Position numbers and translations under genes: made by a program. Under the pieces are notes generated by a model. It was not told the origin of the DNA, ran no database searches, and saw only the letters and a list, made by a program, of their open reading frames with translations. Of a stretch of DNA of 64,000 nucleotides, positions 1 through 64,000 are shown in pieces. The stretch covers positions 1-64,000 of the forward strand of contig CALUWJ010000003.1 in assembly GCA_944324455.1 (NCBI GenBank), read 5' to 3'. Numbering within the stretch: position 1 is the stretch's first letter; each line of letters opens with the position of its first letter. Source of the DNA: Candidatus Gastranaerophilales bacterium. GTDB taxonomy: Bacteria > Cyanobacteriota > Vampirovibrionia > Gastranaerophilales > Gastranaerophilaceae.

Positions 1-340
1 CAGGAGCAACCTGACGTAGTTTGAGCCTAGTGAGACTTCACTTGGCGAAAACAAGGAGGGCACAAGGTGTGTGGAGCACGCAGGCAGGAGCGTTGAGCTC
101 GTGCCAAGTGCGGATACCGTACCTGAGCAAAGCGAGCTCTAGTTCGCAGGGCGAACTTAGCGAGCAAAGCGAAGGCATTGGTGTGTGGAGCTCGTGACGG
201 CAGTCCGTTGAGGACTGGCGGACAGAGCGGATACCGTACCTTTAGAAGTTTTTTTCTTACTCCAACGGAGTTAGAAAAAAACGAGAAAGGCACAAGGTGT
301 GTGCCGATAACGCCGAAGCGTTGAGCTTTGGTGTTCGAGA
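1..340 (+). repeat. Array of degenerate ~115-bp structured repeats
   Basis: The stretch is gene-free and G+C-rich: bases 61-240 are 60% G+C against about 30% elsewhere. GGTGTGTG recurs at 66, 180 and 296, a period of 114-116 bp, and GGATACCGTACCT recurs at 112 and 229. Each unit holds a hairpin with a GTTGA loop (83-105, 198-220, 309-335), and most hold a second hairpin (25-46, 141-157, 249-281). Stem sequences differ between units but pairing is kept. The same period and layout occur at 21009-21300. The window starts inside the array. The small reading frame on the minus strand here looks like a by-product of the repeats. Function is unknown. Confidence 0.75.
249..281. repeat. Long hairpin with T and A tracts (second hairpin of repeat unit)
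   Basis: Two 15-nt arms surround an AAC loop (264-266). Seven T and CT pair with AG and seven A, then one T.T mismatch (258/272), then ACTCC pairs with GGAGT. A T.T mismatch at the same distance from the loop is present in the hairpin at 25-46. It could act as a bidirectional terminator, but it fits better as the second stem of the repeat unit. Confidence 0.6.
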
Positions 341-473
341 AATTTAAATATTTTTTGGGCAGGTATGCCTAACCTACTTTTTGAAAACCCTTTTTTCATT
401 TTTACTCCTAAAAAGTTCTATATTTTTTTCATGTTGAGAAATTATTTCAATCTCTCTATACTTGTTGATATTT

Positions 474-530
474 GTTCACTTTTCTTCTTTTTTCTCTCAG
501 ACGGCGAAATGAAAAAGAAGAAAAGTGAAC
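474..530. repeat. Perfect 19-bp inverted repeat
   Basis: Bases 474-492 (GTTCACTTTTCTTCTTTTT) are the exact reverse complement of 512-530, with a 19-nt loop. Such a long perfect stem is unusual for a simple terminator. It lies about 60 bp downstream of the prepilin-like gene, which reads towards it. Confidence 0.8.
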
Positions 531-565
531 CGAAAAGAAGAAAACTTCCGCCTGCTTCATAATTA

Positions 566-581
566 TTGGGCTTGCGCCCAA
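566..581 (-). terminator. GC hairpin just after the prepilin-like gene
   Basis: TTGGGC (566-571) pairs with GCCCAA (576-581). On the coding strand of the minus gene the loop is GCAA. It starts 10 bp past the stop codon and has no clear T-run, so it is a weak intrinsic terminator at best. In diversity-generating retroelements a short GC-rich hairpin follows the variable repeat, and this may be one. Confidence 0.45.
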
Positions 582-591
582 GTTATATATT

Positions 592-2049
592 TTACAACTT
601 CGTGACACAGCGCACCGAAAAAGCGCCCGTACGGGAATGGCCATTCTGAATCCAACTACCCCTATTCAAGTAGTAATAGTAGGCGTAGGATAAACCGTTA
701 ACAGTACCACTCCACACGCTGTTCGGGTAGCAACTGTCATTGTACGACCCTGGGCAAAAGTACGAATAGTTACAATATGCGGACGAGTAACCCGACGAGT
801 ATTCGCAAAGCTGCAAGCCATTAACCCCTAATCCTTTTGAATTTGCACCCCAATTAGACATTTCAGATGTTGTAGCTAATCTCCAAGTTCTACCCCCAGC
901 AGTAAAATTTTTACAAATATAATCAGCAGCATACCAATCACATACTGTTCTATCGCAACCACTATATGCTCCGCCACCATCATTATTACAACTAGTGCCT
1001 GATGTAGTCCCCCTCCAGCAGCATTTATTTGAGCCGCTTGAGTTACATGTTTGGCCTGTGTTTGCTACAGTAACCCCGCTTGGAATGGGTAGAGTTGAAC
1101 TATCCCCCATGTTTTTTCTTGTTACACAAAGTGACCCTATTTGCATAAAATCAGAACCGGAGCAAGAAAAATCAGCAACGCAAGTTGAACCAGAAAGATG
1201 ATAACCATTAGCGCAAGTTGTACATTTTGTAGAATTACATGCCGTACAACTTGAACCAAATTTAGCACTGCAAGTTGTGCAACTGCCATTGCTTAAAATA
1301 TAATTACCGGAGCATGCGCTACATGCTGTTGCTGTACATGTTGAACAATTTGAAAATAAGCTGGAGCAACTCTGACATGTTCCATTTTTAACTGCATACC
1401 CACTGGTGCAAGTAGTACATGCGCTAGCTGTACAATTAGTGCAAGCTAAACCAAAAATTTTTGTACAATTTGCAATACAATCATTACCAACTAAATCATA
1501 ATTAGGTTTACAAGTCATACACTTTGTTTCATCACAACTTGTACAATTTGCATTAAAAAATTTAGTACAATCTGGAACACATTTTCCATTATCTAACTTG
1601 TAATTTGTTTCACATGTTTTACATTCATTTTTATCGCATTTTGTACAATGTTCAAATTTTGATTTACAATCTACACAATTACTATTATCAAGATAGCTTC
1701 CATCTAAACAATTTTCACATTTATCACTCTCGCATTTTGTACAATTACTTCCAAATTTATCAGTACATGGCAAACATTTACATGATGGAGTATCTTTGTA
1801 CTGTCCATCTATTGTGCAATCAAGATTACACATAACGCATTCATCTCTAAAACATAATTTGCAATCAGGTGATATATCTTTGCACTCATCACTCCAACCG
1901 TTAGAACCGCTACTTCCACCAAAAACACCACTTGAAAACTTCTTTGTGATAATTGGAGTAAATGCTGCTGTGATACAACTAATTACAATTAAAGATATGA
2001 GCAGCTCAATTAAAGAGAATGCTCTCTTGAAACGTGTTTTGATAATCAT
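592..2049 (-). CDS. Type IV prepilin-like protein with cysteine-rich repeats and candidate variable C-terminal domain
   Basis: The protein has 485 residues. The N-terminus is a class III signal: basic MIIKTRFKRA, cleavage before FSLIE (Glu at +5), then a hydrophobic helix to about residue 35. Residues of about 50-290 hold one divergent and six clear repeats of about 32 residues of the type CTKC-x4-C-x2-C, resembling furin/growth-factor-receptor cysteine repeats. The last 190 residues form a separate domain containing TWRLATTSEMSNW and ending FSVRCV, similar in style to C-type-lectin/FISUMP-like domains. Its last 240 bp are 48% G+C and rich in Tyr, Ser and Asn. The probable role is a surface-exposed minor pilin or pseudopilin adhesin. 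The ligand is unknown. Confidence 0.85.
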   Translation of the reverse strand: MIIKTRFKRAFSLIELLISLIVISCITAAFTPIITKKFSSGVFGGSSGSNGWSDECKDISPDCKLCFRDECVMCNLDCTIDGQYKDTPSCKCLPCTDKFGSNCTKCESDKCENCLDGSYLDNSNCVDCKSKFEHCTKCDKNECKTCETNYKLDNGKCVPDCTKFFNANCTSCDETKCMTCKPNYDLVGNDCIANCTKIFGLACTNCTASACTTCTSGYAVKNGTCQSCSSLFSNCSTCTATACSACSGNYILSNGSCTTCSAKFGSSCTACNSTKCTTCANGYHLSGSTCVADFSCSGSDFMQIGSLCVTRKNMGDSSTLPIPSGVTVANTGQTCNSSGSNKCCWRGTTSGTSCNNDGGGAYSGCDRTVCDWYAADYICKNFTAGGRTWRLATTSEMSNWGANSKGLGVNGLQLCEYSSGYSSAYCNYSYFCPGSYNDSCYPNSVWSGTVNGLSYAYYYYLNRGSWIQNGHSRTGAFSVRCVTKL

Positions 2050-2100
2050 AAAATATACCTATTTTTCTAATGTTAATTTTTAGATCATGTTACACCATGC

Positions 2101-2118
2101 TATTGATTGTAGTCAATA
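2101..2118. promoter_or_regulatory. Candidate operator between prepilin and XRE genes
   Basis: TATTGA and TCAATA form a 6-bp inverted repeat separated by 6 nt in the divergent intergenic region. It overlaps a possible -35 box for the prepilin gene (TTGACT, 2111-2116, minus strand) and sits just upstream of the XRE gene's -10. It would suit a dimeric HTH repressor such as the adjacent gene product. This is inferred from position and symmetry. Confidence 0.35.
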
Positions 2119-2137
2119 CCTTTTAATCAATAAATAT

Positions 2138-2149
2138 TAAAATTAATAT
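2138..2149 (+). promoter_or_regulatory. -10 box placed for a leaderless mRNA (XRE gene)
   Basis: TAAAAT at 2138-2143 is followed by 6 nt and then the ATG. No Shine-Dalgarno is present. Transcription would begin at or next to the start codon. Confidence 0.5.
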
Positions 2150-2431
2150 ATGGATGATGATATTAAATTAATTAATCAAAAGAAAAAAATTCTTCTAAAA
2201 GCAATAGGGGAAATTGTTTTAGAAGAAAGAACCAAACTTAAAAAAGGGATAAATAAATTTTCTTTTGAATATGACATAGGTAACGGATTGTTATCAAGAT
2301 TAGAACACGGGTCAACTGATGCAAAAATAACAACCCTTTGGAAAATAGCGAATGCTTTTAATATTAGTTTTTCACAATTTGCTCTTAAAATAGAAAATAA
2401 GCTTCCAAAAGATTTTAATTTTTATGAATAA
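2150..2431 (+). CDS. XRE-family helix-turn-helix regulator
   Basis: A 93-residue cytosolic protein that is almost entirely one HTH_XRE domain: the segment from KFSFEYDIGNGLLSRLEHG through ITTLWKIANAFNISFSQF matches the recognition-helix and fourth-helix pattern (LSRLEHG, L-x-KIANAF). It lacks a second domain. It is divergent from the prepilin-like gene and may control it, itself or both through the inverted repeat at 2101-2118. There is no Shine-Dalgarno, and a -10 box 6 nt before the ATG suggests a leaderless message. Its stop codon abuts a terminator. Confidence 0.8.
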   Translation: MDDDIKLINQKKKILLKAIGEIVLEERTKLKKGINKFSFEYDIGNGLLSRLEHGSTDAKITTLWKIANAFNISFSQFALKIENKLPKDFNFYE

Positions 2432-2464
2432 AAAACACTCCCTTAACTAAAAGAGAGTGTTTTT
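2431..2464. terminator. Bidirectional intrinsic terminator
   Basis: AAAAACACTC (2431-2440) pairs with GAGTGTTTTT (2455-2464). T-runs lie on both sides, so it can end the XRE gene on the plus strand and tpiA on the minus strand. Confidence 0.8.
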
Positions 2465-2482
2465 GAATATATTATTCTTAAT

Positions 2483-3265
2483 TTACACGGTAGCAGGCAT
2501 AGCACCTTTAATTAATTCGATAAAACTATCTGCTTTAAGTGAAGCTCCGCCGATTAAACCTCCATCAATTTCGCTTTGTGCCATTTGTTCAACAATTGTT
2601 GATGGTTTAACTGAACCGCCGTATAAAATTCTAATTTTATCAGCAACATCAATAGAATATAATTTTGCTATTACTTTTCTGATTTCGCCAATTGTTCTAT
2701 TTGCTTCTGTTGCATCACAAGATTTACCTGTTCCTATTGCCCAAATTGGTTCATAAGCAATAACTGATTTAGCTGCGTCATCAGCTGAAATTCCTTCAAA
2801 TGCTTTTGTGATTTGTGAAGCTAAATGAGTATCAGTTACACCTTGTTCTCTTTGTTCTAAAGTTTCACCACAGCAAATAATAGGAATTAACCCTTTTGCT
2901 AAAATTGCCTTTGCTTTTTCGTTTATAAATTCATCGGATTCATTAAACATTTGTCTTCTTTCAGAGTGTCCAATGATAACAAATTTAACATCAAAATCAG
3001 CAAGCATATCAAGAGAAACTTCACCTGTATAAGCACCTGATTCGTTTGGATTGACATTTTGAGCGCTTAGAGCAATTTTTGGCTCGTTTTTAATGCAATC
3101 ATGTACTTGCCACAAAGCAGTATAAGTTGGTGCAACAATAACTTCAGGCATTAATGCTGCATCAAGAGATTTTACGCCATTAACAATACCTTCTATTAAT
3201 TCTTTAGCGGCAGCTTTATTGTTGTTCATTTTCCAGTTGCCTGCAATAATGGGTCTTCTTGCCAT
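2483..3265 (-). CDS. tpiA: Triosephosphate isomerase
   Basis: Interconverts dihydroxyacetone phosphate and glyceraldehyde 3-phosphate in glycolysis and gluconeogenesis. The 260-residue length is typical. Visible motifs are the substrate-binding GNWKMN near the N-terminus, the electrophilic His in IIGHSERR, the catalytic Glu in AYEPIWAIGTGK, and the phosphate-binding GGSVKP and GGLIGGASL. A Shine-Dalgarno (AGGAG) precedes the ATG. It follows the sigma factor gene on the same strand by 53 bp and may share its transcript. It ends at the terminator at 2431-2464. Confidence 0.97.
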   Translation of the reverse strand: MARRPIIAGNWKMNNNKAAAKELIEGIVNGVKSLDAALMPEVIVAPTYTALWQVHDCIKNEPKIALSAQNVNPNESGAYTGEVSLDMLADFDVKFVIIGHSERRQMFNESDEFINEKAKAILAKGLIPIICCGETLEQREQGVTDTHLASQITKAFEGISADDAAKSVIAYEPIWAIGTGKSCDATEANRTIGEIRKVIAKLYSIDVADKIRILYGGSVKPSTIVEQMAQSEIDGGLIGGASLKADSFIELIKGAMPATV

Positions 3266-3318
3266 ATATAACTCCTTTTGTTTTAAATGTTTACAGGAAT
3301 TATTTTAGCATAAAAAAA

Positions 3319-4143
3319 TTAAACAATACTTCTATTTAATCTTTCAGTTCTGTTTATAGATAAAATATTTCTTAATTTCATAATAGCTTGAGCATGGAGT
3401 TGACAAACACGAGATTCTGAAACATTAATCGCTTCACCTATTTCTTTTAAGGTCATATTTTCGTGATAATAAAATACTAAAAGAGTTCTTTCTCTTTCGG
3501 GGAGTTTTTTTAAGGCCAATTCTAATTCCTTTTTTGCATCGGTTTTTTCAATTTCATCTTCAGGGCGAGACGAATTAACATCTTCAATTGTATCAATTAT
3601 CTCAACACTATCTTCGCCAGAGCCTTTTTTATCATAAATAGAATTAACACTCACATCGCTAGACATTATTTCGTTAACTTTTTCTTCCGTTAAACCCATA
3701 ACATCAGCAATTTCTTTTGCTGTCGGAGCTCTTCCGATTTGCTGCTTAAGTCTTTCTGTGGCTATTTTAACTTCTTTAATTTTTCTTCTTAATGTTCTTG
3801 GGAGCCAATCCGAGGAGCGAATTTTATCAATAATTGCACCTCTAATTCTCATTAGAGCATAAGATTCAAATTTTGCACCTTTGTTGGGGTGGTATTTTTC
3901 AATAGCATCAATTAATCCTTCAATCCCAAAAGATACTATATCTTCAAACGAAAAACTCGGAGGCAAATTTACCTTAATTCTGCCTACAACATATTTTGCA
4001 AGATATATATATTGAACAATTAATTTATCTCTATATTCTTTGCTTTCTCGATTATCAAGATATGATTGCCATAATTGAGATAATTCTTCATCTGAAAGTC
4101 TATGTATTTTTTTGTATGAATCAATGTCTGTTGTCTGACTCAT
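3319..4143 (-). CDS. RNA polymerase sigma factor, FliA/WhiG (sigma-28) family
   Basis: A 274-residue group 3 sigma factor. Region 2 covers roughly residues 40-110 (DIVSFGIEGLIDAIEKYHPNKG, FESYALMRIRGAIIDKIRSSDW, the family hallmark). Region 3 covers about 115-165 (GRAPTAKEIADVMGL). Region 4 covers about 215-265 (LPERERTLLVFYYHENMTLKEIGEAINVSESRVCQLHAQAI). In relatives, members control flagellar, sporulation or pilus/stress regulons. No flagellar gene is in the window, so the regulon is not evident. In Cyanobacteria the related SigF governs pili, which makes the nearby prepilin gene a possible target, though this is speculative. It lies between a coiled-coil exported protein and tpiA. Confidence 0.9.
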   Translation of the reverse strand: MSQTTDIDSYKKIHRLSDEELSQLWQSYLDNRESKEYRDKLIVQYIYLAKYVVGRIKVNLPPSFSFEDIVSFGIEGLIDAIEKYHPNKGAKFESYALMRIRGAIIDKIRSSDWLPRTLRRKIKEVKIATERLKQQIGRAPTAKEIADVMGLTEEKVNEIMSSDVSVNSIYDKKGSGEDSVEIIDTIEDVNSSRPEDEIEKTDAKKELELALKKLPERERTLLVFYYHENMTLKEIGEAINVSESRVCQLHAQAIMKLRNILSINRTERLNRSIV

Positions 4144-4240
4144 TTTTGTGCTCTTGTTTCCCCAAAGTTAATAAAGTCTAATATACTGTTTATTTTCTAA
4201 AAAGCAGATTATTATGTCATCATCTAAATAATTGAATGAG

Positions 4241-4651
4241 TTATTGCGCAGTTTCAAGGTTTTTATTTATCATTTTTTTAGATTTATCAACATTTTTCAT
4301 TTTTTTGTTAATTGCTTTTATTTCTTTTTTTAGAGCTTTACAATTTGCTTCCACTCTTTGCTTTTCGTTTAATGCTTCATTGTATTTAGATGTGACTACA
4401 GCAAGTTCCTGTCTTAATTCAACCTGTGCATCATCAAGATTAATTAGGGCATTATTAAATTTTTGCTCTTTTAAAGTGGTTGCCCTGTATGTTGAATTAA
4501 CGCTTGTTGAGCTTGTTGTTTTTGTGGTATTTACAGCAGGTTGAAGTTTAACTTCAGTTGCTTTATCCATTGAATCAAAAACCGTATCCATAGCATAGGT
4601 TGCTTGAAAAGTCATAAATATAACAAATGTATAAAATAATATTTTTTTCAT
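4241..4651 (-). CDS. Exported coiled-coil protein of unknown function
   Basis: 136 residues. Residues 1-20 form a signal peptide (MKKILFYTFVIFMTFQATYA). A Thr/Ser-rich linker follows, and residues of about 58-136 are predicted coiled coil (ALINLDDAQVELRQELAVV, KQRVEANCKALKKEIKAINK). There is one cysteine and no lipobox. I recognise no family. A periplasmic location is inferred. A Shine-Dalgarno (GGAG) precedes the start. It is followed on the same strand by the sigma factor after 97 bp. Confidence 0.7.
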   Translation of the reverse strand: MKKILFYTFVIFMTFQATYAMDTVFDSMDKATEVKLQPAVNTTKTTSSTSVNSTYRATTLKEQKFNNALINLDDAQVELRQELAVVTSKYNEALNEKQRVEANCKALKKEIKAINKKMKNVDKSKKMINKNLETAQ

Positions 4652-4742
4652 AGCCGCTCCGTAACTAATTCATATCTATAATTCTATTTTACTAACGGAA
4701 AAGATAAGGGTCAATTTAAAATGAAATAATTACACTTTTTAT

Positions 4743-4776
4743 TTGATTTAATTTTATAAAAGAATATAATTAAGCT
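4743..4776 (+). promoter_or_regulatory. Promoter of the ZIP transporter, leaderless type
   Basis: TTGATT (4743-4748), 16 bp, TATAAT (4765-4770), 6 nt, then ATG. No Shine-Dalgarno is present. Confidence 0.65.
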
Positions 4777-5616
4777 ATGAATAAATCATATTTAATGGCA
4801 TTATTATTATCAACATTCGCCGGTCTTTCAACGGTAATCGGCGGTTTTGTTACTTTTTTTATTAAGGAAAATTCGCTAAAATTTTTATCTTTCGGCTTAG
4901 GTTTATCCGCAGGGGTGATGCTTTTTGTCTCTCTGGTTGATTTATATCCCAACGCATGTGAAATGTTAAAAAACCAAATGGGTGAAAATTTTGTATGGCT
5001 TGCAATAATATTTTTTGCACTTGGAATATTAATAGCGGTTTTAATTGACTTTTTTATCCCTGACCATATTCAAGGACAAATGTTCACAAAACAAATTGGC
5101 GCAAATGAAAAAAAGATAGATAGTGCTGACTGTGAAAAAGATGAAAATGCAATAATTTCAATAGGAAAAATAAAAAAAGCAGGTATTCTTACGGCTATTG
5201 TTGTTGCGATACATAATTTGCCTGAAGGCTTAGCTACTTTTTTCCTAACAACACAAGATGTTATGCTTGGGCTTGGAATTGTTTTTGCTATTGCAATTCA
5301 TAATATCCCAGAAGGAATGGCAATTTCAATACCTGTATATCAAGCAACGCATTCTAAAAGAAAAGCATTTTGGTATTCATTTTTATCGGGTATGGCAGAG
5401 CCGGTTGGTGGTGTTATCGGATTTATAGTAATTAAAACCTTGTTCCCCAATCTCTGTATTGGAGTCTTATTTGCTCTTGTTGCAGGAATTATGACCTATA
5501 TTTCAATAGATACATTATTGCCCTTATCAAAAGATTACGACACGGGTCACTATTCAATAAGCGGAGTGGTTTTTGGTCTTATTATTATGGGTATAACATT
5601 AATATTATTAGATTAA
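4777..5616 (+). CDS. zupT: ZIP-family divalent metal transporter (ZupT-like)
   Basis: Inner-membrane uptake of zinc or other divalent metals. The 279 residues carry about eight hydrophobic segments. The two metal-site signatures of the family are present, HNLPEGLATFF in TM4 and HNIPEGMAIS in TM5, as is the glycine-rich SGMAEPVGGVIGF. The gene has its own promoter with the -10 box 6 nt from the ATG. Its stop codon overlaps the stop of the convergent radical SAM gene (shared TTAA at 5613-5616). Metal specificity cannot be read from the sequence. Confidence 0.93.
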   Translation: MNKSYLMALLLSTFAGLSTVIGGFVTFFIKENSLKFLSFGLGLSAGVMLFVSLVDLYPNACEMLKNQMGENFVWLAIIFFALGILIAVLIDFFIPDHIQGQMFTKQIGANEKKIDSADCEKDENAIISIGKIKKAGILTAIVVAIHNLPEGLATFFLTTQDVMLGLGIVFAIAIHNIPEGMAISIPVYQATHSKRKAFWYSFLSGMAEPVGGVIGFIVIKTLFPNLCIGVLFALVAGIMTYISIDTLLPLSKDYDTGHYSISGVVFGLIIMGITLILLD

Positions 5617-7022
5617 TATTTTTTAACCAATCTAATAAAAGTATCATAGTATGATTTAAATTTTGTAATTGAATTGATGGAACAAGCCATTTTTAAAATG
5701 TATCTTGGTCTTAGATAATATTCTTTATTAAATTTTTTATTATACTCATAAATTTCATCAGCTGATAGCGTGTATGATTTTACGCTTGGGAAATAATACG
5801 GTTTTTCATAATTTATTTCACCAAGTCGATTTTTTATTGCATAATCATAAAACTTTGTACCTTGAAGCGCAGCAGCTGTATAAAAACTAGCAAATTCAGT
5901 ATTAAGTTCTTTAGCTAATTTATAAGTTTGTTCTATTGTTTCTTTTGTTTCCCAAGGTAAACCTAAAACATAATAAGCATAAATTTGAATTTTATATTTT
6001 TTAATTAAAGATACTGCATTTTTAATTTGCTCAAGAGTAATTTTTTTACCCATTTTATCAAGAATTTCTTGAGAAGCACTTTCTATACCCATTGATAACA
6101 AATTACAACCTGCTTTTTTTAACAATGCAAGCGTTTGTTCATTTAGAGTATCGACTCTTGTGTTTGCACTAAAATTAATTTTTAGATTGTTTTCAATAAT
6201 CATTCTGCATAATCTTTGCACCCAAAGACTGTCTTGATTAAATATATCAGACCAAAATATAAAATCTCTTATGTTGTATTTTTCAATACATTCTTTTATT
6301 TCATCTATAACTAAATCAACACTTCTATATCTGACTTTTTTACCGTTTAGAGGAGTTGCAAGACAGAAAAAACAATGATTAGGGCAGCCCTTTGAAACCC
6401 TGATTATTGTTTGTGGTTTTTTAGTGTCAGGGCGAGTATAGAAATTATTATCAATTAAATCTCTATCTAAAAAGGGTAAGTAGTCTAGATTTTTGGATAA
6501 TTCTCTATCGGGAGTGGATGTAATTTTATTATTTATTTGATAAGTTATCCCTTTAATATCTTTAAAATCGTTGTATTGAATAATTTCTTCAAAAGCGGGT
6601 TCAATCTCCCCTCTTAGAGCAATATCAATTTCGGGGTATTGTTGCATTATTGAATAAGAATTAAAATTAAAAATAGCCCCTTTAACGATTACAACAGTAT
6701 CTTCTAAAAGGTCTCTTGCTTGAGTTAAAATTGATAAATCTTCTTCAAGAAATGTTGAAGCAACATTTACAACCAAAAAATCCGGCTTAAAGACTCTAAT
6801 ATCTCTTAAAAAATCATAGACATTTTCATTTTTTAAACTGTAATCTTTAAACTTTGTTTCATAACCATATTTTTTTGCAATAGCAGATAAGCTCATCATA
6901 TCAACAGGAGGCAGGGGTGGAATTATTAATAAATCTCCTGTCGGTTGCTGACATCTGTCTTCTCTGTTCATAATTGGAGAAGGAGGATATATAAAAAATA
7001 TTTTTTGCTTTTTATTTGCCAT
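5613..7022 (-). CDS. B12-binding-domain radical SAM protein
   Basis: 469 residues. The N-terminal part (about 1-150) is a cobalamin-binding-like Rossmann region (FIYPPSP, MMSLSAIAKKYGYE). The radical SAM core follows, with the 4Fe-4S cluster motif CPNHCFFC at about residues 213-220 and GIESASQEILDKMGK. This architecture (BchE/HpnJ-like) performs methylations or ring rearrangements on tetrapyrroles, lipids, antibiotics or hopanoids, and the substrate here is unknown. Its ATG overlaps the stop of the upstream SDR gene (TAATG), so the two are translationally coupled and probably act in one pathway. Confidence 0.88.
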   Translation of the reverse strand: MANKKQKIFFIYPPSPIMNREDRCQQPTGDLLIIPPLPPVDMMSLSAIAKKYGYETKFKDYSLKNENVYDFLRDIRVFKPDFLVVNVASTFLEEDLSILTQARDLLEDTVVIVKGAIFNFNSYSIMQQYPEIDIALRGEIEPAFEEIIQYNDFKDIKGITYQINNKITSTPDRELSKNLDYLPFLDRDLIDNNFYTRPDTKKPQTIIRVSKGCPNHCFFCLATPLNGKKVRYRSVDLVIDEIKECIEKYNIRDFIFWSDIFNQDSLWVQRLCRMIIENNLKINFSANTRVDTLNEQTLALLKKAGCNLLSMGIESASQEILDKMGKKITLEQIKNAVSLIKKYKIQIYAYYVLGLPWETKETIEQTYKLAKELNTEFASFYTAAALQGTKFYDYAIKNRLGEINYEKPYYFPSVKSYTLSADEIYEYNKKFNKEYYLRPRYILKMACSINSITKFKSYYDTFIRLVKKY

Positions 7023-7828
7023 TATTTATTTCTTTTTATTCTTGACTTAAGAACGTTTGCTATAATAAAATTTACAACATTTTGAGGTAAAAACCTGCAT
7101 AATTTTGCAATTTTTGCATCCAACCCAATATTATATACCGCTTTAGGATTTTTTAATTCAATAATACGGGCAATTTTTTTAGCAACATATATAGGATTTG
7201 TTGCTTTAAGGGAATTTTTATTTGCATTATCTATTAAAAATTTTTTAACAGAATCAAATTTTTCACTTGTTCTATTAAAATTTTCCTCATTTGTTTTAAT
7301 AGAGCTTTCCCAAAATTTAGTCGCCACAGCCCCGGGTCTGATTGAGACAACTTTTATATTACTTTCAACAGAATATAAATTCAATAAAATATCTGCACTT
7401 TGTTTAGAAATACAATAAGGGCTGAGAAAAGGAAAAATACCATAGCTTGCCATTGAACTAATGTTTATCAATTTTCCGTTTTCTTTTAAATTAGGACAAA
7501 TATATTTTATTATTCTTAATAAACCAAATAAATTTATATCCAGCTGTTTTTTTAATTCCAATTCGTTTAATTCTTCAACAGCTCCTGCAATAGCAATTCC
7601 CGCAAAATTTATTATGGTATCAAATTTGATATTATTGATTTTTTCTTTTAGATGTAAAAAATCCATTTCATTTGATATATCAAGGTGAAATTCATGGATT
7701 TTTTCATCCATAACTCCTGTTTGCCTGCTTGTAGCATAAATTTTATATTCAGGCTTTTGTTTTAATTCCTCTATTGTATAGTGTGCTAGTTCAGAATTTG
7801 AACCGATAATTAAAATATTTTTATCCAT
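7022..7828 (-). CDS. Short-chain dehydrogenase/reductase
   Basis: 268 residues, classical SDR fold. The cofactor-binding segment is IIGSNSELAHYTIEEL (an atypical Gly pattern), followed by NFAG, the active-site Ser in INISSMASYG, and YCISK (Tyr-x3-Lys). RPGAVAT follows the catalytic helix. The substrate is unknown. It is coupled by a 1-nt overlap to the B12-radical SAM gene downstream and divergent from the csaB-like gene. Confidence 0.88.
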   Translation of the reverse strand: MDKNILIIGSNSELAHYTIEELKQKPEYKIYATSRQTGVMDEKIHEFHLDISNEMDFLHLKEKINNIKFDTIINFAGIAIAGAVEELNELELKKQLDINLFGLLRIIKYICPNLKENGKLINISSMASYGIFPFLSPYCISKQSADILLNLYSVESNIKVVSIRPGAVATKFWESSIKTNEENFNRTSEKFDSVKKFLIDNANKNSLKATNPIYVAKKIARIIELKNPKAVYNIGLDAKIAKLCRFLPQNVVNFIIANVLKSRIKRNK

Positions 7829-7921
7829 AACACATATATTTTATTTTAAATATAAAAAATATTCAAAAACAAATTTTAAAATAACAAAATTTACAATTTT
7901 ACAATTAGTTAAATTTCATGT

Positions 7922-7934
7922 TATATATAAATAC
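7922..7934 (+). promoter_or_regulatory. -10 box for a leaderless csaB-like mRNA
   Basis: TATATA at 7922-7927, 7 nt, then ATG. No Shine-Dalgarno lies upstream of the start. Confidence 0.4.
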
Positions 7935-8945
7935 ATGAAAAAAGTTCTTGTATCAGGCTACATAGGATTTAATAACTTTGGAGATGAGGCAATTTTTTTA
8001 GCTCTTTCATCTCATTTAAAATCAAAAAAATGTTCAGTTAGTGCATTATGCAACAACGAAAACGAAGTTAAAAAAACTTATGATGTCATAACATACAATT
8101 ACAAAAAACCTTTTGAAATTTTAAAAGCTATATTGTTAAATGATATTTTAATATCCGGTGGCGGCAGCCTTTTGCAAAATAAAACAAGTAATTTTAGCTT
8201 AATATATTATCTTTTTATAATATTTTTAGCAAAATTATTTAATAAAAAAGTAATTATATTTGCACAAGGAATTGAGCCAATAAACGGAAAATTTTTTGAA
8301 TTTTTAACAAAAACCGTCTTAAAAATGACAAATTTTATTTCCGTTCGCGACAAAAAAAGTCAAAATTTGTTAAATTCGTGGAATATAAAAACAGAGCTTT
8401 TATCAGATCCTGCATATTCGCTTATAGAAAATATTAAAATAAATCAGGATAAAAAAGGCTTAATTGTTCAATTAAGAAGCTTTGAAGGAATAGATGATAA
8501 ATTTATTTCAGATTTAGCCGATGTTATTGCAAAATATTATCAAGGTGAAATCACTGTTCTTTCATTACAAAATGAATACGATAAAGATATTTGTCTTAGT
8601 TTTATAGAAAAACTGAAAAAATACAATGCAAATGCTAAATTTATTCCCTATCAAGGAATTAAAGAAACAATTGATGTATTAAACAATGCTAAATATGTTA
8701 TATCCGCAAGACTCCATGGGCTAATTGTTTCTTATGCGCTAGAAAATAAATGTTTTGGATTAATATATGATGAAAAAATAAGAACTCTTTGTGATGAATT
8801 AAATATTGAAAATATTGAAATTAAAAATTATCAAAAAGATGAGCTAGACATAAAATTAAATAATTTTTTCAACAACAATTCACCTAAAACCCATCCATAC
8901 AGACCTTTTGTTTGGGATTGTATAGATAACGTTATAGAAAAATAA
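7935..8945 (+). CDS. csaB: Polysaccharide pyruvyl transferase (CsaB-like)
   Basis: Transfers pyruvate from phosphoenolpyruvate as a ketal onto a cell-wall or surface polysaccharide. 336 residues, two Rossmann-like halves. Family motifs are GYIGFNNFGDEAI at the N-terminus, ISGGGSLLQN, VRDKKSQNLL, and the C-terminal ISARLHGLIVSYALE. In Cyanobacteria and Firmicutes CsaB-type pyruvylation lets S-layer-homology domains bind the wall polymer. No SLH protein is in this window. The his fusion gene starts 12 bp downstream, probably in the same transcript. Confidence 0.85.
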   Translation: MKKVLVSGYIGFNNFGDEAIFLALSSHLKSKKCSVSALCNNENEVKKTYDVITYNYKKPFEILKAILLNDILISGGGSLLQNKTSNFSLIYYLFIIFLAKLFNKKVIIFAQGIEPINGKFFEFLTKTVLKMTNFISVRDKKSQNLLNSWNIKTELLSDPAYSLIENIKINQDKKGLIVQLRSFEGIDDKFISDLADVIAKYYQGEITVLSLQNEYDKDICLSFIEKLKKYNANAKFIPYQGIKETIDVLNNAKYVISARLHGLIVSYALENKCFGLIYDEKIRTLCDELNIENIEIKNYQKDELDIKLNNFFNNNSPKTHPYRPFVWDCIDNVIEK

Positions 8946-8957
8946 AAGGAGATAATT

Positions 8958-10190
8958 ATGATAGTAGCAAGTATAGATTTAATGGATGGAAAAGCAGTTC
9001 AATTACAACAAGGTAAGACCAAAGTTTTAGAACGTGAAGATGTACTGGAATTAGCAAAATATTATGCCCGTTTCGGTGAAGTTGCGGTTATTGACCTTGA
9101 TAGCGCAATGAACACAGGGAAAAATAACGAAGAATTAATTAAAAAAATATGTAAAATTGCCCCATGTAGAGTTGGCGGCGGAATTAGAACGATAGAAAAA
9201 GCAAAAAATGTTCTATCTTGGGGTGCAAAAAAAATTATAATCGGAACAGCTGCAAGTGAAGAATTTTTATCTAAACTTCCAAAATCAAGAGTATTAGTTG
9301 CAATTGATTCTCGTGACGGAAAAATCACCACAAAAGGCTGGCAAGAAGTAAGCGAATTTTCAACTCTTGATTATGTAAAAAGATTTGAAGATTATTGCAG
9401 CGGTTTTCTTTTTACAATTGTTGAAAGAGAAGGTATGATGCAAGGAACCGATATTAATTTCATTAAAGAAATTGCATCATCAACCAAAAAGCCTATAACA
9501 GCAGCAGGGGGAATCTCATCTATTGAAGAAATTGTTGAGCTTGAAAAAAACAATATAAGCTGTCAATTAGGAATGTGCATATATACAGGGAAAATTAATC
9601 TTGAAGATGCATTTTGCGCTTGTTTAAATTTTGAAAAACAAGGAGGATTAATCCCTACGATTGTTCAAGATAAGCTTACAAAACAAGTTTTAATGCTTGC
9701 TTATTCAAGCCCTGAATCATTAAAAAAATCATTTAAAGATGGTTTTGCAACTTATTTTTCTCGCTCAAGAAATGAATTATGGACAAAAGGTGAAACCTCA
9801 GGAAATACCCAAGAACTTTTAAATGCAAAATTTGACTGCGACAAAGATGCAATATTATTTACTGTATCCCAAAAGGGTAAAGCTTGCCACCTTGGCAGAT
9901 ACAGCTGTTTTGAAGATAAAAATTTCACTTTAGAAGAATTATTTGAATTAATTGAAGATAGAAAAGAAAAAATGCCACAAAACAGCTATACTACAAAATT
10001 ATTTAATGATGAATTTTACTTAAAAAGAAAAATCATGGAAGAAGCCTTTGAAGCGGTTAACTTTGAACAAGGTGACGGACTAGGCTGGGAAGCAGCCGAT
10101 TTAATATATCATTTATTTGTATTTATGGCTATGCACAATACCACCTTTGAAGATGTAAGAAACTACTTAAAATCAAGAGCAAAATCATGA
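8958..10190 (+). CDS. hisA-hisI-hisE: Trifunctional histidine-biosynthesis fusion HisA-HisI-HisE
   Basis: One 410-residue open frame. Residues 1-228 are HisA (ProFAR isomerase barrel: ASIDLMDGK with the first catalytic Asp, VGGGIRT, AIDSRDGK, AAGGISS). Residues of about 229-318 are HisI (phosphoribosyl-AMP cyclohydrolase: TKGETSGN, metal ligands D293/D295/D297, Zn ligands C294, C310, C317). Residues of about 325-410 are HisE (pyrophosphohydrolase: EEAFEA, WEAADLIYHL). Together they cover three consecutive steps of histidine synthesis, in HisE, HisI, HisA reaction order. HisIE fusions are common, but HisA joined to HisIE is unusual. The stop overlaps the hisD start by ATGA. A GGAG Shine-Dalgarno precedes the ATG. 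Confidence 0.93.
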   Translation: MIVASIDLMDGKAVQLQQGKTKVLEREDVLELAKYYARFGEVAVIDLDSAMNTGKNNEELIKKICKIAPCRVGGGIRTIEKAKNVLSWGAKKIIIGTAASEEFLSKLPKSRVLVAIDSRDGKITTKGWQEVSEFSTLDYVKRFEDYCSGFLFTIVEREGMMQGTDINFIKEIASSTKKPITAAGGISSIEEIVELEKNNISCQLGMCIYTGKINLEDAFCACLNFEKQGGLIPTIVQDKLTKQVLMLAYSSPESLKKSFKDGFATYFSRSRNELWTKGETSGNTQELLNAKFDCDKDAILFTVSQKGKACHLGRYSCFEDKNFTLEELFELIEDRKEKMPQNSYTTKLFNDEFYLKRKIMEEAFEAVNFEQGDGLGWEAADLIYHLFVFMAMHNTTFEDVRNYLKSRAKS

Positions 10191-11437
10191 GAATAATAAA
10201 ATACAATGAAATAGATGAAACTTTTTTTCAAAAAATTGAATTCGAACATTTAAGTTCGGTTGATGAAATAATCAAAAAAGTTAAACTTGAGGGCGACAGT
10301 GCTTTAATTGAATTTTCAAAAAAATTTAATGACGGTATATTTAGCTCAGGTAATGATTTCATTGTAAATGAAAAAGAAATCGAACTTGCTTATAAAAAAA
10401 TTGATAAAGAAGTTCTTGAAGCTCTAAAAAAAGCAATTAAAAATGTTGAAGAATTTTCTATTCAGCAATTTAATTCAATTAAAGAATTTGAATTCAAAAA
10501 AGAAAATTCAATTTTAGCTCAAAAAATAGTACCTCTAAAAAGGGTGCTATGCTATTGTCCTGGGGGAAATTATCCGCTTTTAAGCAGTTGCTATATGACA
10601 ATTATCCCTGCTAAAATTGCAGGAGTTAAAGAAATTTATCTAACAAGCCCTAAAATTTCACCTGAAGTTATAGTGAGCGCTCATTTATCAGGTGCAACGA
10701 AAATATATAAACTGGGTGGGGCGCAAGCAATCGCAGCATTTGCTTATGGAACACAAAGTATCAAACAGGTTGATAAAATTGTCGGCCCCGGAAACAAATT
10801 TGTTGCAGCAGCCAAAAAATCAATATATGGACAATGCGACATTGATTTTATAGCAGGACCGTCCGAAGTTTTAATTATTGCTGATGATATCAATGATATA
10901 AAGCTAATTGCTGCTGATATGTTAGCTCAATGTGAACACGACAAAGACGCAAGAAGTTATTTAATTACAAATAATGAAGAACTGGCAAAAAAAGTTGAAA
11001 TTGAAGCACAAGAAATCCTAAAAACCCTAAAAACAAAAGATATAGCTAAAGCTTCATTTGAAAAATCAATTTGTGTTATAGTAGATAATGTAAATCAGGC
11101 AATTGATTTAACAAACGCTAGAGCACCTGAACATTTAGAATTATTAATAAAAAATGCTGATGAGCTAAAAAATTCATTTACAAACTATGGTTCATTATTT
11201 ATAGGAAAAAATTGCGCAGAAGTTTTTGGCGATTATTGCTCAGGAACAAACCACGTATTACCAACAAATAAATGTGCCAAATACACAGGAGGATTGTCTG
11301 TTTTTGACTATATTAAAATATTAACTTATCAAAAATTATCAGATAATTACAGTAAAGAATTAGCTAAAACAGCTTCAATACTAGCACAAGAAGAAGGCTT
11401 ATATGCTCATAAATTAGCAGCAGACTTAAGGAGATAA
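10187..11437 (+). CDS. hisD: Histidinol dehydrogenase
   Basis: Last two oxidations of histidine biosynthesis, L-histidinol to L-histidine with NAD, Zn-dependent. 416 residues, usual length. Motifs are [66 protein letters not shown], and [10 protein letters not shown] with the catalytic Glu-His. The ATG overlaps the stop of the HisA-I-E fusion by 4 bp, so four of the pathway's activities come from two coupled genes. Confidence 0.97.
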
Positions 11438-11439
11438 TA

Positions 11440-12123
11440 TTGAAATTTCTAAAAGGAGAATTTAAGGAATTTAAAAATAAATACGCATTTGAAATTATTT
11501 CAGGGCTTGTTAATGCACTATTTAAATTTGAAAAATTATTTTATAGCTGTAAATGCATTAATTATCCAAAAGAAAAATGTATTTTTGCTCTTTGGCATGC
11601 ACATCAATGCGGAGTATTTTCCTGTAACTTAAATCGAAAAACCTGCATTATGGTTTCAAGCTCAAAAGACGGAGAAATAATTTCAAGAGCAGCAAACGCA
11701 GTAGGGGTTGAAACTGTTAGAGGTTCAAAAACTAGAGGCGGCGCAAAAGCAAGCCTTGAATTAATTAAAAGAATAAAAGAAGAAAATATAAATGGAGCAC
11801 TAACTATTGATGGGCCCAAAGGACCCAATAGAATTGTTAAAAAAGGCATAATTGAAATAGCTAAAATGGCGCAAGTACCCATTGTTCCTGCAGTATATTG
11901 GAGTCCGCAAAAATTATTTTTAAAATTTAAATCTTGGGATAGTTTCAGATTTCCTCTTATTGGTACAAAATTAGTTATGCTTTTTGGTAATCCGATTTAT
12001 GTGCCCGAAAATCCTAATGATGAAACAATTGAGGCAATAAGAAAAAAAGTCGAAGATGATCTAAATAATCTATATAAAGATTTAAAAGAAAATTATAAAA
12101 AATATTTAAAACAAAAAGATTAA
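11440..12123 (+). CDS. DUF374 / LPLAT-family acyltransferase
   Basis: 227 residues. Motifs of the DUF374 lysophospholipid acyltransferase-like family are present: ALWHAHQ (His motif), SSSKDGEIISRAANAVGVETVRGS, LTIDGPKGPNRIVKKGII, and VPAVYWS. The enzyme probably acylates a lipid A or lipid precursor at the inner membrane. The start is a TTG at 11440 served by an AAGGAGA Shine-Dalgarno inside the end of hisD. No in-frame ATG nearby would keep the conserved N-terminus. A terminator follows the stop. Confidence 0.85.
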   Translation: MKFLKGEFKEFKNKYAFEIISGLVNALFKFEKLFYSCKCINYPKEKCIFALWHAHQCGVFSCNLNRKTCIMVSSSKDGEIISRAANAVGVETVRGSKTRGGAKASLELIKRIKEENINGALTIDGPKGPNRIVKKGIIEIAKMAQVPIVPAVYWSPQKLFLKFKSWDSFRFPLIGTKLVMLFGNPIYVPENPNDETIEAIRKKVEDDLNNLYKDLKENYKKYLKQKD

Positions 12124-12154
12124 TTTAAAGCCTGAGATAATCTCAGGCTTTAAA
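12124..12154. terminator. Bidirectional intrinsic terminator
   Basis: A perfect 14-bp stem: TTTAAAGCCTGAGA (12124-12137), TAA loop, complement at 12141-12154. It sits between the convergent DUF374 and serC genes. Confidence 0.85.
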
Positions 12155-12156
12155 TA

Positions 12157-13251
12157 TTATATATTTTCTTTTTCAAATTTTTCCATAAAATCAACAAGTG
12201 CTTTAACGCCCTCTATTGGCATAGCGTTATATATTGAAGCTCGCATACCGCCTACTGTTCTATGTCCTTTTAGTTGAACAAGACCTTCATTTTTTGCTTC
12301 TTCAATGAATTTTTTATCCATTTCATCGCTTCCTGTAACAAAAGGAACATTCATCAACGAGCGAGAATTTTTTTCAACAGTGCCTTTAAACAATTTAGAT
12401 TTATCAAGAAAATCATAAAGAATTTTTGCTTTCTTTTCATTCATTTCTTTCATTTTTTCTAAACCGCCTAATTTTTTAAGCCATTTAAATACTAAACCGC
12501 AAACATAAATTCCATAAGCAGGAGGGGTATTGTATAGGCTGTTATTATCTGCATGGATTTTATAGCTTAACATTGTAGGACACCATTTTGGCAAATCTTC
12601 CCTCAGCAAGTCTTCTCTAATTATTACAATTTGAACACCTGCAGGACCAACATTTTTTTGTACACCCGCATAAATTAAACCATACTTTGTAACATCAACA
12701 GGTTCTGATAAAAAGCAAGATGACATATCAGAAACTAAAATTTTACCTTTTGTATTGGGTAATTTATGAAATTTTGTTCCATAGATTGTATTATTTTCGC
12801 AAATATAGACATAATCGGCATCAGGTGAAATATCTAAATCAGAACAATCAGGAATATAAGAAAAAGTCTTATCTTCACTTGATGCAATTTTATTAATTTT
12901 TCCATATTTTTGGGCTTCATTATATGCTTTTTTAGCCCATTGGCCTGTTACGATATAATCGGCAACACCATTTTTTAAAAGATTAATCGGAACCATAGAA
13001 AATTGCAAATGTGCACCGCCTTGCAAGAATAAAACCTTATAATTATCAGGTATATTCATCAAATCTCTTAAATCTTGTTCTGCGGTTTTTATGATTTCAT
13101 CATAAGTCTTAGATCTATGAGACACCTCCATTACACTCATGCCTGAATTTTTATAATTCAACATTTCATCTCTTGCGGTTTCTAAAACTTCAACAGGTAA
13201 CACAGCAGGACCTGCTGAAAAATTGTAAACTCTATTATATTTTTTATTCAT
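12157..13251 (-). CDS. serC: Phosphoserine aminotransferase
   Basis: Converts 3-phosphohydroxypyruvate and glutamate to phosphoserine (PLP-dependent, class V). 364 residues from the chosen ATG. Motifs are YNFSAGPAVLP at the N-terminus, EVSHRSKTYDEII, LFLQGGAHLQFSMVP, SDMSSCFLS, the Schiff-base Lys in YAGVQKNVGPAGV, and the C-terminal GHRTVGGMRASIYNAMP. The longer frame up to 13299 is rejected because AAGGGG lies directly upstream of the ATG at 13251 and homology begins there. It overlaps no part of miaB with this start (gap 20 bp) and is probably co-transcribed with it. Confidence 0.95.
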   Translation of the reverse strand: MNKKYNRVYNFSAGPAVLPVEVLETARDEMLNYKNSGMSVMEVSHRSKTYDEIIKTAEQDLRDLMNIPDNYKVLFLQGGAHLQFSMVPINLLKNGVADYIVTGQWAKKAYNEAQKYGKINKIASSEDKTFSYIPDCSDLDISPDADYVYICENNTIYGTKFHKLPNTKGKILVSDMSSCFLSEPVDVTKYGLIYAGVQKNVGPAGVQIVIIREDLLREDLPKWCPTMLSYKIHADNNSLYNTPPAYGIYVCGLVFKWLKKLGGLEKMKEMNEKKAKILYDFLDKSKLFKGTVEKNSRSLMNVPFVTGSDEMDKKFIEEAKNEGLVQLKGHRTVGGMRASIYNAMPIEGVKALVDFMEKFEKENI

Positions 13252-13271
13252 TTTTAATCCCCTTATTTCAT

Positions 13272-14582
13272 CTAAACACTTTTTGCAAAACAGCACCATG
13301 TCGAGACTTTTTCTATTTTTACATCTACAAAATCGCCTATATTATATTTTTTATCATCCAATATATGCACAACTTTATTGTTTCTTGTTCTGCCTTGATA
13401 AACTCCATCTTTTACTTCATCTATTAAAATTTCAAGAGTTTTTCCTATGTATTTTTCATTAGATTTCAAACTTGCAGCTTTAACTTTATCATTTAGAATT
13501 TGAAGTCTTTTCTTTTTAGTTTCTTCATCAATGAATTTATCTGTCATCTTGCCTGCTTTTGTAATGGGGCGAGGTGAATACGCTGCTGTATTAGAATAAT
13601 CAAGTTCCAATTCATCAATTGCTTTTATTGTATCTAAAAATTCTTCTTCTGTTTCAGAGGGAAAACCTGCAATAAAATCAGATGTTATTGTAACATTTTC
13701 AATTGAATTTCTAATTTTTTGAACAATATTTCTATATTGCTCAACATTATAGCGTCTGTTCATTTCTTTTAAAATTCTGTCATTTCCTGATTGCATAGGA
13801 ATATGGAAACATTCACAAATATGGGTTGAATTTTTAACAACATCAATAACTTCATCTGTTATATCTGTTGGATATGATGAAGTAAACCTTATTCTAAAAT
13901 TCCCCTCTAATTTATCTAATTCTTTTAATAATTTTGCAAAATTCTCACCTTTTTCAAGATTTTTACCATAGCTATCCACATTTTGCCCTAAAAGAGTAAT
14001 TTCCTTAAAACCTTGAGACAAAATATTTTTTGCTTCTTTAATAACAGCTTCAATTGTTCTTGAGCGTTCTCTACCTCTTGTATAAGGCACAACACAATAT
14101 GAACAAAAATTGTTGCACCCCTCCATAATAGGAAGCCAAGCATTAACACTTTTTTGCCTTATAATACTATAATCATTTTCAAAAATCGGTTTATCATCAA
14201 GACAACATACTCTTTTTTCTTCAATTTCATCAAGCAATCTGGGAAGTTCATAAATATTTCTTGTTCCAAAAACTAAATCAAGATAAGGGAATTTTTTTAA
14301 TAAATTTTCACCCTCTAACTGTGCAACACAGCCGCAAATTGCTATTTTAACAATTTTATTTTCTTTTTTCTTTTCTTTTTTAATTCTTCCCCAATTACCA
14401 AGTCTAGAATATGCTTTATCAGCAGATAATTGTCTTATGGCGCATGTATTTACAATAAATAAATCCGCTTCTTGTTCATCATCTGTTTGTTCCCATCCAA
14501 AATGAGACAACATTCCTAATATTCGCTCAGTATCAGACTTATTCATTTGACAACCGAGAGTATCAATATATATTTTTTTCAT
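13272..14582 (-). CDS. miaB: tRNA-2-methylthio-N6-dimethylallyladenosine synthase
   Basis: Radical SAM methylthiotransferase modifying A37 of tRNAs that read U-starting codons. 436 residues. The N-terminal MTTase domain carries TLGCQMNKSDTE, NTCAIR and CGCVAQ (three auxiliary-cluster cysteines). The radical SAM motif is CNNFCSYCVVPYTRGRERSR. A TRAM domain fills roughly the last 65 residues (GKTLEILIDEV, YQGRTRNNKVVH). It starts 7 bp after the homocitrate-synthase-like gene stop and precedes serC. Confidence 0.96.
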   Translation of the reverse strand: MKKIYIDTLGCQMNKSDTERILGMLSHFGWEQTDDEQEADLFIVNTCAIRQLSADKAYSRLGNWGRIKKEKKKENKIVKIAICGCVAQLEGENLLKKFPYLDLVFGTRNIYELPRLLDEIEEKRVCCLDDKPIFENDYSIIRQKSVNAWLPIMEGCNNFCSYCVVPYTRGRERSRTIEAVIKEAKNILSQGFKEITLLGQNVDSYGKNLEKGENFAKLLKELDKLEGNFRIRFTSSYPTDITDEVIDVVKNSTHICECFHIPMQSGNDRILKEMNRRYNVEQYRNIVQKIRNSIENVTITSDFIAGFPSETEEEFLDTIKAIDELELDYSNTAAYSPRPITKAGKMTDKFIDEETKKKRLQILNDKVKAASLKSNEKYIGKTLEILIDEVKDGVYQGRTRNNKVVHILDDKKYNIGDFVDVKIEKVSTWCCFAKSV

Positions 14583-14589
14583 ATCTTTC

Positions 14590-15894
14590 CTATATTATCT
14601 TAGAACCTGCAATATGTTCTAACCTTTCCATTCTTTCTTTTAATGCCCCGCTTGGGAAATAATAAGGGTTAACAGTCATGATTTTAGCAGCAATATTGGG
14701 ATAAAAATAAATAAATCTCAATTCGCTATCTACTAAAGGTTTTTGAGTATGGACATTTGCATAACGGCATAACTCAAGAATGTTTCTCGCTTCATTTTCA
14801 TCATGAAATTCAAGCTCTAATCCGTCAAAAACATTTCTAAAACCTTTAATTCCACCATATTCGCCAACAGTTATCATTCGCCCTGTTTCAATGACTTCAG
14901 GTTCACCTCTGCCTAATTCTTCAAAATCATATAGCTCATAATTTCTTCTGTCTTTTAAGGCACCATCTGCATGTATTCCTGATTCATGAGCAAAAGCATT
15001 AGCCCCCATAGCCACTTGATTAATAGGAATTGGAACACCAAAAGCATAAGATGTGTATTTTGCTAATTTCCATGCTTTTGTCATATCAATTTGAGGATCT
15101 ATTTTATATTTATCTTTAAAACCGCTTGATTTTGTTATCGCAAGAATGCAGGAAACTAAATCTGCATTTCCGGCGCGTTCACCCATGCCATTTATTGCAG
15201 TATTAATCCAAGCATCCACACCTGCATCAATTGCAGCTTTTGCACCCATAACCGAACAGCCCGTTGCCATGCCTAGGTCATTATGAAAATGAAGTTCAAT
15301 ATCCATTTGAGTTTCTTTAGCTAAAAGATATATTCTATCATAAGCCGTTTTAGGGTCATCAAAACCAAGTGTATCGCAATATCTAAAACGAGTTGCACCA
15401 TATTTTTTGCATTCTTTAGCGTATTCAATTAAATAATCAATATCAGATCTTGAAGCGTCTTCAGCGTTAACACCTATTACTTTTGCATTTTGATTAATGG
15501 CTTCATTAATTGCTTCTAAGGTATCTGCTAAAACATCTTTTGGGGTTTTTTTGCCTTGATATTTACCGTTAATCATTTGTTCTGATGTAGATTGAGATAA
15601 ATTAATATATTTTAGCTTTGGAACATTTTTAAATGATTCAACAACATCATTTTTAATTGCTCTCATCCAGCCTGAAAGTATTGTTTTGTTAATTACTCCT
15701 CTTTCAACAAGCTCCAAATTTCCATTTAAATAATTAATCTCATGTTGAGTAGTCGGAAAACCAAACTCAGATTGATTTATTCCCATTTCATTTAACATCA
15801 AATTTATTATTGTTTTTTGTAATTTTGCAAGTCCTAATCGAGAAGTTTGAACGCCATCCCTATTGGTTACATCAACAAATTTAATATAGTTCAT
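14590..15894 (-). CDS. Homocitrate synthase / Re-citrate synthase-like acyltransferase
   Basis: 434 residues of the DRE-TIM metallolyase family that condenses acetyl-CoA with a 2-oxoacid. The catalytic entry motif is FVDVTNRDGVQTSR, deviating from the usual DTTLRDGEQ. Other motifs are GVNAEDASRSD, the metal-binding HFHNDLGMA, and NGMGERAGNADL. HESGIHADG follows, as in homocitrate and isopropylmalate synthases. There is no C-terminal LeuA regulatory domain of normal size. Candidates are homocitrate synthase, (R)-citramalate synthase or the anaerobic Re-citrate synthase. The sequence alone does not separate them, although Re-citrate synthase would suit an anaerobe. Confidence 0.8.
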   Translation of the reverse strand: MNYIKFVDVTNRDGVQTSRLGLAKLQKTIINLMLNEMGINQSEFGFPTTQHEINYLNGNLELVERGVINKTILSGWMRAIKNDVVESFKNVPKLKYINLSQSTSEQMINGKYQGKKTPKDVLADTLEAINEAINQNAKVIGVNAEDASRSDIDYLIEYAKECKKYGATRFRYCDTLGFDDPKTAYDRIYLLAKETQMDIELHFHNDLGMATGCSVMGAKAAIDAGVDAWINTAINGMGERAGNADLVSCILAITKSSGFKDKYKIDPQIDMTKAWKLAKYTSYAFGVPIPINQVAMGANAFAHESGIHADGALKDRRNYELYDFEELGRGEPEVIETGRMITVGEYGGIKGFRNVFDGLELEFHDENEARNILELCRYANVHTQKPLVDSELRFIYFYPNIAAKIMTVNPYYFPSGALKERMERLEHIAGSKII

Positions 15895-15923
15895 TATTCC
15901 CCCAAAGATTAATTAATATTGTA

Positions 15924-15932
15924 ATTATAGCA
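15924..15932 (-). promoter_or_regulatory. Extended -10 promoter of the homocitrate-synthase-like operon
   Basis: On the minus strand the sequence reads TGC followed by TATAAT (15924-15929), an extended -10, about 30 bp before the ATG. A GGGGG run serves as Shine-Dalgarno. No good -35 is seen. Confidence 0.5.
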
Positions 15933-16045
15933 TAACAAAATATATATCCTGTTTTTGTAAACAAAAGATGGTAAATATTTGTAAATTTACTAAAAACATG
16001 TTGATTTATTTAAAGATTGATATAAAATAATTATATTCACTAACA

Positions 16046-16051
16046 TATAAT
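16046..16051 (+). promoter_or_regulatory. -10 box upstream of the 16077 gene
   Basis: TATAAT, 25 bp before the ATG. The message would have a short leader containing the GTGAGGAAAT Shine-Dalgarno. The -35 is unclear. Confidence 0.45.
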
Positions 16052-16076
16052 GGAAATTATTTTCTCGTGAGGAAAT

Positions 16077-16883
16077 ATGCAGATTAACAAATTAGATTGT
16101 TCAAGACCTAAACGACACATTAACAATTTTAAGGGTGATATAAATTCAAACAACAGTAAACGATTACGTCGCAAGCATTATGAGCAGATGAGTGATGATG
16201 TGCTAAAAGCCAAAAGTATGGTTAAAGCATATTATGATGTAAAACAAAGTCCAAAAGGACAACTCATAAAAGCTATGCCGGAAATCACAACATCATTATT
16301 AGTAGCAAGTTTAGCATTAACCCAACCCGGGAAACTTTCAGCAAAGGCTGCAGCAGGGTTGGGTTTTTTAGCGCTTTTTAAAAGTTTAAACTCAACGCAA
16401 GATGCTGTAAATAAGGCAGTTGATAAACACTATGAAGAATTTAAGCCTGAAAAAAATACAGAAAAAAATAAATTCGCTCTAAAAACAGCGACTTTTGTTG
16501 CAACAAGTGCTTTGTTGTCAGGTTTAGCTTTTGTTGGTGTAAAAGCCGGTAAAAAAATAGCAAATAAACATTTTAGCCCTGTTGTTAATTTTATACAAAA
16601 AGAATCTGCAAATCTTGCAAATGAAATAAATAATACAAAACTTGGTAAATTTTTTGAAAATAAAGTTATGCCATTCACTCAAAAACACCAAAAAGCTGCA
16701 AGTGTTGTAAAAACTGTTTTACCTTTTGGTGTTTTAGCCGGAGAAATCGGAGCGCAAAGCGCATTATTAAAAAGTGCTAAAAAAGATATGATTAATAAAA
16801 CTTTTGAAAACTATACAAAAGGCAAGTTAATTCAGGAAAAAGCAAGACAAGATTTTGACAGTATAGATGCTATTGAAGTATAG
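16077..16883 (+). CDS. Membrane-associated protein of unknown function
   Basis: 268 residues, no family recognised. The first 40 residues are basic and hydrophilic. Hydrophobic stretches lie near residues 66-105 (PEITTSLLVASLALT, AAAGLGFLALFKSL) and 140-160 (FVATSALLSGLAFVGVKAG), with another around 210-230 (VVKTVLPFGVLAGEIGAQ). The charged remainder is Lys-rich. There is no signal peptide, and association with the inner membrane is inferred. A good Shine-Dalgarno (GAGGAAAT) precedes the ATG. The frame stays open after the stop codon for 29 further codons encoding a hydrophobic segment. Confidence 0.65.
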   Translation: MQINKLDCSRPKRHINNFKGDINSNNSKRLRRKHYEQMSDDVLKAKSMVKAYYDVKQSPKGQLIKAMPEITTSLLVASLALTQPGKLSAKAAAGLGFLALFKSLNSTQDAVNKAVDKHYEEFKPEKNTEKNKFALKTATFVATSALLSGLAFVGVKAGKKIANKHFSPVVNFIQKESANLANEINNTKLGKFFENKVMPFTQKHQKAASVVKTVLPFGVLAGEIGAQSALLKSAKKDMINKTFENYTKGKLIQEKARQDFDSIDAIEV

Positions 16884-16973
16884 GTAAAAAATGCAAAATT
16901 TTTTTACACTTCGCTAAGTATTATTATCGGTTTAATTGCAACAGCAACAGGTTATTATATAATCTCAAAATAA
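16884..16973 (+). other. Hidden hydrophobic mini-frame after the 16077 gene
   Basis: In frame with the upstream gene, directly after its TAG, 29 codons encode a hydrophobic segment including SLSIIIGLIATATGYYIIS. An ATG at 16891 lies in another frame, reads MQNFFTLR and stops. It would enter the hydrophobic frame if the T7 run at 16899-16905 had one more T. It is either a small transmembrane peptide gene broken by a homopolymer change, a slippage site, or stop-codon readthrough. Confidence 0.35.
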
Positions 16974-18272
16974 TTATTCTTTTATTGCACTTAGCATTGC
17001 GATATTTGTCCAAAATAAAAATTGCAACTGAGGTCTAAACCATATAGTATCAAAAAATCCATGACCGATAACAGCAAGCAGCATTAAAATAGTACTCAAA
17101 CACAAAATTTTAGTATTTGTATTTTTTGAATTTAAACATAAATTTAAGCAGGTTTTGATAACTAAAATAATAAAAATAATAAAAGCAATAAGCGCAAATA
17201 TTCCGCTTTCAACTGCTATTTCTAATGGTACACAATATGAACCCAGAGCGTCAAACCCTGATTTCATATATAGACCATATATTTCTCTAAAATTTTGATT
17301 ACCGACACCAATTCCAAAAATCGGGTTATCTAAAAACATATGAATTGCTGATTCATATACATTTAACCTAAAAGAAATAGAACTATCTGCACGAAGCGCA
17401 AAAATTGATTCTATTCTTCTTGATATAGCAGGATTAAAAGTCATAAAGCTAACAAGGGCAACAATTAGAGCAATTGCAATATTTTTATATCTTTTTTTAA
17501 TTTTTGATAATCCGCCTAATTGCTTTTGAATATAATAAATTAAGGCAAAAAACAACATAGGGAAAAATAATAAAAAGCCTAAATATGCACCCCTGCAGCC
17601 TGTAACAATTATTGCAATAATATTAATAAAAAATAAAATGCAATATATTAAAGCTCTTTTTTTATTGTTTTTAGATAAACTATTTAAAATCAAATAAATA
17701 AAGCTTGATAATCCGCACAATAAATATCCCGCAAGCAAATTAGGGTTATATGGTTTTAGTGTTCCATATGCCCTTGAAACAACTTCTTCAGGATTGATAG
17801 ATGTCATATCCTGCCAGCCTGAAATTTCAGTAACACCACCCATATTTTGTGCTATTGCAATAAATGATTCAATGCTCATTAAAATTGCAGTTAAAAATAT
17901 AATTGGAAAAACTTTATTTTTGTTGTCTTTAAAAAATAATACCGCACAAAAGAAAAATAAAGTATAAATAAAAGTTTTAATATACCCATGCAAACTTAAG
18001 CTAAACAAGGTTGAAGCAAACAAGCTGACTGTTACAATTAAAAAATAAATAAATAATGCTTTATGATAATTGTTAAATCTTGGAATACCATCAGATTTAA
18101 AGATGTTTTTAAATATAACTAAAAAACTGAAAAATAAAGCCAATAGCCCCATATATTCACTGTTTAATATTAAAGCAGAAATTAATATTGATAGCAGAAC
18201 AAAGTAAGCTAGGTTATCAATATTTTCCATAAAAAAACTGTTGTTAACGAATTTTTTAATATTATTGAACAT
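16974..18272 (-). CDS. O-antigen ligase/polymerase-family membrane protein
   Basis: 432 residues with about 10-12 hydrophobic segments. A large periplasmic loop contains the ligase-family features GTLKPYNPNLLAGYLL and GCRGAYLGFL. The segment FRLNVYESAIHMFLDNPIFGIGVGNQNFREIY is the characteristic Wzy_C/WaaL region, and HGFFDTIWFRPQLQF ends the loop. It would join or polymerise surface glycan on the periplasmic side. It is the last gene of a minus-strand operon, overlapping the DUF4330 gene by 11 bp. Whether it is ligase or polymerase is not resolved. Confidence 0.88.
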   Translation of the reverse strand: MFNNIKKFVNNSFFMENIDNLAYFVLLSILISALILNSEYMGLLALFFSFLVIFKNIFKSDGIPRFNNYHKALFIYFLIVTVSLFASTLFSLSLHGYIKTFIYTLFFFCAVLFFKDNKNKVFPIIFLTAILMSIESFIAIAQNMGGVTEISGWQDMTSINPEEVVSRAYGTLKPYNPNLLAGYLLCGLSSFIYLILNSLSKNNKKRALIYCILFFINIIAIIVTGCRGAYLGFLLFFPMLFFALIYYIQKQLGGLSKIKKRYKNIAIALIVALVSFMTFNPAISRRIESIFALRADSSISFRLNVYESAIHMFLDNPIFGIGVGNQNFREIYGLYMKSGFDALGSYCVPLEIAVESGIFALIAFIIFIILVIKTCLNLCLNSKNTNTKILCLSTILMLLAVIGHGFFDTIWFRPQLQFLFWTNIAMLSAIKE

Positions 18273-18831
18273 CTTGATTTATCTTTGTGTGTTTATCTAA
18301 ATCTTCATGAACATTATTTGTAGGCACCGGGCTAACAGAAACATTTGATATAACGCCGTTTAGCTTATATTTTGGACCCTCAAGCGTAATTGGAATGCCG
18401 ATTTTTATTTTATTTCCGCCAACTACTGCATCACCATCTTTTGTTATTTTGGCACTATCAACAATCTTAACTAAATAATCATATTGAAAAGGGGTAGATT
18501 CATCATTCACAACAATATAAGGTTTTTTAGAGTTAAGCGATGGAAGCATAATTTTTCTTTTATCAAATTTAACATCTTTGATTTTTAATTTTGTATATGG
18601 AACATTTCTTATAGTAATAAATGTTTCATCACCTGCTTTAAATAGTTGCTCTTTTGCTGTTAAAGAAACGCCTCTTAAATAAATTTCCATCTCAATATCG
18701 CAAGTTGTTTCTATTTGATTAGATGAAGTTGCTCTTTTGCCGTTAAATGTTAAAAATCCAACAATTAAACCGATTAACAAAATACCGACAATCAGATAAT
18801 CAAAAGGTTTTAATTTTTTTATAAAATCCAT
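18262..18831 (-). CDS. DUF4330-like membrane-anchored protein
   Basis: 189 residues: a short cytosolic start, one transmembrane helix (about 13-32, YLIVGILLIGLIVGFLTFNG), then a soluble beta-rich domain presumably outside the membrane. It resembles DUF4330, a family seen in Cyanobacteria, often next to polysaccharide genes. No catalytic residues are evident. It sits between heptose kinase and ligase, so a helper role in glycan export or assembly is plausible. Confidence 0.65.
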   Translation of the reverse strand: MDFIKKLKPFDYLIVGILLIGLIVGFLTFNGKRATSSNQIETTCDIEMEIYLRGVSLTAKEQLFKAGDETFITIRNVPYTKLKIKDVKFDKRKIMLPSLNSKKPYIVVNDESTPFQYDYLVKIVDSAKITKDGDAVVGGNKIKIGIPITLEGPKYKLNGVISNVSVSPVPTNNVHEDLDKHTKINQDVQ

Positions 18832-18850
18832 GCTGTTTCCCTTTTTCTTT

Positions 18851-19855
18851 CTATATAGTTATTTCTTCTTTTAAGTCCTCACAAGTAACTGTGTGACATC
18901 CAAAATATCTAATTACAATACTTGCTGCCAAGTTACCTATTTTCATTGCAATTTCACCACTAAGTCCAGCGCATAAGCCAAGGGCAAAAGCAGCAACAAC
19001 AGTATCGCCTGCTCCTGTTACATCAAAAACTTCCTTTTTATTGTATGCAGGAATTTTTGCAAAAACAATTTCGTCATTTGCTTTTTCAAATAATGCCATA
19101 CCATTTTCACCGCGAGTTAAAAGAACCTTTTGTAAATTTAGTTCTTTCAATAATTTTTCACCTGCAGAAATAAGTGTTGTATCATCTTTAATGAAAAATC
19201 CTGCTTGTTTTTCGCTATCTGGCTGGTTTGGTGTTATTGCATATACTCCTTTATATTTTTCCATATCTTTTTGAATATCTGCAATAACTAAAACATTGTA
19301 TTTTTTTGCTTCTTTAATAGTTGCAGTTATTATATTTTGAGTTAAACAACCTAAATGATAATCAGATAAAATTACACCATCAAAATCTTTAATCGATTTT
19401 TTAATGTTTTCAATAACTTTTGCTTCAATTTCAGAATTAAGAGGAGTTTTTGTTTGTCTATCTATTCTAACTATTTGTTGAGTTATACTTTGATTGCATG
19501 AACCGGAAATTCTTGTTTTTGTAGTTGTTTTTCTGGTTTTATCCAAAACCATTAAATTAGTGTTGATATTTTTTTCTTCTAAAATTCTAAGCAATTCTCG
19601 TCCATAATAATCATCACCATAAACACCTAGAGCACTAACCTTTCCACAATTAAGACTCGAAACATTATTAGCAGCGTTAGATGCTGCACCTAAAATTTTT
19701 TTTGTTTCATAATGTTCTAAAATTAAAACAGGTGCTTCTCTTGAAATGCGTTCAGTATTACCATAAACCATTTCATCAAGAGCAAAATCACCAATAACAA
19801 GAATTTTAGGTTCTTTTAATTTATCTATATATTTAATTAAATCTTTATTTTCCAT
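18851..19855 (-). CDS. rfaE1: D-glycero-beta-D-manno-heptose-7-phosphate kinase
   Basis: PfkB-family sugar kinase of the ADP-heptose pathway for LPS core. 334 residues. Features are VIGDFALDEMVYG, RISREAPVLI, GAASNAANNVSSL, LSDYHLG, ITPNQPD, LTRGENGMALF and the anion-hole/catalytic FDVTGAGDTVVAAFALGL. It consists only of the kinase half, with no C-terminal nucleotidyltransferase, so a separate RfaE2/HldE-C would be needed elsewhere. It is 19 bp upstream of DUF4330 and 35 bp downstream of the GT2 gene in the same operon. Its presence argues for a heptose-containing LPS. Confidence 0.92.
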   Translation of the reverse strand: MENKDLIKYIDKLKEPKILVIGDFALDEMVYGNTERISREAPVLILEHYETKKILGAASNAANNVSSLNCGKVSALGVYGDDYYGRELLRILEEKNINTNLMVLDKTRKTTTKTRISGSCNQSITQQIVRIDRQTKTPLNSEIEAKVIENIKKSIKDFDGVILSDYHLGCLTQNIITATIKEAKKYNVLVIADIQKDMEKYKGVYAITPNQPDSEKQAGFFIKDDTTLISAGEKLLKELNLQKVLLTRGENGMALFEKANDEIVFAKIPAYNKKEVFDVTGAGDTVVAAFALGLCAGLSGEIAMKIGNLAASIVIRYFGCHTVTCEDLKEEITI

Positions 19856-19890
19856 ACAAATCCTCTAGTGGTTTAATATTACCACAAAAT

Positions 19891-20835
19891 TTATTTTTTG
19901 TATTTTTCATTTCTTAATTTATATTGAATATCTTCTAATAATTTTCTATTAATTGAAAACAAATCTCCAATTATTGCCAAAATAAAGCACAAAAAAGAAA
20001 TTACAAAAATTATTGTACATAAAATTAACGATTGTATATGACCTGTGCCGGCATGGTGAAAATAAAACCACAAATATCTAAAAGCAATCAAAAAACCAAA
20101 AAACAAAAAGATAAAAGCATTAATAATAAAAAACCTTGCAGGACGATAAATAATAAAAAAACGAATTAAATTTTTAGCTTGTTTGAATATATAATCAAAC
20201 TCATTTTTAAATAATTTGGACTTACGATTTTTTTGCTCATTAACCCTTATATCAATATTTACAACTTTAAGATTTTTATTTTTAGCTTGAACTAATGTTT
20301 CAATAGTATAACTAAAAGGATTAAAAACATTTATATGCAACAATGCATCCTTTGAAAAAGCTCTAAAACCGCTTGCAGCATCTTTAATATCAATACCCGA
20401 AATTAATTTAACCATCAAAGAGCCAAATTTTTGCATAAACTTTTTAAATATTGAAAAAGTTTTTATATTTTTAATGTCTCTAGCACCCACTACAACATCA
20501 CAATCTTGTTTTAAAATTGGATTAATTAATTTTTCAATATCACAAGCACAATATTGATTATCACCATCAATATTAACTAAAATATCAGCATTAATTTCAA
20601 GCGCGTAATTAACACCTGACATAAAGGTATAAGATAAGCCTTTATTAATTTGAGATTTAATAATTTTATCAACCCCAAAATCATTAGTAATTTTAGCAGT
20701 GTTATCGGTGCTTCCGTCATCAAGAACAACTACATAAATTTTATCAATTCCATCGATTTTTTTTGGCAGTGATTTTAAAACCTCTAAAATGCTGTCTTGC
20801 TCATTAAAACAAGGTATTTGGATAACTAATTTCAT
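19891..20835 (-). CDS. Family 2 glycosyltransferase (DPM1/polyprenyl-phosphate type)
   Basis: 314 residues from the ATG at 20835. The GT-A domain shows IQIPCFNEQDSI, VVLDDGSTDNT, NIDGDNQY, SGFRAFSKDAL and two C-terminal transmembrane helices (about 235-260 and 275-300). Such enzymes transfer sugar from a nucleotide to undecaprenyl phosphate or act on lipid-linked glycan. The upstream TTG at 20853 is rejected: no Shine-Dalgarno is present and a TATAAT box overlaps it, placing the transcript start at the ATG. First gene of the surface-glycan operon. Confidence 0.88.
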   Translation of the reverse strand: MKLVIQIPCFNEQDSILEVLKSLPKKIDGIDKIYVVVLDDGSTDNTAKITNDFGVDKIIKSQINKGLSYTFMSGVNYALEINADILVNIDGDNQYCACDIEKLINPILKQDCDVVVGARDIKNIKTFSIFKKFMQKFGSLMVKLISGIDIKDAASGFRAFSKDALLHINVFNPFSYTIETLVQAKNKNLKVVNIDIRVNEQKNRKSKLFKNEFDYIFKQAKNLIRFFIIYRPARFFIINAFIFLFFGFLIAFRYLWFYFHHAGTGHIQSLILCTIIFVISFLCFILAIIGDLFSINRKLLEDIQYKLRNEKYKK

Positions 20836-20841
20836 AGTGGT

Positions 20842-20847
20842 ATTATA
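20842..20847 (-). promoter_or_regulatory. -10 box for the leaderless GT2 operon mRNA
   Basis: TATAAT on the minus strand, 6 nt before the ATG at 20835. A weak -35 (TTTAAA) lies about 17 bp upstream. On the opposite strand the same bases give TATTAT, a possible divergent -10. Confidence 0.55.
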
Positions 20848-20852
20848 CACCA

Positions 20853-21004
20853 AATGGAGGATATTTAAAAATAAATGTTAAAGAAATAAAAAAGTTGGCA
20901 CGATATAAAAAATGTAAATCAAATTAAAATAATATACACACCATATAACTTTATTGTCATCCTTATTAGAGCCTATTGTATACTTTATACAATAGCTTTT
21001 TTTT
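20853..21004 (+). ncRNA. Possible small RNA divergent from the GT2 gene
   Basis: No open reading frame of note. A possible plus-strand promoter (TTGGAT at 20818-20823, 17 bp, TATTAT at 20841-20846) faces a strong intrinsic terminator at 20974-21004, implying a transcript of about 150 nt. A GGAGG at 20856-20860 precedes only a four-codon frame (ATG at 20875). This is inferred from promoter-terminator geometry alone. Confidence 0.3.
20974..21004 (+). terminator. Intrinsic terminator with no annotated upstream gene
   Basis: TATTGTATA (20974-20982), CTT loop, TATACAATA (20986-20994), then GC and eight T. It reads only on the plus strand, although the flanking genes are both on the minus strand. 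It lies immediately before the 115-bp repeats. Confidence 0.75.
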
Positions 21005-21008
21005 ATGG

Positions 21009-21300
21009 GAGTGCACTAAAACCGTAGCGCGACTGCGCTAGGTTTTAGAAACGACCCCATAGGATGTGAATAATAGCACAGCAAGCGTTGAGCTTGGTGG
21101 GCTATTATGATACTGGACTTAAAGAGTGCACTAAAACCGTAGCGCGACTGCGCTAGGTTTTAGAAACGACCCCATAGGATGTGAATAATAGCACAGCAAG
21201 CGTTGAGCTTGGTGGGCTATTATGATACTGGACTTAAAGAGTGCACTAGAACCGTAGCGCGACTGCGCTAGGTTTTAGAAACGACCCTACAGAATGTGAG
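21009..21300 (+). repeat. Tandem 115-bp structured repeats (about 2.5 copies)
   Basis: Units begin at 21009, 21124 and 21239. The first two are identical, the third diverges after about 50 bp. Each unit has a 14-bp stem with GACT loop and one bulged G (21016-21048 in unit 1) and a second hairpin at 21071-21107. The latter has 7, 2 and 5 bp blocks split by A.G and G.G mismatches and a GTTGA loop. The linker TGATACTGGACTT corresponds to GGATACCGTACCT of the first array. Related in layout and period to bases 1-340. Confidence 0.9.
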
Positions 21301-21337
21301 GGTGTAAAGTTGAAACATTGAGCAAAAGTTTTTATTA

Positions 21338-24300
21338 CTAAATATCCCAGTTGAAACTTTTAATATAATTATCTTTGTTAATATCGCCCATTACTTTAGC
21401 TCTAAAATATCTTGGCTCAGGGTTTTCAATTTCAATTGATGGAATTTTATTTTGTTTTTCAATTGTTTCAAGGTTTCTTTTTTTATCTTTATTACCTGTT
21501 AAGCCGCTAATAAGTTGATTTATTGAAGCGTTACCGACTTTACCAAGTGCATTTGATATATTTTGAGATAGTTTTCCATAAATATCAATGTTTGCATAAT
21601 TTTCTAATATATTATAGTTTCCATCTAAGTATAAGCTTAGATTTTTTCCTTGTGAGAATATTTCAAGCTTTTTAATTTCGCCGTTATCAACGCTTAATTG
21701 CCCTTTTATAGTTTCAAATTCACCTGTTTTATATGGTGTTAATACTTCAATTAAATTATTTAAAGAAAAGCCCAAAAGTCCGTTTTTAAATAAATTTCCT
21801 GCCCTTAAAAGATATTCTAGGGAGCCTAATTTTGGCATTTTTCCTTTGTTTATTGAAAATTCAACCTCTGATTTAACATTTTTGATGTTGTCCGGTGTTT
21901 TAATATTTTTAGCAGTTAAAACAGCTGAACCATTCATTTTGCCATATATTTGATTTTCTAAATTTAAAAATTGCTTAGCTAGAGTATTGGCATCACATCC
22001 TATCATATTAGCGCTTAGAGCTAATTTGGATGAATTCATTCCGTAGCGTCCTTTTGCTGCAATGGTGCCGTTTGCAATATCTAAAATTATATTTTTTAAG
22101 TGAAATTCATTGTCGTTGTAGTTAAAGTTTCCTTTTAGGTTTTGTGCATTAATTTTGCCATAGATTACATCTTTAATATTAAAGCTTCCGTCTTTAATTA
22201 CAATGTCATCGGGCTTTATAAGCAATTCTTGTTTTTTATTGATATCTGTTTTCTGTGATGGAATCATAAGATTGTCTAATAAATCTGCTATATCAATCTT
22301 TTGAGAAACGATATCGATATTATTGATAATATAAGGTGCTTCAAGTTTATTGAGTGCTCTTACATTAAGTGTTAAGTCGCTTTCTTTGTTTTTTGCATTG
22401 ATATTTGCATCTATGAAGCGATTTGAAATGTTTACTTTGATGTTATTGATTTGAGTGTCATATAAAGGTATATCTAAGTCTTGTAAAAATGCCCTGCCGG
22501 TAATTTTTGGTTCTTTATAATTACCGTTTAAACTTATATCGCATTCAAAATTACCTTGTTTTAAAAGTGATTTTTTAAAGACCAGATTTAAAATTCTAAC
22601 ATTAATTGGTGTTGATGTTGAAATTCTAAGATTATTATAAAATATGTCATTGTCTTTTGAAATTGCTTCACCATTTACTTTTAGAGCAGTAATTGGGTTA
22701 ATTTTTGAATTTTGATTTTTAATATATTTGATTAATCTCAGATTATGAATGGTGGCAATATTTTGTTTTACTGTAACCTTGCCTGCAATTTCTCTATCAT
22801 GGTTTGTATCGCCAAAATTTGCTCCGCTAAAATAAAGGTCTGAATTTCTTGGGATTTTAGCTGAAAAATCAATTCGATAATCATTCATATTACCTTTGAA
22901 ACTTCCCTTTAGAGGGATTTCTCCTGAAATTTTAACAGGGTATGTCAGATAGGGATTAATAATATTATCGCAAGTTATTTCATTTGCAATAGTTGAAAAA
23001 TCAGCGCTTAACTCTTTTTTATTAAATATATCTTTAACTTGAGCATTAATAAATACAGGCATAGATTCATAATCTATATTTAGTGAATTAAGTTTGATGT
23101 CGTTATTTTTTAGAATGATTTTTCCTGATTTTAGTTTGCTTGATGTTACTTTGATTTTAGGTATAATTTGATTTAATTTGTTAAGATTAACATCTTTTAA
23201 ATATACAATTAAGTCGCCTTTTGGAGTTTTAGAAACAAAATTATCAATATAACCTTTTATTTTGATATTGCCTTGAGCAATAACTGCATCAAAATTATCA
23301 AAAATCAGTTTATTTTCTTTTATTTTGATTGTTCCTGAATTAAATAGAATATTTTTATTTTCTTCGCTGTTTAAGCCTGTAATATATCCGTTGTTTTTTA
23401 TATTATCAAAATTAATATTATTTATATTGATTGAACCATTTGAATTTATATTCATTTTTGAATAGAAATTAATTTCAGAAAGATTGGATATTAATTTTCG
23501 GGCAGAACTATTTAAAAATGTTGCATTTTTAGCTTCATTTAAAATATCCTTAAAAGATATTTTATTTGATGAAATATTGCTGTTGAACTGCACAATTCCG
23601 TCTTCTGCAATTTTTTCTATTGGTGTTGGAGAGTTAAATTTTAAATTAAATTTTGAATTATTAATAAATAATTCAAAAAATCCTGCTTGGTTTGAGCCAA
23701 AATTAAGCATGCCTGTAATATTTTTAGCTCCTAATCCATTTTTTAGGATGATTTTATTATTGTTTAAATTTAAATTTCCGCTTAGTGCTAATGTGTTTAA
23801 AAATTCTTTATTTTCGTAATCATCAATTCTGCCTTTAAGATTTATTTTTGCACTCATTATTCCGCTTGTTGCGGCAATTTGTTTTGTCAATGGCAAATAT
23901 GGTTTTGAAATAAGGCTATTATTAAATATTTTTAAAATGCTTGCCATTCTGGCATTTGTAATATTTGTATTTAAATCAACTTCGCCTTTGGTGTTGCCTT
24001 TTCCTACTAAAAGAAAATTAGCACCATCCATTTTTCCTTTGATTTCTTTAAAAATTAAATCTCTGTCATTAAAAATAAGTTTGCAATTACCGTTAATTAA
24101 TTTAGCGTCAAGTCCTTCAATTTTAGCTGAAGCATTTCTTGCTTCGAAATTGCCAAAAATTTGAGCATCTTTAATTGTACCTTGTGTTTTAATATCAATA
24201 TTTCCATAGCCAGATATTTCCATAATCGGAACAGGGCCTATATTAAAGCCTATTATTTGTTGGATAGGCACAAGGTATAATTTTGCAAATGCTAAATCTA

Positions 24301-25681
24301 TATTTTTGGTGGATTTAACGGAATATTTTCCATATAAGGAATCATCAAGATTAGATATTCCATCTACAATTACATATTCGTTTTGAGGAGTATAAACTCT
24401 TGTATATACTCTCATTTTGTCTTTCATAAATATTACATTTACATCATTTTGTATAAAAGATTTTGGATAATTTGGAATATAAATATTTTCGGCTTTTAAA
24501 TTTCCTGTTATATCAACAGGTGTAAAGCTTTTAACAGTCATATTGCCCTTTAGTGTTGCAAAAAAGTTTGATTTTTTAAGAGTAGGAATTCCTTTTGGGC
24601 GGTAATATATTAAATTATCCGGTAAAAAATACAAAAATTTGTTTAGCTGAGTATTATTTAAAACAATATTTATATCAGGTTTTAAATCTTTTGAAAATAT
24701 TTTTTCAATTTTTCCTTTAGATTTAACATCTAATCCTTCTGATAAAATATCAAAATTAGAAAATTCTAATGTATTATTTTCAATGTTAAATAATGAATTT
24801 ATTTTAATATCTTGATATGGTGCAACTATTTTGTTGTTGGTAAGTTTAATAGTCGGTTTTTTAATAGATATTATAAGGTTTTTATTAAAATCATTACCTT
24901 TGTTTGATTGAATATTTAAATTGAGCATGCCGTTAAAACTCAATATATCTTTTGAGATATATTTCTTAACAAGATCGTTAAATATATATAAATTTACATC
25001 ATTTAAACCTATATTTAAGCCAATATCTTTTGAACTTTTAAAAGGGTATTTTGAATTGATATCTATGTTTAATTTTGCAATTTGTTCTTTTGAATTAATT
25101 AAAGTTGTAATTTTTCCTTTTTGAGAAAGTCTAAAAACTTTATGTTTTTTTGAAATATCTATATTTGTATTATAAAGACAAAGTTTGGTTTTGCTTTTGA
25201 TTTTGTATTCGTCAATAAAAGTAAGATTTATATTGTTTATTTTTGAAACAAGTCTTGAAATTGTAATGTCTGAATTTTTAAATTTTTCCAGTTCTTTTGT
25301 GTTTATTGCTTTTAGAAGATCTATTTCTCCCTTTTCGTTTCTTGATAAAACCATTGCTATTTCTTCAATTGTCATATCTTTTATATTTATTTTTTTAACA
25401 ATTAAGCTGAATGGTTTTATTGTAATGTTTGGATTTTTGATTACGGCAAATTTTATGGATTTATTTTTATTATATATATTTATACAATTTGCGCTGAAAA
25501 TTAAATCTAATTTTGAATTAAAAGAAAGATTTGATTTTTCTATTTGCAGTTTTAAACCTGTGTTTTTTTCAAAAATATCTTCTATATTACTGATTGAAAT
25601 TGCGTTTTTAATAAAACCCAAAATAAAAATGAGAATTAATAAAATCAATGTTAATATTGAATATTTTTGTTTGTTTGTCAT
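21338..25681 (-). CDS. Giant AsmA/TamB-like envelope protein
   Basis: About 1447 residues from the ATG at 25681, chosen because GAGG lies 6-10 nt upstream. An in-frame ATG at 25720 has no such site. One N-terminal transmembrane helix (about 8-28) is followed by more than 1,400 residues of repetitive beta-strand sequence rich in Asn, Lys and Ile, typical of AsmA-like bridge proteins. The C-terminal region (LEYLLRAGNLFKNGLLGFSL, FETIKGQL, IDIYGKL, YFRAKVMGDI) matches the end of the protein at 29896-33264, so the two are paralogs. The family forms hydrophobic troughs that carry phospholipid between membranes or aid outer-membrane assembly. That function is inferred here. Confidence 0.82.
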   Translation of the reverse strand: MTNKQKYSILTLILLILIFILGFIKNAISISNIEDIFEKNTGLKLQIEKSNLSFNSKLDLIFSANCINIYNKNKSIKFAVIKNPNITIKPFSLIVKKINIKDMTIEEIAMVLSRNEKGEIDLLKAINTKELEKFKNSDITISRLVSKINNINLTFIDEYKIKSKTKLCLYNTNIDISKKHKVFRLSQKGKITTLINSKEQIAKLNIDINSKYPFKSSKDIGLNIGLNDVNLYIFNDLVKKYISKDILSFNGMLNLNIQSNKGNDFNKNLIISIKKPTIKLTNNKIVAPYQDIKINSLFNIENNTLEFSNFDILSEGLDVKSKGKIEKIFSKDLKPDINIVLNNTQLNKFLYFLPDNLIYYRPKGIPTLKKSNFFATLKGNMTVKSFTPVDITGNLKAENIYIPNYPKSFIQNDVNVIFMKDKMRVYTRVYTPQNEYVIVDGISNLDDSLYGKYSVKSTKNIDLAFAKLYLVPIQQIIGFNIGPVPIMEISGYGNIDIKTQGTIKDAQIFGNFEARNASAKIEGLDAKLINGNCKLIFNDRDLIFKEIKGKMDGANFLLVGKGNTKGEVDLNTNITNARMASILKIFNNSLISKPYLPLTKQIAATSGIMSAKINLKGRIDDYENKEFLNTLALSGNLNLNNNKIILKNGLGAKNITGMLNFGSNQAGFFELFINNSKFNLKFNSPTPIEKIAEDGIVQFNSNISSNKISFKDILNEAKNATFLNSSARKLISNLSEINFYSKMNINSNGSININNINFDNIKNNGYITGLNSEENKNILFNSGTIKIKENKLIFDNFDAVIAQGNIKIKGYIDNFVSKTPKGDLIVYLKDVNLNKLNQIIPKIKVTSSKLKSGKIILKNNDIKLNSLNIDYESMPVFINAQVKDIFNKKELSADFSTIANEITCDNIINPYLTYPVKISGEIPLKGSFKGNMNDYRIDFSAKIPRNSDLYFSGANFGDTNHDREIAGKVTVKQNIATIHNLRLIKYIKNQNSKINPITALKVNGEAISKDNDIFYNNLRISTSTPINVRILNLVFKKSLLKQGNFECDISLNGNYKEPKITGRAFLQDLDIPLYDTQINNIKVNISNRFIDANINAKNKESDLTLNVRALNKLEAPYIINNIDIVSQKIDIADLLDNLMIPSQKTDINKKQELLIKPDDIVIKDGSFNIKDVIYGKINAQNLKGNFNYNDNEFHLKNIILDIANGTIAAKGRYGMNSSKLALSANMIGCDANTLAKQFLNLENQIYGKMNGSAVLTAKNIKTPDNIKNVKSEVEFSINKGKMPKLGSLEYLLRAGNLFKNGLLGFSLNNLIEVLTPYKTGEFETIKGQLSVDNGEIKKLEIFSQGKNLSLYLDGNYNILENYANIDIYGKLSQNISNALGKVGNASINQLISGLTGNKDKKRNLETIEKQNKIPSIEIENPEPRYFRAKVMGDINKDNYIKSFNWDI

Positions 25682-25763
25682 TTTTTTCCTCAACATATTT
25701 AGATTATAGTTTTTTTTCAAATATTTTGCTAAATGGTATATAAAAATTCATATAATTGAAAGG

Positions 25764-25797
25764 TTGAAATTATTAAAAAATACATTAACATTGAATT
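25764..25797 (+). promoter_or_regulatory. Promoter before the 25798 gene, leaderless type
   Basis: TTGAAA (25764-25769), 16 bp, TAACAT (25786-25791), 6 nt, ATG. No Shine-Dalgarno is present. Confidence 0.4.
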
Positions 25798-26349
25798 ATG
25801 GTTAAAAAAATTTATTTAACAATTTTAATAATATTTTTATTTTTTGTAACAAGTTCTTATTGTTTTGCTTTTTTGCCTTGTTTGAAAAAAGGAACCTTAG
25901 TTAAGGTTTACCCGAAAGTACCTTTAAGCACGCAAAGCCTTGAAGAAGGCTCCAGAGTTTATTTTATTTCGCCTGCCGATGTTTGGGTATTGGAAAATAA
26001 GGCTATTGAAAAAGGGGATATATTTTTAGGTTATGTCAGCATGTTAAAAATGCCTGTTGTGGGTGTGAATGCTGCTATGAGTATAAATATTGATTTTCTT
26101 GTTAAAAAGAGCGGTGAAAAAAGAGAAATTAAAGGAAAAATTATTTTTTCAAATAGTGAAATTCTTGGAGGTAATCTAACAAATCCTGCTTCATATAATA
26201 CAACAATTCACCCAAGAAAGGTTTATGGAAATCCTTGGGGCGGGACACTTCAATATGTTCCGAGCGGAGAATATGAATTTGGGCAGCATGTAGGAATTGA
26301 TGCTCGAGATAATATTTTTGTTCAGTTTGATGAAGATTACTATATTTAA
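25798..26349 (+). CDS. Exported protein of unknown function
   Basis: 183 residues. Residues 1-24 form a signal peptide (MVKKIYLTILIIFLFFVTSSYCFA). The rest is beta-rich (GSRVYFISPADVWVL, GKIIFSNSEILGG, GEYEFGQHVGI). It shares spacing features with the next gene product (an opening set-point, a glycine-rich middle, hydrophobic strands). No family is assigned with confidence, and a periplasmic or outer-membrane-associated location is inferred. It opens the plus-strand cluster leading to the TonB/Exb genes. Confidence 0.6.
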   Translation: MVKKIYLTILIIFLFFVTSSYCFAFLPCLKKGTLVKVYPKVPLSTQSLEEGSRVYFISPADVWVLENKAIEKGDIFLGYVSMLKMPVVGVNAAMSINIDFLVKKSGEKREIKGKIIFSNSEILGGNLTNPASYNTTIHPRKVYGNPWGGTLQYVPSGEYEFGQHVGIDARDNIFVQFDEDYYI

Positions 26350-26356
26350 AAAAAAT

Positions 26357-26386
26357 TTGTCAAAAATAATTTTAGTGTGCTAAAAT
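26357..26386 (+). promoter_or_regulatory. Extended -10 promoter
   Basis: TTGTCA (26357-26362), 18 bp, TAAAAT (26381-26386) preceded by TGC (extended -10). The leader is short and contains GAGGAG before the ATG at 26414. Confidence 0.6.
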
Positions 26387-26413
26387 AGCTTTAGCTGTTT
26401 TGGTGAGGAGTAT

Positions 26414-27100
26414 ATGGCTAAAAAGATTTTAACAGCAATTATTTTATCATTTGTTATGACGCTATGTCCTGTATATAGTGCAGCAAATTATAACTATACT
26501 TCATCTGATATGATGAATAATTCACCAAATTTGCAAGGTTATGCACTTTTTGTTCCTGCAGGTGTTACTTGTAGTGCTGTTTTATCGAATGAAATAAACT
26601 CGCTTTCTGCCATTGTAGGACAAACCATTAATCTTGTTTTGCCTATGGATTTTAAATATAACGGAAAATTAATTGCTCCATCGGGTAGTACGATTATGGG
26701 TAGTGTTGTTCAAACAAAAAAAGCAGGATATGGAAACAGAAATGCCAAAATGCTTATAAAATTTACAACTATTAGAACTCCTTATAATAATATAATTCCT
26801 ATAAATGCTGTTATAGCAACTAAAGATGGATCAGGCATGTTAAGAGGTGCTACTACACTGGATAGTGCTAAAGAATACGCAAAAGATGGAGCTATCGGTG
26901 CTGCAACAGGAACGGTTGCAGGAGTTGTTGCAGGAGCAATAAGAGGTGATGTAGGGCAAGGTGCTCTATATGGTGCTGCGATTGGCGGTACAATGGGGTT
27001 AATCAAAAGAACAACAGATAAAGGAGAAGAAATAAGAATACCCGCTAACAGCGAAATAAACATATTGTTTAAACAACCAATTACATTAACAGCACAATAA
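26414..27100 (+). CDS. Exported protein with VirB10/TrbI-like beta fold and glycine zipper
   Basis: 228 residues. Residues 1-22 form a signal peptide. Residues of about 45-140 (FVPAGVTCSAVLSNEINS, LIAPSGSTIMGSVV, MLIKFTTIRTPYNNIIPINA) resemble the extracytoplasmic beta-barrel fold of TrbI/VirB10-like proteins. Residues 150-195 form a glycine/alanine zipper (DGAIGAATGTVAGVVAGAI) able to insert in a membrane. Own promoter with an extended -10 and a strong Shine-Dalgarno. No secretion-system genes are nearby, so an envelope structural role linked to the TonB/AsmA cluster is an inference. Confidence 0.55.
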   Translation: MAKKILTAIILSFVMTLCPVYSAANYNYTSSDMMNNSPNLQGYALFVPAGVTCSAVLSNEINSLSAIVGQTINLVLPMDFKYNGKLIAPSGSTIMGSVVQTKKAGYGNRNAKMLIKFTTIRTPYNNIIPINAVIATKDGSGMLRGATTLDSAKEYAKDGAIGAATGTVAGVVAGAIRGDVGQGALYGAAIGGTMGLIKRTTDKGEEIRIPANSEINILFKQPITLTAQ

Positions 27101-27166
27101 ATTAGTCCTTATGGCTAATTTATAAAAATTATTTATAAATAATAATTTATTTTGGAAATAAAAATT

Positions 27167-28360
27167 ATGGCACAGATTAGAAATAGATTTGATATTCAAA
27201 ATTCAATAACAGAAGATGAAACAACGGTTGTTAAAAGGCTTCCTAATTTGTTTGATGATATAGACGAATTAAAACCGGTAAGCGGTATATTAATTTCTCT
27301 TGCAACCCATGTTTTAATAGCTTTATTATTGATGATATTCAGTGCATTGTACGGAATAGTTTTTCCGCATTTGCCAAAGCCTGAATTACCTAATAGGGAT
27401 GTAGAATTTAAATTGGTTCAAAATGAATCAAAACCACCGATAAACAAAAATACTAAAATAAGGTCAGACAGGGATTCACAAGCAGGTGGCAAGCATGATC
27501 CAAAAAGAGCTATATCTGAACCCAGCCCTATGGCTTCCGCTCCTAAAAAACAAGCTAAGCCAATGACAAAACCTGCTGCACCTAAAAAAACAGTTGTGCA
27601 AAAACAACCTCAAACAAAACCTGCACCTGTTTCAAAGCCTGTTGTAAGTCAAACAAAACCGGTGCAAAAACCGACAATATCAAAGCCGGCTGCTGTTAAA
27701 CCTACTGTAAAACCTGTATATAAACCAAGTAATACAGTTAAACCAAGTGCGCCTAAAATTGCAACAGCTCCAAAGAGCCCGTTTACAATAGCTGCTCCAA
27801 AAAGTTCAGCACCTGTTGGCTCTACTTATAAACCAAAAGGAGCTCCAAGCGGAGGTTCATCTGGCGGTTCATCAGGTTCAAAAAGCGGAGCACCTGCACC
27901 AAAATTCAGTTCAGGCGGTTCATCAGGCGGATCTTCCAGAGGCTCATCAAGTGGTTCAAGCGGTTCAAGATATGCTTCTCGTGGTTCATCAGGCGGATAT
28001 GGTTCAGGAGGCAATCCAAGTCCCGGAAATCCAAATGGCGCACCCGGAATAGATGCAATAAGACAGCCGAACTGGGGTCCTTATATGCGAGATTTAGAAC
28101 AAAGAATTAAAAGAAATTGGTCACCTCCAAAGGGAGATAGCTCAAAACGCGTTGTAATCACATTTACAATTGGCAGAGACGGCAGACTTTTATCTAAAAA
28201 GGTTACTAAATCATCAGGTGTACCTTTGGCAGACAGAGCAGCAATGAGCGCAATTGAATTAACTGCACCATTTAGACCGCTTCCGCCTGAATTTAAAGGA
28301 CAATCCGTTCCGATTGAATTTACATTTGATTATAATGTATTAAATAGTGTTTTAAGATAA
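27167..28360 (+). CDS. TonB/TolA-like energy-transducing protein
   Basis: 397 residues from the ATG at 27167 (a TTG 15 nt upstream is possible). Cytosolic N-terminus, one transmembrane helix at about residues 44-66, then a long Pro/Lys/Ala-rich span (KPAAPKKTVVQKQPQTKPAP) that would cross the periplasm. A Gly/Ser-rich segment of about 50 residues follows. The C-terminal TonB_C domain is about 90 residues (YMRDLEQRIKRNWSPPKGDS, VVITFTIGRDGRL, AAMSAIELTAPFRPLP). It transmits proton-motive force from ExbB/ExbD to an outer-membrane or periplasmic partner. ExbB follows within 27 bp. Confidence 0.88.
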   Translation: MAQIRNRFDIQNSITEDETTVVKRLPNLFDDIDELKPVSGILISLATHVLIALLLMIFSALYGIVFPHLPKPELPNRDVEFKLVQNESKPPINKNTKIRSDRDSQAGGKHDPKRAISEPSPMASAPKKQAKPMTKPAAPKKTVVQKQPQTKPAPVSKPVVSQTKPVQKPTISKPAAVKPTVKPVYKPSNTVKPSAPKIATAPKSPFTIAAPKSSAPVGSTYKPKGAPSGGSSGGSSGSKSGAPAPKFSSGGSSGGSSRGSSSGSSGSRYASRGSSGGYGSGGNPSPGNPNGAPGIDAIRQPNWGPYMRDLEQRIKRNWSPPKGDSSKRVVITFTIGRDGRLLSKKVTKSSGVPLADRAAMSAIELTAPFRPLPPEFKGQSVPIEFTFDYNVLNSVLR

Positions 28361-28387
28361 GTAAAATAGGTAAATGAGGATAAAAAA

Positions 28388-29035
28388 ATGGATTTAATGT
28401 TAACGGCAATAGCGCAAGATTGGGCGGTACTTACACCAATTTTTATATGCTCTATTTTGGTTGTATATGTTGCAATAAACAGAATAATGTATTACAAAAA
28501 AAATGAAAGAAATATTTCAGAGTTTATTCCAAGCTTGCAAAAAGCACTTGTAAAAAATAATATAGGTGCAGCTCAAAGAATTTCAGTGCAATTAGGCGGT
28601 ATAATTTCTGAAATGGTAGATGAAGCTCTTAGAATTTATACTGAGCAAAAAGCAGGATTTTCAAGAGCTTATGATATTTCATCATCTTTAGCTACAAGAA
28701 AACTTGAACGTCATTTAACAATTTTAGGTACAATCGGAGGTGTTGCTCCTTTTCTTGGTTTGTTTGGTACGGTTGTAAGAATTTTATATACTTTCCAAGA
28801 TTTGGCGACACAAGGTAATCAATCAGCTGCAGTTGCAACAGGTATTGCATCTGCGCTTATTGCAACAGCTTTAGGTCTTGGTGTTGCGATTGTTGCGGTT
28901 GTATTATTTAACTATTTTCAAACAGTTGTAGCACGTTTTGAGTCAGATTTTAAATTGATAAAACTTGTATTTTTAAGCTTTATTGATTCAGATGAAGAAG
29001 TTGCGGTTGAAAACAATAATTCAATAGCTCTATAG
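28388..29035 (+). CDS. exbB: ExbB/TolQ/MotA-family proton channel subunit
   Basis: 215 residues with three hydrophobic segments: about 14-30, then the family signature LTILGTIGGVAPFLGLFGTVVRIL near 112-136 and GIASALIATALGLGVAIVAVVLFNYF near 155-180. With ExbD it forms the inner-membrane proton-driven stator. AATGAGGA forms the Shine-Dalgarno region. Part of a five-gene run (tonB, exbB, exbD, exbD, asmA-like) with gaps of 1-27 bp. Confidence 0.93.
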   Translation: MDLMLTAIAQDWAVLTPIFICSILVVYVAINRIMYYKKNERNISEFIPSLQKALVKNNIGAAQRISVQLGGIISEMVDEALRIYTEQKAGFSRAYDISSSLATRKLERHLTILGTIGGVAPFLGLFGTVVRILYTFQDLATQGNQSAAVATGIASALIATALGLGVAIVAVVLFNYFQTVVARFESDFKLIKLVFLSFIDSDEEVAVENNNSIAL

Positions 29036-29046
29036 TTGAGGATAAG

Positions 29047-29508
29047 ATGAATTTTAGCAGTACACAAGATGACGGCAGAAAGAAAACATTTAACGAGATA
29101 AATATCACCCCTCTAACGGATATTTTTCTTGTGTTGTTGATAATTATGATGGTTATTGCTCCAAGTTTTCAGTCTGTTGATAACAATATAAAAATGCCCG
29201 AAATAAATTCAGGTTTATCGATTGAAAATGAGAAAGCTACTGTTTCAATCACTAAAGACGGATCGTTTTATGTTAACGAAACGAAAGTTGCACCTGATGA
29301 TATCGAAAATTCTTTTAGTAATATAATATCATCTCTTGAAAAAAAAGAGGTAGTAGTTAGAGCAGATAAAGAAACAAAAAGCTCTGAGATTATGAAAGTT
29401 ATGAAGGCTGCACAAAATGCAGGTTTTGAAAAGCTTGTTGTGGCAGGTGAACCGCTAAGTAAAAAACAGCAGCAAGAGCTTAAAAATAAAGCTGAGCTTG
29501 AGGAATAA
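29047..29508 (+). CDS. exbD: ExbD/TolR-family protein, copy 1
   Basis: 153 residues. Short cytosolic start ending in NEINITPLTDIFLVLLIIMM, containing the conserved proton-carrying Asp in the single transmembrane helix. The periplasmic domain (about 55-135) includes KKEVVVRADKETKSSEIMKVM, as in ExbD/TolR. The C-terminal tail is charged. It is 2 bp from a second copy with an almost identical N-terminal motif, a tandem duplication. Confidence 0.92.
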   Translation: MNFSSTQDDGRKKTFNEINITPLTDIFLVLLIIMMVIAPSFQSVDNNIKMPEINSGLSIENEKATVSITKDGSFYVNETKVAPDDIENSFSNIISSLEKKEVVVRADKETKSSEIMKVMKAAQNAGFEKLVVAGEPLSKKQQQELKNKAELEE

Positions 29509-29510
29509 AA

Positions 29511-29894
29511 ATGAAAAGACAAACTTTTAATGAAATAAATATCACTCCTTTAACGGATATTTTTCTTGTTCTTCTTATTTTAATGATGGTTATAGCGCCA
29601 ATATTGGATCAACAAGGTTTATCTTTGGCTGTTCCTGAATATGTAGAAGAAAATCAGGTGCAAAAGGATAGCAAAATACTTGAAATAACAGTTACTCCCG
29701 ATAATAAATATCTTTTAAACGGTTCTGAAATATTTGAAGATAACTTAGTTTCAACCCTGAAAGAAGAAGCTAAAAATAAACCTGATGGATTATTAATTCA
29801 AGCAAGTGGAGATTCTAACCATGAAAGCGTGGTTAGATTAATGGATAATGCTAGAAATGCAGGGGTTCAAAGTATTTCAATAGTAGAAATTTAA
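29511..29894 (+). CDS. exbD: ExbD/TolR-family protein, copy 2
   Basis: 127 residues. It shares FNEINITPLTDIFLVLL with the preceding gene, then diverges (ILMMVIAPILDQQGLSLAVPE). The periplasmic domain ends NARNAGVQSISIVEI. Two different ExbD-type subunits beside one ExbB suggest a hetero-dimer in the stator or two partners. Its stop is 1 bp before the start of the large AsmA-like gene, implying translational coupling. Confidence 0.92.
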   Translation: MKRQTFNEINITPLTDIFLVLLILMMVIAPILDQQGLSLAVPEYVEENQVQKDSKILEITVTPDNKYLLNGSEIFEDNLVSTLKEEAKNKPDGLLIQASGDSNHESVVRLMDNARNAGVQSISIVEI

Positions 29895-29895
29895 A

Positions 29896-32800
29896 ATGAT
29901 ATTTTATTATAAAAGAAAAAGTCGAATTAAGAAAATTAAATCTTTTTTATCTGAAATTACTTATAAAAGGGGTGCTAGTTACACTCCCTTTTTTGCTTTT
30001 TTGAAAATAATTTTATTTTTTGTATTGTTTATTTTAATAGCTGCTTATTTATTTTATTTATTTGTTTTACCTGATTTTCTTGATGAAAATAAAATGGAGG
30101 GATATATCAACAGCTATTTATCTCAAAATACAAAACTAATTTTTGATGTAGAAGAATTTAAAATATATCCTGATTATAAATTTGATATTAATTTAAAAGC
30201 AGATAAAATAAGTTTAAAATATTCAAAAAATAAAGATTTTTTAATTCTAGAAAAGCCTGTAATTGAGATTAATCTTGTTACGCTTTTATTTAATTATATT
30301 GATTTAAATAAAATTAAAGCTGAAAAAATTACAATTAATACAAATTTTACAAAAGATAAAAAATATGATTGTTTTAATTATTTTAGCCCTGAAATTTTGG
30401 GTATGAAATCTGATAAATCAAAGTTTGAATTGAGAAATATAAAAGCATTGGTTGATAAATTGGATTTAAATATTTATGATGAAAATGTTAAAAAGAATTT
30501 TTATTTAAAAGCTAATGATATTAAGTTGTCTTCTTTTGCTTTTAATAATAAACAACGCCCTATCAATATCAAAGCAAATGGTATTTTGGCTTCAAGTAAT
30601 TTTAAAATTGCAGATTTTGATTTAAATTTAAATATAAAATTAAAACAAAAAACCATAAAAAGATATAGAAAAATAATAGAAAAATTGAACTATAATCCTT
30701 TAGCAGATGCAGATAAATATAAATTCAGCGGATTAATCGGGATTGATTTAAAAATTGTATCTACTGATGAAAAAATAAATATAGATGGAAAAGTCGATTT
30801 AAAAAACTATTCTTTTAACGTTGACAATATCCGTATTCCAAAAAATAATCTTGAATTATTTTTTAAAGGAGATAAAATTATCTCTAATTGCGATTTTAAC
30901 TTTATTAAAAATCAATTTATTAAAATAAAATCAGTTGTTTCAATTTCTAAAAATAAATTTATTGAATTGAAAATAAATTCAAATGATATAAATTTATCAG
31001 AATTAAGTTCAATAATAAATGCGTTTAATAAAATTTTAAATCTTAATTTAAAATATGATGAAATTATTTTAGATGGTTCTATTGTTGCTGATTTATATTT
31101 AAAAAGTAATTTTAAAACAATAAATTCAAATGGTAGTTTGAATATAAAAAATGCTTCAATATTTCATAAAAAAACGAATTTGAAAATAAAAGATATAAAT
31201 TCAAATATTAATTTTGCAAATAACAAAATAAATATTTTAAATACATATGCTTATATTAATAATTCAAAATTTTATCTTGATGGATTGATTGACGAAAAGA
31301 CGAATTTGAATTTAAACATGCATTCTGATTTAATTAATATTGCTCAATTAATATCAATGTTAAAAGCAGTTCCTTTTACAGCCTCTATTTTTAAGGATTA
31401 TGATTTTAGGGATGGATTATTTAGAGCACAAGCTAAAATTAAAGGAAATTTAAAAAATCCGATAATTGAAACAAATTCATCATTGAAAAAATTAAAAGTA
31501 TATTTAAAACCTTATAAAACATTTTTTTCAGCTGAAGAAGTTTTAATTAATGCAACTCCAAAAAACAATAAATTAGATTATATTGAAGTATTAGCTTTAA
31601 ACAATAAAATTAAAAATTCAAATAGCCTTATTACTATTCCTAAACTAAAACTAAAAATAAACCAAAACGATATAATAATAGAAAAAACAAAGTTGTATTT
31701 TGATAAAATTGCTGCCGATTTTAATGGAATTATAAGTTCATATAAAACAAAAGATTTGAAGATTGATTTAAGTTTTGTTGGAAAAATCCCTCAGTATAAT
31801 AAAATTGTAATTATTAAAAATAAAACTCCGCAATTTAAAATTGATTGCGTAATTAAAAATGATATTTTAGATATAACTGCCCTAAATTTGATTTCCGATA
31901 GTCAAAATATTTTGACTCTTAAAGGTGTAATATCAAAATTATCTTCAAAAAATCCTCAAATTAATAATTTAAAAATTGATATTCCGTCTAAAATTTCTTT
32001 AATTTTACCAAAATTAGATAATACTACACTTGATTTAACTGGCAAGATTGATTTATCTGGGAATATTGAAAACCCTGATATTAATGCTGATTTAGTTGTA
32101 GATAATTTGGCATATAGCCCTTATTACTTATATGTTAAAGATATGATTTTAAATATAAAAAATTCAAAAGCTTATGTGAATATCACAAAAGGCAGGCTTT
32201 TAAATTCGGATTTTGATTTGGTGGCGCAAGGAAGATATTCTAATAAAACAATTGTTGTTGATTTTTTAAACATACAATCAAATTATATCAATCTTTCTGT
32301 GATGGAAAAATTAAATAAATCTATTGAAAAATCAAATCCTGCGCCTGTTAAAATTTTAAATTTAAAAGGCAGTATAATGGCGCTTGAATTAATGGATACA
32401 TTATTAAATTCCGTATATTTTGAAGGAACATTAGATAATGATATCTTAACTTTAAATAGCTATAGTGCTGATGTATTTAATGGAAAAGCAACTGGTTCAT
32501 TATCTTTTAATTTAACAAACAATAAAATAAAAACCCAAACAATATTAAAAGAAATCAATGTTAGATTATTATCAAGTCAAATCAAAGAATTTTCAATTGC
32601 TGCAAGCGGAAAACTTAGCGCCTTAACAAATATAGAGTTTAGTGGATATGATTATAATTCAATTTTAAAAACCCTAAAAGGGTATATAAAGTTTAATATT
32701 GATAATGGTGAATTATCCCAATTTGCAAAGCTTGAAAGATATTTGCAAGCAGGAAATATTTTATCTCAAAGCATATTAAAATTGAGTTTAAACTCTGCCT

Positions 32801-33264
32801 TATCAGCTGTTACAAAGCAAAATACCGGAGATTTTAAAACAATAGAAGGAACATTTAATATTGATAATTCTTGGATTGATATTCAATATATTAAAACCCA
32901 AGGTACAAACATGAGCACATATTCAGAAGGTCGTGTTAATATGTTGAGTAAATATTGTAATGTAAAAGTTTTTGGCAGAATTCCGACTTCTATGGTCAGT
33001 GTGATGGGAAATATCGGAAGTTTTACAACAAATCAACTGGTTAATAAAATGTCGAATGATGCTAAAGAAATAATTAAATCAATTACCGTTTCGCCTATAG
33101 AAAAAATGCTTTCAGTTGAAATTCCAAAAGAATATTTGGAAAAAATCCCGTCTTTAATTATTGAAAATACTCCAACAAGAGAATTTATGGTAATTATAAA
33201 CGGGCCAATAGAACAAAAATCTTCTGTTAAATATTTTAAATGGAATTTGAAAGACACAAATTGA
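29896..33264 (+). CDS. Large AsmA/TamB-like envelope protein
   Basis: 1122 residues. A basic cytosolic N-terminus (about 1-37), a transmembrane helix (about 38-62, KIILFFVLFILIAAYLFYLFV), then about 1,050 residues of repetitive beta-strand sequence. The C-terminal section (LERYLQAGNILSQSILKLSL, GDFKTIEGTFNI, KVFGRIP, FMVIINGPI, FKWNL) parallels the end of the 21338-25681 protein. It follows exbD copy 2 by 1 bp, so it is probably made with the energised module. A role in moving lipid or building the outer membrane is inferred from the family. Confidence 0.82.
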   Translation: MIFYYKRKSRIKKIKSFLSEITYKRGASYTPFFAFLKIILFFVLFILIAAYLFYLFVLPDFLDENKMEGYINSYLSQNTKLIFDVEEFKIYPDYKFDINLKADKISLKYSKNKDFLILEKPVIEINLVTLLFNYIDLNKIKAEKITINTNFTKDKKYDCFNYFSPEILGMKSDKSKFELRNIKALVDKLDLNIYDENVKKNFYLKANDIKLSSFAFNNKQRPINIKANGILASSNFKIADFDLNLNIKLKQKTIKRYRKIIEKLNYNPLADADKYKFSGLIGIDLKIVSTDEKINIDGKVDLKNYSFNVDNIRIPKNNLELFFKGDKIISNCDFNFIKNQFIKIKSVVSISKNKFIELKINSNDINLSELSSIINAFNKILNLNLKYDEIILDGSIVADLYLKSNFKTINSNGSLNIKNASIFHKKTNLKIKDINSNINFANNKINILNTYAYINNSKFYLDGLIDEKTNLNLNMHSDLINIAQLISMLKAVPFTASIFKDYDFRDGLFRAQAKIKGNLKNPIIETNSSLKKLKVYLKPYKTFFSAEEVLINATPKNNKLDYIEVLALNNKIKNSNSLITIPKLKLKINQNDIIIEKTKLYFDKIAADFNGIISSYKTKDLKIDLSFVGKIPQYNKIVIIKNKTPQFKIDCVIKNDILDITALNLISDSQNILTLKGVISKLSSKNPQINNLKIDIPSKISLILPKLDNTTLDLTGKIDLSGNIENPDINADLVVDNLAYSPYYLYVKDMILNIKNSKAYVNITKGRLLNSDFDLVAQGRYSNKTIVVDFLNIQSNYINLSVMEKLNKSIEKSNPAPVKILNLKGSIMALELMDTLLNSVYFEGTLDNDILTLNSYSADVFNGKATGSLSFNLTNNKIKTQTILKEINVRLLSSQIKEFSIAASGKLSALTNIEFSGYDYNSILKTLKGYIKFNIDNGELSQFAKLERYLQAGNILSQSILKLSLNSALSAVTKQNTGDFKTIEGTFNIDNSWIDIQYIKTQGTNMSTYSEGRVNMLSKYCNVKVFGRIPTSMVSVMGNIGSFTTNQLVNKMSNDAKEIIKSITVSPIEKMLSVEIPKEYLEKIPSLIIENTPTREFMVIINGPIEQKSSVKYFKWNLKDTN

Positions 33265-33314
33265 AACATAAAAAAATAATTAAGAAATTAAGCTTTTTTG
33301 TTTTTTGGATATAA

Positions 33315-33326
33315 GATAATAGTATT
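33315..33326 (+). promoter_or_regulatory. -10 box for a leaderless dnaJ-like mRNA
   Basis: GATAAT (33315-33320), 6 nt, ATG. No Shine-Dalgarno and no clear -35 are seen. Confidence 0.45.
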
Positions 33327-34382
33327 ATGAAATATAAAGATTATTATGAAATATTAGGGGTGCAAAGAAGTGCATCTCAACAAGAAATTAAATCAGCATA
33401 CAGGAAATTAGCAAGAAAATATCATCCTGATGTCAATAAGGCACCTGATGCACAAGCTAAATTTAAAGATATAAATGAGGCTTATGAGGTTTTAGGCGAC
33501 GAAAACAAAAGAAAAAGATATGATCAATTAGGTTCTGCTTGGCAGCAAGGAGCAGATTTCACACCGCCTCCGGGGTTTGAAGGGTTTAATTTTTCTAATT
33601 TTGGTCAAGGAAATGCTCAAGCAGGAGGATTTTCTGACTTTTTCTCTGCAATCTTTGGTGATATCTTAAGTCAACAACAAGGACAATCACATACTTATTC
33701 ATCCGGTAATTTTGGCGGCGGATTTTCTAATTTTGGCGATTTTTCTCAATTCCAAAATGCAAGAAGCTCAAGACAAAATAGAACATCAGAACCAAAAAAA
33801 GAAGAAAATCTCGATATAGTTCAAAATGTTATTTTGAGCGTTGATGATTTAATTAATTGTCCTAAAAAATCGGTTACAATTACATCGTATCAACAATGCC
33901 AAGTTTGCCATGGTTCAAAACAAGGTTTTTGTTCAAATTGTTCATCCACAGGTATTGAAAAAATAACCAAAAATTTAACATTTAAAGTGCCAAAATTTGT
34001 TAAACAAGGTCAAAAAATCAGATTGAAAGGCGAAGGCAAGGTTGATGCTTATGGCAGAAAAGGCGATGTTTATCTTGTTGTAAAAATCGAAGATAAAAAT
34101 TATGAAATTGATGGAGAAAATTTAATAAAAGATGTTGAATTATTGCCTTATCAAGCAGTTTTAGGCTGCGAAGCTCAAGTTGCTGCTCCATCAGGTAAAT
34201 TTAAAATAAAAATTCCTCCTATGACATCATCCGGTAAAAAGCTAAGAATAAAAGGCATGGGTCTAGCAAAAAAAGATGGAACAAGAGGTGATTTAGAAGC
34301 AAGAATAAAAATAATAGTTCCTAGTGGTTTAACCCTTGAAGCCAAGGAATTATATGAAAAATTAAAGAAATTAAATTCGTAA
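33327..34382 (+). CDS. DnaJ-family co-chaperone with reduced zinc finger
   Basis: 351 residues. J domain at residues 5-68 with the HPD motif at 33-35. A Gly/Phe-rich linker (about 80-145) follows, then the substrate-binding domains from about 160. The canonical DnaJ zinc region has four CxxCxGxG repeats. Here only two CxxC pairs remain (C191/C194 and C202/C205), enough for one zinc site. It therefore sits between DnaJ and CbpA in design. It stimulates Hsp70 ATPase and delivers clients. No dnaK or grpE is adjacent, so it is probably an accessory J protein. Confidence 0.88.
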
Positions 34383-34409
34383 AAAGATGTGTATTGCACA
34401 TCTTTTTTT
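34381..34409 (+). terminator. Intrinsic terminator of the dnaJ-like gene
   Basis: AAAAAGATGTG (34381-34391), TATTG loop, CACATCTTTTT (34397-34407) continuing in T. It begins at the stop codon. Confidence 0.85.
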
Positions 34410-34461
34410 ATACTTTATTTTTATTGTACTTTTGTCTATTATTAAATTAACGGATAAACTG

Positions 34462-34467
34462 TATAAT
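34462..34467 (+). promoter_or_regulatory. -10 box upstream of the VKOR-DsbA gene
   Basis: TATAAT preceded directly by TG, 57 bp before the ATG. The leader would hold the AAGGGAG Shine-Dalgarno. The -35 is not clear. Confidence 0.45.
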
Positions 34468-34524
34468 AAAGTATTAGGTAAGTGGACTTAGTTATTTATT
34501 ATACTGTCATATAAGGGAGTTAAT

Positions 34525-35751
34525 ATGAGTATTGAAAATGAAGTATCCAATGTAAAAATGACAAAAGTAAGATTTTGGATTATATTAATCCTCTGTATTA
34601 TTGGCATTTTGCTTAGCAGTGAGCTTAGTTATATTTTTTATAAAACAAATTTTTTAGAGCACTTTGCGCAAAGTTTTTGTTCAATTTCTAATTTAATTGA
34701 CTGCGATGGAGTTGCGCAGACTTCTTATGCTCTTACTTTTGGAGTGCCAAATGCAATTTGGGGCATAGTATTATATTTATTGTTTTTGTTTTTATTGTTC
34801 GTAGATAAAATTCAAGAAAAATTTAAAAATACAATTTTTGATGTTTTTGAAAACCCAAGAAGCTATATTGCAACAATTGGGCTTGTTTCATTTTGTTTAT
34901 CTATGGTATTAGCAGGTATTTCAATTTTTAAAATTGATAAGATATGCGTTTTGTGTTTTTGTGTATATTTTGTAAATTTATTTATTGCATTAGCTGCAAA
35001 TTCAAAAGGTTTTTTCCTTTATGATATAAAAACCACAATTATAGACTTTTTTAAAGGCGTTAAAAAGTATTTTATTTTATTTTTAGTTGTCTTGATTGCT
35101 TTTATTTCTGCATTAGTTTATTTTGATAAATCTTTGGTATTTTCTCCAAAATTAAAAAAAGAAAAACAATTAAAAGAGTTTTATGAAGCTAAAACAAATA
35201 AATATGCCGTTAAAGGTAATATTTTAGGAAAGAAAGATGCCCCTATAAAATTGTATATTTACAGTGATTTTAATTGTCCGTTTTGTAAAGTTTTAAATAT
35301 AATGCTTCATAAAGCAGCTAAAGGTAAAAATGTGCTTGTAGAAGATGTTAACTTTCCGCTTGATACATCTTGTAACCATAGAATTGGTTCAACCTTGGGT
35401 GGTCATGAGAACTCTTGTTTGTATGCAAGATATGCAATTGCAGCTAAAAAACAAGGTTATTATTGGGGTGCTGCTAATGTGTTTTTCTATAATAAGCCAA
35501 AAACACAAGATGAGATTGAAGTTGAATTTAAAAAAGCACATTTAGATATTGATATAAATCAACTGCATTATGATGCAAATAGCCCTGAAACTTATGCAAA
35601 ACTTGAAAATGATATAAATAGTGCAGCTGATAAAGGCATAATAGGAACCCCTGTTGTTGAAATTGAAGGAATTCAATATATGGGTGCTATGCCTTATGAC
35701 GATTTAGTTAATAAAATTGATTTAGCTTTAAAAAGAGCTAAAAATAAATAA
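34525..35751 (+). CDS. VKOR-DsbA fusion, disulfide-forming enzyme
   Basis: 408 residues. The N-terminal vitamin K epoxide reductase domain has four to five helices, the loop cysteines C52 and C60, and the quinone-linked CVLC at 141-144. A further helix (about 184-200) leads to a periplasmic thioredoxin-fold DsbA-like domain with C251-P-F-C254 and the cis-Pro loop GIIGTPVVEI. The fused enzyme oxidises thiols of exported proteins and passes electrons to quinone. VKOR fusions replace DsbB in Cyanobacteria and relatives. The cysteine-rich prepilin at 592-2049 is the sort of substrate that would need it. Confidence 0.92.
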   Translation: MSIENEVSNVKMTKVRFWIILILCIIGILLSSELSYIFYKTNFLEHFAQSFCSISNLIDCDGVAQTSYALTFGVPNAIWGIVLYLLFLFLLFVDKIQEKFKNTIFDVFENPRSYIATIGLVSFCLSMVLAGISIFKIDKICVLCFCVYFVNLFIALAANSKGFFLYDIKTTIIDFFKGVKKYFILFLVVLIAFISALVYFDKSLVFSPKLKKEKQLKEFYEAKTNKYAVKGNILGKKDAPIKLYIYSDFNCPFCKVLNIMLHKAAKGKNVLVEDVNFPLDTSCNHRIGSTLGGHENSCLYARYAIAAKKQGYYWGAANVFFYNKPKTQDEIEVEFKKAHLDIDINQLHYDANSPETYAKLENDINSAADKGIIGTPVVEIEGIQYMGAMPYDDLVNKIDLALKRAKNK

Positions 35752-35769
35752 AGGTAATTAATTGAAGTT

Positions 35770-36312
35770 ATGAAAAAGATAGTACTACATGCTTGTTGTG
35801 CGCCATGTGCGTCTTATCCGATAAAAAAATTAATCTTGGATAACTACAAGCCTGTAGTATTTTTTTACAATCCTAATATTTTTCCATATAAAGAATATAA
35901 GATAAGAAAAGATGAGCTGAAATTATATTGCCAAAAAAATGATATTGAATTTTATGAGGATGATTATAATATAAAGGAATTTTATAGATTAACTAAAGGT
36001 TTTGAGGCTGAACCAGAAAAAGGCGCCCGTTGTGCAATTTGTTTTAATTTAAGATTAAAAAGAACAGCTGAATTTGCCCTTAAAAATAATATTGAATATT
36101 TTACAACCACTCTTAGTGTTTCTCCTCATAAAGATTTTAATATGATTTTAGAACAGGGAAAGATTATAGAAAATGAAATAGGAATAAAATTTCTAGAATA
36201 TAATTTTAAAAAACAAGACGGGTTTAAAATTTCAAGACAAATTGCCAAAGAAAACAACATGTATTTTCAACAATATTGTGGTTGTGAATTTTCAATAAGA
36301 AGAAATAAATAG
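35770..36312 (+). CDS. queH: Epoxyqueuosine reductase QueH
   Basis: Last step of queuosine tRNA modification, reducing epoxyqueuosine (the alternative to cobalamin-dependent QueG). 180 residues. DUF208 motifs are HACCAPCASYP at the N-terminus, FYNPNIFPYKEY, GARCAICFNLRL, TTLSVSPHKD, and QQYCGCEFSI at the end, supplying cysteines for a 4Fe-4S cluster and a nearby metal. Starts 18 bp after the VKOR-DsbA gene on the same strand. Confidence 0.94.
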   Translation: MKKIVLHACCAPCASYPIKKLILDNYKPVVFFYNPNIFPYKEYKIRKDELKLYCQKNDIEFYEDDYNIKEFYRLTKGFEAEPEKGARCAICFNLRLKRTAEFALKNNIEYFTTTLSVSPHKDFNMILEQGKIIENEIGIKFLEYNFKKQDGFKISRQIAKENNMYFQQYCGCEFSIRRNK

Positions 36313-36598
36313 AACTTTTATTTTTTTAAACATAAAAAACTAATACAAAAATATGATTTAAATCTTTGTGCCTACGTATTTTACACGATTTTTTAAAAAT
36401 TTCAAGTCTTTTGTAAAATTTTATTAAGCCGAAATCTTGACCCCTATTATTTAGCCAATATAATTAATAAAGTCTAATAAAATGTTGCATTATGGCATAA
36501 AAGCAGCTTTTTTAATCAAAAGGCGCAAAATCGGATAAGAAAGCCACTTTGCACTATTTTAGAAATTAATTGTAATTACATATATTAGAGGTATTTAG
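36313..36598 (+). other. Gene-free spacer and rpoB leader
   Basis: 286 bp between queH and rpoB. It holds the rpoB promoter (36437-36464) and an untranslated leader of about 128 nt. AGAGG at 36586-36590 is the Shine-Dalgarno. I see no ribosomal protein genes here, so rpoB is not in an rplJL operon. No convincing leader structure or terminator was found. Confidence 0.6.
36437..36464 (+). promoter_or_regulatory. rpoB-rpoC1-rpoC2 promoter
   Basis: TTGACC (36437-36442), 16 bp, TATAAT (36459-36464). It is the best sigma-70-type match in the window. Transcription would start near 36471. Confidence 0.75.
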
Positions 36599-39500
36599 AT
36601 GACAACAACTGAAAAAGCACGCCGTGTTACTCCTCAAGGCATTCCTGCAACACGCCTTACGGATTTACCCGACTTGATTGAAGTGCAAAAAAAATCATTC
36701 GAGCAATTCTTAAAAGAAGGCTTAAAGGAAGAATTACTTTCATTTAGCCCGATTAAGGACTACACAGGCAGATTAGAATTACACTTTTTACCAAATTATA
36801 CTTTTGATAAACCAAAATATACTATTGAAGAAGCAAGAATACATGACGCAACTTACGCTAAACAACTTCGTGTTATGATGCGTCTTGTAAACCGTGATAG
36901 CGGCGAAATTAAAGAACAAGAAGTATATATTGGTGATATTCCAACCATGACCGATAAAGGTACTTTTATTGTAAATGGCGCTGAACGTGTTATCGTATCT
37001 CAAATTGTTCGTTCTCCGGGGATTTATTATAAAAAAGAAGTTTCCCCAACCGGTAAACGTTTATACAATGCAACATTAATTCCTAACCGTGGCGCATGGT
37101 TAAAAATTGAAACAGATTCTAATGACCTTGTTTATGTAAAAATTGATAAAAACAGAAAAATATTAGCAACAACTTTATTAAAAGCGCTTGGTATTACACC
37201 TGTTGAAATGGAATCATTATTTACTCACTTTGATTTCTTAAAGAAAACACTTGATAAAGATACCGCTCAAACAACAGATGAAGCTTTAGTTGAAGTTTAT
37301 AAAAAATTAAGACCTGGTGATCCTGCTACTCCTGCAGGCGGTCGTTCAATCTTAGAAGCTCGTTTCTTTGATGAAAAGAAATATGATATAGGTAAAGTTG
37401 GTCGTTATAAATTAAATAAAAAATTAGGTTTAAATTTACCTGAAACACAAAGAACAATTACAATCCAAGATATCGTTGCAGGTATAGAATATTTAATTAA
37501 CTTAACTTATGACGAAGGTACTCTTGATGATATTGACCACTTAGGAAACAGAAGAATCCGCTCAGTTGGTGAATTATTGCAAAATCAATTCAGAGTTGGT
37601 TTATCAAGAATTGAAAGAATAGTTAAAGAAAGAATGACTCTACAAGATTCTGAAACTTTAACTCCTCTAAATCTTTTAAATACAAAACCTTTGGTTGCAT
37701 CTTTAAAAGAATTCTTTGGTTCATCACAATTATCACAATTTATGGACCAAACAAACCCATTGGCCGAATTAACTCACAAACGTCGTATATCAGCTCTTGG
37801 ACCCGGTGGTTTAATGAGAGAAAGAGCTGGTTTTGCTGTTCGTGATATTCACCCATCACATTATGGTCGTTTGTGTCCTGTTGAAACTCCTGAAGGTCCA
37901 AACGCAGGTTTGATTAACTCATTGGCAACTCACGCGAGAGTTAATGATTACGGCTTCATTGAAACACCTTTCTTTGTTGTTAAAGATGGACAAGTAACTG
38001 ATGAAGTTCACTACTTAACAGCAGATGAAGATGAGAATTACCGTGTAGCTCCTGCTGATATCGAGCTTACAAAAGATAGAAAAATCAAAGATCCGTATGT
38101 TCCTGTTCGTTATCGTTCAGAATTTACTATGGGTGAATCTACAAAAGTTGACTATGTTGGTGTTTCACCAATTCAAATTATATCAGTTGCAACATCTTTA
38201 ATTCCATTCATTGAACACGATGATGCGAACCGTGCATTGATGGGTTCAAACATGCAACGTCAAGCAGTTCCTCTATTGGTGACTCAAAGACCGGTTGTTG
38301 GTACGGGTTTAGAAGCACGTGTTGCAAAAGATTCAGGAATGGTTGCTGTTTCAACTGTTGATGGTGAAGTTGTTAAAGTAATGGGTGAAGAAATTCATAT
38401 TAAAGATAATGATGGAAATGTTCACCAATATCAATTATTAAAATATGTTCGCTCAAACCAAGATACTTGTATTAACCAAAAACCGATTGTAAAAGAGGGT
38501 GATATGGTTAAAGCAGGTGATGTTATAGCAGATGGTGCTTCAACAAATATGGGCGAGTTATCATTAGGTAAAAACGTTCTTGTTGCTTATATGCCTTGGG
38601 AAGGTTATAACTACGAAGATGCTATTTTGCTTAATGAAAGATTAGTTTATGATGATGTATTTACATCATTGCATATTGAAAAATTAGAAATCGATGCTCG
38701 TCAAACAAAACTTGGACCTGAAGAAATAACACGTGAAATTCCAAATGTTTCAGAAGATTCAATTCGTCATTTAGATGAACGCGGTATTGTTAGAATTGGT
38801 GCAAGGGTATATGCTGATGATGTTCTTGTTGGTAAAATTACTCCAAAAGGTGAATCCGAACATCCGCCTGAAGAAAAACTTTTAAGAGCAATCTTTGCTG
38901 AAAAAGCGCGTGATGTTAAAGATAATTCATTGCGTGTACCGCACGGTGAAGGTGGTCGTGTTGTCGATGTTAAAGTATTTGATAGAGAAAAAGGCGATGA
39001 GCTTCCACCGGGTGCAAACACTGTTATTAGAGTTTATATAGCTCAAAAACGTAAAGTATCAGTGGGGGATAAATTATCAGGTCGTCATGGTAATAAAGGT
39101 ATTGTTTCAAGAATTTTACCAAAAGAAGATATGCCATTCTTGCCTGATGGTACACCAATTGATATCGTACTTAACCCTCTTGGTGTTCCTTCACGTATGA
39201 ACGTTGGTCAAACATACGAACATTTATTAGGTATGGCTGCATATTTAACAGGCAACCATTATGAATCTCCGTTGTTTGATGAAATGTATGGTGCTAACCA
39301 ATCAGAAATGAACACAAAAGCTGAACTTTTAAAAGGTATAAAAGAAAAAGGCATTGATTGGGTTAGAGAAGATGGTAAAGTAACATTGTATGATGGTAGA
39401 ACAGGTGAACCGTTCGACGAACCGATTGCGGTTGGTATTTCATATATCTTGAAACTTGTTCACCTTGTTGATGACAAAATCCACGCTCGTTCAACAGGTC

Positions 39501-39913
39501 CATACTCATTAGTTACTCAACAACCTCTTGGTGGTAAAGCTCAATTCGGTGGCCAAAGATTTGGTGAAATGGAAGTTTGGGCACTTGAAGCTTATGGTGC
39601 AGCTTATACATTACAAGAAATGTTGACCATAAAATCAGATGATGTTAACGGTAGATCAAGAGCATATGAAGCTATTGTTAAAGGCGACAATATACCAAGA
39701 CCGGGTATTCCTGAGTCATTCAAGGTATTGGTTCGTGAACTTCAAAGTATAGGTTTAGATATTGCAGTATCTAAAAAAGGCGGAGAAGAAGTTGATTTAA
39801 TGTCTGATACCGATGATTTAAGAAAATCGGCTCCAAAAAGAGTGTTATCAGATATTGACTCTGAACTTCTAAACATCGGCTTTTTAGATACAAGCATAAA
39901 CTTTAAAGATTAA
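36599..39913 (+). CDS. rpoB: RNA polymerase beta subunit
   Basis: 1104 residues, compact like cyanobacterial RpoB. Recognised segments are [21 protein letters not shown], the rifampicin-cluster region ([22 protein letters not shown], then LGPGGL), [37 protein letters not shown], the catalytic-centre lysine region [18 protein letters not shown], and the C-terminal [23 protein letters not shown]. The rifampicin-pocket residues visible (Gln, Asp, His, Arg) are those of the susceptible form. First gene of the rpoB-C1-C2 operon, with its own promoter. Confidence 0.99.
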
Positions 39914-39946
39914 TTAAAATAAGATTTAAAAATCAAAGGAGAATAA

Positions 39947-41659
39947 ATGTCTACAAGTATTGATTATTTTGATTATATAAGAATTTCAATAGCTTCGCCT
40001 GAAAGAATTCTGAAATGGTCATACGGGGAAGTTACAAAACCCGAAACAATTAATTATAGAACACTTAAGCCTGAACGTGACGGCTTGTTCTGTGAAAAAA
40101 TCTTTGGACCAACAAAGGACTGGGAATGTTTTTGCGGAAAATATAAAAGAGTTCGCCACAAAGGTATAATTTGTGAACGTTGCGGCGTTGAAGTTACCGA
40201 CTCAAAGGTTAGACGTCATAGAATGGGTCACATTAAGCTTGCTGCTCCTGTTTCACATATATGGTTTTTAAAAGGTATTCCATCATATCTAGGATTGTTG
40301 CTTGATATGACTTTAAAAGACCTTGAACAAGTTATCTATTTCAATAATTATGTTGTAGTAGATGGCGCTGATAGTCCGTTTAAAAAATTCCAACTTTTAA
40401 CAGAAGAAGAATATGAAGACTTTATTATGGAAAATGAAGATACAAAATTAAAAGTTGGTATCGGTGCTGAAGTAATAAAAGAATTATTATCTGAAATTAA
40501 GCTTGAAGAATTAGCAAACGATATCAGAGCTGAATTGGAAAATGCAGGTGGCTCTGTTCAAAAAAGAGCTAAATTAATTAAAAGATTAAGATTGGTTGAA
40601 TCTTTAATTGAATCAGGAACTGAACCTACTTGGTTTGTAATGGATGTTTTACCTGTTACACCTCCTGATTTAAGACCAATGGTTCAATTGGATGGCGGAA
40701 GATTTGCAACATCAGATTTAAATGATTTATACAGACGCGTAATTAACAGAAACAACCGTTTATTAAGATTATTGGAAATGGGTGCCCCTGAAATTATCGT
40801 AAGAAATGAAAAACGTATGCTTCAAGAAGCGGTTGATGCTCTTATTGATAATGGCAGACGTGGAAGAACTGTTGTTGGACCAAATTCAAGACCTTTGAAA
40901 TCTTTATCAAACATAATCGAAGGTAAACAAGGTCGTTTCAGACAAAACTTATTGGGTAAACGTGTTGACTATTCAGGCCGTTCAGTAATCGTTGTTGGTC
41001 CGCAATTACAACTAAATCAATGCGGTTTACCAAAAGAAATGGCTATTGAATTATTTAAGCCGTTTGTTGTTAATAAGTTAATCGAAAGAGGACTTGTTCA
41101 AAATATCAAATCAGCTAAAAAGAAAATTGAGCGTTCAGAAGCTGTTGTTTGGGATATTTTAGAAGAGGTTGTAGATGGACACCCTGTTATGTTGAACCGT
41201 GCTCCAACCTTACACAGACTTGGTATTCAAGCATTTGAACCGGTATTGGTTGAAGGTAGAGCTATTCAGCTTCATCCATTAGTTTGTACAGCATTCAACG
41301 CTGACTTCGATGGTGACCAAATGGCTGTTCACGTTCCATTATCAATTGAAGCTCAAGCAGAAGCAAGAATGCTTATGTTAGCTACAAATAATATCTTAGC
41401 TCCTGCAACAGGTAAACCAATTATCACACCTACACAAGATATGGTACTTGGTATGTATTATTTAACAATTATTAAGGATCCTTCAGCTCCTATAAAAGGA
41501 TACTTCCATGATTTCACTGATGTTATGGCAGCTCATGCAACAGGTGTGTTGAAGCTTCACGATAAAGTAATTGTTAGAGATGAAAACAATCACAGAATCG
41601 AAACAACTCCGGGAAGAATTATCTTCAACGAAGCTGTTAGAAAATCTGTTTTATCGTAA
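39947..41659 (+). CDS. rpoC1: RNA polymerase beta' subunit, N-terminal part (gamma)
   Basis: 570 residues corresponding to the N-terminal part of standard beta'. Zinc-ribbon cysteines lie in [40 protein letters not shown] and [18 protein letters not shown] follow, then the catalytic Mg motif [15 protein letters not shown] near residue 450. It stops about 115 residues later, with a normal stop codon and a 53-bp gap before rpoC2, exactly the cyanobacterial gene split. It is not a frameshift: rpoC2 has its own Shine-Dalgarno and start. Confidence 0.98.
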
Positions 41660-41712
41660 GAAATTCTTAATTATTGGTTAAAAATTAAACAAAAATGAGG
41701 TAAATATAAAAA

Positions 41713-44700
41713 ATGACTACATTAGAACTCGAAAACTCAAAAAAGAAAAAACACGTAGAGTTTATTAATAAAGTTATGAATAAAAAAGCTCTTAACCAAC
41801 TTTTATCTCAAGTTTATCTTGAGTGGGGTGGTGCTAAAACTGCTGAGCTTGCAAATAACTTAAAAAACCTTGGTTATAAATATGCTACAAAATCTGGTAC
41901 AACAATATCAATCCATGACTTAGATGTACCTGAAGCGAAAAAAGAACTTCTTCAAGAAGCTCAAGATGAAATTGCTCGTTCAACAAAGAGATATTTAAAA
42001 GGTGAAATCACAGAAGTTGAAAGATATACAAAAGTTATCGACACATGGAGTGAAACAACTGCAAAATTAACAGAAAAAGTAGTTGAAAACTTCAATAGAT
42101 TAAACCCTGTATATATGATGGCATTCTCAGGTGCGAGAGGTAACTTATCTCAAGTATCTCAATTAGTTGGTATGCGTGGTTTGATGGCAGATGCACAAGG
42201 TCAAATCATCGACTTACCTATTAAATCAAACTTTAAAGAAGGTTTGTCTTGCACAGAATACGTTATTTCGTCATACGGTGCAAGAAAAGGTCTTGTTGAT
42301 ACAGCGCTAAAAACTGCTGACTCTGGTTATTTGACAAGACGTCTTGTTGACGTAGCTCAAGATGTAATAATTAGAGAAGAAGATTGCCATACTGAGAAAT
42401 TTATTAATCTAACAGCTATCACTGATGGTGAAGATGTTATTGTTCCATTAGAAGATAGATTATTAGGCAGAACTGTTGCTCAAGACATAGTTGATAAAGA
42501 TGGCAATGTATTAGTTACTAAAAATACAACAGTGGATAGAGATGACCTTGAAAAAATTAAAACCGTTGGTTTAAAAGAAGTAAAGGTTCGCTCAACACTT
42601 ACTTGTGAGCTTGAATACGGAATTTGCCAAAAATGTTATGGCTGGTCTATGACAACCCAAAAATTGGTTGATATCGGTGAAGCAATTGGTATTATTGCTG
42701 CTCAATCAATTGGTGAACCTGGTACACAATTAACAATGAGAACATTCCACACAGGTGGTGTATTCAAGGGTTCAGGTGTTACTCGTCAAGCTAAAGCTAC
42801 AATTGATGGTGTAGTTAACACTGATGTTAGAACACGTGAACAAAGAACTCGTCACGGGGATATTGTTCAAATTGCAATAAAAGAAGCTGATGTAGAAATT
42901 AAAGGAAAATCTGAAAGCGAAAAAGTCCACGTTCCTATGGGTGCAAAAGTTTTGGTTAAAAAAGGCGACGCTATAAAAGCAGGTGACGCCATTGCAGAAT
43001 TTGAGCCAGCTTCAAAGGGTGATGGTTCTCGTTTAACTGAAAAAGCCTTAAAAGATATCACTTCTGATATATCAGGTGAAGTTGTATTTCAGGATTTTGT
43101 TGCCGATGAAAGAAAAGACAGACAAGGTAACATTTCAAGAATTGCAAATAAACAAGGTATTGTTTGGGTTCTTGGCGGTGATGTTTATGCCCTTCCATCA
43201 GGTTCAAAAGTTTTAGTTAAAGATGGTCAAAAAATTAAAAAAGGCGAAAAATTAGCTGAAACTCTAATTATTTCTGAACATGGCGGTGAAGTAAGAGTTG
43301 GCGATAGTCTTGAAATTGAAGAAGTAAATTTTGAAGGTAAAAAAATCAAAAAAATTGTTTCAGGTAAAGAATTAACTATTGTTATTGCTTCAATTCAAGC
43401 TTCAAATGCAATTTTTGAACAAACCAAAAAAGAACAAATTTGGACAGTTCCTGAAACAAATGAAAAATATATTGTTAAATCTCCCGTTGATACAACTGTT
43501 GAAAACGGTATGATTATAGCTGAACTTATTGATGATACTTATAAAGTAGAATCTTCAGGTGAAATCAGATATAATGGTCTTGAAGTTGATGAAAACCAAG
43601 TTGTTATAACTCCGGGTCAATTGGTATTTATCCCTGAGGAAATACATCAAATTTCAAAAGATTCATCATTAAAGCTTGTTGAATCTGGTACCTATGTTGA
43701 AGCAGGTACTGAAGTTGTAAAAGATATTTACACACATATTGCCGGTATCGTTGAAATTAAAGAATTTAATGATATTATCCATGAAATTGTTGTTCGCCCC
43801 GGTGAATTACATACTCTTGATTCAATTAATGATTTAAAAGTTGGTGAAGGTGAAGTTGTAAAAGCCGGTACTATTGTTGCAGGTAAAATCAAAGCTAAAG
43901 TTGATTCAATTGTAACGCTTGTTGAAAATGAATCTGACTTAATGGGAATTGATGATTTAGATGAAGAGTTATCTGATGAAACTCTAGAAGAAGATAACTT
44001 GGAAGGTAAATCAGTCCAAATTTTAATTCGTCCTATTCAAGCTTTTGACATTGAACAAAAAGACGTATCAATAAAATTCGATGCAACAGATGATGCAATA
44101 GAACTTGTTCCAATTACTCAAGTACAATTTAAAGATGGTGCCAGAGTAAGAAATCTTGATGGCGCTGTTTTAACAAGAACATCGTTAGTTTTATCAATGT
44201 CAGGTTATATTTCACACCTAAAAGGTATGGTTGAACTAGATAAAAAAGGTGACCTAAAAATTGTTGTATTAGAAACGTTAATTGTAAGACGTGAACAAGA
44301 AGATTCATCTCGCGGACTTTCTTCAACTCAAACAGAATTATTAGTTGAAAATGGTCAAGTGATAGATCCTAAGACTCCTGTTACAAAAACACAAGTTCTT
44401 GCAGTTAATGATTCAATCGCTTCAATCAATTCTAAAGATTCAGAATTAAGAAGATTACTGCTTGTTTCTGAAAATTACGAAGAACATATTGCACTAACTT
44501 CAAAAGCAATTGTAAAAGAAGGTGATTATGTAACAATTGATCAAAAAATATCTGAAAATGATACAACTCCATACTCAGGTAAAGTTGTAAAAGCTGATTC
44601 TAAAGAGGTGATTGTTAGAGTTGGTCGTCCTCACTTAATATCTCCTGGGGCATTGTTGCAAGTTGACAATTCTGCTCTAATCTTAAGAGGCGATTTACTT

Positions 44701-45561
44701 GCAACGTTGGTATTTGAAAGACAAAAAACAGGTGATATCGTTCAAGGTCTTCCTCGTGTTGAAGAATTGTTAGAAGCAAGAAAACCCAAAGATTCTGCTA
44801 TTGCAGCTGAAGAAGACGGTGTTGCAGTAATTGAATATGAAGACGATATTCCAAGATTGTTTATTGAAAATGAAAACGGTAGAACAGAAATTAAATATCC
44901 AATCGAAGCTACTGTTATTGTTAACGATAAACAAGTTATTAAAAAAGGCGATGCTTTAACATCAGGACCTATGAATCCGCATGACGTTATCAGATTAAGA
45001 GGTGCAAATGCAGCTCAACAATATCTTGTTGATGAAGTACAAAGAGTATATCGTTCACAAGGTGTTGAAATTTCTGATAAACACGTTGAAGTTATTGTTC
45101 GTCAAATGATTAAGAAAGTAAAAGTAATTGATTCCGGTACAACTAAGTTACTTCCGGGTGAATTGGTTGAACTTAAAGTTATTGAAGCTCAAAATGCTGA
45201 AGCAAGAGCAAATAACGGTCAAGAAGCTACTTATGAAGCATTATTGCTTGGTATTACAAAAGCTTCATTAAATACAGAATCATTTATTTCTGCTGCTTCA
45301 TTCCAAGAAACAACAAGAATATTAACAGAAGCTGCTGTTGAAGGTAAAAAAGACTTATTAAGAGGTCTTAAAGAAAACGTTATCATTGGTAGGTTAATTC
45401 CTGCAGGTACAGGTTTCTACCATCAAATCAATGCTTCAGAAGAAAAAGAAAAAGAAGCAATGAAAAGAGCAGCTCAAAAACATCAAGCAAGAAAACCATC
45501 TGCAATTTTAGAAGAAATTGAAGGTATGTTTGGTGTGGTTGATTCTGATATGCAATTCTAA
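41713..45561 (+). CDS. rpoC2: RNA polymerase beta' subunit, C-terminal part
   Basis: 1282 residues, the C-terminal portion of beta' including the bridge-helix/trigger-loop area (MMAFSGARGNLSQVSQLVGMRGLMADAQG, then IAAQSIGEPGTQLTMRTFHTGG). A large insertion of several hundred residues follows, with repeated motifs such as VLVKKGDAIKAGDAIAEF, VLVKDGQKIKKGEKLAET and VVKAGTIVAGKI. These are sandwich-barrel hybrid repeats like the cyanobacterial SI3 insertion. The C-terminus resumes conserved beta' (GDIVQGLPRVEELLEARKP, FISAASFQETTRILTEAA). ATGAGGT precedes the ATG as Shine-Dalgarno. Confidence 0.98.
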   Translation: MTTLELENSKKKKHVEFINKVMNKKALNQLLSQVYLEWGGAKTAELANNLKNLGYKYATKSGTTISIHDLDVPEAKKELLQEAQDEIARSTKRYLKGEITEVERYTKVIDTWSETTAKLTEKVVENFNRLNPVYMMAFSGARGNLSQVSQLVGMRGLMADAQGQIIDLPIKSNFKEGLSCTEYVISSYGARKGLVDTALKTADSGYLTRRLVDVAQDVIIREEDCHTEKFINLTAITDGEDVIVPLEDRLLGRTVAQDIVDKDGNVLVTKNTTVDRDDLEKIKTVGLKEVKVRSTLTCELEYGICQKCYGWSMTTQKLVDIGEAIGIIAAQSIGEPGTQLTMRTFHTGGVFKGSGVTRQAKATIDGVVNTDVRTREQRTRHGDIVQIAIKEADVEIKGKSESEKVHVPMGAKVLVKKGDAIKAGDAIAEFEPASKGDGSRLTEKALKDITSDISGEVVFQDFVADERKDRQGNISRIANKQGIVWVLGGDVYALPSGSKVLVKDGQKIKKGEKLAETLIISEHGGEVRVGDSLEIEEVNFEGKKIKKIVSGKELTIVIASIQASNAIFEQTKKEQIWTVPETNEKYIVKSPVDTTVENGMIIAELIDDTYKVESSGEIRYNGLEVDENQVVITPGQLVFIPEEIHQISKDSSLKLVESGTYVEAGTEVVKDIYTHIAGIVEIKEFNDIIHEIVVRPGELHTLDSINDLKVGEGEVVKAGTIVAGKIKAKVDSIVTLVENESDLMGIDDLDEELSDETLEEDNLEGKSVQILIRPIQAFDIEQKDVSIKFDATDDAIELVPITQVQFKDGARVRNLDGAVLTRTSLVLSMSGYISHLKGMVELDKKGDLKIVVLETLIVRREQEDSSRGLSSTQTELLVENGQVIDPKTPVTKTQVLAVNDSIASINSKDSELRRLLLVSENYEEHIALTSKAIVKEGDYVTIDQKISENDTTPYSGKVVKADSKEVIVRVGRPHLISPGALLQVDNSALILRGDLLATLVFERQKTGDIVQGLPRVEELLEARKPKDSAIAAEEDGVAVIEYEDDIPRLFIENENGRTEIKYPIEATVIVNDKQVIKKGDALTSGPMNPHDVIRLRGANAAQQYLVDEVQRVYRSQGVEISDKHVEVIVRQMIKKVKVIDSGTTKLLPGELVELKVIEAQNAEARANNGQEATYEALLLGITKASLNTESFISAASFQETTRILTEAAVEGKKDLLRGLKENVIIGRLIPAGTGFYHQINASEEKEKEAMKRAAQKHQARKPSAILEEIEGMFGVVDSDMQF

Positions 45562-45579
45562 TTTTGTATATAAATTAAT

Positions 45580-45612
45580 AAAAGCCTCTTGATAATCAAG
45601 AGGCTTTTTTGT
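45580..45612 (+). terminator. Terminator of the rpoB-rpoC1-rpoC2 operon
   Basis: A perfect 13-bp stem: AAAAGCCTCTTGA (45580-45592), TAA loop, complement at 45596-45608, then T-run. Confidence 0.9.
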
Positions 45613-45623
45613 TTTATTTAATA

Positions 45624-45635
45624 TATAATTAAACC
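45624..45635 (+). promoter_or_regulatory. -10 box for a leaderless mutS mRNA
   Basis: TATAAT (45624-45629), 6 nt, ATG. It begins 12 bp after the rpoC2 terminator and no Shine-Dalgarno is present. Confidence 0.55.
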
Positions 45636-47945
45636 ATGATTGTAAATTTTAATGATTTAGAAAAAATAAAAAATTCTAATAATCCTTTTAGTGAATATAT
45701 TAAATTTAAAGAACAAAATCCCGATTGCATAATATTATTTCAAATTGGAGATTTTTTTGAGACAATATGCGAGGATGCTGTGCTTTTTTCTGAAATTACG
45801 GGTGTTAATATCGGAAAAAGAAATATTAAAGATATCGGTGAAGTAATTCAAGCAGGAATTCCAAAATCAAGTGTTGATAATTATATTAAAAAAATATTAT
45901 CAAACAATATAAAAGTTTGTTTATGTATTCAATTAAAAGATGAAAATGGAAATATTTATCGAAAAATAATCAGAAAATATACCCAAGGTACCATTATAGA
46001 AAATGAATTTTTAGATAGTTATGAAAACAATTTTATTCTTGCATTTAATAAAATTGATAATTTGTTTGATGTTTCTTATGCAGATGTTTCAACAGGACAG
46101 TTTTATAAAACCATATTATCCGAAAATGATTTAGTTTTAGAAATTGAAAAAATTGAGCCAAGCGAAATTTTAATATTTGAAGAAAATAAAAGTTATATTA
46201 AAGATATTTTAGCTAAATATAATATTACATATTTAAATGATGATTATAAAAATTTATCGTCTGAAAAAATGGTTTTAGAGTATTGTAAAAACACTCAAAA
46301 AGATTTTTTGGTTGAACTTGATGATGTAATTGAATATAAGATTAATAAATATCTTATGTTAGATGAAATTACCAGAAGAAATCTTGAACTTAAAAGAACC
46401 AAATATAATTTTAAGAAAAAAGGAAGCTTGTTTTCTTTTTTGAATTATACCAAAACTCCGATGGGAACAAGACTTTTAAAAAAATATTTAGATGAACCTT
46501 TATTAGATGTTGATTTAATTTTAAAAAGACAAAATGCGATAGAAGAACTATTGATTAATGAAAATAAATTTTTAAAATTAGAAGAACTTTTAGAAAATTT
46601 TTCTGATTTATCAAGGTTTAGTGCAAAAATTTCAAATTCTACAATAAACCCTAGGGAGTTATTTCAAATTGCCGATAGTATTTATTTTCTTAATGAAATA
46701 AATAGAATATGCGAAACATTTAAATCTGAATTATTAAAGATTGATAAGAAATATTTATCTGATGTTTTAAAATTAATTAACAAAATCAAAGCAGGATTAA
46801 ATGAAAATTCATCTATTGAATTAAAACAAGGTAATATTATTAATCCTAATTATAATTCGCAGCTCGATTATTTAAGAAATAAATTAGATGAAATAAATAA
46901 TGAGATTGAAAAATATGAAATAAATGAAAAAAATAAATTAAAAATTGATAAATTAAAAATATCTAATTCTAAAATCTTAGGTTATTATATTGAAATTCCA
47001 AATAGTGCTCAAAAATTTTTAGATGAAAAATATTTTAAAAAACAAACATTATCAAATTGCACAAGATATTCAACAGATGAGTTGACAAAGTTTGAACAAG
47101 AAAAAAATAATCTTTTATATAAAATAAACGAACTAGAATACGAATTATTTATTGAAATCAGAAAACTTGCGGCTTCATTTGTTGAAATAATAAGAAAACT
47201 TGCGCTTGAAATTTCTAATATTGATGTAATGTTTTCTTTAGCAAAATGCTCTAAAATAAATAATCTTATTAAGCCAAAATTTAATATAGATGGAATATAT
47301 GCAAAAGATGCACTTCATCCAAGCTTGATTAAACTAACACAAGAAATCACAAAAAATGATATTGAGTTGTTAAATGAAAAAATGATAATTTTAACAGGCG
47401 CAAATATGAGCGGTAAATCAACATATTTAAAATTAGTTGCTATTATTTGCTTGATGGCTCAAATTGGCTGTTTTGTACCTGCTTTTGAGGCTAATTTAAA
47501 AATAATTGATAAAATATTTTTTAGACAAAATGCTTCAGATGATTTAATAAATTCTAATTCAAGCTTTATGGTTGAAATGAATGATTTAAAATTTATTTTA
47601 AATAATGCTACAAAAAACTCTCTTGTATTATTGGATGAGCCCGCAAAAAGTACAAATGCTAAAGAAGGCGGGGCAATTGCAAGGGCATTTTGTGAATATG
47701 AAATTAAAAAACTTAAAGCTAAAACAATTATTGCAACACATAATTTAGAGCTAACAAAATTAGAACAAAATTTTTCTAATAATGTTGAAAATTATGTCAT
47801 AGGTAATCAAGATATTGAAAGCGGTTTTATAGATAGAAAAATTAAACGTGGAATTGTTAAATCAAGCATGGCAATCAACACCGCCATTTTAGCAAAATTG
47901 CCCGATGAAATAATAATAAGAGCCAAAGAAATAATTAATTCTTAG
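45636..47945 (+). CDS. mutS: MutS-family DNA mismatch-binding ATPase, divergent
   Basis: 769 residues with MutS1 domain order. The mismatch-recognition domain carries Phe-x-Glu (F40/E42 in GDFFE) and AGIPKSSVDNYIKKIL. The connector, lever/clamp (about 230-560) and ATPase domains follow, with Walker A GANMSGKST near 588-596 and SSFMVEMNDL. Walker B is unusual: LVLLDEPAKSTNAKEG replaces the family's DEIGRGTSTYDG. THNLEL provides the ABC His region. The C-terminal clamp-binding tail is absent or very short. A mismatch-repair role is likely but not certain, and no mutL is adjacent. It ends 11 bp inside the convergent manC gene. Confidence 0.85.
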   Translation: MIVNFNDLEKIKNSNNPFSEYIKFKEQNPDCIILFQIGDFFETICEDAVLFSEITGVNIGKRNIKDIGEVIQAGIPKSSVDNYIKKILSNNIKVCLCIQLKDENGNIYRKIIRKYTQGTIIENEFLDSYENNFILAFNKIDNLFDVSYADVSTGQFYKTILSENDLVLEIEKIEPSEILIFEENKSYIKDILAKYNITYLNDDYKNLSSEKMVLEYCKNTQKDFLVELDDVIEYKINKYLMLDEITRRNLELKRTKYNFKKKGSLFSFLNYTKTPMGTRLLKKYLDEPLLDVDLILKRQNAIEELLINENKFLKLEELLENFSDLSRFSAKISNSTINPRELFQIADSIYFLNEINRICETFKSELLKIDKKYLSDVLKLINKIKAGLNENSSIELKQGNIINPNYNSQLDYLRNKLDEINNEIEKYEINEKNKLKIDKLKISNSKILGYYIEIPNSAQKFLDEKYFKKQTLSNCTRYSTDELTKFEQEKNNLLYKINELEYELFIEIRKLAASFVEIIRKLALEISNIDVMFSLAKCSKINNLIKPKFNIDGIYAKDALHPSLIKLTQEITKNDIELLNEKMIILTGANMSGKSTYLKLVAIICLMAQIGCFVPAFEANLKIIDKIFFRQNASDDLINSNSSFMVEMNDLKFILNNATKNSLVLLDEPAKSTNAKEGGAIARAFCEYEIKKLKAKTIIATHNLELTKLEQNFSNNVENYVIGNQDIESGFIDRKIKRGIVKSSMAINTAILAKLPDEIIIRAKEIINS

Positions 47946-49332
47946 CTTTTACCCTGCCATAAATATCTTTATATCTTACAATATCATCTTCTGTTAATTT
48001 GTCGCCTTTTTGAACTTCAATTATTTTTAGTTCGGTATCGTAAGGGTTTGCAACAGAATGGACTGCTTTAGTTGGAATATCGATAGATGAGCCGGCTTTT
48101 AGCATAAATACTTTATTATCTAAGGTAACTCTTGCTGTGCCAGATAAAATCATCCAATGTTCGGAGCGATGATTGTGAGATTGCAAGCTAAGCTGTCCTT
48201 TTTTAGATACACAAATCATTTTTGTTAAATACCCTTCGCCTTGGTTTAATACTGTATAATAGCCCCAAGGTCGATATACTGTTGTATGAATTTTGTGTGC
48301 ATCGTTTTTTTCTTCTTTTAATTTGTCAAAGATTTGCTTAACATCTTGTGCGTTATTTTTATTGCATACTAAAATTGCATCAGACGTTTCAACAACAAAT
48401 AAATCTTTTAATCCAATTCCTGCAATTAATCTGTTTGATGAGAAAAATAGAGAGTCATTGCAATCTTTTTCAATAATATCTCCAATTTTAACATTTCCGT
48501 TTTCATCTTTTTTACTAAGATTATAAACGGCATTCCAAGAACCAAAATCATCCCAATGAGACAACATTTCAACCATTGCAAGATTGTCAGTTTTTTCTAA
48601 AATTGCATAATCAATAGATATTGATGGGAAGGTATCAAAAGTCATATATGGAATATCATCTTGTTTTTTAAAGTCAAATTTTTGAACTATTTCATATATT
48701 TCATTTGCATATTTTTTAAGAGTATCCATAAATACCTGAGCTCTAAAAACTAATATTCCTGAATTCCAGAAATAGTTTGGATTTTCAATAAATTCTTGGG
48801 CAGTTTTTAAATCAGGCTTTTCTTTAAATGATTCAACAATATAGCCTTCCTCTGTTTTTTCTTTGGTTTTTATGTAGCCAAAGCCTATTAAGGGTTTATT
48901 TGGTTTAACCCCTAAGGTTACAATATAATCTTTTTGTGCCAGTTTTTTGGCTTGTTCAATAGTTTGTCTAAATTCTTTATCATCTTTTATTAAATTATCT
49001 GAGGGTGAAACAACAATGATATCATCACCTTTGTAGTCAAGGATGTATTTAACTGCAATTGCAATAGCAGGAGCTGTATTTTTAAAAACAGGTTCGCCTA
49101 ATACTCTTATATCTTTATTGTATGCGCTTAGTTGCACTCTTACATCGTTAATATGTTTTGTGCTTGTTATGGCAAAAATATTGTTAATACCCATTATGCC
49201 CATTAAGCGCTCATAAGTTCTTTCAAGAAGGCTTTTAGAGGAAATTAATTTTAAAAGCTGTTTTGGGTAGAGTTCACGAGATAATGGCCAAAGTCTTGAA
49301 CCTGAACCGCCTGCTAATATAATTCCATACAT
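47935..49332 (-). CDS. manC: Mannose-1-phosphate guanylyltransferase / mannose-6-phosphate isomerase
   Basis: Makes GDP-mannose for surface glycans. 465 residues from the ATG at 49332, preceded by GAGGTG. An upstream in-frame GTG lies inside that Shine-Dalgarno. The N-terminal nucleotidyltransferase has ILAGGSGSRLWPLSRELYPKQ, VSPSDN, FKEKPD and WNSGI. The C-terminal cupin isomerase domain (about 350-460) has the segment PWGYYTVLNQGEGYLTKMI and the metal-binding QSHNHRSEHWMILSGTARV. It tails into the mutS gene by 11 bp and is preceded by rfbD on the same strand. Confidence 0.94.
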   Translation of the reverse strand: MYGIILAGGSGSRLWPLSRELYPKQLLKLISSKSLLERTYERLMGIMGINNIFAITSTKHINDVRVQLSAYNKDIRVLGEPVFKNTAPAIAIAVKYILDYKGDDIIVVSPSDNLIKDDKEFRQTIEQAKKLAQKDYIVTLGVKPNKPLIGFGYIKTKEKTEEGYIVESFKEKPDLKTAQEFIENPNYFWNSGILVFRAQVFMDTLKKYANEIYEIVQKFDFKKQDDIPYMTFDTFPSISIDYAILEKTDNLAMVEMLSHWDDFGSWNAVYNLSKKDENGNVKIGDIIEKDCNDSLFFSSNRLIAGIGLKDLFVVETSDAILVCNKNNAQDVKQIFDKLKEEKNDAHKIHTTVYRPWGYYTVLNQGEGYLTKMICVSKKGQLSLQSHNHRSEHWMILSGTARVTLDNKVFMLKAGSSIDIPTKAVHSVANPYDTELKIIEVQKGDKLTEDDIVRYKDIYGRVKAKN

Positions 49333-49395
49333 AAATAACACCTCTTATAAAATATTTATATATAATTATACAATATTTTTGAGCATGCGGGCAAA

Positions 49396-50214
49396 CTAGT
49401 TTTTAGCTGTTAAATATTCTTCAAGAGAATTTTTCCAATCGGGAAGTTTATATGTACTATCTAAAACACAATATTTGGGGCGTTTAGCAGGACGAGGAAA
49501 ATCGCTTTTATCTATAACATTTACTTCAACATTTCTTTTTTTAATTTCAAATATTTTTCTTGTAAAATCCGCCCAAGAAGCACTGCCTGATGAACTTATA
49601 TGATAAATTCCATAGGGTTTATTTTCTTTAATTATTTCAACAATTTTTTTGGATATTTCATCACAACTTGTGGGGCAACCAACTTGATCATCAACAACAG
49701 AGATTTCTTTTCTAAAATTAGAAAAAGTTAACATTGCATCAACATAACCGCCGACACCATAAAGCCAAGACGTTCTTAAAATGTAGAATTTTTTAGTGGC
49801 TTTCATTATTTCTCTTTCGCCCGCAAGTTTAGATTTCCCGTAAACATTAATCGGATTTGTAGCGTCTGTTGTTTTATATGGTGTAGTAGAAGTTCCATCA
49901 AAAACATTATCTGTGCTGACATATAAAATTGGAATATTGTGTTTCTTTGCAATATTTGCGATGTTTCTTGTGCCAAGCTGATTTACGTCATAAGCTAATT
50001 GCGGGTTATCTTCTGCTTGGTCAATATTTGTATAGCCTGCAAGATGAATAATAAAATCAAGAGAAATTTTATTCATGATTTCATTAACCATTTTTGTATT
50101 TGTAACATCAAAAATTTTAGAATTACAAGCCCAATATTGCCAGCCTTCTTTATCCAGCATAGGACATAATGATTTACCTAATAAGCCTGTTGAACCTGTA
50201 ACCAATAATCTCAT
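49396..50214 (-). CDS. rfbD: dTDP-4-dehydrorhamnose reductase-like enzyme
   Basis: NADPH-dependent SDR of the extended type, last step of dTDP-L-rhamnose synthesis. 272 residues. The cofactor motif is VTGSTGLLGKSL, then HLAGYTNIDQAEDNP, YVSTDNVFDG, the catalytic Tyr-x3-Lys in NVYGKSKLAGE, RTSWLYG and DQVGCPT. No rfbA, rfbB or rfbC lies beside it. An AAGGA Shine-Dalgarno is present. Paired with manC for nucleotide-sugar supply. A methionine adenosyltransferase beta-like relative is less likely. Confidence 0.88.
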   Translation of the reverse strand: MRLLVTGSTGLLGKSLCPMLDKEGWQYWACNSKIFDVTNTKMVNEIMNKISLDFIIHLAGYTNIDQAEDNPQLAYDVNQLGTRNIANIAKKHNIPILYVSTDNVFDGTSTTPYKTTDATNPINVYGKSKLAGEREIMKATKKFYILRTSWLYGVGGYVDAMLTFSNFRKEISVVDDQVGCPTSCDEISKKIVEIIKENKPYGIYHISSSGSASWADFTRKIFEIKKRNVEVNVIDKSDFPRPAKRPKYCVLDSTYKLPDWKNSLEEYLTAKN

Positions 50215-50276
50215 ATCGTATCCTTTATAAATGAGAAAATAATACTACTTAGGCTTTTTATATCATTTAGTTATGA

Positions 50277-50289
50277 TAAAATCAATATT
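50277..50289 (+). promoter_or_regulatory. -10 box for a leaderless mRNA (substrate-binding protein)
   Basis: TAAAAT (50277-50282), 7 nt, ATG. No Shine-Dalgarno is present. Confidence 0.4.
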
Positions 50290-52134
50290 ATGAAGAAATT
50301 TGCTTATTTAATCTTAATATTTATTGTAATTTTTACATTTATTATTTTGGTCTTTAAAAAAGACTATGGTTATGATAAAGCTCCAATTTTAAATGATGAA
50401 CCTCTAAAAACTCCTGTTAGAAATGTAATGGGATATAAAAATATTACTATTAATAATATTGATTATCTTCAAACACTTTTACCTGTTGGGAAATTTGGCG
50501 GCTCTTTTACAACAAGCATTCTGGGTGAACCAAAAACCTTTAATCCATATAATGCAAATGATGCAACAAGTGCTGAATTATCAGAGATTATGTATGATGG
50601 TTTAGTTCAAACAAACCCGACTGATGGCAGCGTTATTCCAAAATTAGCTAAAAGTTTTGAAGTTTTACCCGATAAGAAAACATATATCATTCATTTAAGA
50701 AAAGGTGTTAAATGGTCTGATGGTGTTGAAATAACTTCTGATGATGTTTATTTTACATATAATACGATAATTTTTGGCGGTTATGGTGATGGTTCAGCTA
50801 AAGATGTTATGACAATTGATGGATTAATGCCAAAAGTTGAAAAAATTGACAAATATACGGTTAAATTTATTACACCTAAACCATTTGCTCCATTTTTAAG
50901 AAATTTATCAGCTTCAATTGTACCTAAACATATCTTTGAAAAAGCAACAAATAAAGGCAAGGAATATTTCTTAACATATCAAAGTATAGATATTAAACCT
51001 AAAAATCTTGTTGTATCCGGTCCTTTTAAACTTAGTGAATATTTGCCATCCCAAAGAGTGGTTTTTGAAAAAAATCCAAATTATTATTTGATAAATAAAA
51101 AAAATCAAAAATTGCCATATATTGATAAATTAGTTATGTTGATTGTTGGTGATATGAATAACCAGACTTTGAAATTTGAGTCAGGTGCGATTGATATGCT
51201 TGCAATCAATGCATCTTTATTGGATAGATATAGAGAATTAAAAAAACACGGAGATTTTGAACTTTATAATTTAGGTTCAAGTACAAATACAACTTTTATT
51301 GTGTTTAATTTGAACAACAGAAAAGACAAAACAGGTAAATATTATGTAAACCCAATTAAACAAAAATGGTTTCAAGATAGAAATTTTAGAACTGCAATAG
51401 ATTGGGCAATAGATAGAGAAGATTTGATTTTGAATATATTTTCAGGTCTTGCAAGCCCCCTATATACGGCAGAACCTGTAAATAGCTTATTTTTAAATGA
51501 AAAAGTTGCAAAAGGTCACGAAAAAAATCTTGATTTTGCAAAACAGCTTTTATTAAAAAGCGGATTTTATTATAAAAATAATGAATTGTATGATAAAGAT
51601 AATAATAGGGTCGAATTTGAACTATTAACAAATGCGGGAAATACTCAAAGAGAGGCTACGGGCGTTTCAATTAAACAAGACCTTGAAAAATTGGGAATGA
51701 AAGTTAATTTTAAAGCTATTGAATTTAATAGTCTGATTAATAAAACTCTAAATTCTCTTGATTACGATTGTGTCATTATTGCCCTAACATCAAATGTATT
51801 AGAGCCTAATGCCGGTTATAATGTTTGGACAAGTAAAGGCGCATTGCATTTATTTAACAAAAGAACGCAAAATGATTTAAAAAATAGCGATAAGCCTTAT
51901 CAATTTGAATTAGAATTAGATAAAATATTCAATAATGGCGCGCTAGAGTTAGACTTTGAAAAAAGAAAAGTGATATATGATAAATATCAAGAAATTATTG
52001 CTTATGAAAATCCGTTGGTATATTTATATGCACCATTAAATATTAACGCTATAAGAAATAAGGTTAAAAACATATATCCAACTGAATTTGGCGGTTTGAT
52101 ATACAACATCGCTTCGATTTACATTGATGATTAA
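50290..52134 (+). CDS. Peptide/nickel-type ABC transporter substrate-binding protein
   Basis: 614 residues, SBP_bac_5 family. The N-terminal hydrophobic helix (about 5-24) lacks a lipobox cysteine, so it is either a signal peptide or an uncleaved anchor. Characteristic segments are GGSFTTSILGEPKTFNPYNANDATSAEL, LAKSFEVLPDKKTYIIHLRKGVKWSDG, ITSDDVYFTYN, VVSGPFKLSEY and RNFRTAIDWAIDRE. It binds oligopeptides or another small ligand in the periplasm for an ABC importer whose permease genes are not here. The secreted amylase-family gene follows after 51 bp. Confidence 0.9.
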   Translation: MKKFAYLILIFIVIFTFIILVFKKDYGYDKAPILNDEPLKTPVRNVMGYKNITINNIDYLQTLLPVGKFGGSFTTSILGEPKTFNPYNANDATSAELSEIMYDGLVQTNPTDGSVIPKLAKSFEVLPDKKTYIIHLRKGVKWSDGVEITSDDVYFTYNTIIFGGYGDGSAKDVMTIDGLMPKVEKIDKYTVKFITPKPFAPFLRNLSASIVPKHIFEKATNKGKEYFLTYQSIDIKPKNLVVSGPFKLSEYLPSQRVVFEKNPNYYLINKKNQKLPYIDKLVMLIVGDMNNQTLKFESGAIDMLAINASLLDRYRELKKHGDFELYNLGSSTNTTFIVFNLNNRKDKTGKYYVNPIKQKWFQDRNFRTAIDWAIDREDLILNIFSGLASPLYTAEPVNSLFLNEKVAKGHEKNLDFAKQLLLKSGFYYKNNELYDKDNNRVEFELLTNAGNTQREATGVSIKQDLEKLGMKVNFKAIEFNSLINKTLNSLDYDCVIIALTSNVLEPNAGYNVWTSKGALHLFNKRTQNDLKNSDKPYQFELELDKIFNNGALELDFEKRKVIYDKYQEIIAYENPLVYLYAPLNINAIRNKVKNIYPTEFGGLIYNIASIYIDD

Positions 52135-52173
52135 GAATTGTTAAGGGCTAATTTTCAAATAACATATTTTATG

Positions 52174-52185
52174 TATAATCATTGT
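52174..52185 (+). promoter_or_regulatory. -10 box for a leaderless amylase-family mRNA
   Basis: TATAAT (52174-52179), 6 nt, ATG at 52186. No Shine-Dalgarno is present. Confidence 0.55.
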
Positions 52186-54213
52186 ATGAAAAAATTAGCT
52201 TCGATATTATTAATATTTTCTTTTTTATTATCATATTCACTCCCTGTGTATGCTCTTGAAAATAATGAGCAAGCCAAAATATCACAAGAAGTTCAAAATG
52301 AAATAAGCTCAAAAATAAAAAAAGAAATTAAAGAATCAATTATTGAAATTTATGGTAAAGACAATTCAGAAACGATATTTAATAATGTTATTAATTTAGC
52401 GGAAAAAGCAATAAAATCTCGTTCGGATGAATTGTTAAACCAAGATTTAAAAAGAGACTCTGATTGGTATAAAAACGAAATTATATACATGTTTTATGTT
52501 GATCAGTTTGGTGTAGTTCAAGATGATAAGAAAAACACTTTTAAAGATACAAGTAAAATGTTTGATTATCTTGAAGATTTAGGTGTTACAACTCTATATA
52601 TGCTTCCATTTGCAGATAGCCCAATGAAGGATATGGGTTTTGATGTTAAAAATCCTAAAACGGTAAGACGTGATTTGGGCGGAATGGTTGAATTTAAAGA
52701 ATTTGTAAAGGAAGCAAAAAAACGAGGATTTAAAATAAAAGCAGATTTGGTATTAAATCATTTTTCTGATACCCATGAATGGTTCAAAAAGCTTGAAGCA
52801 GGGGATGAAAGTTATCTTGATTATTTTGTTTGGCGTGATTCTATGCCCGAATATAAAAAATATCAAGATGAAAAACTTGGAACTGTTATAGAATATAAAG
52901 AAGATAACGGCCAAATTTCAAAAAGAAGATTGATTTTTCCTGAAAATACGGAAAACAATTGGAGAAAAGTAACGGTTAATAATAAAGACTATTATTTATA
53001 TCACACTTTTTATCCTTTTCAATTGGACATAAATTGGCAAAATCCTGAAGTTTTATATTACGTTTTAGATATAATTTCAAATTGGGCTAATTTAGGAATA
53101 GATATATTTAGAATGGATGCTATTCCTTATTTATCAAAGGAAATAGGTACAAATGCGGAAAATTTACCTAAAACCCATGCTATAATAAGACTTTTAAGTA
53201 ATTATATTCAATTGAGCGCCCCATCAAGTGTAATTCAAGTTGAAGCGTGTCAGCTTCCAAAAGAAATATTACCGTATTTTGGAAAAGAAAGAACGGTTGA
53301 ATTAAATATTAAAAATGAAAAGAAGGAATTAAAAAGAACGTCAGAAGCACAAATTGCTTATCATTTTCCATACATGCCTGCTATATGGGCAAGTTTAATT
53401 ACGGAAGATAAAAAATATTTTGTTGACGCATATAAAAATACTCCATCAATTCCTCAAAGTGCAACTTGGGGTGTGTTCTTAAGGGTGCATGATGAATTAA
53501 CTCTTGAAATGGTTAGCCCTGAAGTTAGAGAAATTGTGTTTGATGATTTGGTTTCTAAAGGCGCAAGTTTCAGAAAGGGTTTTGGAGTATCAGGAAGACT
53601 TGCAAACTTTTTAGATAAAGACCCCGATAGAATTCAAGAAGCATTTTCAATTTTGCTTTCTTTGCCGGGAATTCCAATAATATATTATGGTGATGAAGTT
53701 GGTGTTGCAAATAATTTTGAAAATGCTAAAAAAATAGCTCAAAAAAGAGCACAAGGAGAAAAGGCGAATAAAAAATCTTTGTTATCTGCTTTTGATTCAA
53801 GAGATATTCACAGAGGAAATGTTCCTCAAAAGTTGTTCTATGGTTCAACAAAAGGATATTATGAATTTAATTCAAGGGTTTATAAAAAAGTTAAAAACCT
53901 GATTGCATTGAGAAAAAGTTTACCTGTAATGGTAAATGGCGATTTTGATATTTTAAAGACAAAATTAAAAAACAACTTTGCTTATATTAGAAAAAATAAA
54001 GATAAACAGATCCTTGTGATACATAATTTATCAAAAGATAGAACGGTGGCACAAATTAGTTTGCCTACAGATATTATACTGAAAAATGGCGGTAGCATTA
54101 AATCACTTAAAAATTTAATCAATGACGATAATATAAAAGTAAATATTTCATTGCAAAATAAAACAATGCACCTTAGAATGGCGCCATATCAAACATTGTG
54201 GCTTGAATTATAA
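52186..54213 (+). CDS. Secreted alpha-amylase-family glycoside hydrolase (GH13)
   Basis: 675 residues from the ATG at 52186, where a clean signal peptide begins (MKKLASILLIFSFLLSYSLPVYA). The frame could extend to 52138 but that start leaves a non-signal N-terminus. After a helical spacer of about 80 residues the GH13 barrel shows DLVLNHFSDTHEWF, the nucleophile Asp in DIFRMDAIPY, the acid Glu in IQVEACQLP, RVHDELT and YYGDEVGV. The insert pattern is closest to trehalose synthase/sucrose phosphorylase-like branches rather than endo-amylases. It acts in the periplasm or outside the cell on alpha-glucans or disaccharides. The start has a leaderless arrangement. Confidence 0.88.
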   Translation: MKKLASILLIFSFLLSYSLPVYALENNEQAKISQEVQNEISSKIKKEIKESIIEIYGKDNSETIFNNVINLAEKAIKSRSDELLNQDLKRDSDWYKNEIIYMFYVDQFGVVQDDKKNTFKDTSKMFDYLEDLGVTTLYMLPFADSPMKDMGFDVKNPKTVRRDLGGMVEFKEFVKEAKKRGFKIKADLVLNHFSDTHEWFKKLEAGDESYLDYFVWRDSMPEYKKYQDEKLGTVIEYKEDNGQISKRRLIFPENTENNWRKVTVNNKDYYLYHTFYPFQLDINWQNPEVLYYVLDIISNWANLGIDIFRMDAIPYLSKEIGTNAENLPKTHAIIRLLSNYIQLSAPSSVIQVEACQLPKEILPYFGKERTVELNIKNEKKELKRTSEAQIAYHFPYMPAIWASLITEDKKYFVDAYKNTPSIPQSATWGVFLRVHDELTLEMVSPEVREIVFDDLVSKGASFRKGFGVSGRLANFLDKDPDRIQEAFSILLSLPGIPIIYYGDEVGVANNFENAKKIAQKRAQGEKANKKSLLSAFDSRDIHRGNVPQKLFYGSTKGYYEFNSRVYKKVKNLIALRKSLPVMVNGDFDILKTKLKNNFAYIRKNKDKQILVIHNLSKDRTVAQISLPTDIILKNGGSIKSLKNLINDDNIKVNISLQNKTMHLRMAPYQTLWLEL

Positions 54214-54227
54214 TAATGAGGGACTAT

Positions 54228-55349
54228 ATGTCTTTTGAAAATAGTATAATAAAGCCCCAAAAAACTAAAATATTAAATTATATCAATGTATTTAGAGGGC
54301 TTGCAATTCTTTTGATTATCATGGGTCATACTATGCAGTTTGGAAAAAATGATAGTTTGGCTCACATTGTTAACTGTGAAATTATATGCGGCGGAACTGC
54401 TTTATTTATTTTTATTTCAGGGTTTTTATTTCAGCATTTATCTTATAAATATGAATTTAAAAATTATATGAAAAAAAAGTGGACAAATGTTGTGATGCCA
54501 TATTTGATAACATCAATTCCTGGGTTGGTTTTTTGTCTATATTGTCCTGCGGCATATAAAAATGCGTTTATGGGGTTAAATCCTTTTATTCAAGTGCTTG
54601 CACTTTTAACAATAGGTAGAGTGCACAATATTCCAACTTGGTTTATACCAATGATTGTTATATTTTTTATTTTTTCTTGGGTATTTATTAAGCTTGAAAA
54701 AAAAGGAGTTTTATATAAATTTTTACCTTTGTTGTTTTTAATTACTATTGTTGTACCCAGAGGGGTAGCTGAATATGAGTCAACCTTAGGGCTTAGTTAT
54801 ATAGCTAAATATTATATTTATGTAAAATATATTTTGTTGAACTTTGTGCATTTTTTATCTTTATATGTGTTTGGAATGTATTGTTCAGCTAATAAAAATA
54901 TAATTGATAAATTTTATGATAATCGTTTAGTTTTGTGGTTTTTGATGATTTTATGCAGTGGCATAGATATATTATTGCAATATAAATATAATTATTCTAA
55001 TTATACAATTTCAAAAATATTTTTAACTATGCTTACTGTCGCATATTTAAAACATTACGATGAATTTATTTTGTCTCATAAAAAAATAAACAAAACTTTG
55101 GATTTTATTGCAAAATATAGTTTTGGATTATTTTTTGTTCATTGGTATTGGTTTTTTATTTATAATCAAATTTTTCATTTGCCGACAGTTGCCCCCTTGG
55201 TGAATGGTGATTATATATTAACTTTTGGCGTAATTTCAATGAGATTTTTCTTTGTTGCACTAATTTCATTATTATCATTATTTATTACAAAAACAATTTT
55301 ATTAAAGATTAATAAAAATATAAACACAAGGGAGTTTTTAGGATTATAA
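54228..55349 (+). CDS. Acyltransferase-3 family membrane protein
   Basis: 373 residues from the ATG at 54228, which has GAGGGA just upstream. An alternative ATG at 54216 lacks a site. About ten transmembrane segments. The family signature is at the N-terminus: NYINVFRGLAILLIIMGHTMQF with the catalytic His. A later half is rich in aromatic helices (FIAKYSFGLFFVHWYWFF). Such proteins O-acetylate surface polysaccharides or lipids. The acceptor is unknown. Followed 1 bp later by tcdA. Confidence 0.88.
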   Translation: MSFENSIIKPQKTKILNYINVFRGLAILLIIMGHTMQFGKNDSLAHIVNCEIICGGTALFIFISGFLFQHLSYKYEFKNYMKKKWTNVVMPYLITSIPGLVFCLYCPAAYKNAFMGLNPFIQVLALLTIGRVHNIPTWFIPMIVIFFIFSWVFIKLEKKGVLYKFLPLLFLITIVVPRGVAEYESTLGLSYIAKYYIYVKYILLNFVHFLSLYVFGMYCSANKNIIDKFYDNRLVLWFLMILCSGIDILLQYKYNYSNYTISKIFLTMLTVAYLKHYDEFILSHKKINKTLDFIAKYSFGLFFVHWYWFFIYNQIFHLPTVAPLVNGDYILTFGVISMRFFFVALISLLSLFITKTILLKINKNINTREFLGL

Positions 55350-55350
55350 A

Positions 55351-56043
55351 ATGTCTGATTTTTCAAGATTAGAAATGATGATTGGTTTAGAAAATCTTAA
55401 TAAGCTAAAAACAAAAAAAGTTATTGTTTTTGGAATAGGTGGTGTCGGGGGTTATGTTGTTGAAGCGCTGACAAGAAGTGCAATTGGAAGAATTGATATT
55501 GTTGATAGCGATAAAATATCATCTTCTAATATAAATAGACAAATAATTGCTCTAAATTCAACAATAGGTCAATATAAGACTGAAGTTATGAAAAAAAGAA
55601 TGCTTGATATCAATTCTGAAATAAATGTTGAAACGTATAATATTTTTTTCTTGCCTGATAATCAAGATGAAATTGATTTTTCAAAATATGATTATATTAT
55701 TGATGCTATTGATACAATAAAAGCTAAAATTGCTTTAGTTGAATGTGCAAAAAAATATGATATTCCTATAATTTCATCTATGGGTACAGGTAATAAATTA
55801 AATCCTTCAATGCTTGAAGTTTCTGATATTTATAAGACTTCTGTTTGTCCTTTGGCAAGAGTTATGCGACAGGAATTAAAAAAAAGAAATATATATAAAT
55901 TAAAAGTCGTATATTCAAAAGAGATTCCGATTAAAAATAAAAATATTGATGGAAAAAATATTCCATCATCTAATTCTTTTGTGCCGAGTGTCGCTGGTTT
56001 AATAATAGCGAGTGAAGTTGTTAAGGATTTATTGAATATTTGA
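55351..56043 (+). CDS. tcdA: tRNA threonylcarbamoyladenosine dehydratase (ThiF/MoeB fold)
   Basis: Cyclises t6A37 of tRNA to ct6A using ATP. 230 residues. E1-like fold with IGLENLNKLKTKKVIVFGIGGVGGYVVEAL, DSDKISSSNINRQIIAL, DYIIDAIDTIKAKIALVE, ISSMGTGNKLNPS and SNSFVPSVAGLIIASEVV. Length and motifs match TcdA/CsdL better than ThiF or MoeB. No csdA/csdE adjoin it. Starts 1 bp after the acyltransferase gene and leads to the sugar acetyltransferase after 12 bp. Confidence 0.9.
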   Translation: MSDFSRLEMMIGLENLNKLKTKKVIVFGIGGVGGYVVEALTRSAIGRIDIVDSDKISSSNINRQIIALNSTIGQYKTEVMKKRMLDINSEINVETYNIFFLPDNQDEIDFSKYDYIIDAIDTIKAKIALVECAKKYDIPIISSMGTGNKLNPSMLEVSDIYKTSVCPLARVMRQELKKRNIYKLKVVYSKEIPIKNKNIDGKNIPSSNSFVPSVAGLIIASEVVKDLLNI

Positions 56044-56055
56044 GATGGTGATAAA

Positions 56056-56619
56056 ATGACTGAAAAAGAAAAAATGTTAAATGGTGAATTGTATGATGCT
56101 TGTCTAGATGAAGATTTATTTAAAGATAGAATAAAATGCAAAACTTTATGTCAAAAATATAATAATTTAAAAATTGAAAATCTAGATGAAAGAAAGAATG
56201 TAATTAAAGAAATTTTATTTAAAACAGGTAATAATTTTCATATTGAACAATCTTTTTACTGTGATTATGGTTATAATATTTCAATAGGTGAGAATTTTTA
56301 TTCTAATCATAATCTTGTTATTTTGGATTGTGCTAAGGTTGAGTTTGGAGACAATGTTTTTGTTGGGCCTAATTGCGGGTTTTATGCTGCTGAACATCCT
56401 CTTGATTTTAAAACAAGAATAAAAGGATTAGAGTATGCTAAACCAATTAAAGTCGGTAACAATGTTTGGTTTGGTGGAAATGTTGTTGTATTGGCGGGAG
56501 TTACTATTGGTGAAAATTCTGTTATAGGAGCAGGCAGTGTAGTCACTAAAGATATTCCATCAAATTGTGTAGCTGTGGGAAATCCTTGTAAAGTAATTAA
56601 GAAATTGGAAAACAATTAA
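56056..56619 (+). CDS. Sugar O-acetyltransferase (maltose/galactoside acetyltransferase family)
   Basis: 187 residues. The N-terminal Mac domain (MTEKEKMLNGELYDACLDEDL) precedes a left-handed beta-helix of hexapeptide repeats. NISIGENFYSNHNLVILDCAKVEFGDNVFVGPN is followed by the catalytic His in AAEHPLD and the ending VIGAGSVVTKDIPSNCVAVGNPCKVIK. It acetylates sugars from acetyl-CoA, as NodL, LacA or Maa do. The physiological substrate is unknown. The last bases overlap the stop of the convergent radical SAM gene (TTAA). Confidence 0.93.
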   Translation: MTEKEKMLNGELYDACLDEDLFKDRIKCKTLCQKYNNLKIENLDERKNVIKEILFKTGNNFHIEQSFYCDYGYNISIGENFYSNHNLVILDCAKVEFGDNVFVGPNCGFYAAEHPLDFKTRIKGLEYAKPIKVGNNVWFGGNVVVLAGVTIGENSVIGAGSVVTKDIPSNCVAVGNPCKVIKKLENN

Positions 56620-57617
56620 AATTCGCCAACGCATTTTGTTTTACAATATATGCACTGATTTTCATTGTCGAGATTAATTTCTGTTACATTGAAGCCGTTT
56701 CTTTTTATTATTGGTTTTTTACAATTTTTACAATAGGTTGTTGAAGAATTTTCATCAATAATATTTCCGCAATAAACATAATTTAATCCCTCATCAAGAG
56801 CAATTTGCCTTGCTTTAAAAAGAGTGTTTTTGCTTGTTTTTTCTTTTTTGAATTTATAAGAAGGATGATATGCACTAAAATGCAAAATAGTATCTTTCCC
56901 AAGATTTTCAACAATCCATTTACATTGATTTTTCAACATTTTTTCATCATCATTTTCACCTTCTATTAATAGGGTTGTAATTTCAAGATGAATATTTGTA
57001 TTTTCTTTTATATAAATTAAAGTATCTAATACAGGTTTTAGGCTAGCAAGGCAGTTTTTTTGATAAAATTCTTCGCTAAATCCTTTTAAATCAATATTTG
57101 CTGCATCGATATATTTAAATAATTCTTCTCTTGGTTTTGGGTTAATATATCCTGCTGAAACAAGAATAGTTTTAATATTTTTCTTATGAGCGCAAATTGC
57201 AGTATCTATTGCATATTCAAAAAACACCACCGGATCATTATATGTAAAAGCTATATTTTTGCAATTGTATTTTTGTGCAATATCGACAATTTCTTTTGGA
57301 GTATAGGGTTTTTCGATAATTGAAATATTAGAGTCCTTTTTTGTTAAGTGCCAATTTTGACAAAATAAACAACCCATATTGCAGCCTAATGTACCGAAAG
57401 ATAGAACTTTTGAATTAGGGTAAAAGTGGTATAGCGGTTTTTTCTCAATAGGGTCAATAGCTAAACCTGTTGTTAAACCGTATTTTGTTGAAATAATTTT
57501 ATTATTAACATTTTTTCTTGCAAAGCAAAAGCCTTCTTGGTTTATTTTTAATTTACAAAATCTTGGGCAAATTTCACATTGAATTGTTTCATCATTTAAT
57601 TTTTTTTGATATTTCAT
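56616..57617 (-). CDS. amrS: AmmeMemoRadiSam system radical SAM enzyme
   Basis: 333 residues of the PflA-like radical SAM family. N-terminal cysteines are in CEICPRFCKLKINQEGFCFAR, the SAM cluster is GCNMGCLFCQNWHLTK, and FTYNDPVVFFEYAID and LDAANIDLKGFSEEFY-type segments follow. A C-terminal zinc-ribbon-like tail has four further cysteines (CKNCKKPI, CIYCKTKC). It is the radical SAM member of the three-part AmmeMemoRadiSam system, whose reaction I do not know to be established. Divergent from the Memo-AMMECR1 fusion, separated by 53 bp. The -10 box is 7 nt from the ATG. Confidence 0.92.
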   Translation of the reverse strand: MKYQKKLNDETIQCEICPRFCKLKINQEGFCFARKNVNNKIISTKYGLTTGLAIDPIEKKPLYHFYPNSKVLSFGTLGCNMGCLFCQNWHLTKKDSNISIIEKPYTPKEIVDIAQKYNCKNIAFTYNDPVVFFEYAIDTAICAHKKNIKTILVSAGYINPKPREELFKYIDAANIDLKGFSEEFYQKNCLASLKPVLDTLIYIKENTNIHLEITTLLIEGENDDEKMLKNQCKWIVENLGKDTILHFSAYHPSYKFKKEKTSKNTLFKARQIALDEGLNYVYCGNIIDENSSTTYCKNCKKPIIKRNGFNVTEINLDNENQCIYCKTKCVGEF

Positions 57618-57624
57618 AAAATAT

Positions 57625-57632
57625 ATTATAAT
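57625..57632. promoter_or_regulatory. Overlapping divergent -10 boxes of the AmmeMemoRadiSam genes
   Basis: ATTATAAT gives TATAAT on the minus strand (57625-57630), 7 nt from the amrS ATG, and TATAAT on the plus strand (57627-57632) for the Memo-AMMECR1 gene. One 8-bp block can serve both directions. Confidence 0.5.
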
Positions 57633-57670
57633 ATTTTTTAAGATTATTTTAAATGCAGATTGGAATAAAA

Positions 57671-59005
57671 ATGTTAAATTCTAAAAATCCTTGTGTTGAT
57701 GGAATGTTTTATCCTAAAACAAAAGAAGAATTAAATATCTTTTTTGATAATTTTGAAAAAAATATGTTTACTTCAAAGGAAAAATCAAGAGCTGTAATTG
57801 CTCCTCATGCCGGTTATGTGTATTCAGGAAAGTTGGCTTTTAATATAATTAATTGCTTAAAAAAAGAAATAGAAAACATTTTTATAATTGCACCTGCTCA
57901 TAAATATTATCTTGAAGAATGTGCTATATCAAATTATGATGAGTTTATTTTACCTAATGGTAAAATTGAGGTGAATAAAGAAATAATTAATGAATTAAAT
58001 CAAAAATTTGATATTAAATTTTGTGATGAGGCTTTTAATAACGAACATGCTATTGAGGTTCAACTGCCTATTTTGAATTATCTAAAAAAAGATAATAATT
58101 TTAAAATAATTCCTGTATTATCAGGTGTATACGATATTGAAAAAGTAAAAGAAATAATTGGTTTTTATTGGCAAGATGAAAAAAATGGTTTTATAATTTC
58201 ATCTGATTTAAGTCATTTTCATAAACCTGATGATACTAAAAAAATAGATTTAGATACTGCTAATTTAATTGAGGATAATAAAATTGATAATTTCAATCCT
58301 CAAAGAGCGTGTGGAAATGTAGGAATTTGCGGGTTAGTAAAATTTGCAAATGAAAATAACTTTTCTCTAATAAGATTAGGTTTATATAATTCATCAGATA
58401 TAACCCATGATACAAATAGCGCCGTTGGTTACGGGGCTTGGTTTTTAATTGAGGAAGAAAAAAATAAATATATTAAAAAATATTATAGTGATTTTATTCT
58501 TGATGTTTGTAAAAACTCAATAAAACACAAAGGTAAATATTACCTAAATGATTTTGATGACATATTTAATCAAATGGGTGCTTGTTTTGTAACACTCAAG
58601 ATAAATGGTTTTTTAAGAGGATGCATAGGTTCAATTATAGCTTATGAATCGTTAATTGATAATTTGGTTAAAAATGCCTACAATAGCGCATTTAAAGATC
58701 CACGTTTTATGCCTTTATCTGATGAAGAATTTAATAAAATTGAAATAGAAGTTTCTTTGTTATCAAATCCTAAAAAAATGAATTTTATCAATGAAGAAGA
58801 TTTATTAAATCAAATAGTACCTTTTGAAGATGGGCTGATAATTAAAGATAAAAATTATCAGGCAGTTTATTTACCCTCTGTTTGGGAACAGCTGCCTGAT
58901 AAAAAATTGTTTTTAAATTCTTTAAAGAAAAAAGCAGGTTTAAATGAAAATCATTTTTCAAATACGTTTGAAGCATATAGATTTTATGCTGAGAAAATAA
59001 AATAA
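57671..59005 (+). CDS. Memo-AMMECR1 fusion protein (AmmeMemoRadiSam proteins B and A)
   Basis: 444 residues from the ATG at 57671 (preceded by TTGGA; an in-frame ATG at 57653 is less supported). The N-terminal Memo domain (to about residue 265) keeps the dioxygenase-like metal site: APHAGYVYSG, IAPAHKYY, EHAIEVQLP, SSDLSHFH and RACGNVGI. The C-terminal AMMECR1 domain (about 275-440) carries ACFVTLKINGFLRGCIGSI and FKDPRFMPLSDEEF. Both are universally conserved proteins of unclear biochemistry. Their fusion, opposite the radical SAM partner, indicates joint function. Confidence 0.93.
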   Translation: MLNSKNPCVDGMFYPKTKEELNIFFDNFEKNMFTSKEKSRAVIAPHAGYVYSGKLAFNIINCLKKEIENIFIIAPAHKYYLEECAISNYDEFILPNGKIEVNKEIINELNQKFDIKFCDEAFNNEHAIEVQLPILNYLKKDNNFKIIPVLSGVYDIEKVKEIIGFYWQDEKNGFIISSDLSHFHKPDDTKKIDLDTANLIEDNKIDNFNPQRACGNVGICGLVKFANENNFSLIRLGLYNSSDITHDTNSAVGYGAWFLIEEEKNKYIKKYYSDFILDVCKNSIKHKGKYYLNDFDDIFNQMGACFVTLKINGFLRGCIGSIIAYESLIDNLVKNAYNSAFKDPRFMPLSDEEFNKIEIEVSLLSNPKKMNFINEEDLLNQIVPFEDGLIIKDKNYQAVYLPSVWEQLPDKKLFLNSLKKKAGLNENHFSNTFEAYRFYAEKIK

Positions 59006-59016
59006 ATTTATTAACT

Positions 59017-59535
59017 TTAATCATTTTTGTTTAATGATTTAATATTTGAAAATTGATTGCCCTTTGTTATGGCAACTTTACCTGAACGGACAAATTCTTT
59101 AATTCCATAAGGACGAACAAGCTCCGCAAAGGTTTGGACTTTCTTTTCATCTCCATCTATTTTAACCGTATATGTTTTATCGCTTACATCCATAATCATT
59201 GCTTCTGCTTGAGCTACAATATTCATAAATTCAGCTCTATTTTCATCACTTACATATACTTTTAATAAACCTATTTCATATTCAATAGCTTCACCGATTG
59301 AAAGGTTTGCAACTTTGATAACTGGAATTAAACGGTTTAATTGTTTACAGATTTGTTCAATTACATCATTATCGGCAGGCGTAACAATTGTAACTCTCGA
59401 ATATATGCTATCAAGAGCAGGTGCAACAGTTAAACTTTCGATATTATATCCACGACCGGAGAATAAATCCACTATTCTTGATAATACGCCAACTTCGTTT
59501 GAAACCAAAACCGATATTGTGTGATTATTAGTCAT
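59017..59535 (-). CDS. ilvN: Acetolactate synthase small (regulatory) subunit
   Basis: 172 residues. N-terminal ACT domain (HTISVLVSNEVGVLSRIVDLFSGRGYNIESLTV), where valine binds in relatives, and a C-terminal ACT-like half (VSDENRAEFMNIVAQAEAMIMDVS). It activates the large subunit and confers valine feedback inhibition. It immediately follows ilvB (1-bp gap) and ends 11 bp from the convergent Memo-AMMECR1 gene. Confidence 0.95.
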   Translation of the reverse strand: MTNNHTISVLVSNEVGVLSRIVDLFSGRGYNIESLTVAPALDSIYSRVTIVTPADNDVIEQICKQLNRLIPVIKVANLSIGEAIEYEIGLLKVYVSDENRAEFMNIVAQAEAMIMDVSDKTYTVKIDGDEKKVQTFAELVRPYGIKEFVRSGKVAITKGNQFSNIKSLNKND

Positions 59536-59536
59536 A

Positions 59537-61246
59537 TTAACATTCTCCTCTTGATAATAAAACTTTATCTATTGGTGCTCCTGCTAAAACCCAAGGATAA
59601 ACCATTTCAAAATTTTCGCAAATAAAATCAATTAATACAGGGCCGTTGTATTCTATTGCTTTTTTTAGCGCAGGTATAATTTCTTCTTCTTTTTCAACTC
59701 TAAGCCCCAAAGCCCCATAGCTTTCAGCTAATTTTACAAAATCAGGAGAAGAAATTTTTGTTTGCGAGTAGTGTTTATTGTATATTTTTTCTTGCCATTG
59801 GCGCACCATGCCAAGATAGCCATTGTTAATAATGCAGTTAATTACTTTGAAATTATAGTCAACACAAGTCATCAATTCTTGTATATTCATTTGTATTGAG
59901 CCATCGCCTGCTATGTTTAGTACATAACCTTTCTTTTCTGCAACGCATGCGCCCATTGCAGCAGGAAAGCCAAAGCCCATTGTGCCTAAACCGCCTGATG
60001 TGATTAGTTTTCTTGGTTGGTTGAATTTGAAATTTTGAGCTGTCCACATTTGATGTTGACCAACTTCTGTTGAAACAATAGGTTCGTCTTTTTTGGTGTA
60101 TTCATAAATTTTTTCTAAAACAGTTATTGCGCTTAATTTATCTGAAGTTTTTTGTGCAATTGCAACTTTTTTCTTCCATTCTTGGATGTCGCTAAACCAT
60201 TTATCTTTAAGTTCTATATTAATTTTGTGATGTGATTTAGATAATTGTGAAAGCATTGTGGTTAAAACATTTTTAATATCGCCTACAATTGGTATTGAAG
60301 CTTTAACGTTTTTAGATATAGAGCAAGGGTCGATATCAACATGGATAACCTGTGCATCACGAGCAAATTTATTAAGGCATCCGGTAATTCTATCAGAAAA
60401 TCGTGTGCCTATTGCAAAGATTACATCTGCATTTGCAACTGTTAAATTGGCGCAATAATTTCCATGCATTCCCATCATTCCAAGACTTGTTTCAAGATTA
60501 TCAGGGTATGTCCCTGCTCCCATTAGGGTGTGAACAACAGGAATATGAAGCCTTGTTGCTATTTCTTTTAATTCTTTACTTGCATTTGCTGCAACTACTC
60601 CGCCCCCTGATATAATAACAGGGCGTTTTGATTCAAATAGGGTTTCAAGAGCTTTTTGAATTTGTAAAGGGTGTCCTTTGTAGTTTGGATTATACCCTAC
60701 AAGCTCAACATTTTTGGGGTAATTAAATGCGCATTTTGAAACAAATACATCGGCAGGGATATCAATAACAACAGGTCCTCTTTTACCTGTTGTTGCAATA
60801 TAAAATGCCTCTTTTACAACCCTTGCTAAATCTCTAACATCCTTAACAAGATAATTATGTTTACAGCAAGAGCGTGTAATACCTACGATATCTGCTTCTT
60901 GAAAAGCGTCACCGCCGATTAATTTTGAATTAACTTGACCTGTGATTAAAATTAAAGGTGTACCGTCATAATACGCATTAGCTAAACCTGTGATTGTGTT
61001 ACAAGCCCCAGGGCCCGAAGTTACAACGGCAACTCCTGGTTTACCGGATACTCTTGCATATCCTTCTGCAGCATGGACTGCGGCTTGCTCATGGCGAACA
61101 AGATAGTGTTTAATGTCGTTTTGCAGATATAATGCATCATATAAAGGCAGGACGACACCGCCCGGGTATCCGAAAATTTCTTCAACACCTTCTTTTTGTA
61201 GTGATTTTAGCAGAATTTCCGCACCGGAATACATAACCTTGTTCAT
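59537..61246 (-). CDS. ilvB: Acetolactate synthase large (catalytic) subunit
   Basis: First common step of branched-chain amino-acid synthesis, pyruvate to acetolactate, TPP- and FAD-dependent. 569 residues. Motifs are EEIFGYPGGVVLPLYDAL, the catalytic Glu in RHEQAAVHAAEGYAR, GPGACNTITGLANAYYD, TGQVNSKLIGGDAFQE, TSGGLGTMGFGFPAAMG and the TPP-binding GDGSIQMNIQEL with NNGYLGMVRQWQ. A strong Shine-Dalgarno (GGAAGGAAGG) precedes the ATG. The leader is short, with no attenuator seen. Confidence 0.98.
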   Translation of the reverse strand: MNKVMYSGAEILLKSLQKEGVEEIFGYPGGVVLPLYDALYLQNDIKHYLVRHEQAAVHAAEGYARVSGKPGVAVVTSGPGACNTITGLANAYYDGTPLILITGQVNSKLIGGDAFQEADIVGITRSCCKHNYLVKDVRDLARVVKEAFYIATTGKRGPVVIDIPADVFVSKCAFNYPKNVELVGYNPNYKGHPLQIQKALETLFESKRPVIISGGGVVAANASKELKEIATRLHIPVVHTLMGAGTYPDNLETSLGMMGMHGNYCANLTVANADVIFAIGTRFSDRITGCLNKFARDAQVIHVDIDPCSISKNVKASIPIVGDIKNVLTTMLSQLSKSHHKINIELKDKWFSDIQEWKKKVAIAQKTSDKLSAITVLEKIYEYTKKDEPIVSTEVGQHQMWTAQNFKFNQPRKLITSGGLGTMGFGFPAAMGACVAEKKGYVLNIAGDGSIQMNIQELMTCVDYNFKVINCIINNGYLGMVRQWQEKIYNKHYSQTKISSPDFVKLAESYGALGLRVEKEEEIIPALKKAIEYNGPVLIDFICENFEMVYPWVLAGAPIDKVLLSRGEC

Positions 61247-61278
61247 TAATACCTTCCTTCCAGTATGTCTTTAAATAA

Positions 61279-61284
61279 ATTATA
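61279..61284 (-). promoter_or_regulatory. -10 box of the ilvBN operon
   Basis: TATAAT on the minus strand, 32 bp before the ilvB ATG. The -35 is weak. The implied leader of about 26 nt has room for the Shine-Dalgarno only. Confidence 0.45.
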
Positions 61285-61371
61285 GCAAAGAAAAGTTATT
61301 TAATAAAAATTGTTACATTGTTTATAATGTAAATTTTTCTCAATAATTAAATATGATAATTTATTTTAATC

Positions 61372-61377
61372 TATAAT
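61372..61377 (+). promoter_or_regulatory. -10 box of ruvA
   Basis: TATAAT, 20 bp before the ATG. TTTGGAGTT in the short leader is the Shine-Dalgarno. Confidence 0.45.
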
Positions 61378-61397
61378 ATCTTTGGAGTTAAAAGTTT

Positions 61398-62009
61398 ATG
61401 TTTGATTATATTAAAGGATTATTAACGGCAAAAAATTTCCCTTATTGTACTATTGAATGCAACAATATAGGTTATTTATTGTTAGTTAATTATAGAACAA
61501 TTCAAACATTGCCTGAATTAAATTCTGAAGTAAAGATTTATCTTAAATTAATACATAAAGAAGATTCAATGACTCTTTGCGGATTTAATAATAAACAGGA
61601 TAGAATTATTTTTGATATTTTGACTTCTGTTTCAGGAATTGGTACAAAAGTTGCTTTTGCTCTTTTAGATGAGTTTGAGACAAATGAATTAATAAATGCA
61701 GTTATAGAGCAAGATTATAAATCTATTTCAAGAACAAAAGGTATAGGACCTAAAATGGCACAAAAAATTGTGTTAGAAATAAAAGATAAATTAACAAAAA
61801 TGGATATGACAGCAGAATTAATTTCATCAAAATCAAAATATGATGATATTTCAAATGAAACTATAACTCAAGCAATAACAGTGCTTCAATCATTGGGTTA
61901 TGAAAAAAATGAATATCAGTCTGCAATAGAAACAGCACTTAGTGCACTTAAAAAAGATGACGCTCAAGAGTTGATTAAAGAAACGTTAAAAATATTATCA
62001 ATATTTTAA
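61398..62009 (+). CDS. ruvA: Holliday junction branch-migration protein RuvA
   Basis: 203 residues. N-terminal OB-fold (MFDYIKGLLTAKNFPYCTIECNNIGYLLLV), then the paired helix-hairpin-helix motifs (DILTSVSGIGTKVAFALLDEF and ISRTKGIGPKMAQKIVLEIKDKL) that grip junction DNA. The C-terminal UBA-like domain binds RuvB (ETITQAITVLQSLGYEKNEYQSAI). RuvB is not in the window. glgA follows by 20 bp on the same strand. Confidence 0.95.
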   Translation: MFDYIKGLLTAKNFPYCTIECNNIGYLLLVNYRTIQTLPELNSEVKIYLKLIHKEDSMTLCGFNNKQDRIIFDILTSVSGIGTKVAFALLDEFETNELINAVIEQDYKSISRTKGIGPKMAQKIVLEIKDKLTKMDMTAELISSKSKYDDISNETITQAITVLQSLGYEKNEYQSAIETALSALKKDDAQELIKETLKILSIF

Positions 62010-62029
62010 AATATTATAGAGGATAGAAT

Positions 62030-63487
62030 ATGAAATTTGAAAAATTTAAAAAACAAAAAAGAGAATTAAGAGTGCTCTTTGCATCAGCTGAAGTTGCACC
62101 ATACTCTAAAGTTGGCGGTTTAGCTGATGTTGTTGGGCAATTACCTCTTTATTTAGATAAACAAGATGTTGAATGTGCCATTTTTACTCCATTGTATGGT
62201 TCAATTGATCAAGAAAAATACAATATAAAAGAGCTTGAAAATTCTGATTTAACTATCGATATGGGTCATTCTAGACACATTTTTAAATTAAAAATGTGTG
62301 AAATTCCAAAAACAAAAGTCAAAGTGTTTTTTGTTGATAATCCAAAATATTTTTCTTGTTTTAATGTAGTATATCCAAAATGGTGCGATGAAATGTATGA
62401 AATGCAAAGATATGTTGCATTTAATCTTGCTACTTTGGAATATGCAAAATTACTTAATTTTAAGCCTGATATTATCCATGCCAATGATTGGCACACTGCG
62501 ATGTTACCTGTTTATTTAAAATCAAACTATAAATATGATGAATTTTATAAAGATACTAAATCGGTTTTCACAATTCATAATCTTGCTTATCAAGGAACTT
62601 GCGATAAATCAATTATAGATTTTGCAAATATGAGATGGGATAATGTTTATAAAGATAATTGTCTTGAACATTACGGAAAAGTTAATTGGTTAAAAGGTGC
62701 GCTTTATTGTGCCGATAAAATTACAACTGTTTCGCCAAGGTATGCGCAAGAAATTTTAGGTTCAGATTTTGGTGAAGGTATGGATTATACCCTAAGAGGT
62801 CAAACATATAAACTTTGCGGAATTTTAAACGGCACAAATTATGATAAAAAACCGTTTAATATTAAAGAAAAACCAAAGTTTAAAGAAGAAATCCAAAAAG
62901 CCTTTGGGTTGCCTGTTAATTCAAATCGTCCATTAATAGCTATGATTTCAAGGCTTGTATATCAAAAAGGATTGGATTTAATTGATTTTTGTAAATTTGA
63001 CTTAATGAATCAGCCTGCTGATTTTGTATTCTTAGGAACAGGCGAAGACGGTTATCAAAATATGTTAATTTGGGCATCAAATAATTCATCAAACATTAGG
63101 GCATGGATTGATTTTAAACCTGAATTATCGGAAAAAATCTACAAAGCTTCTGACATGTTTTTAATGCCAAGTTTGTTTGAGCCTTGCGGAATTTCTCAAA
63201 TGGTTGCAATGAAATATGGGTCTGTGCCAATTGTAAGAGCAGTAGGCGGATTAGATGATACAATTGTTGCTTATCCTAATGATAGAGCAACAGGTTTTAA
63301 ATTCTTGGGTTACGATGCTCAATCAATGTTAAATGAAATTAAAAATGGTATTTGGACATATTACGATAGAAAAGAAGATTTCAAAAACATGGTTAAAAAT
63401 TGTATAAATACAAGGTTTTCGTGGGAAGACTCCGCTCAAAAATATAAGTTTTTGTATTTAGATGTATTAAATAAGAAAAATTTTTAA
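62030..63487 (+). CDS. glgA: Glycogen (starch) synthase, GT5 family
   Basis: Extends alpha-1,4-glucan from ADP-glucose. 485 residues. The substrate motif KVGGLADVVGQLP lies at the N-terminus, HANDWHTAMLPVYL and FTIHNLAYQG follow, and the GT-B C-terminal domain has ISRLVYQKGLDL and PSLFEPCGISQMVAMKYGSVPIVRAVGGLDDT. The usual length is about 475. Indicates glycogen storage. The secreted GH13 enzyme at 52186 belongs to the same broad metabolism. The 3' end runs into a pair of interleaved terminators. Confidence 0.96.
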   Translation: MKFEKFKKQKRELRVLFASAEVAPYSKVGGLADVVGQLPLYLDKQDVECAIFTPLYGSIDQEKYNIKELENSDLTIDMGHSRHIFKLKMCEIPKTKVKVFFVDNPKYFSCFNVVYPKWCDEMYEMQRYVAFNLATLEYAKLLNFKPDIIHANDWHTAMLPVYLKSNYKYDEFYKDTKSVFTIHNLAYQGTCDKSIIDFANMRWDNVYKDNCLEHYGKVNWLKGALYCADKITTVSPRYAQEILGSDFGEGMDYTLRGQTYKLCGILNGTNYDKKPFNIKEKPKFKEEIQKAFGLPVNSNRPLIAMISRLVYQKGLDLIDFCKFDLMNQPADFVFLGTGEDGYQNMLIWASNNSSNIRAWIDFKPELSEKIYKASDMFLMPSLFEPCGISQMVAMKYGSVPIVRAVGGLDDTIVAYPNDRATGFKFLGYDAQSMLNEIKNGIWTYYDRKEDFKNMVKNCINTRFSWEDSAQKYKFLYLDVLNKKNF

Positions 63488-63510
63488 AAAAAAGACCCGA
63501 TAATCGGGTC
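63486..63510 (-). terminator. Intrinsic terminator of the minus-strand HTH gene
   Basis: GACCCGA (63494-63500), TAA, TCGGGTC (63504-63510). On the minus strand it is followed by eight T, while on the plus strand there is no T-run. Confidence 0.8.
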
Positions 63511-63553
63511 ATAAATCGAATAAGTAGAGAGTTAAAAAGTAAAATTGTTAATT

Positions 63554-63590
63554 CAAAGGTTTAAAAATAAATTTTAAGCCTTTGTTTTTT
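63554..63590 (+). terminator. Intrinsic terminator of glgA
   Basis: CAAAGGTTTAAAA (63554-63566) pairs with 63572-63584 with one mismatch, followed by six T. It overlaps the 3' end of the convergent HTH gene. Confidence 0.65.
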
Positions 63591-63885
63591 TAAGTAAAGT
63601 CTCAATTGATTTTCTTAGTTTTAAATTTTCTAATTCTATTTTGTGCTGTATTATTTTTTGATTTTCTATAATTTGCCCAAACACGCTGATAATAAACTCA
63701 AAGCGATTTTTTGCTTTATATTTTTTAAATAATCCGTTTAATCTGTTTGATACCGTTGATTCAGAACAATTTAGTCTTTTTGCAATTTGAGATATAGTAA
63801 GTCCTTGAAAAATGCATTTAGCAATAAATCTATGCTCACACATAATTCTATCCTGTAAGTTTTTTTTCATGTTTCTTAATTCCAT
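63574..63885 (-). CDS. Small LuxR/sigma-region-4-type helix-turn-helix protein
   Basis: 103 residues. The HTH (about 17-60: CEHRFIAKCIFQGLTISQIAKRLNCSESTVSNRLNGLFKKYKAKN) follows the GerE/LuxR pattern. A C-terminal amphipathic helix (KIIQHKIELENLKLRKSIETLLKK) suggests dimerisation by coiled coil. There is no receiver or ligand domain, so it is a stand-alone DNA-binding protein. The start is uncertain: ATGs at 63885 and 63870 are both possible, with no strong Shine-Dalgarno. An 8-bp inverted repeat lies directly upstream. Confidence 0.75.
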   Translation of the reverse strand: MELRNMKKNLQDRIMCEHRFIAKCIFQGLTISQIAKRLNCSESTVSNRLNGLFKKYKAKNRFEFIISVFGQIIENQKIIQHKIELENLKLRKSIETLLKKTKA

Positions 63886-64000
63886 ATAAATTATGTCAAT
63901 AAATACTTTATTGTGTTATAATATAATTGACATTTATGTAAATAGAGTACATTAACAATTTACAACTGTCAAGTAGTAGTTTATAAAAAGTAATAATTAT
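63886..64000. promoter_or_regulatory. AT-rich upstream region with an 8-bp inverted repeat
   Basis: ATGTCAAT (63893-63900) and ATTGACAT (63926-63933) are inverted 25 bp apart, bracketing TATAAT-like boxes. The second arm contains TTGACA (63927-63932), a possible plus-strand -35 for a gene beyond the window. On the minus strand TTTACA, 16 bp, TATAAC could serve the HTH gene. The arms could bind the HTH protein itself. Confidence 0.35.

Follow-up and report, generated by a model that had tools for sequence, protein, structure and literature searches.

The window, the whole stretch of 64,000 nucleotides analyzed here, opens contig C3 of a 1.76-Mb genome (40 contigs, 99.4% complete) of a Candidatus Gastranaerophilales bacterium. 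A gene on its minus strand (592-2049) encodes a prepilin-like, cysteine-rich protein of 485 amino acids, recognized by profile matches, with a lectin-type domain at the C-terminus, and is the apparent target of a diversity-generating retroelement (DGR). The protein begins with a class III signal and pilin helix (1960-2049, minus strand; RA-FSLIELLISLIV, with Glu at +5), whose cleavage site was read from the sequence. This is followed by a Cys-rich repeat stalk (1174-1959, minus strand), seen in the translation and with homologous repeats in about 15 paralogues, and by an Lcl_C-like domain of the C-type-lectin fold (595-1173, minus strand), which was assigned from the family profile, a structure model, and Foldseek.

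The match of the protein to TIGR02532 (16.8 bits) is above the cut-off of 16.3, that to N_methyl (21.1 bits) is a tenth of a bit below the cut-off of 21.2, and the Lcl_C match (E 1.1e-5) is below the cut-off of that profile. The class III signal is intact, with both the Glu+5 and the hydrophobic helix, and PF00437, the type II/IV assembly ATPase family, which was the assembly family checked, is present in the genome. Judging from these sequence features, the protein is likely to sit on a pilus, where the tip position put forward in the earlier note would be one possibility. A small HTH_3 protein encoded at 2150-2431 (plus strand), divergent from the pilin gene, is a possible regulator of this gene.

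When modeled with 74 relatives, the domain at 595-1173 reached a pLDDT of 94.2, an earlier model from 11 sequences (pLDDT 50) having been discarded, and Lcl_C matches were obtained for 62 of the 74 members of the family. A sequence search of the domain against the PDB returned nothing useful. Foldseek matched the model to the C-terminal domains of Bd2740 and Lcl and to snake C-type lectins, with modest E-values (best 2.7e-3) and with top matches that agree on a single fold. The predicted structure is a C-type-lectin fold, and the domain occupies the C-terminus of the window protein, which is consistent with the lectin-like variable domain proposed in an earlier note on this DNA. The nearest solved folds are the C-terminal domains of Legionella Lcl (8q4e) and Bdellovibrio Bd2740 (8oks), which have only about 10-13% identity to this domain, at modest E-values, and are not, to our knowledge, DGR targets.

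The earlier note had been drawn to this gene by the composition of its 3' end, and the values bear it out. The G+C content of the final 240 bp is 47.9%, against values down to 25-29% in the 240-bp windows of the middle of the gene, and one stretch of 45 codons contains exactly 12 tyrosines (nine TAC and three TAT), while the part of the gene preceding the variable repeat has eight TAT and two TAC. The repeat that had been placed in 592-1000 is real, although smaller in extent, given that homology to a template is limited to 605-810 (minus strand). This 206-nt segment, the partner of template TR2 on contig C12, is almost certainly a DGR variable repeat (VR), as indicated by the template homology and by differences directed to adenines. 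The run of TAC codons reflects the template, given that eight of the 12 tyrosines of the window VR stand at its AAY codons. The alignment also reveals an adenine-free 3' end (605-618, minus strand; TCGGTGCGCTGTGT), common to the templates, which is likely to act as an IMH-like anchor. A genome search with the window region recovered about ten further copies elsewhere, with identities of 70-89%. Given these copies and the adenine-directed differences, the repeat greatly exceeds what chance would produce.

The template and the DGR-type reverse transcriptase (RT) expected outside the window, the lack of which in the genome had been named as the contrary result, are both found in the same genome, on contig C12, together with an Avd gene. 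This locus (L033, minus strand) starts at the contig end with a VR 3' end, followed by Avd (5792-6193), the RT (4633-5778), and, downstream of the RT, the two template repeats, TR1 (about 4540-4264) and TR2 (about 4106-3827). The RT has the motifs IGNLTSQ and YVDD, and matches RVT_1 (E 1e-13) and phrog_1423 (E 9e-96); its closest solved relative is 8ub7, a BPP-1 RT, and several of the closest RTs come from Candidatus Gastranaerophilales MAGs. It is the only convincing reverse transcriptase of the genome, and adjoins some of the copies recovered with the window region. Avd matches bAvd (E 8.6e-11), NF033474 (E 6.7e-13), and the entry annotated as 'Avd protein of DGR' (E 2e-19), with a score above the Pfam bAvd cut-off and below that of NF033474. 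A scan of the cassette for Rfam families found none.

TR1 (within L033:4199-4560, minus strand) stands in tandem with TR2, from which its 3' half differs at many bases, and was rejected as the source of the VR 3' halves because none of the VRs found in this genome matches it there. The template repeats lie within short open reading frames (L033:3816-4106 and 4199-4540; L131:2860-3225; L132:2726-3034) that agree in frame with the VR, and in three genomes these reading frames carry in-frame leaders that resemble one another, such as MKKYKENELMILVQDNK.

The differences between the VRs and the template fall, as predicted, at template adenines. In the window VR, 16 of the 55 adenines of TR2 are changed, in comparison with seven of the 151 other bases (Fisher p=5.8e-6). 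When nine VRs are pooled, changes affect 181 of 460 adenine cells, 11 of 371 C, 19 of 402 G, and 20 of 472 T, that is, 39% of the adenine cells versus 3-5% of the cells of each other base. Template adenines were replaced by G 115 times, by T 76 times, and by C 33 times, for the most part at the first and second codon positions. Variation reaches all 18 AAY codons of TR2, each with at least four residue types, a level reached by only five of the other codons. As a control, the domain's upstream half, which has diverged between genes to the same degree (pairwise 0.19 vs 0.20), has no adenine bias.

Nine complete and two partial VRs were found in the genome, the former on C3 (the window), C8, C9 (two), C15, C17 (two), and C20 (two), and the latter on C21 and C12. 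At least ten VRs are spread over seven or eight prepilin-like, Cys-rich genes on separate contigs, an assignment that covers the target genes whose 5' ends are present in the assembly. Two lectin domains are found per reading frame on C9, C15, C17, and C20, and some paralogues carry the VR internally rather than at the C-terminus. Internal and terminal VRs are similar in their rates of change at adenines (42% vs 39%) and at other bases (6.0% vs 5.8%). The second domain on C15 and the gene at C8:23.2k were rejected as VRs, given the lack of adenine bias. The end of the C21 VR (L039 start) and the start of the C12 VR (L033 end) overlap by 60 nt, with eight differences, all at template adenines. 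These fragments may come from two separate loci or from a single one at which the sampled population was mixed for VR versions, and their differences are no more than suggestive of active mutagenic retrohoming.

A GC-rich hairpin with a GRNA loop after the VR is a feature of some DGRs only, rather than a universal one. The hairpin noticed beyond the gene does exist, with the structure TTGGGC-GCAA-GCCCAA at 566-581 (minus strand), beginning 10 bases after the stop codon. Of 200 shuffled sequences, no more than four fold as well. Its value as evidence of a DGR was nevertheless lost, given that genome copies identify it as part of a dispersed repeat (roughly 430-599 in the window; L016-L024), which follows unrelated genes and pilin genes that lack a VR, often near contig ends, and is missing after the internal VRs and after the cassette VRs of genomes G000, G017, and G020. 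It was rejected as a DGR element on these grounds, and the repeat could represent a terminator or a mobile repeat. The DGR hairpins of Guo et al. have stems of 7-10 bp and GRNA loops (PMC3240598), whereas that of the window has a 6-bp stem and a GCAA loop.

Among the genomes of the genus, an RT of the same kind is present in seven of 28, including that of the window, with a patchy distribution. The order of the cassette is the same in G017 and G020, which have three and about ten template-like VRs, respectively. About 99 copies of the lectin domain are found in the 1.8-Mb genome of G010, in reading frames of up to about 1000 amino acids (L220 and L130, for example), although these were not accepted as some 99 VRs, given that only a handful are near the G010 template and that the distant copies sampled have no adenine bias. 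In genome G014, the VR-like lectin domains number about 17-22, and a single reading frame may hold as many as four (L191-L196; its contigs C52, C1, C27, C33, C12, and C32), and 17 aligned copies contain 43 hypervariable columns, 34 with all four bases, a DGR-like pattern, but neither a convincing RT nor a separate template copy was found in this 97% complete assembly. The adhesin family is also present in G022, where its divergence is more diffuse, and it is large in G022, G014, and G019, in which a DGR RT was not detected. The simplest reading would be that of an old, expanded adhesin family, of which a subset was brought under DGR control in some species. Other reverse transcriptases occur in related genomes, at G034:C7:84242-85063 (L136, L092, L093), where the match is in two separate pieces with 38-41% identity, G018:C10:830-1462 (L221), and G002:C37:1520-2053 (L222). 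A phage origin of the DGR was rejected, given that no relative was found in IMG/VR and that phage RTs are at most 41% identical among the best matches listed; a search for the VR domain in phages did not find it.

Overall, the window VR is very probably the product of a chromosomal, trans-acting DGR that diversifies prepilin-like lectin domains. By analogy with known DGRs, an RT-Avd complex would reverse-transcribe the template RNA with errors at adenines, and the cDNA would replace the VR, with the adenine-free 3' end serving as the anchor. The 18 AAY codons of the template would become randomized residues in the C-type-lectin domain of a protein with a type IV pilin-like, Cys-rich stalk, which would, in turn, be exported, assembled into a pilus, and bind ligands. 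The same DGR would have written at least ten VRs in seven or eight paralogues, which would provide the cell with a set of diversified adhesins. Ordinary divergence of paralogues or gene conversion, acting in a family of repeated adhesins whose binding residues are selected for variety, with no mutagenic retrohoming, would fit the large families in genomes where no DGR RT was detected, but this is very improbable, since it predicts neither an adenine-rich, non-genic template beside the RT and Avd, nor the excess of change at template adenines, nor the unbiased upstream half of the same domain.

It is somewhat probable that the window VR is still being rewritten today. This is less sure because it retains seven non-adenine mismatches, while the cassette-side fragments have none (0/124 in C21 and 0/65 in C12), which would agree with a VR written by the DGR in the past and now fixed, so that only the cassette-side target is still rewritten, as would the two diverged copies on C15 and C8, which are family domains without the pattern. 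Across all the VRs, however, 48 of the 80 non-adenine mismatches correspond to a base or an adenine present in another version of the template (TR1, G017, and G020), and many may thus reflect change in the template rather than age; the template-derived positions, moreover, remain similar across genes despite their diverged flanks, and fixation is possible but the less favored reading. The placement of the protein is also subject to doubt. The prepilin signal may serve a pseudopilin-like or membrane-anchored surface protein that bears the diversified lectin domain outside the pilus, given that these proteins, at 485-640 amino acids and with their long Cys-rich stalks, differ from major pilins and that the N_methyl match is borderline, but the intact signal, the assembly ATPases, and the type IV pilus genes reported in a Gastranaerophilales relative (PMC5877343) argue against this, a possible but less likely alternative. 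The broadest interpretation has about an even chance of being correct. It holds that one two-template cassette keeps rewriting, in trans, ten or more lectin domains on seven or eight prepilin stalks, including internal VRs and without a VR-specific hairpin, which would form a combinatorial surface-receptor system of non-photosynthetic gut cyanobacteria, built on an older adhesin family that is under DGR control in only some species.

These findings tie targeted hypermutation to a family of type IV pilin-like adhesins in the Gastranaerophilales, which are mostly uncultured gut bacteria, and by this means the cell could alter the binding faces of about ten lectin domains at its surface. No report of a DGR in the Melainabacteria or Gastranaerophilales was found in the openly searchable literature, which includes few subscription papers or preprints, nor was a class III prepilin family with so many separate VRs found in the searchable literature. 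Targets far from the RT are an arrangement that the metagenome survey of Roux et al. was, according to its authors, unable to detect (PMC8144416), and most of the targets described here are of this type. Given that species with and without a detectable DGR share the same adhesin family, the genus offers a natural comparison in which the benefit of diversification is testable.

The DGR of the Bordetella phage BPP-1 (Mtd, Avd, bRT, TR/VR) shares with the present system a homologous RT and Avd, adenine-directed change from TR to VR, and a C-type-lectin target, although the DGR described here is chromosomal rather than phage-borne, with the templates after the RT and many unlinked VRs, and has no VR-specific hairpin, whereas BPP-1 requires one with a stem of 8-10 bp (PMC3240598). 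The DGRs of Thiohalocapsa PB-PSB1 are also cellular; their targets lie at a distance, are apparently diversified in trans, and include proteins with tandem VR-bearing CLec domains, but these targets are NTPase or vWA conflict-system sensors, rather than prepilin-like Cys-rich proteins (PMC10907252). Tip pilins of type V are diversified by DGRs in Bacteroides (Macadangdang et al. 2024, as cited in PMC12632263), another case of gut bacteria diversifying a pilus-type adhesin, although the targets, as presented in the citing paper, are type V lipoprotein pilins, unrelated to the class III prepilins found here. The DUF1566 (Lcl_C) targets belong to the same domain family and include putative pilins, and both pilin-like links and DGRs that combine two TRs with six VRs are on record (PMC6642488), although the present host group and a genome-wide prepilin family are not described there. 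Taken singly, then, trans-acting DGRs, multiple VRs, tandem lectin domains, and targets of the pilus type are already known (PMC10907252, PMC6642488, PMC12632263).
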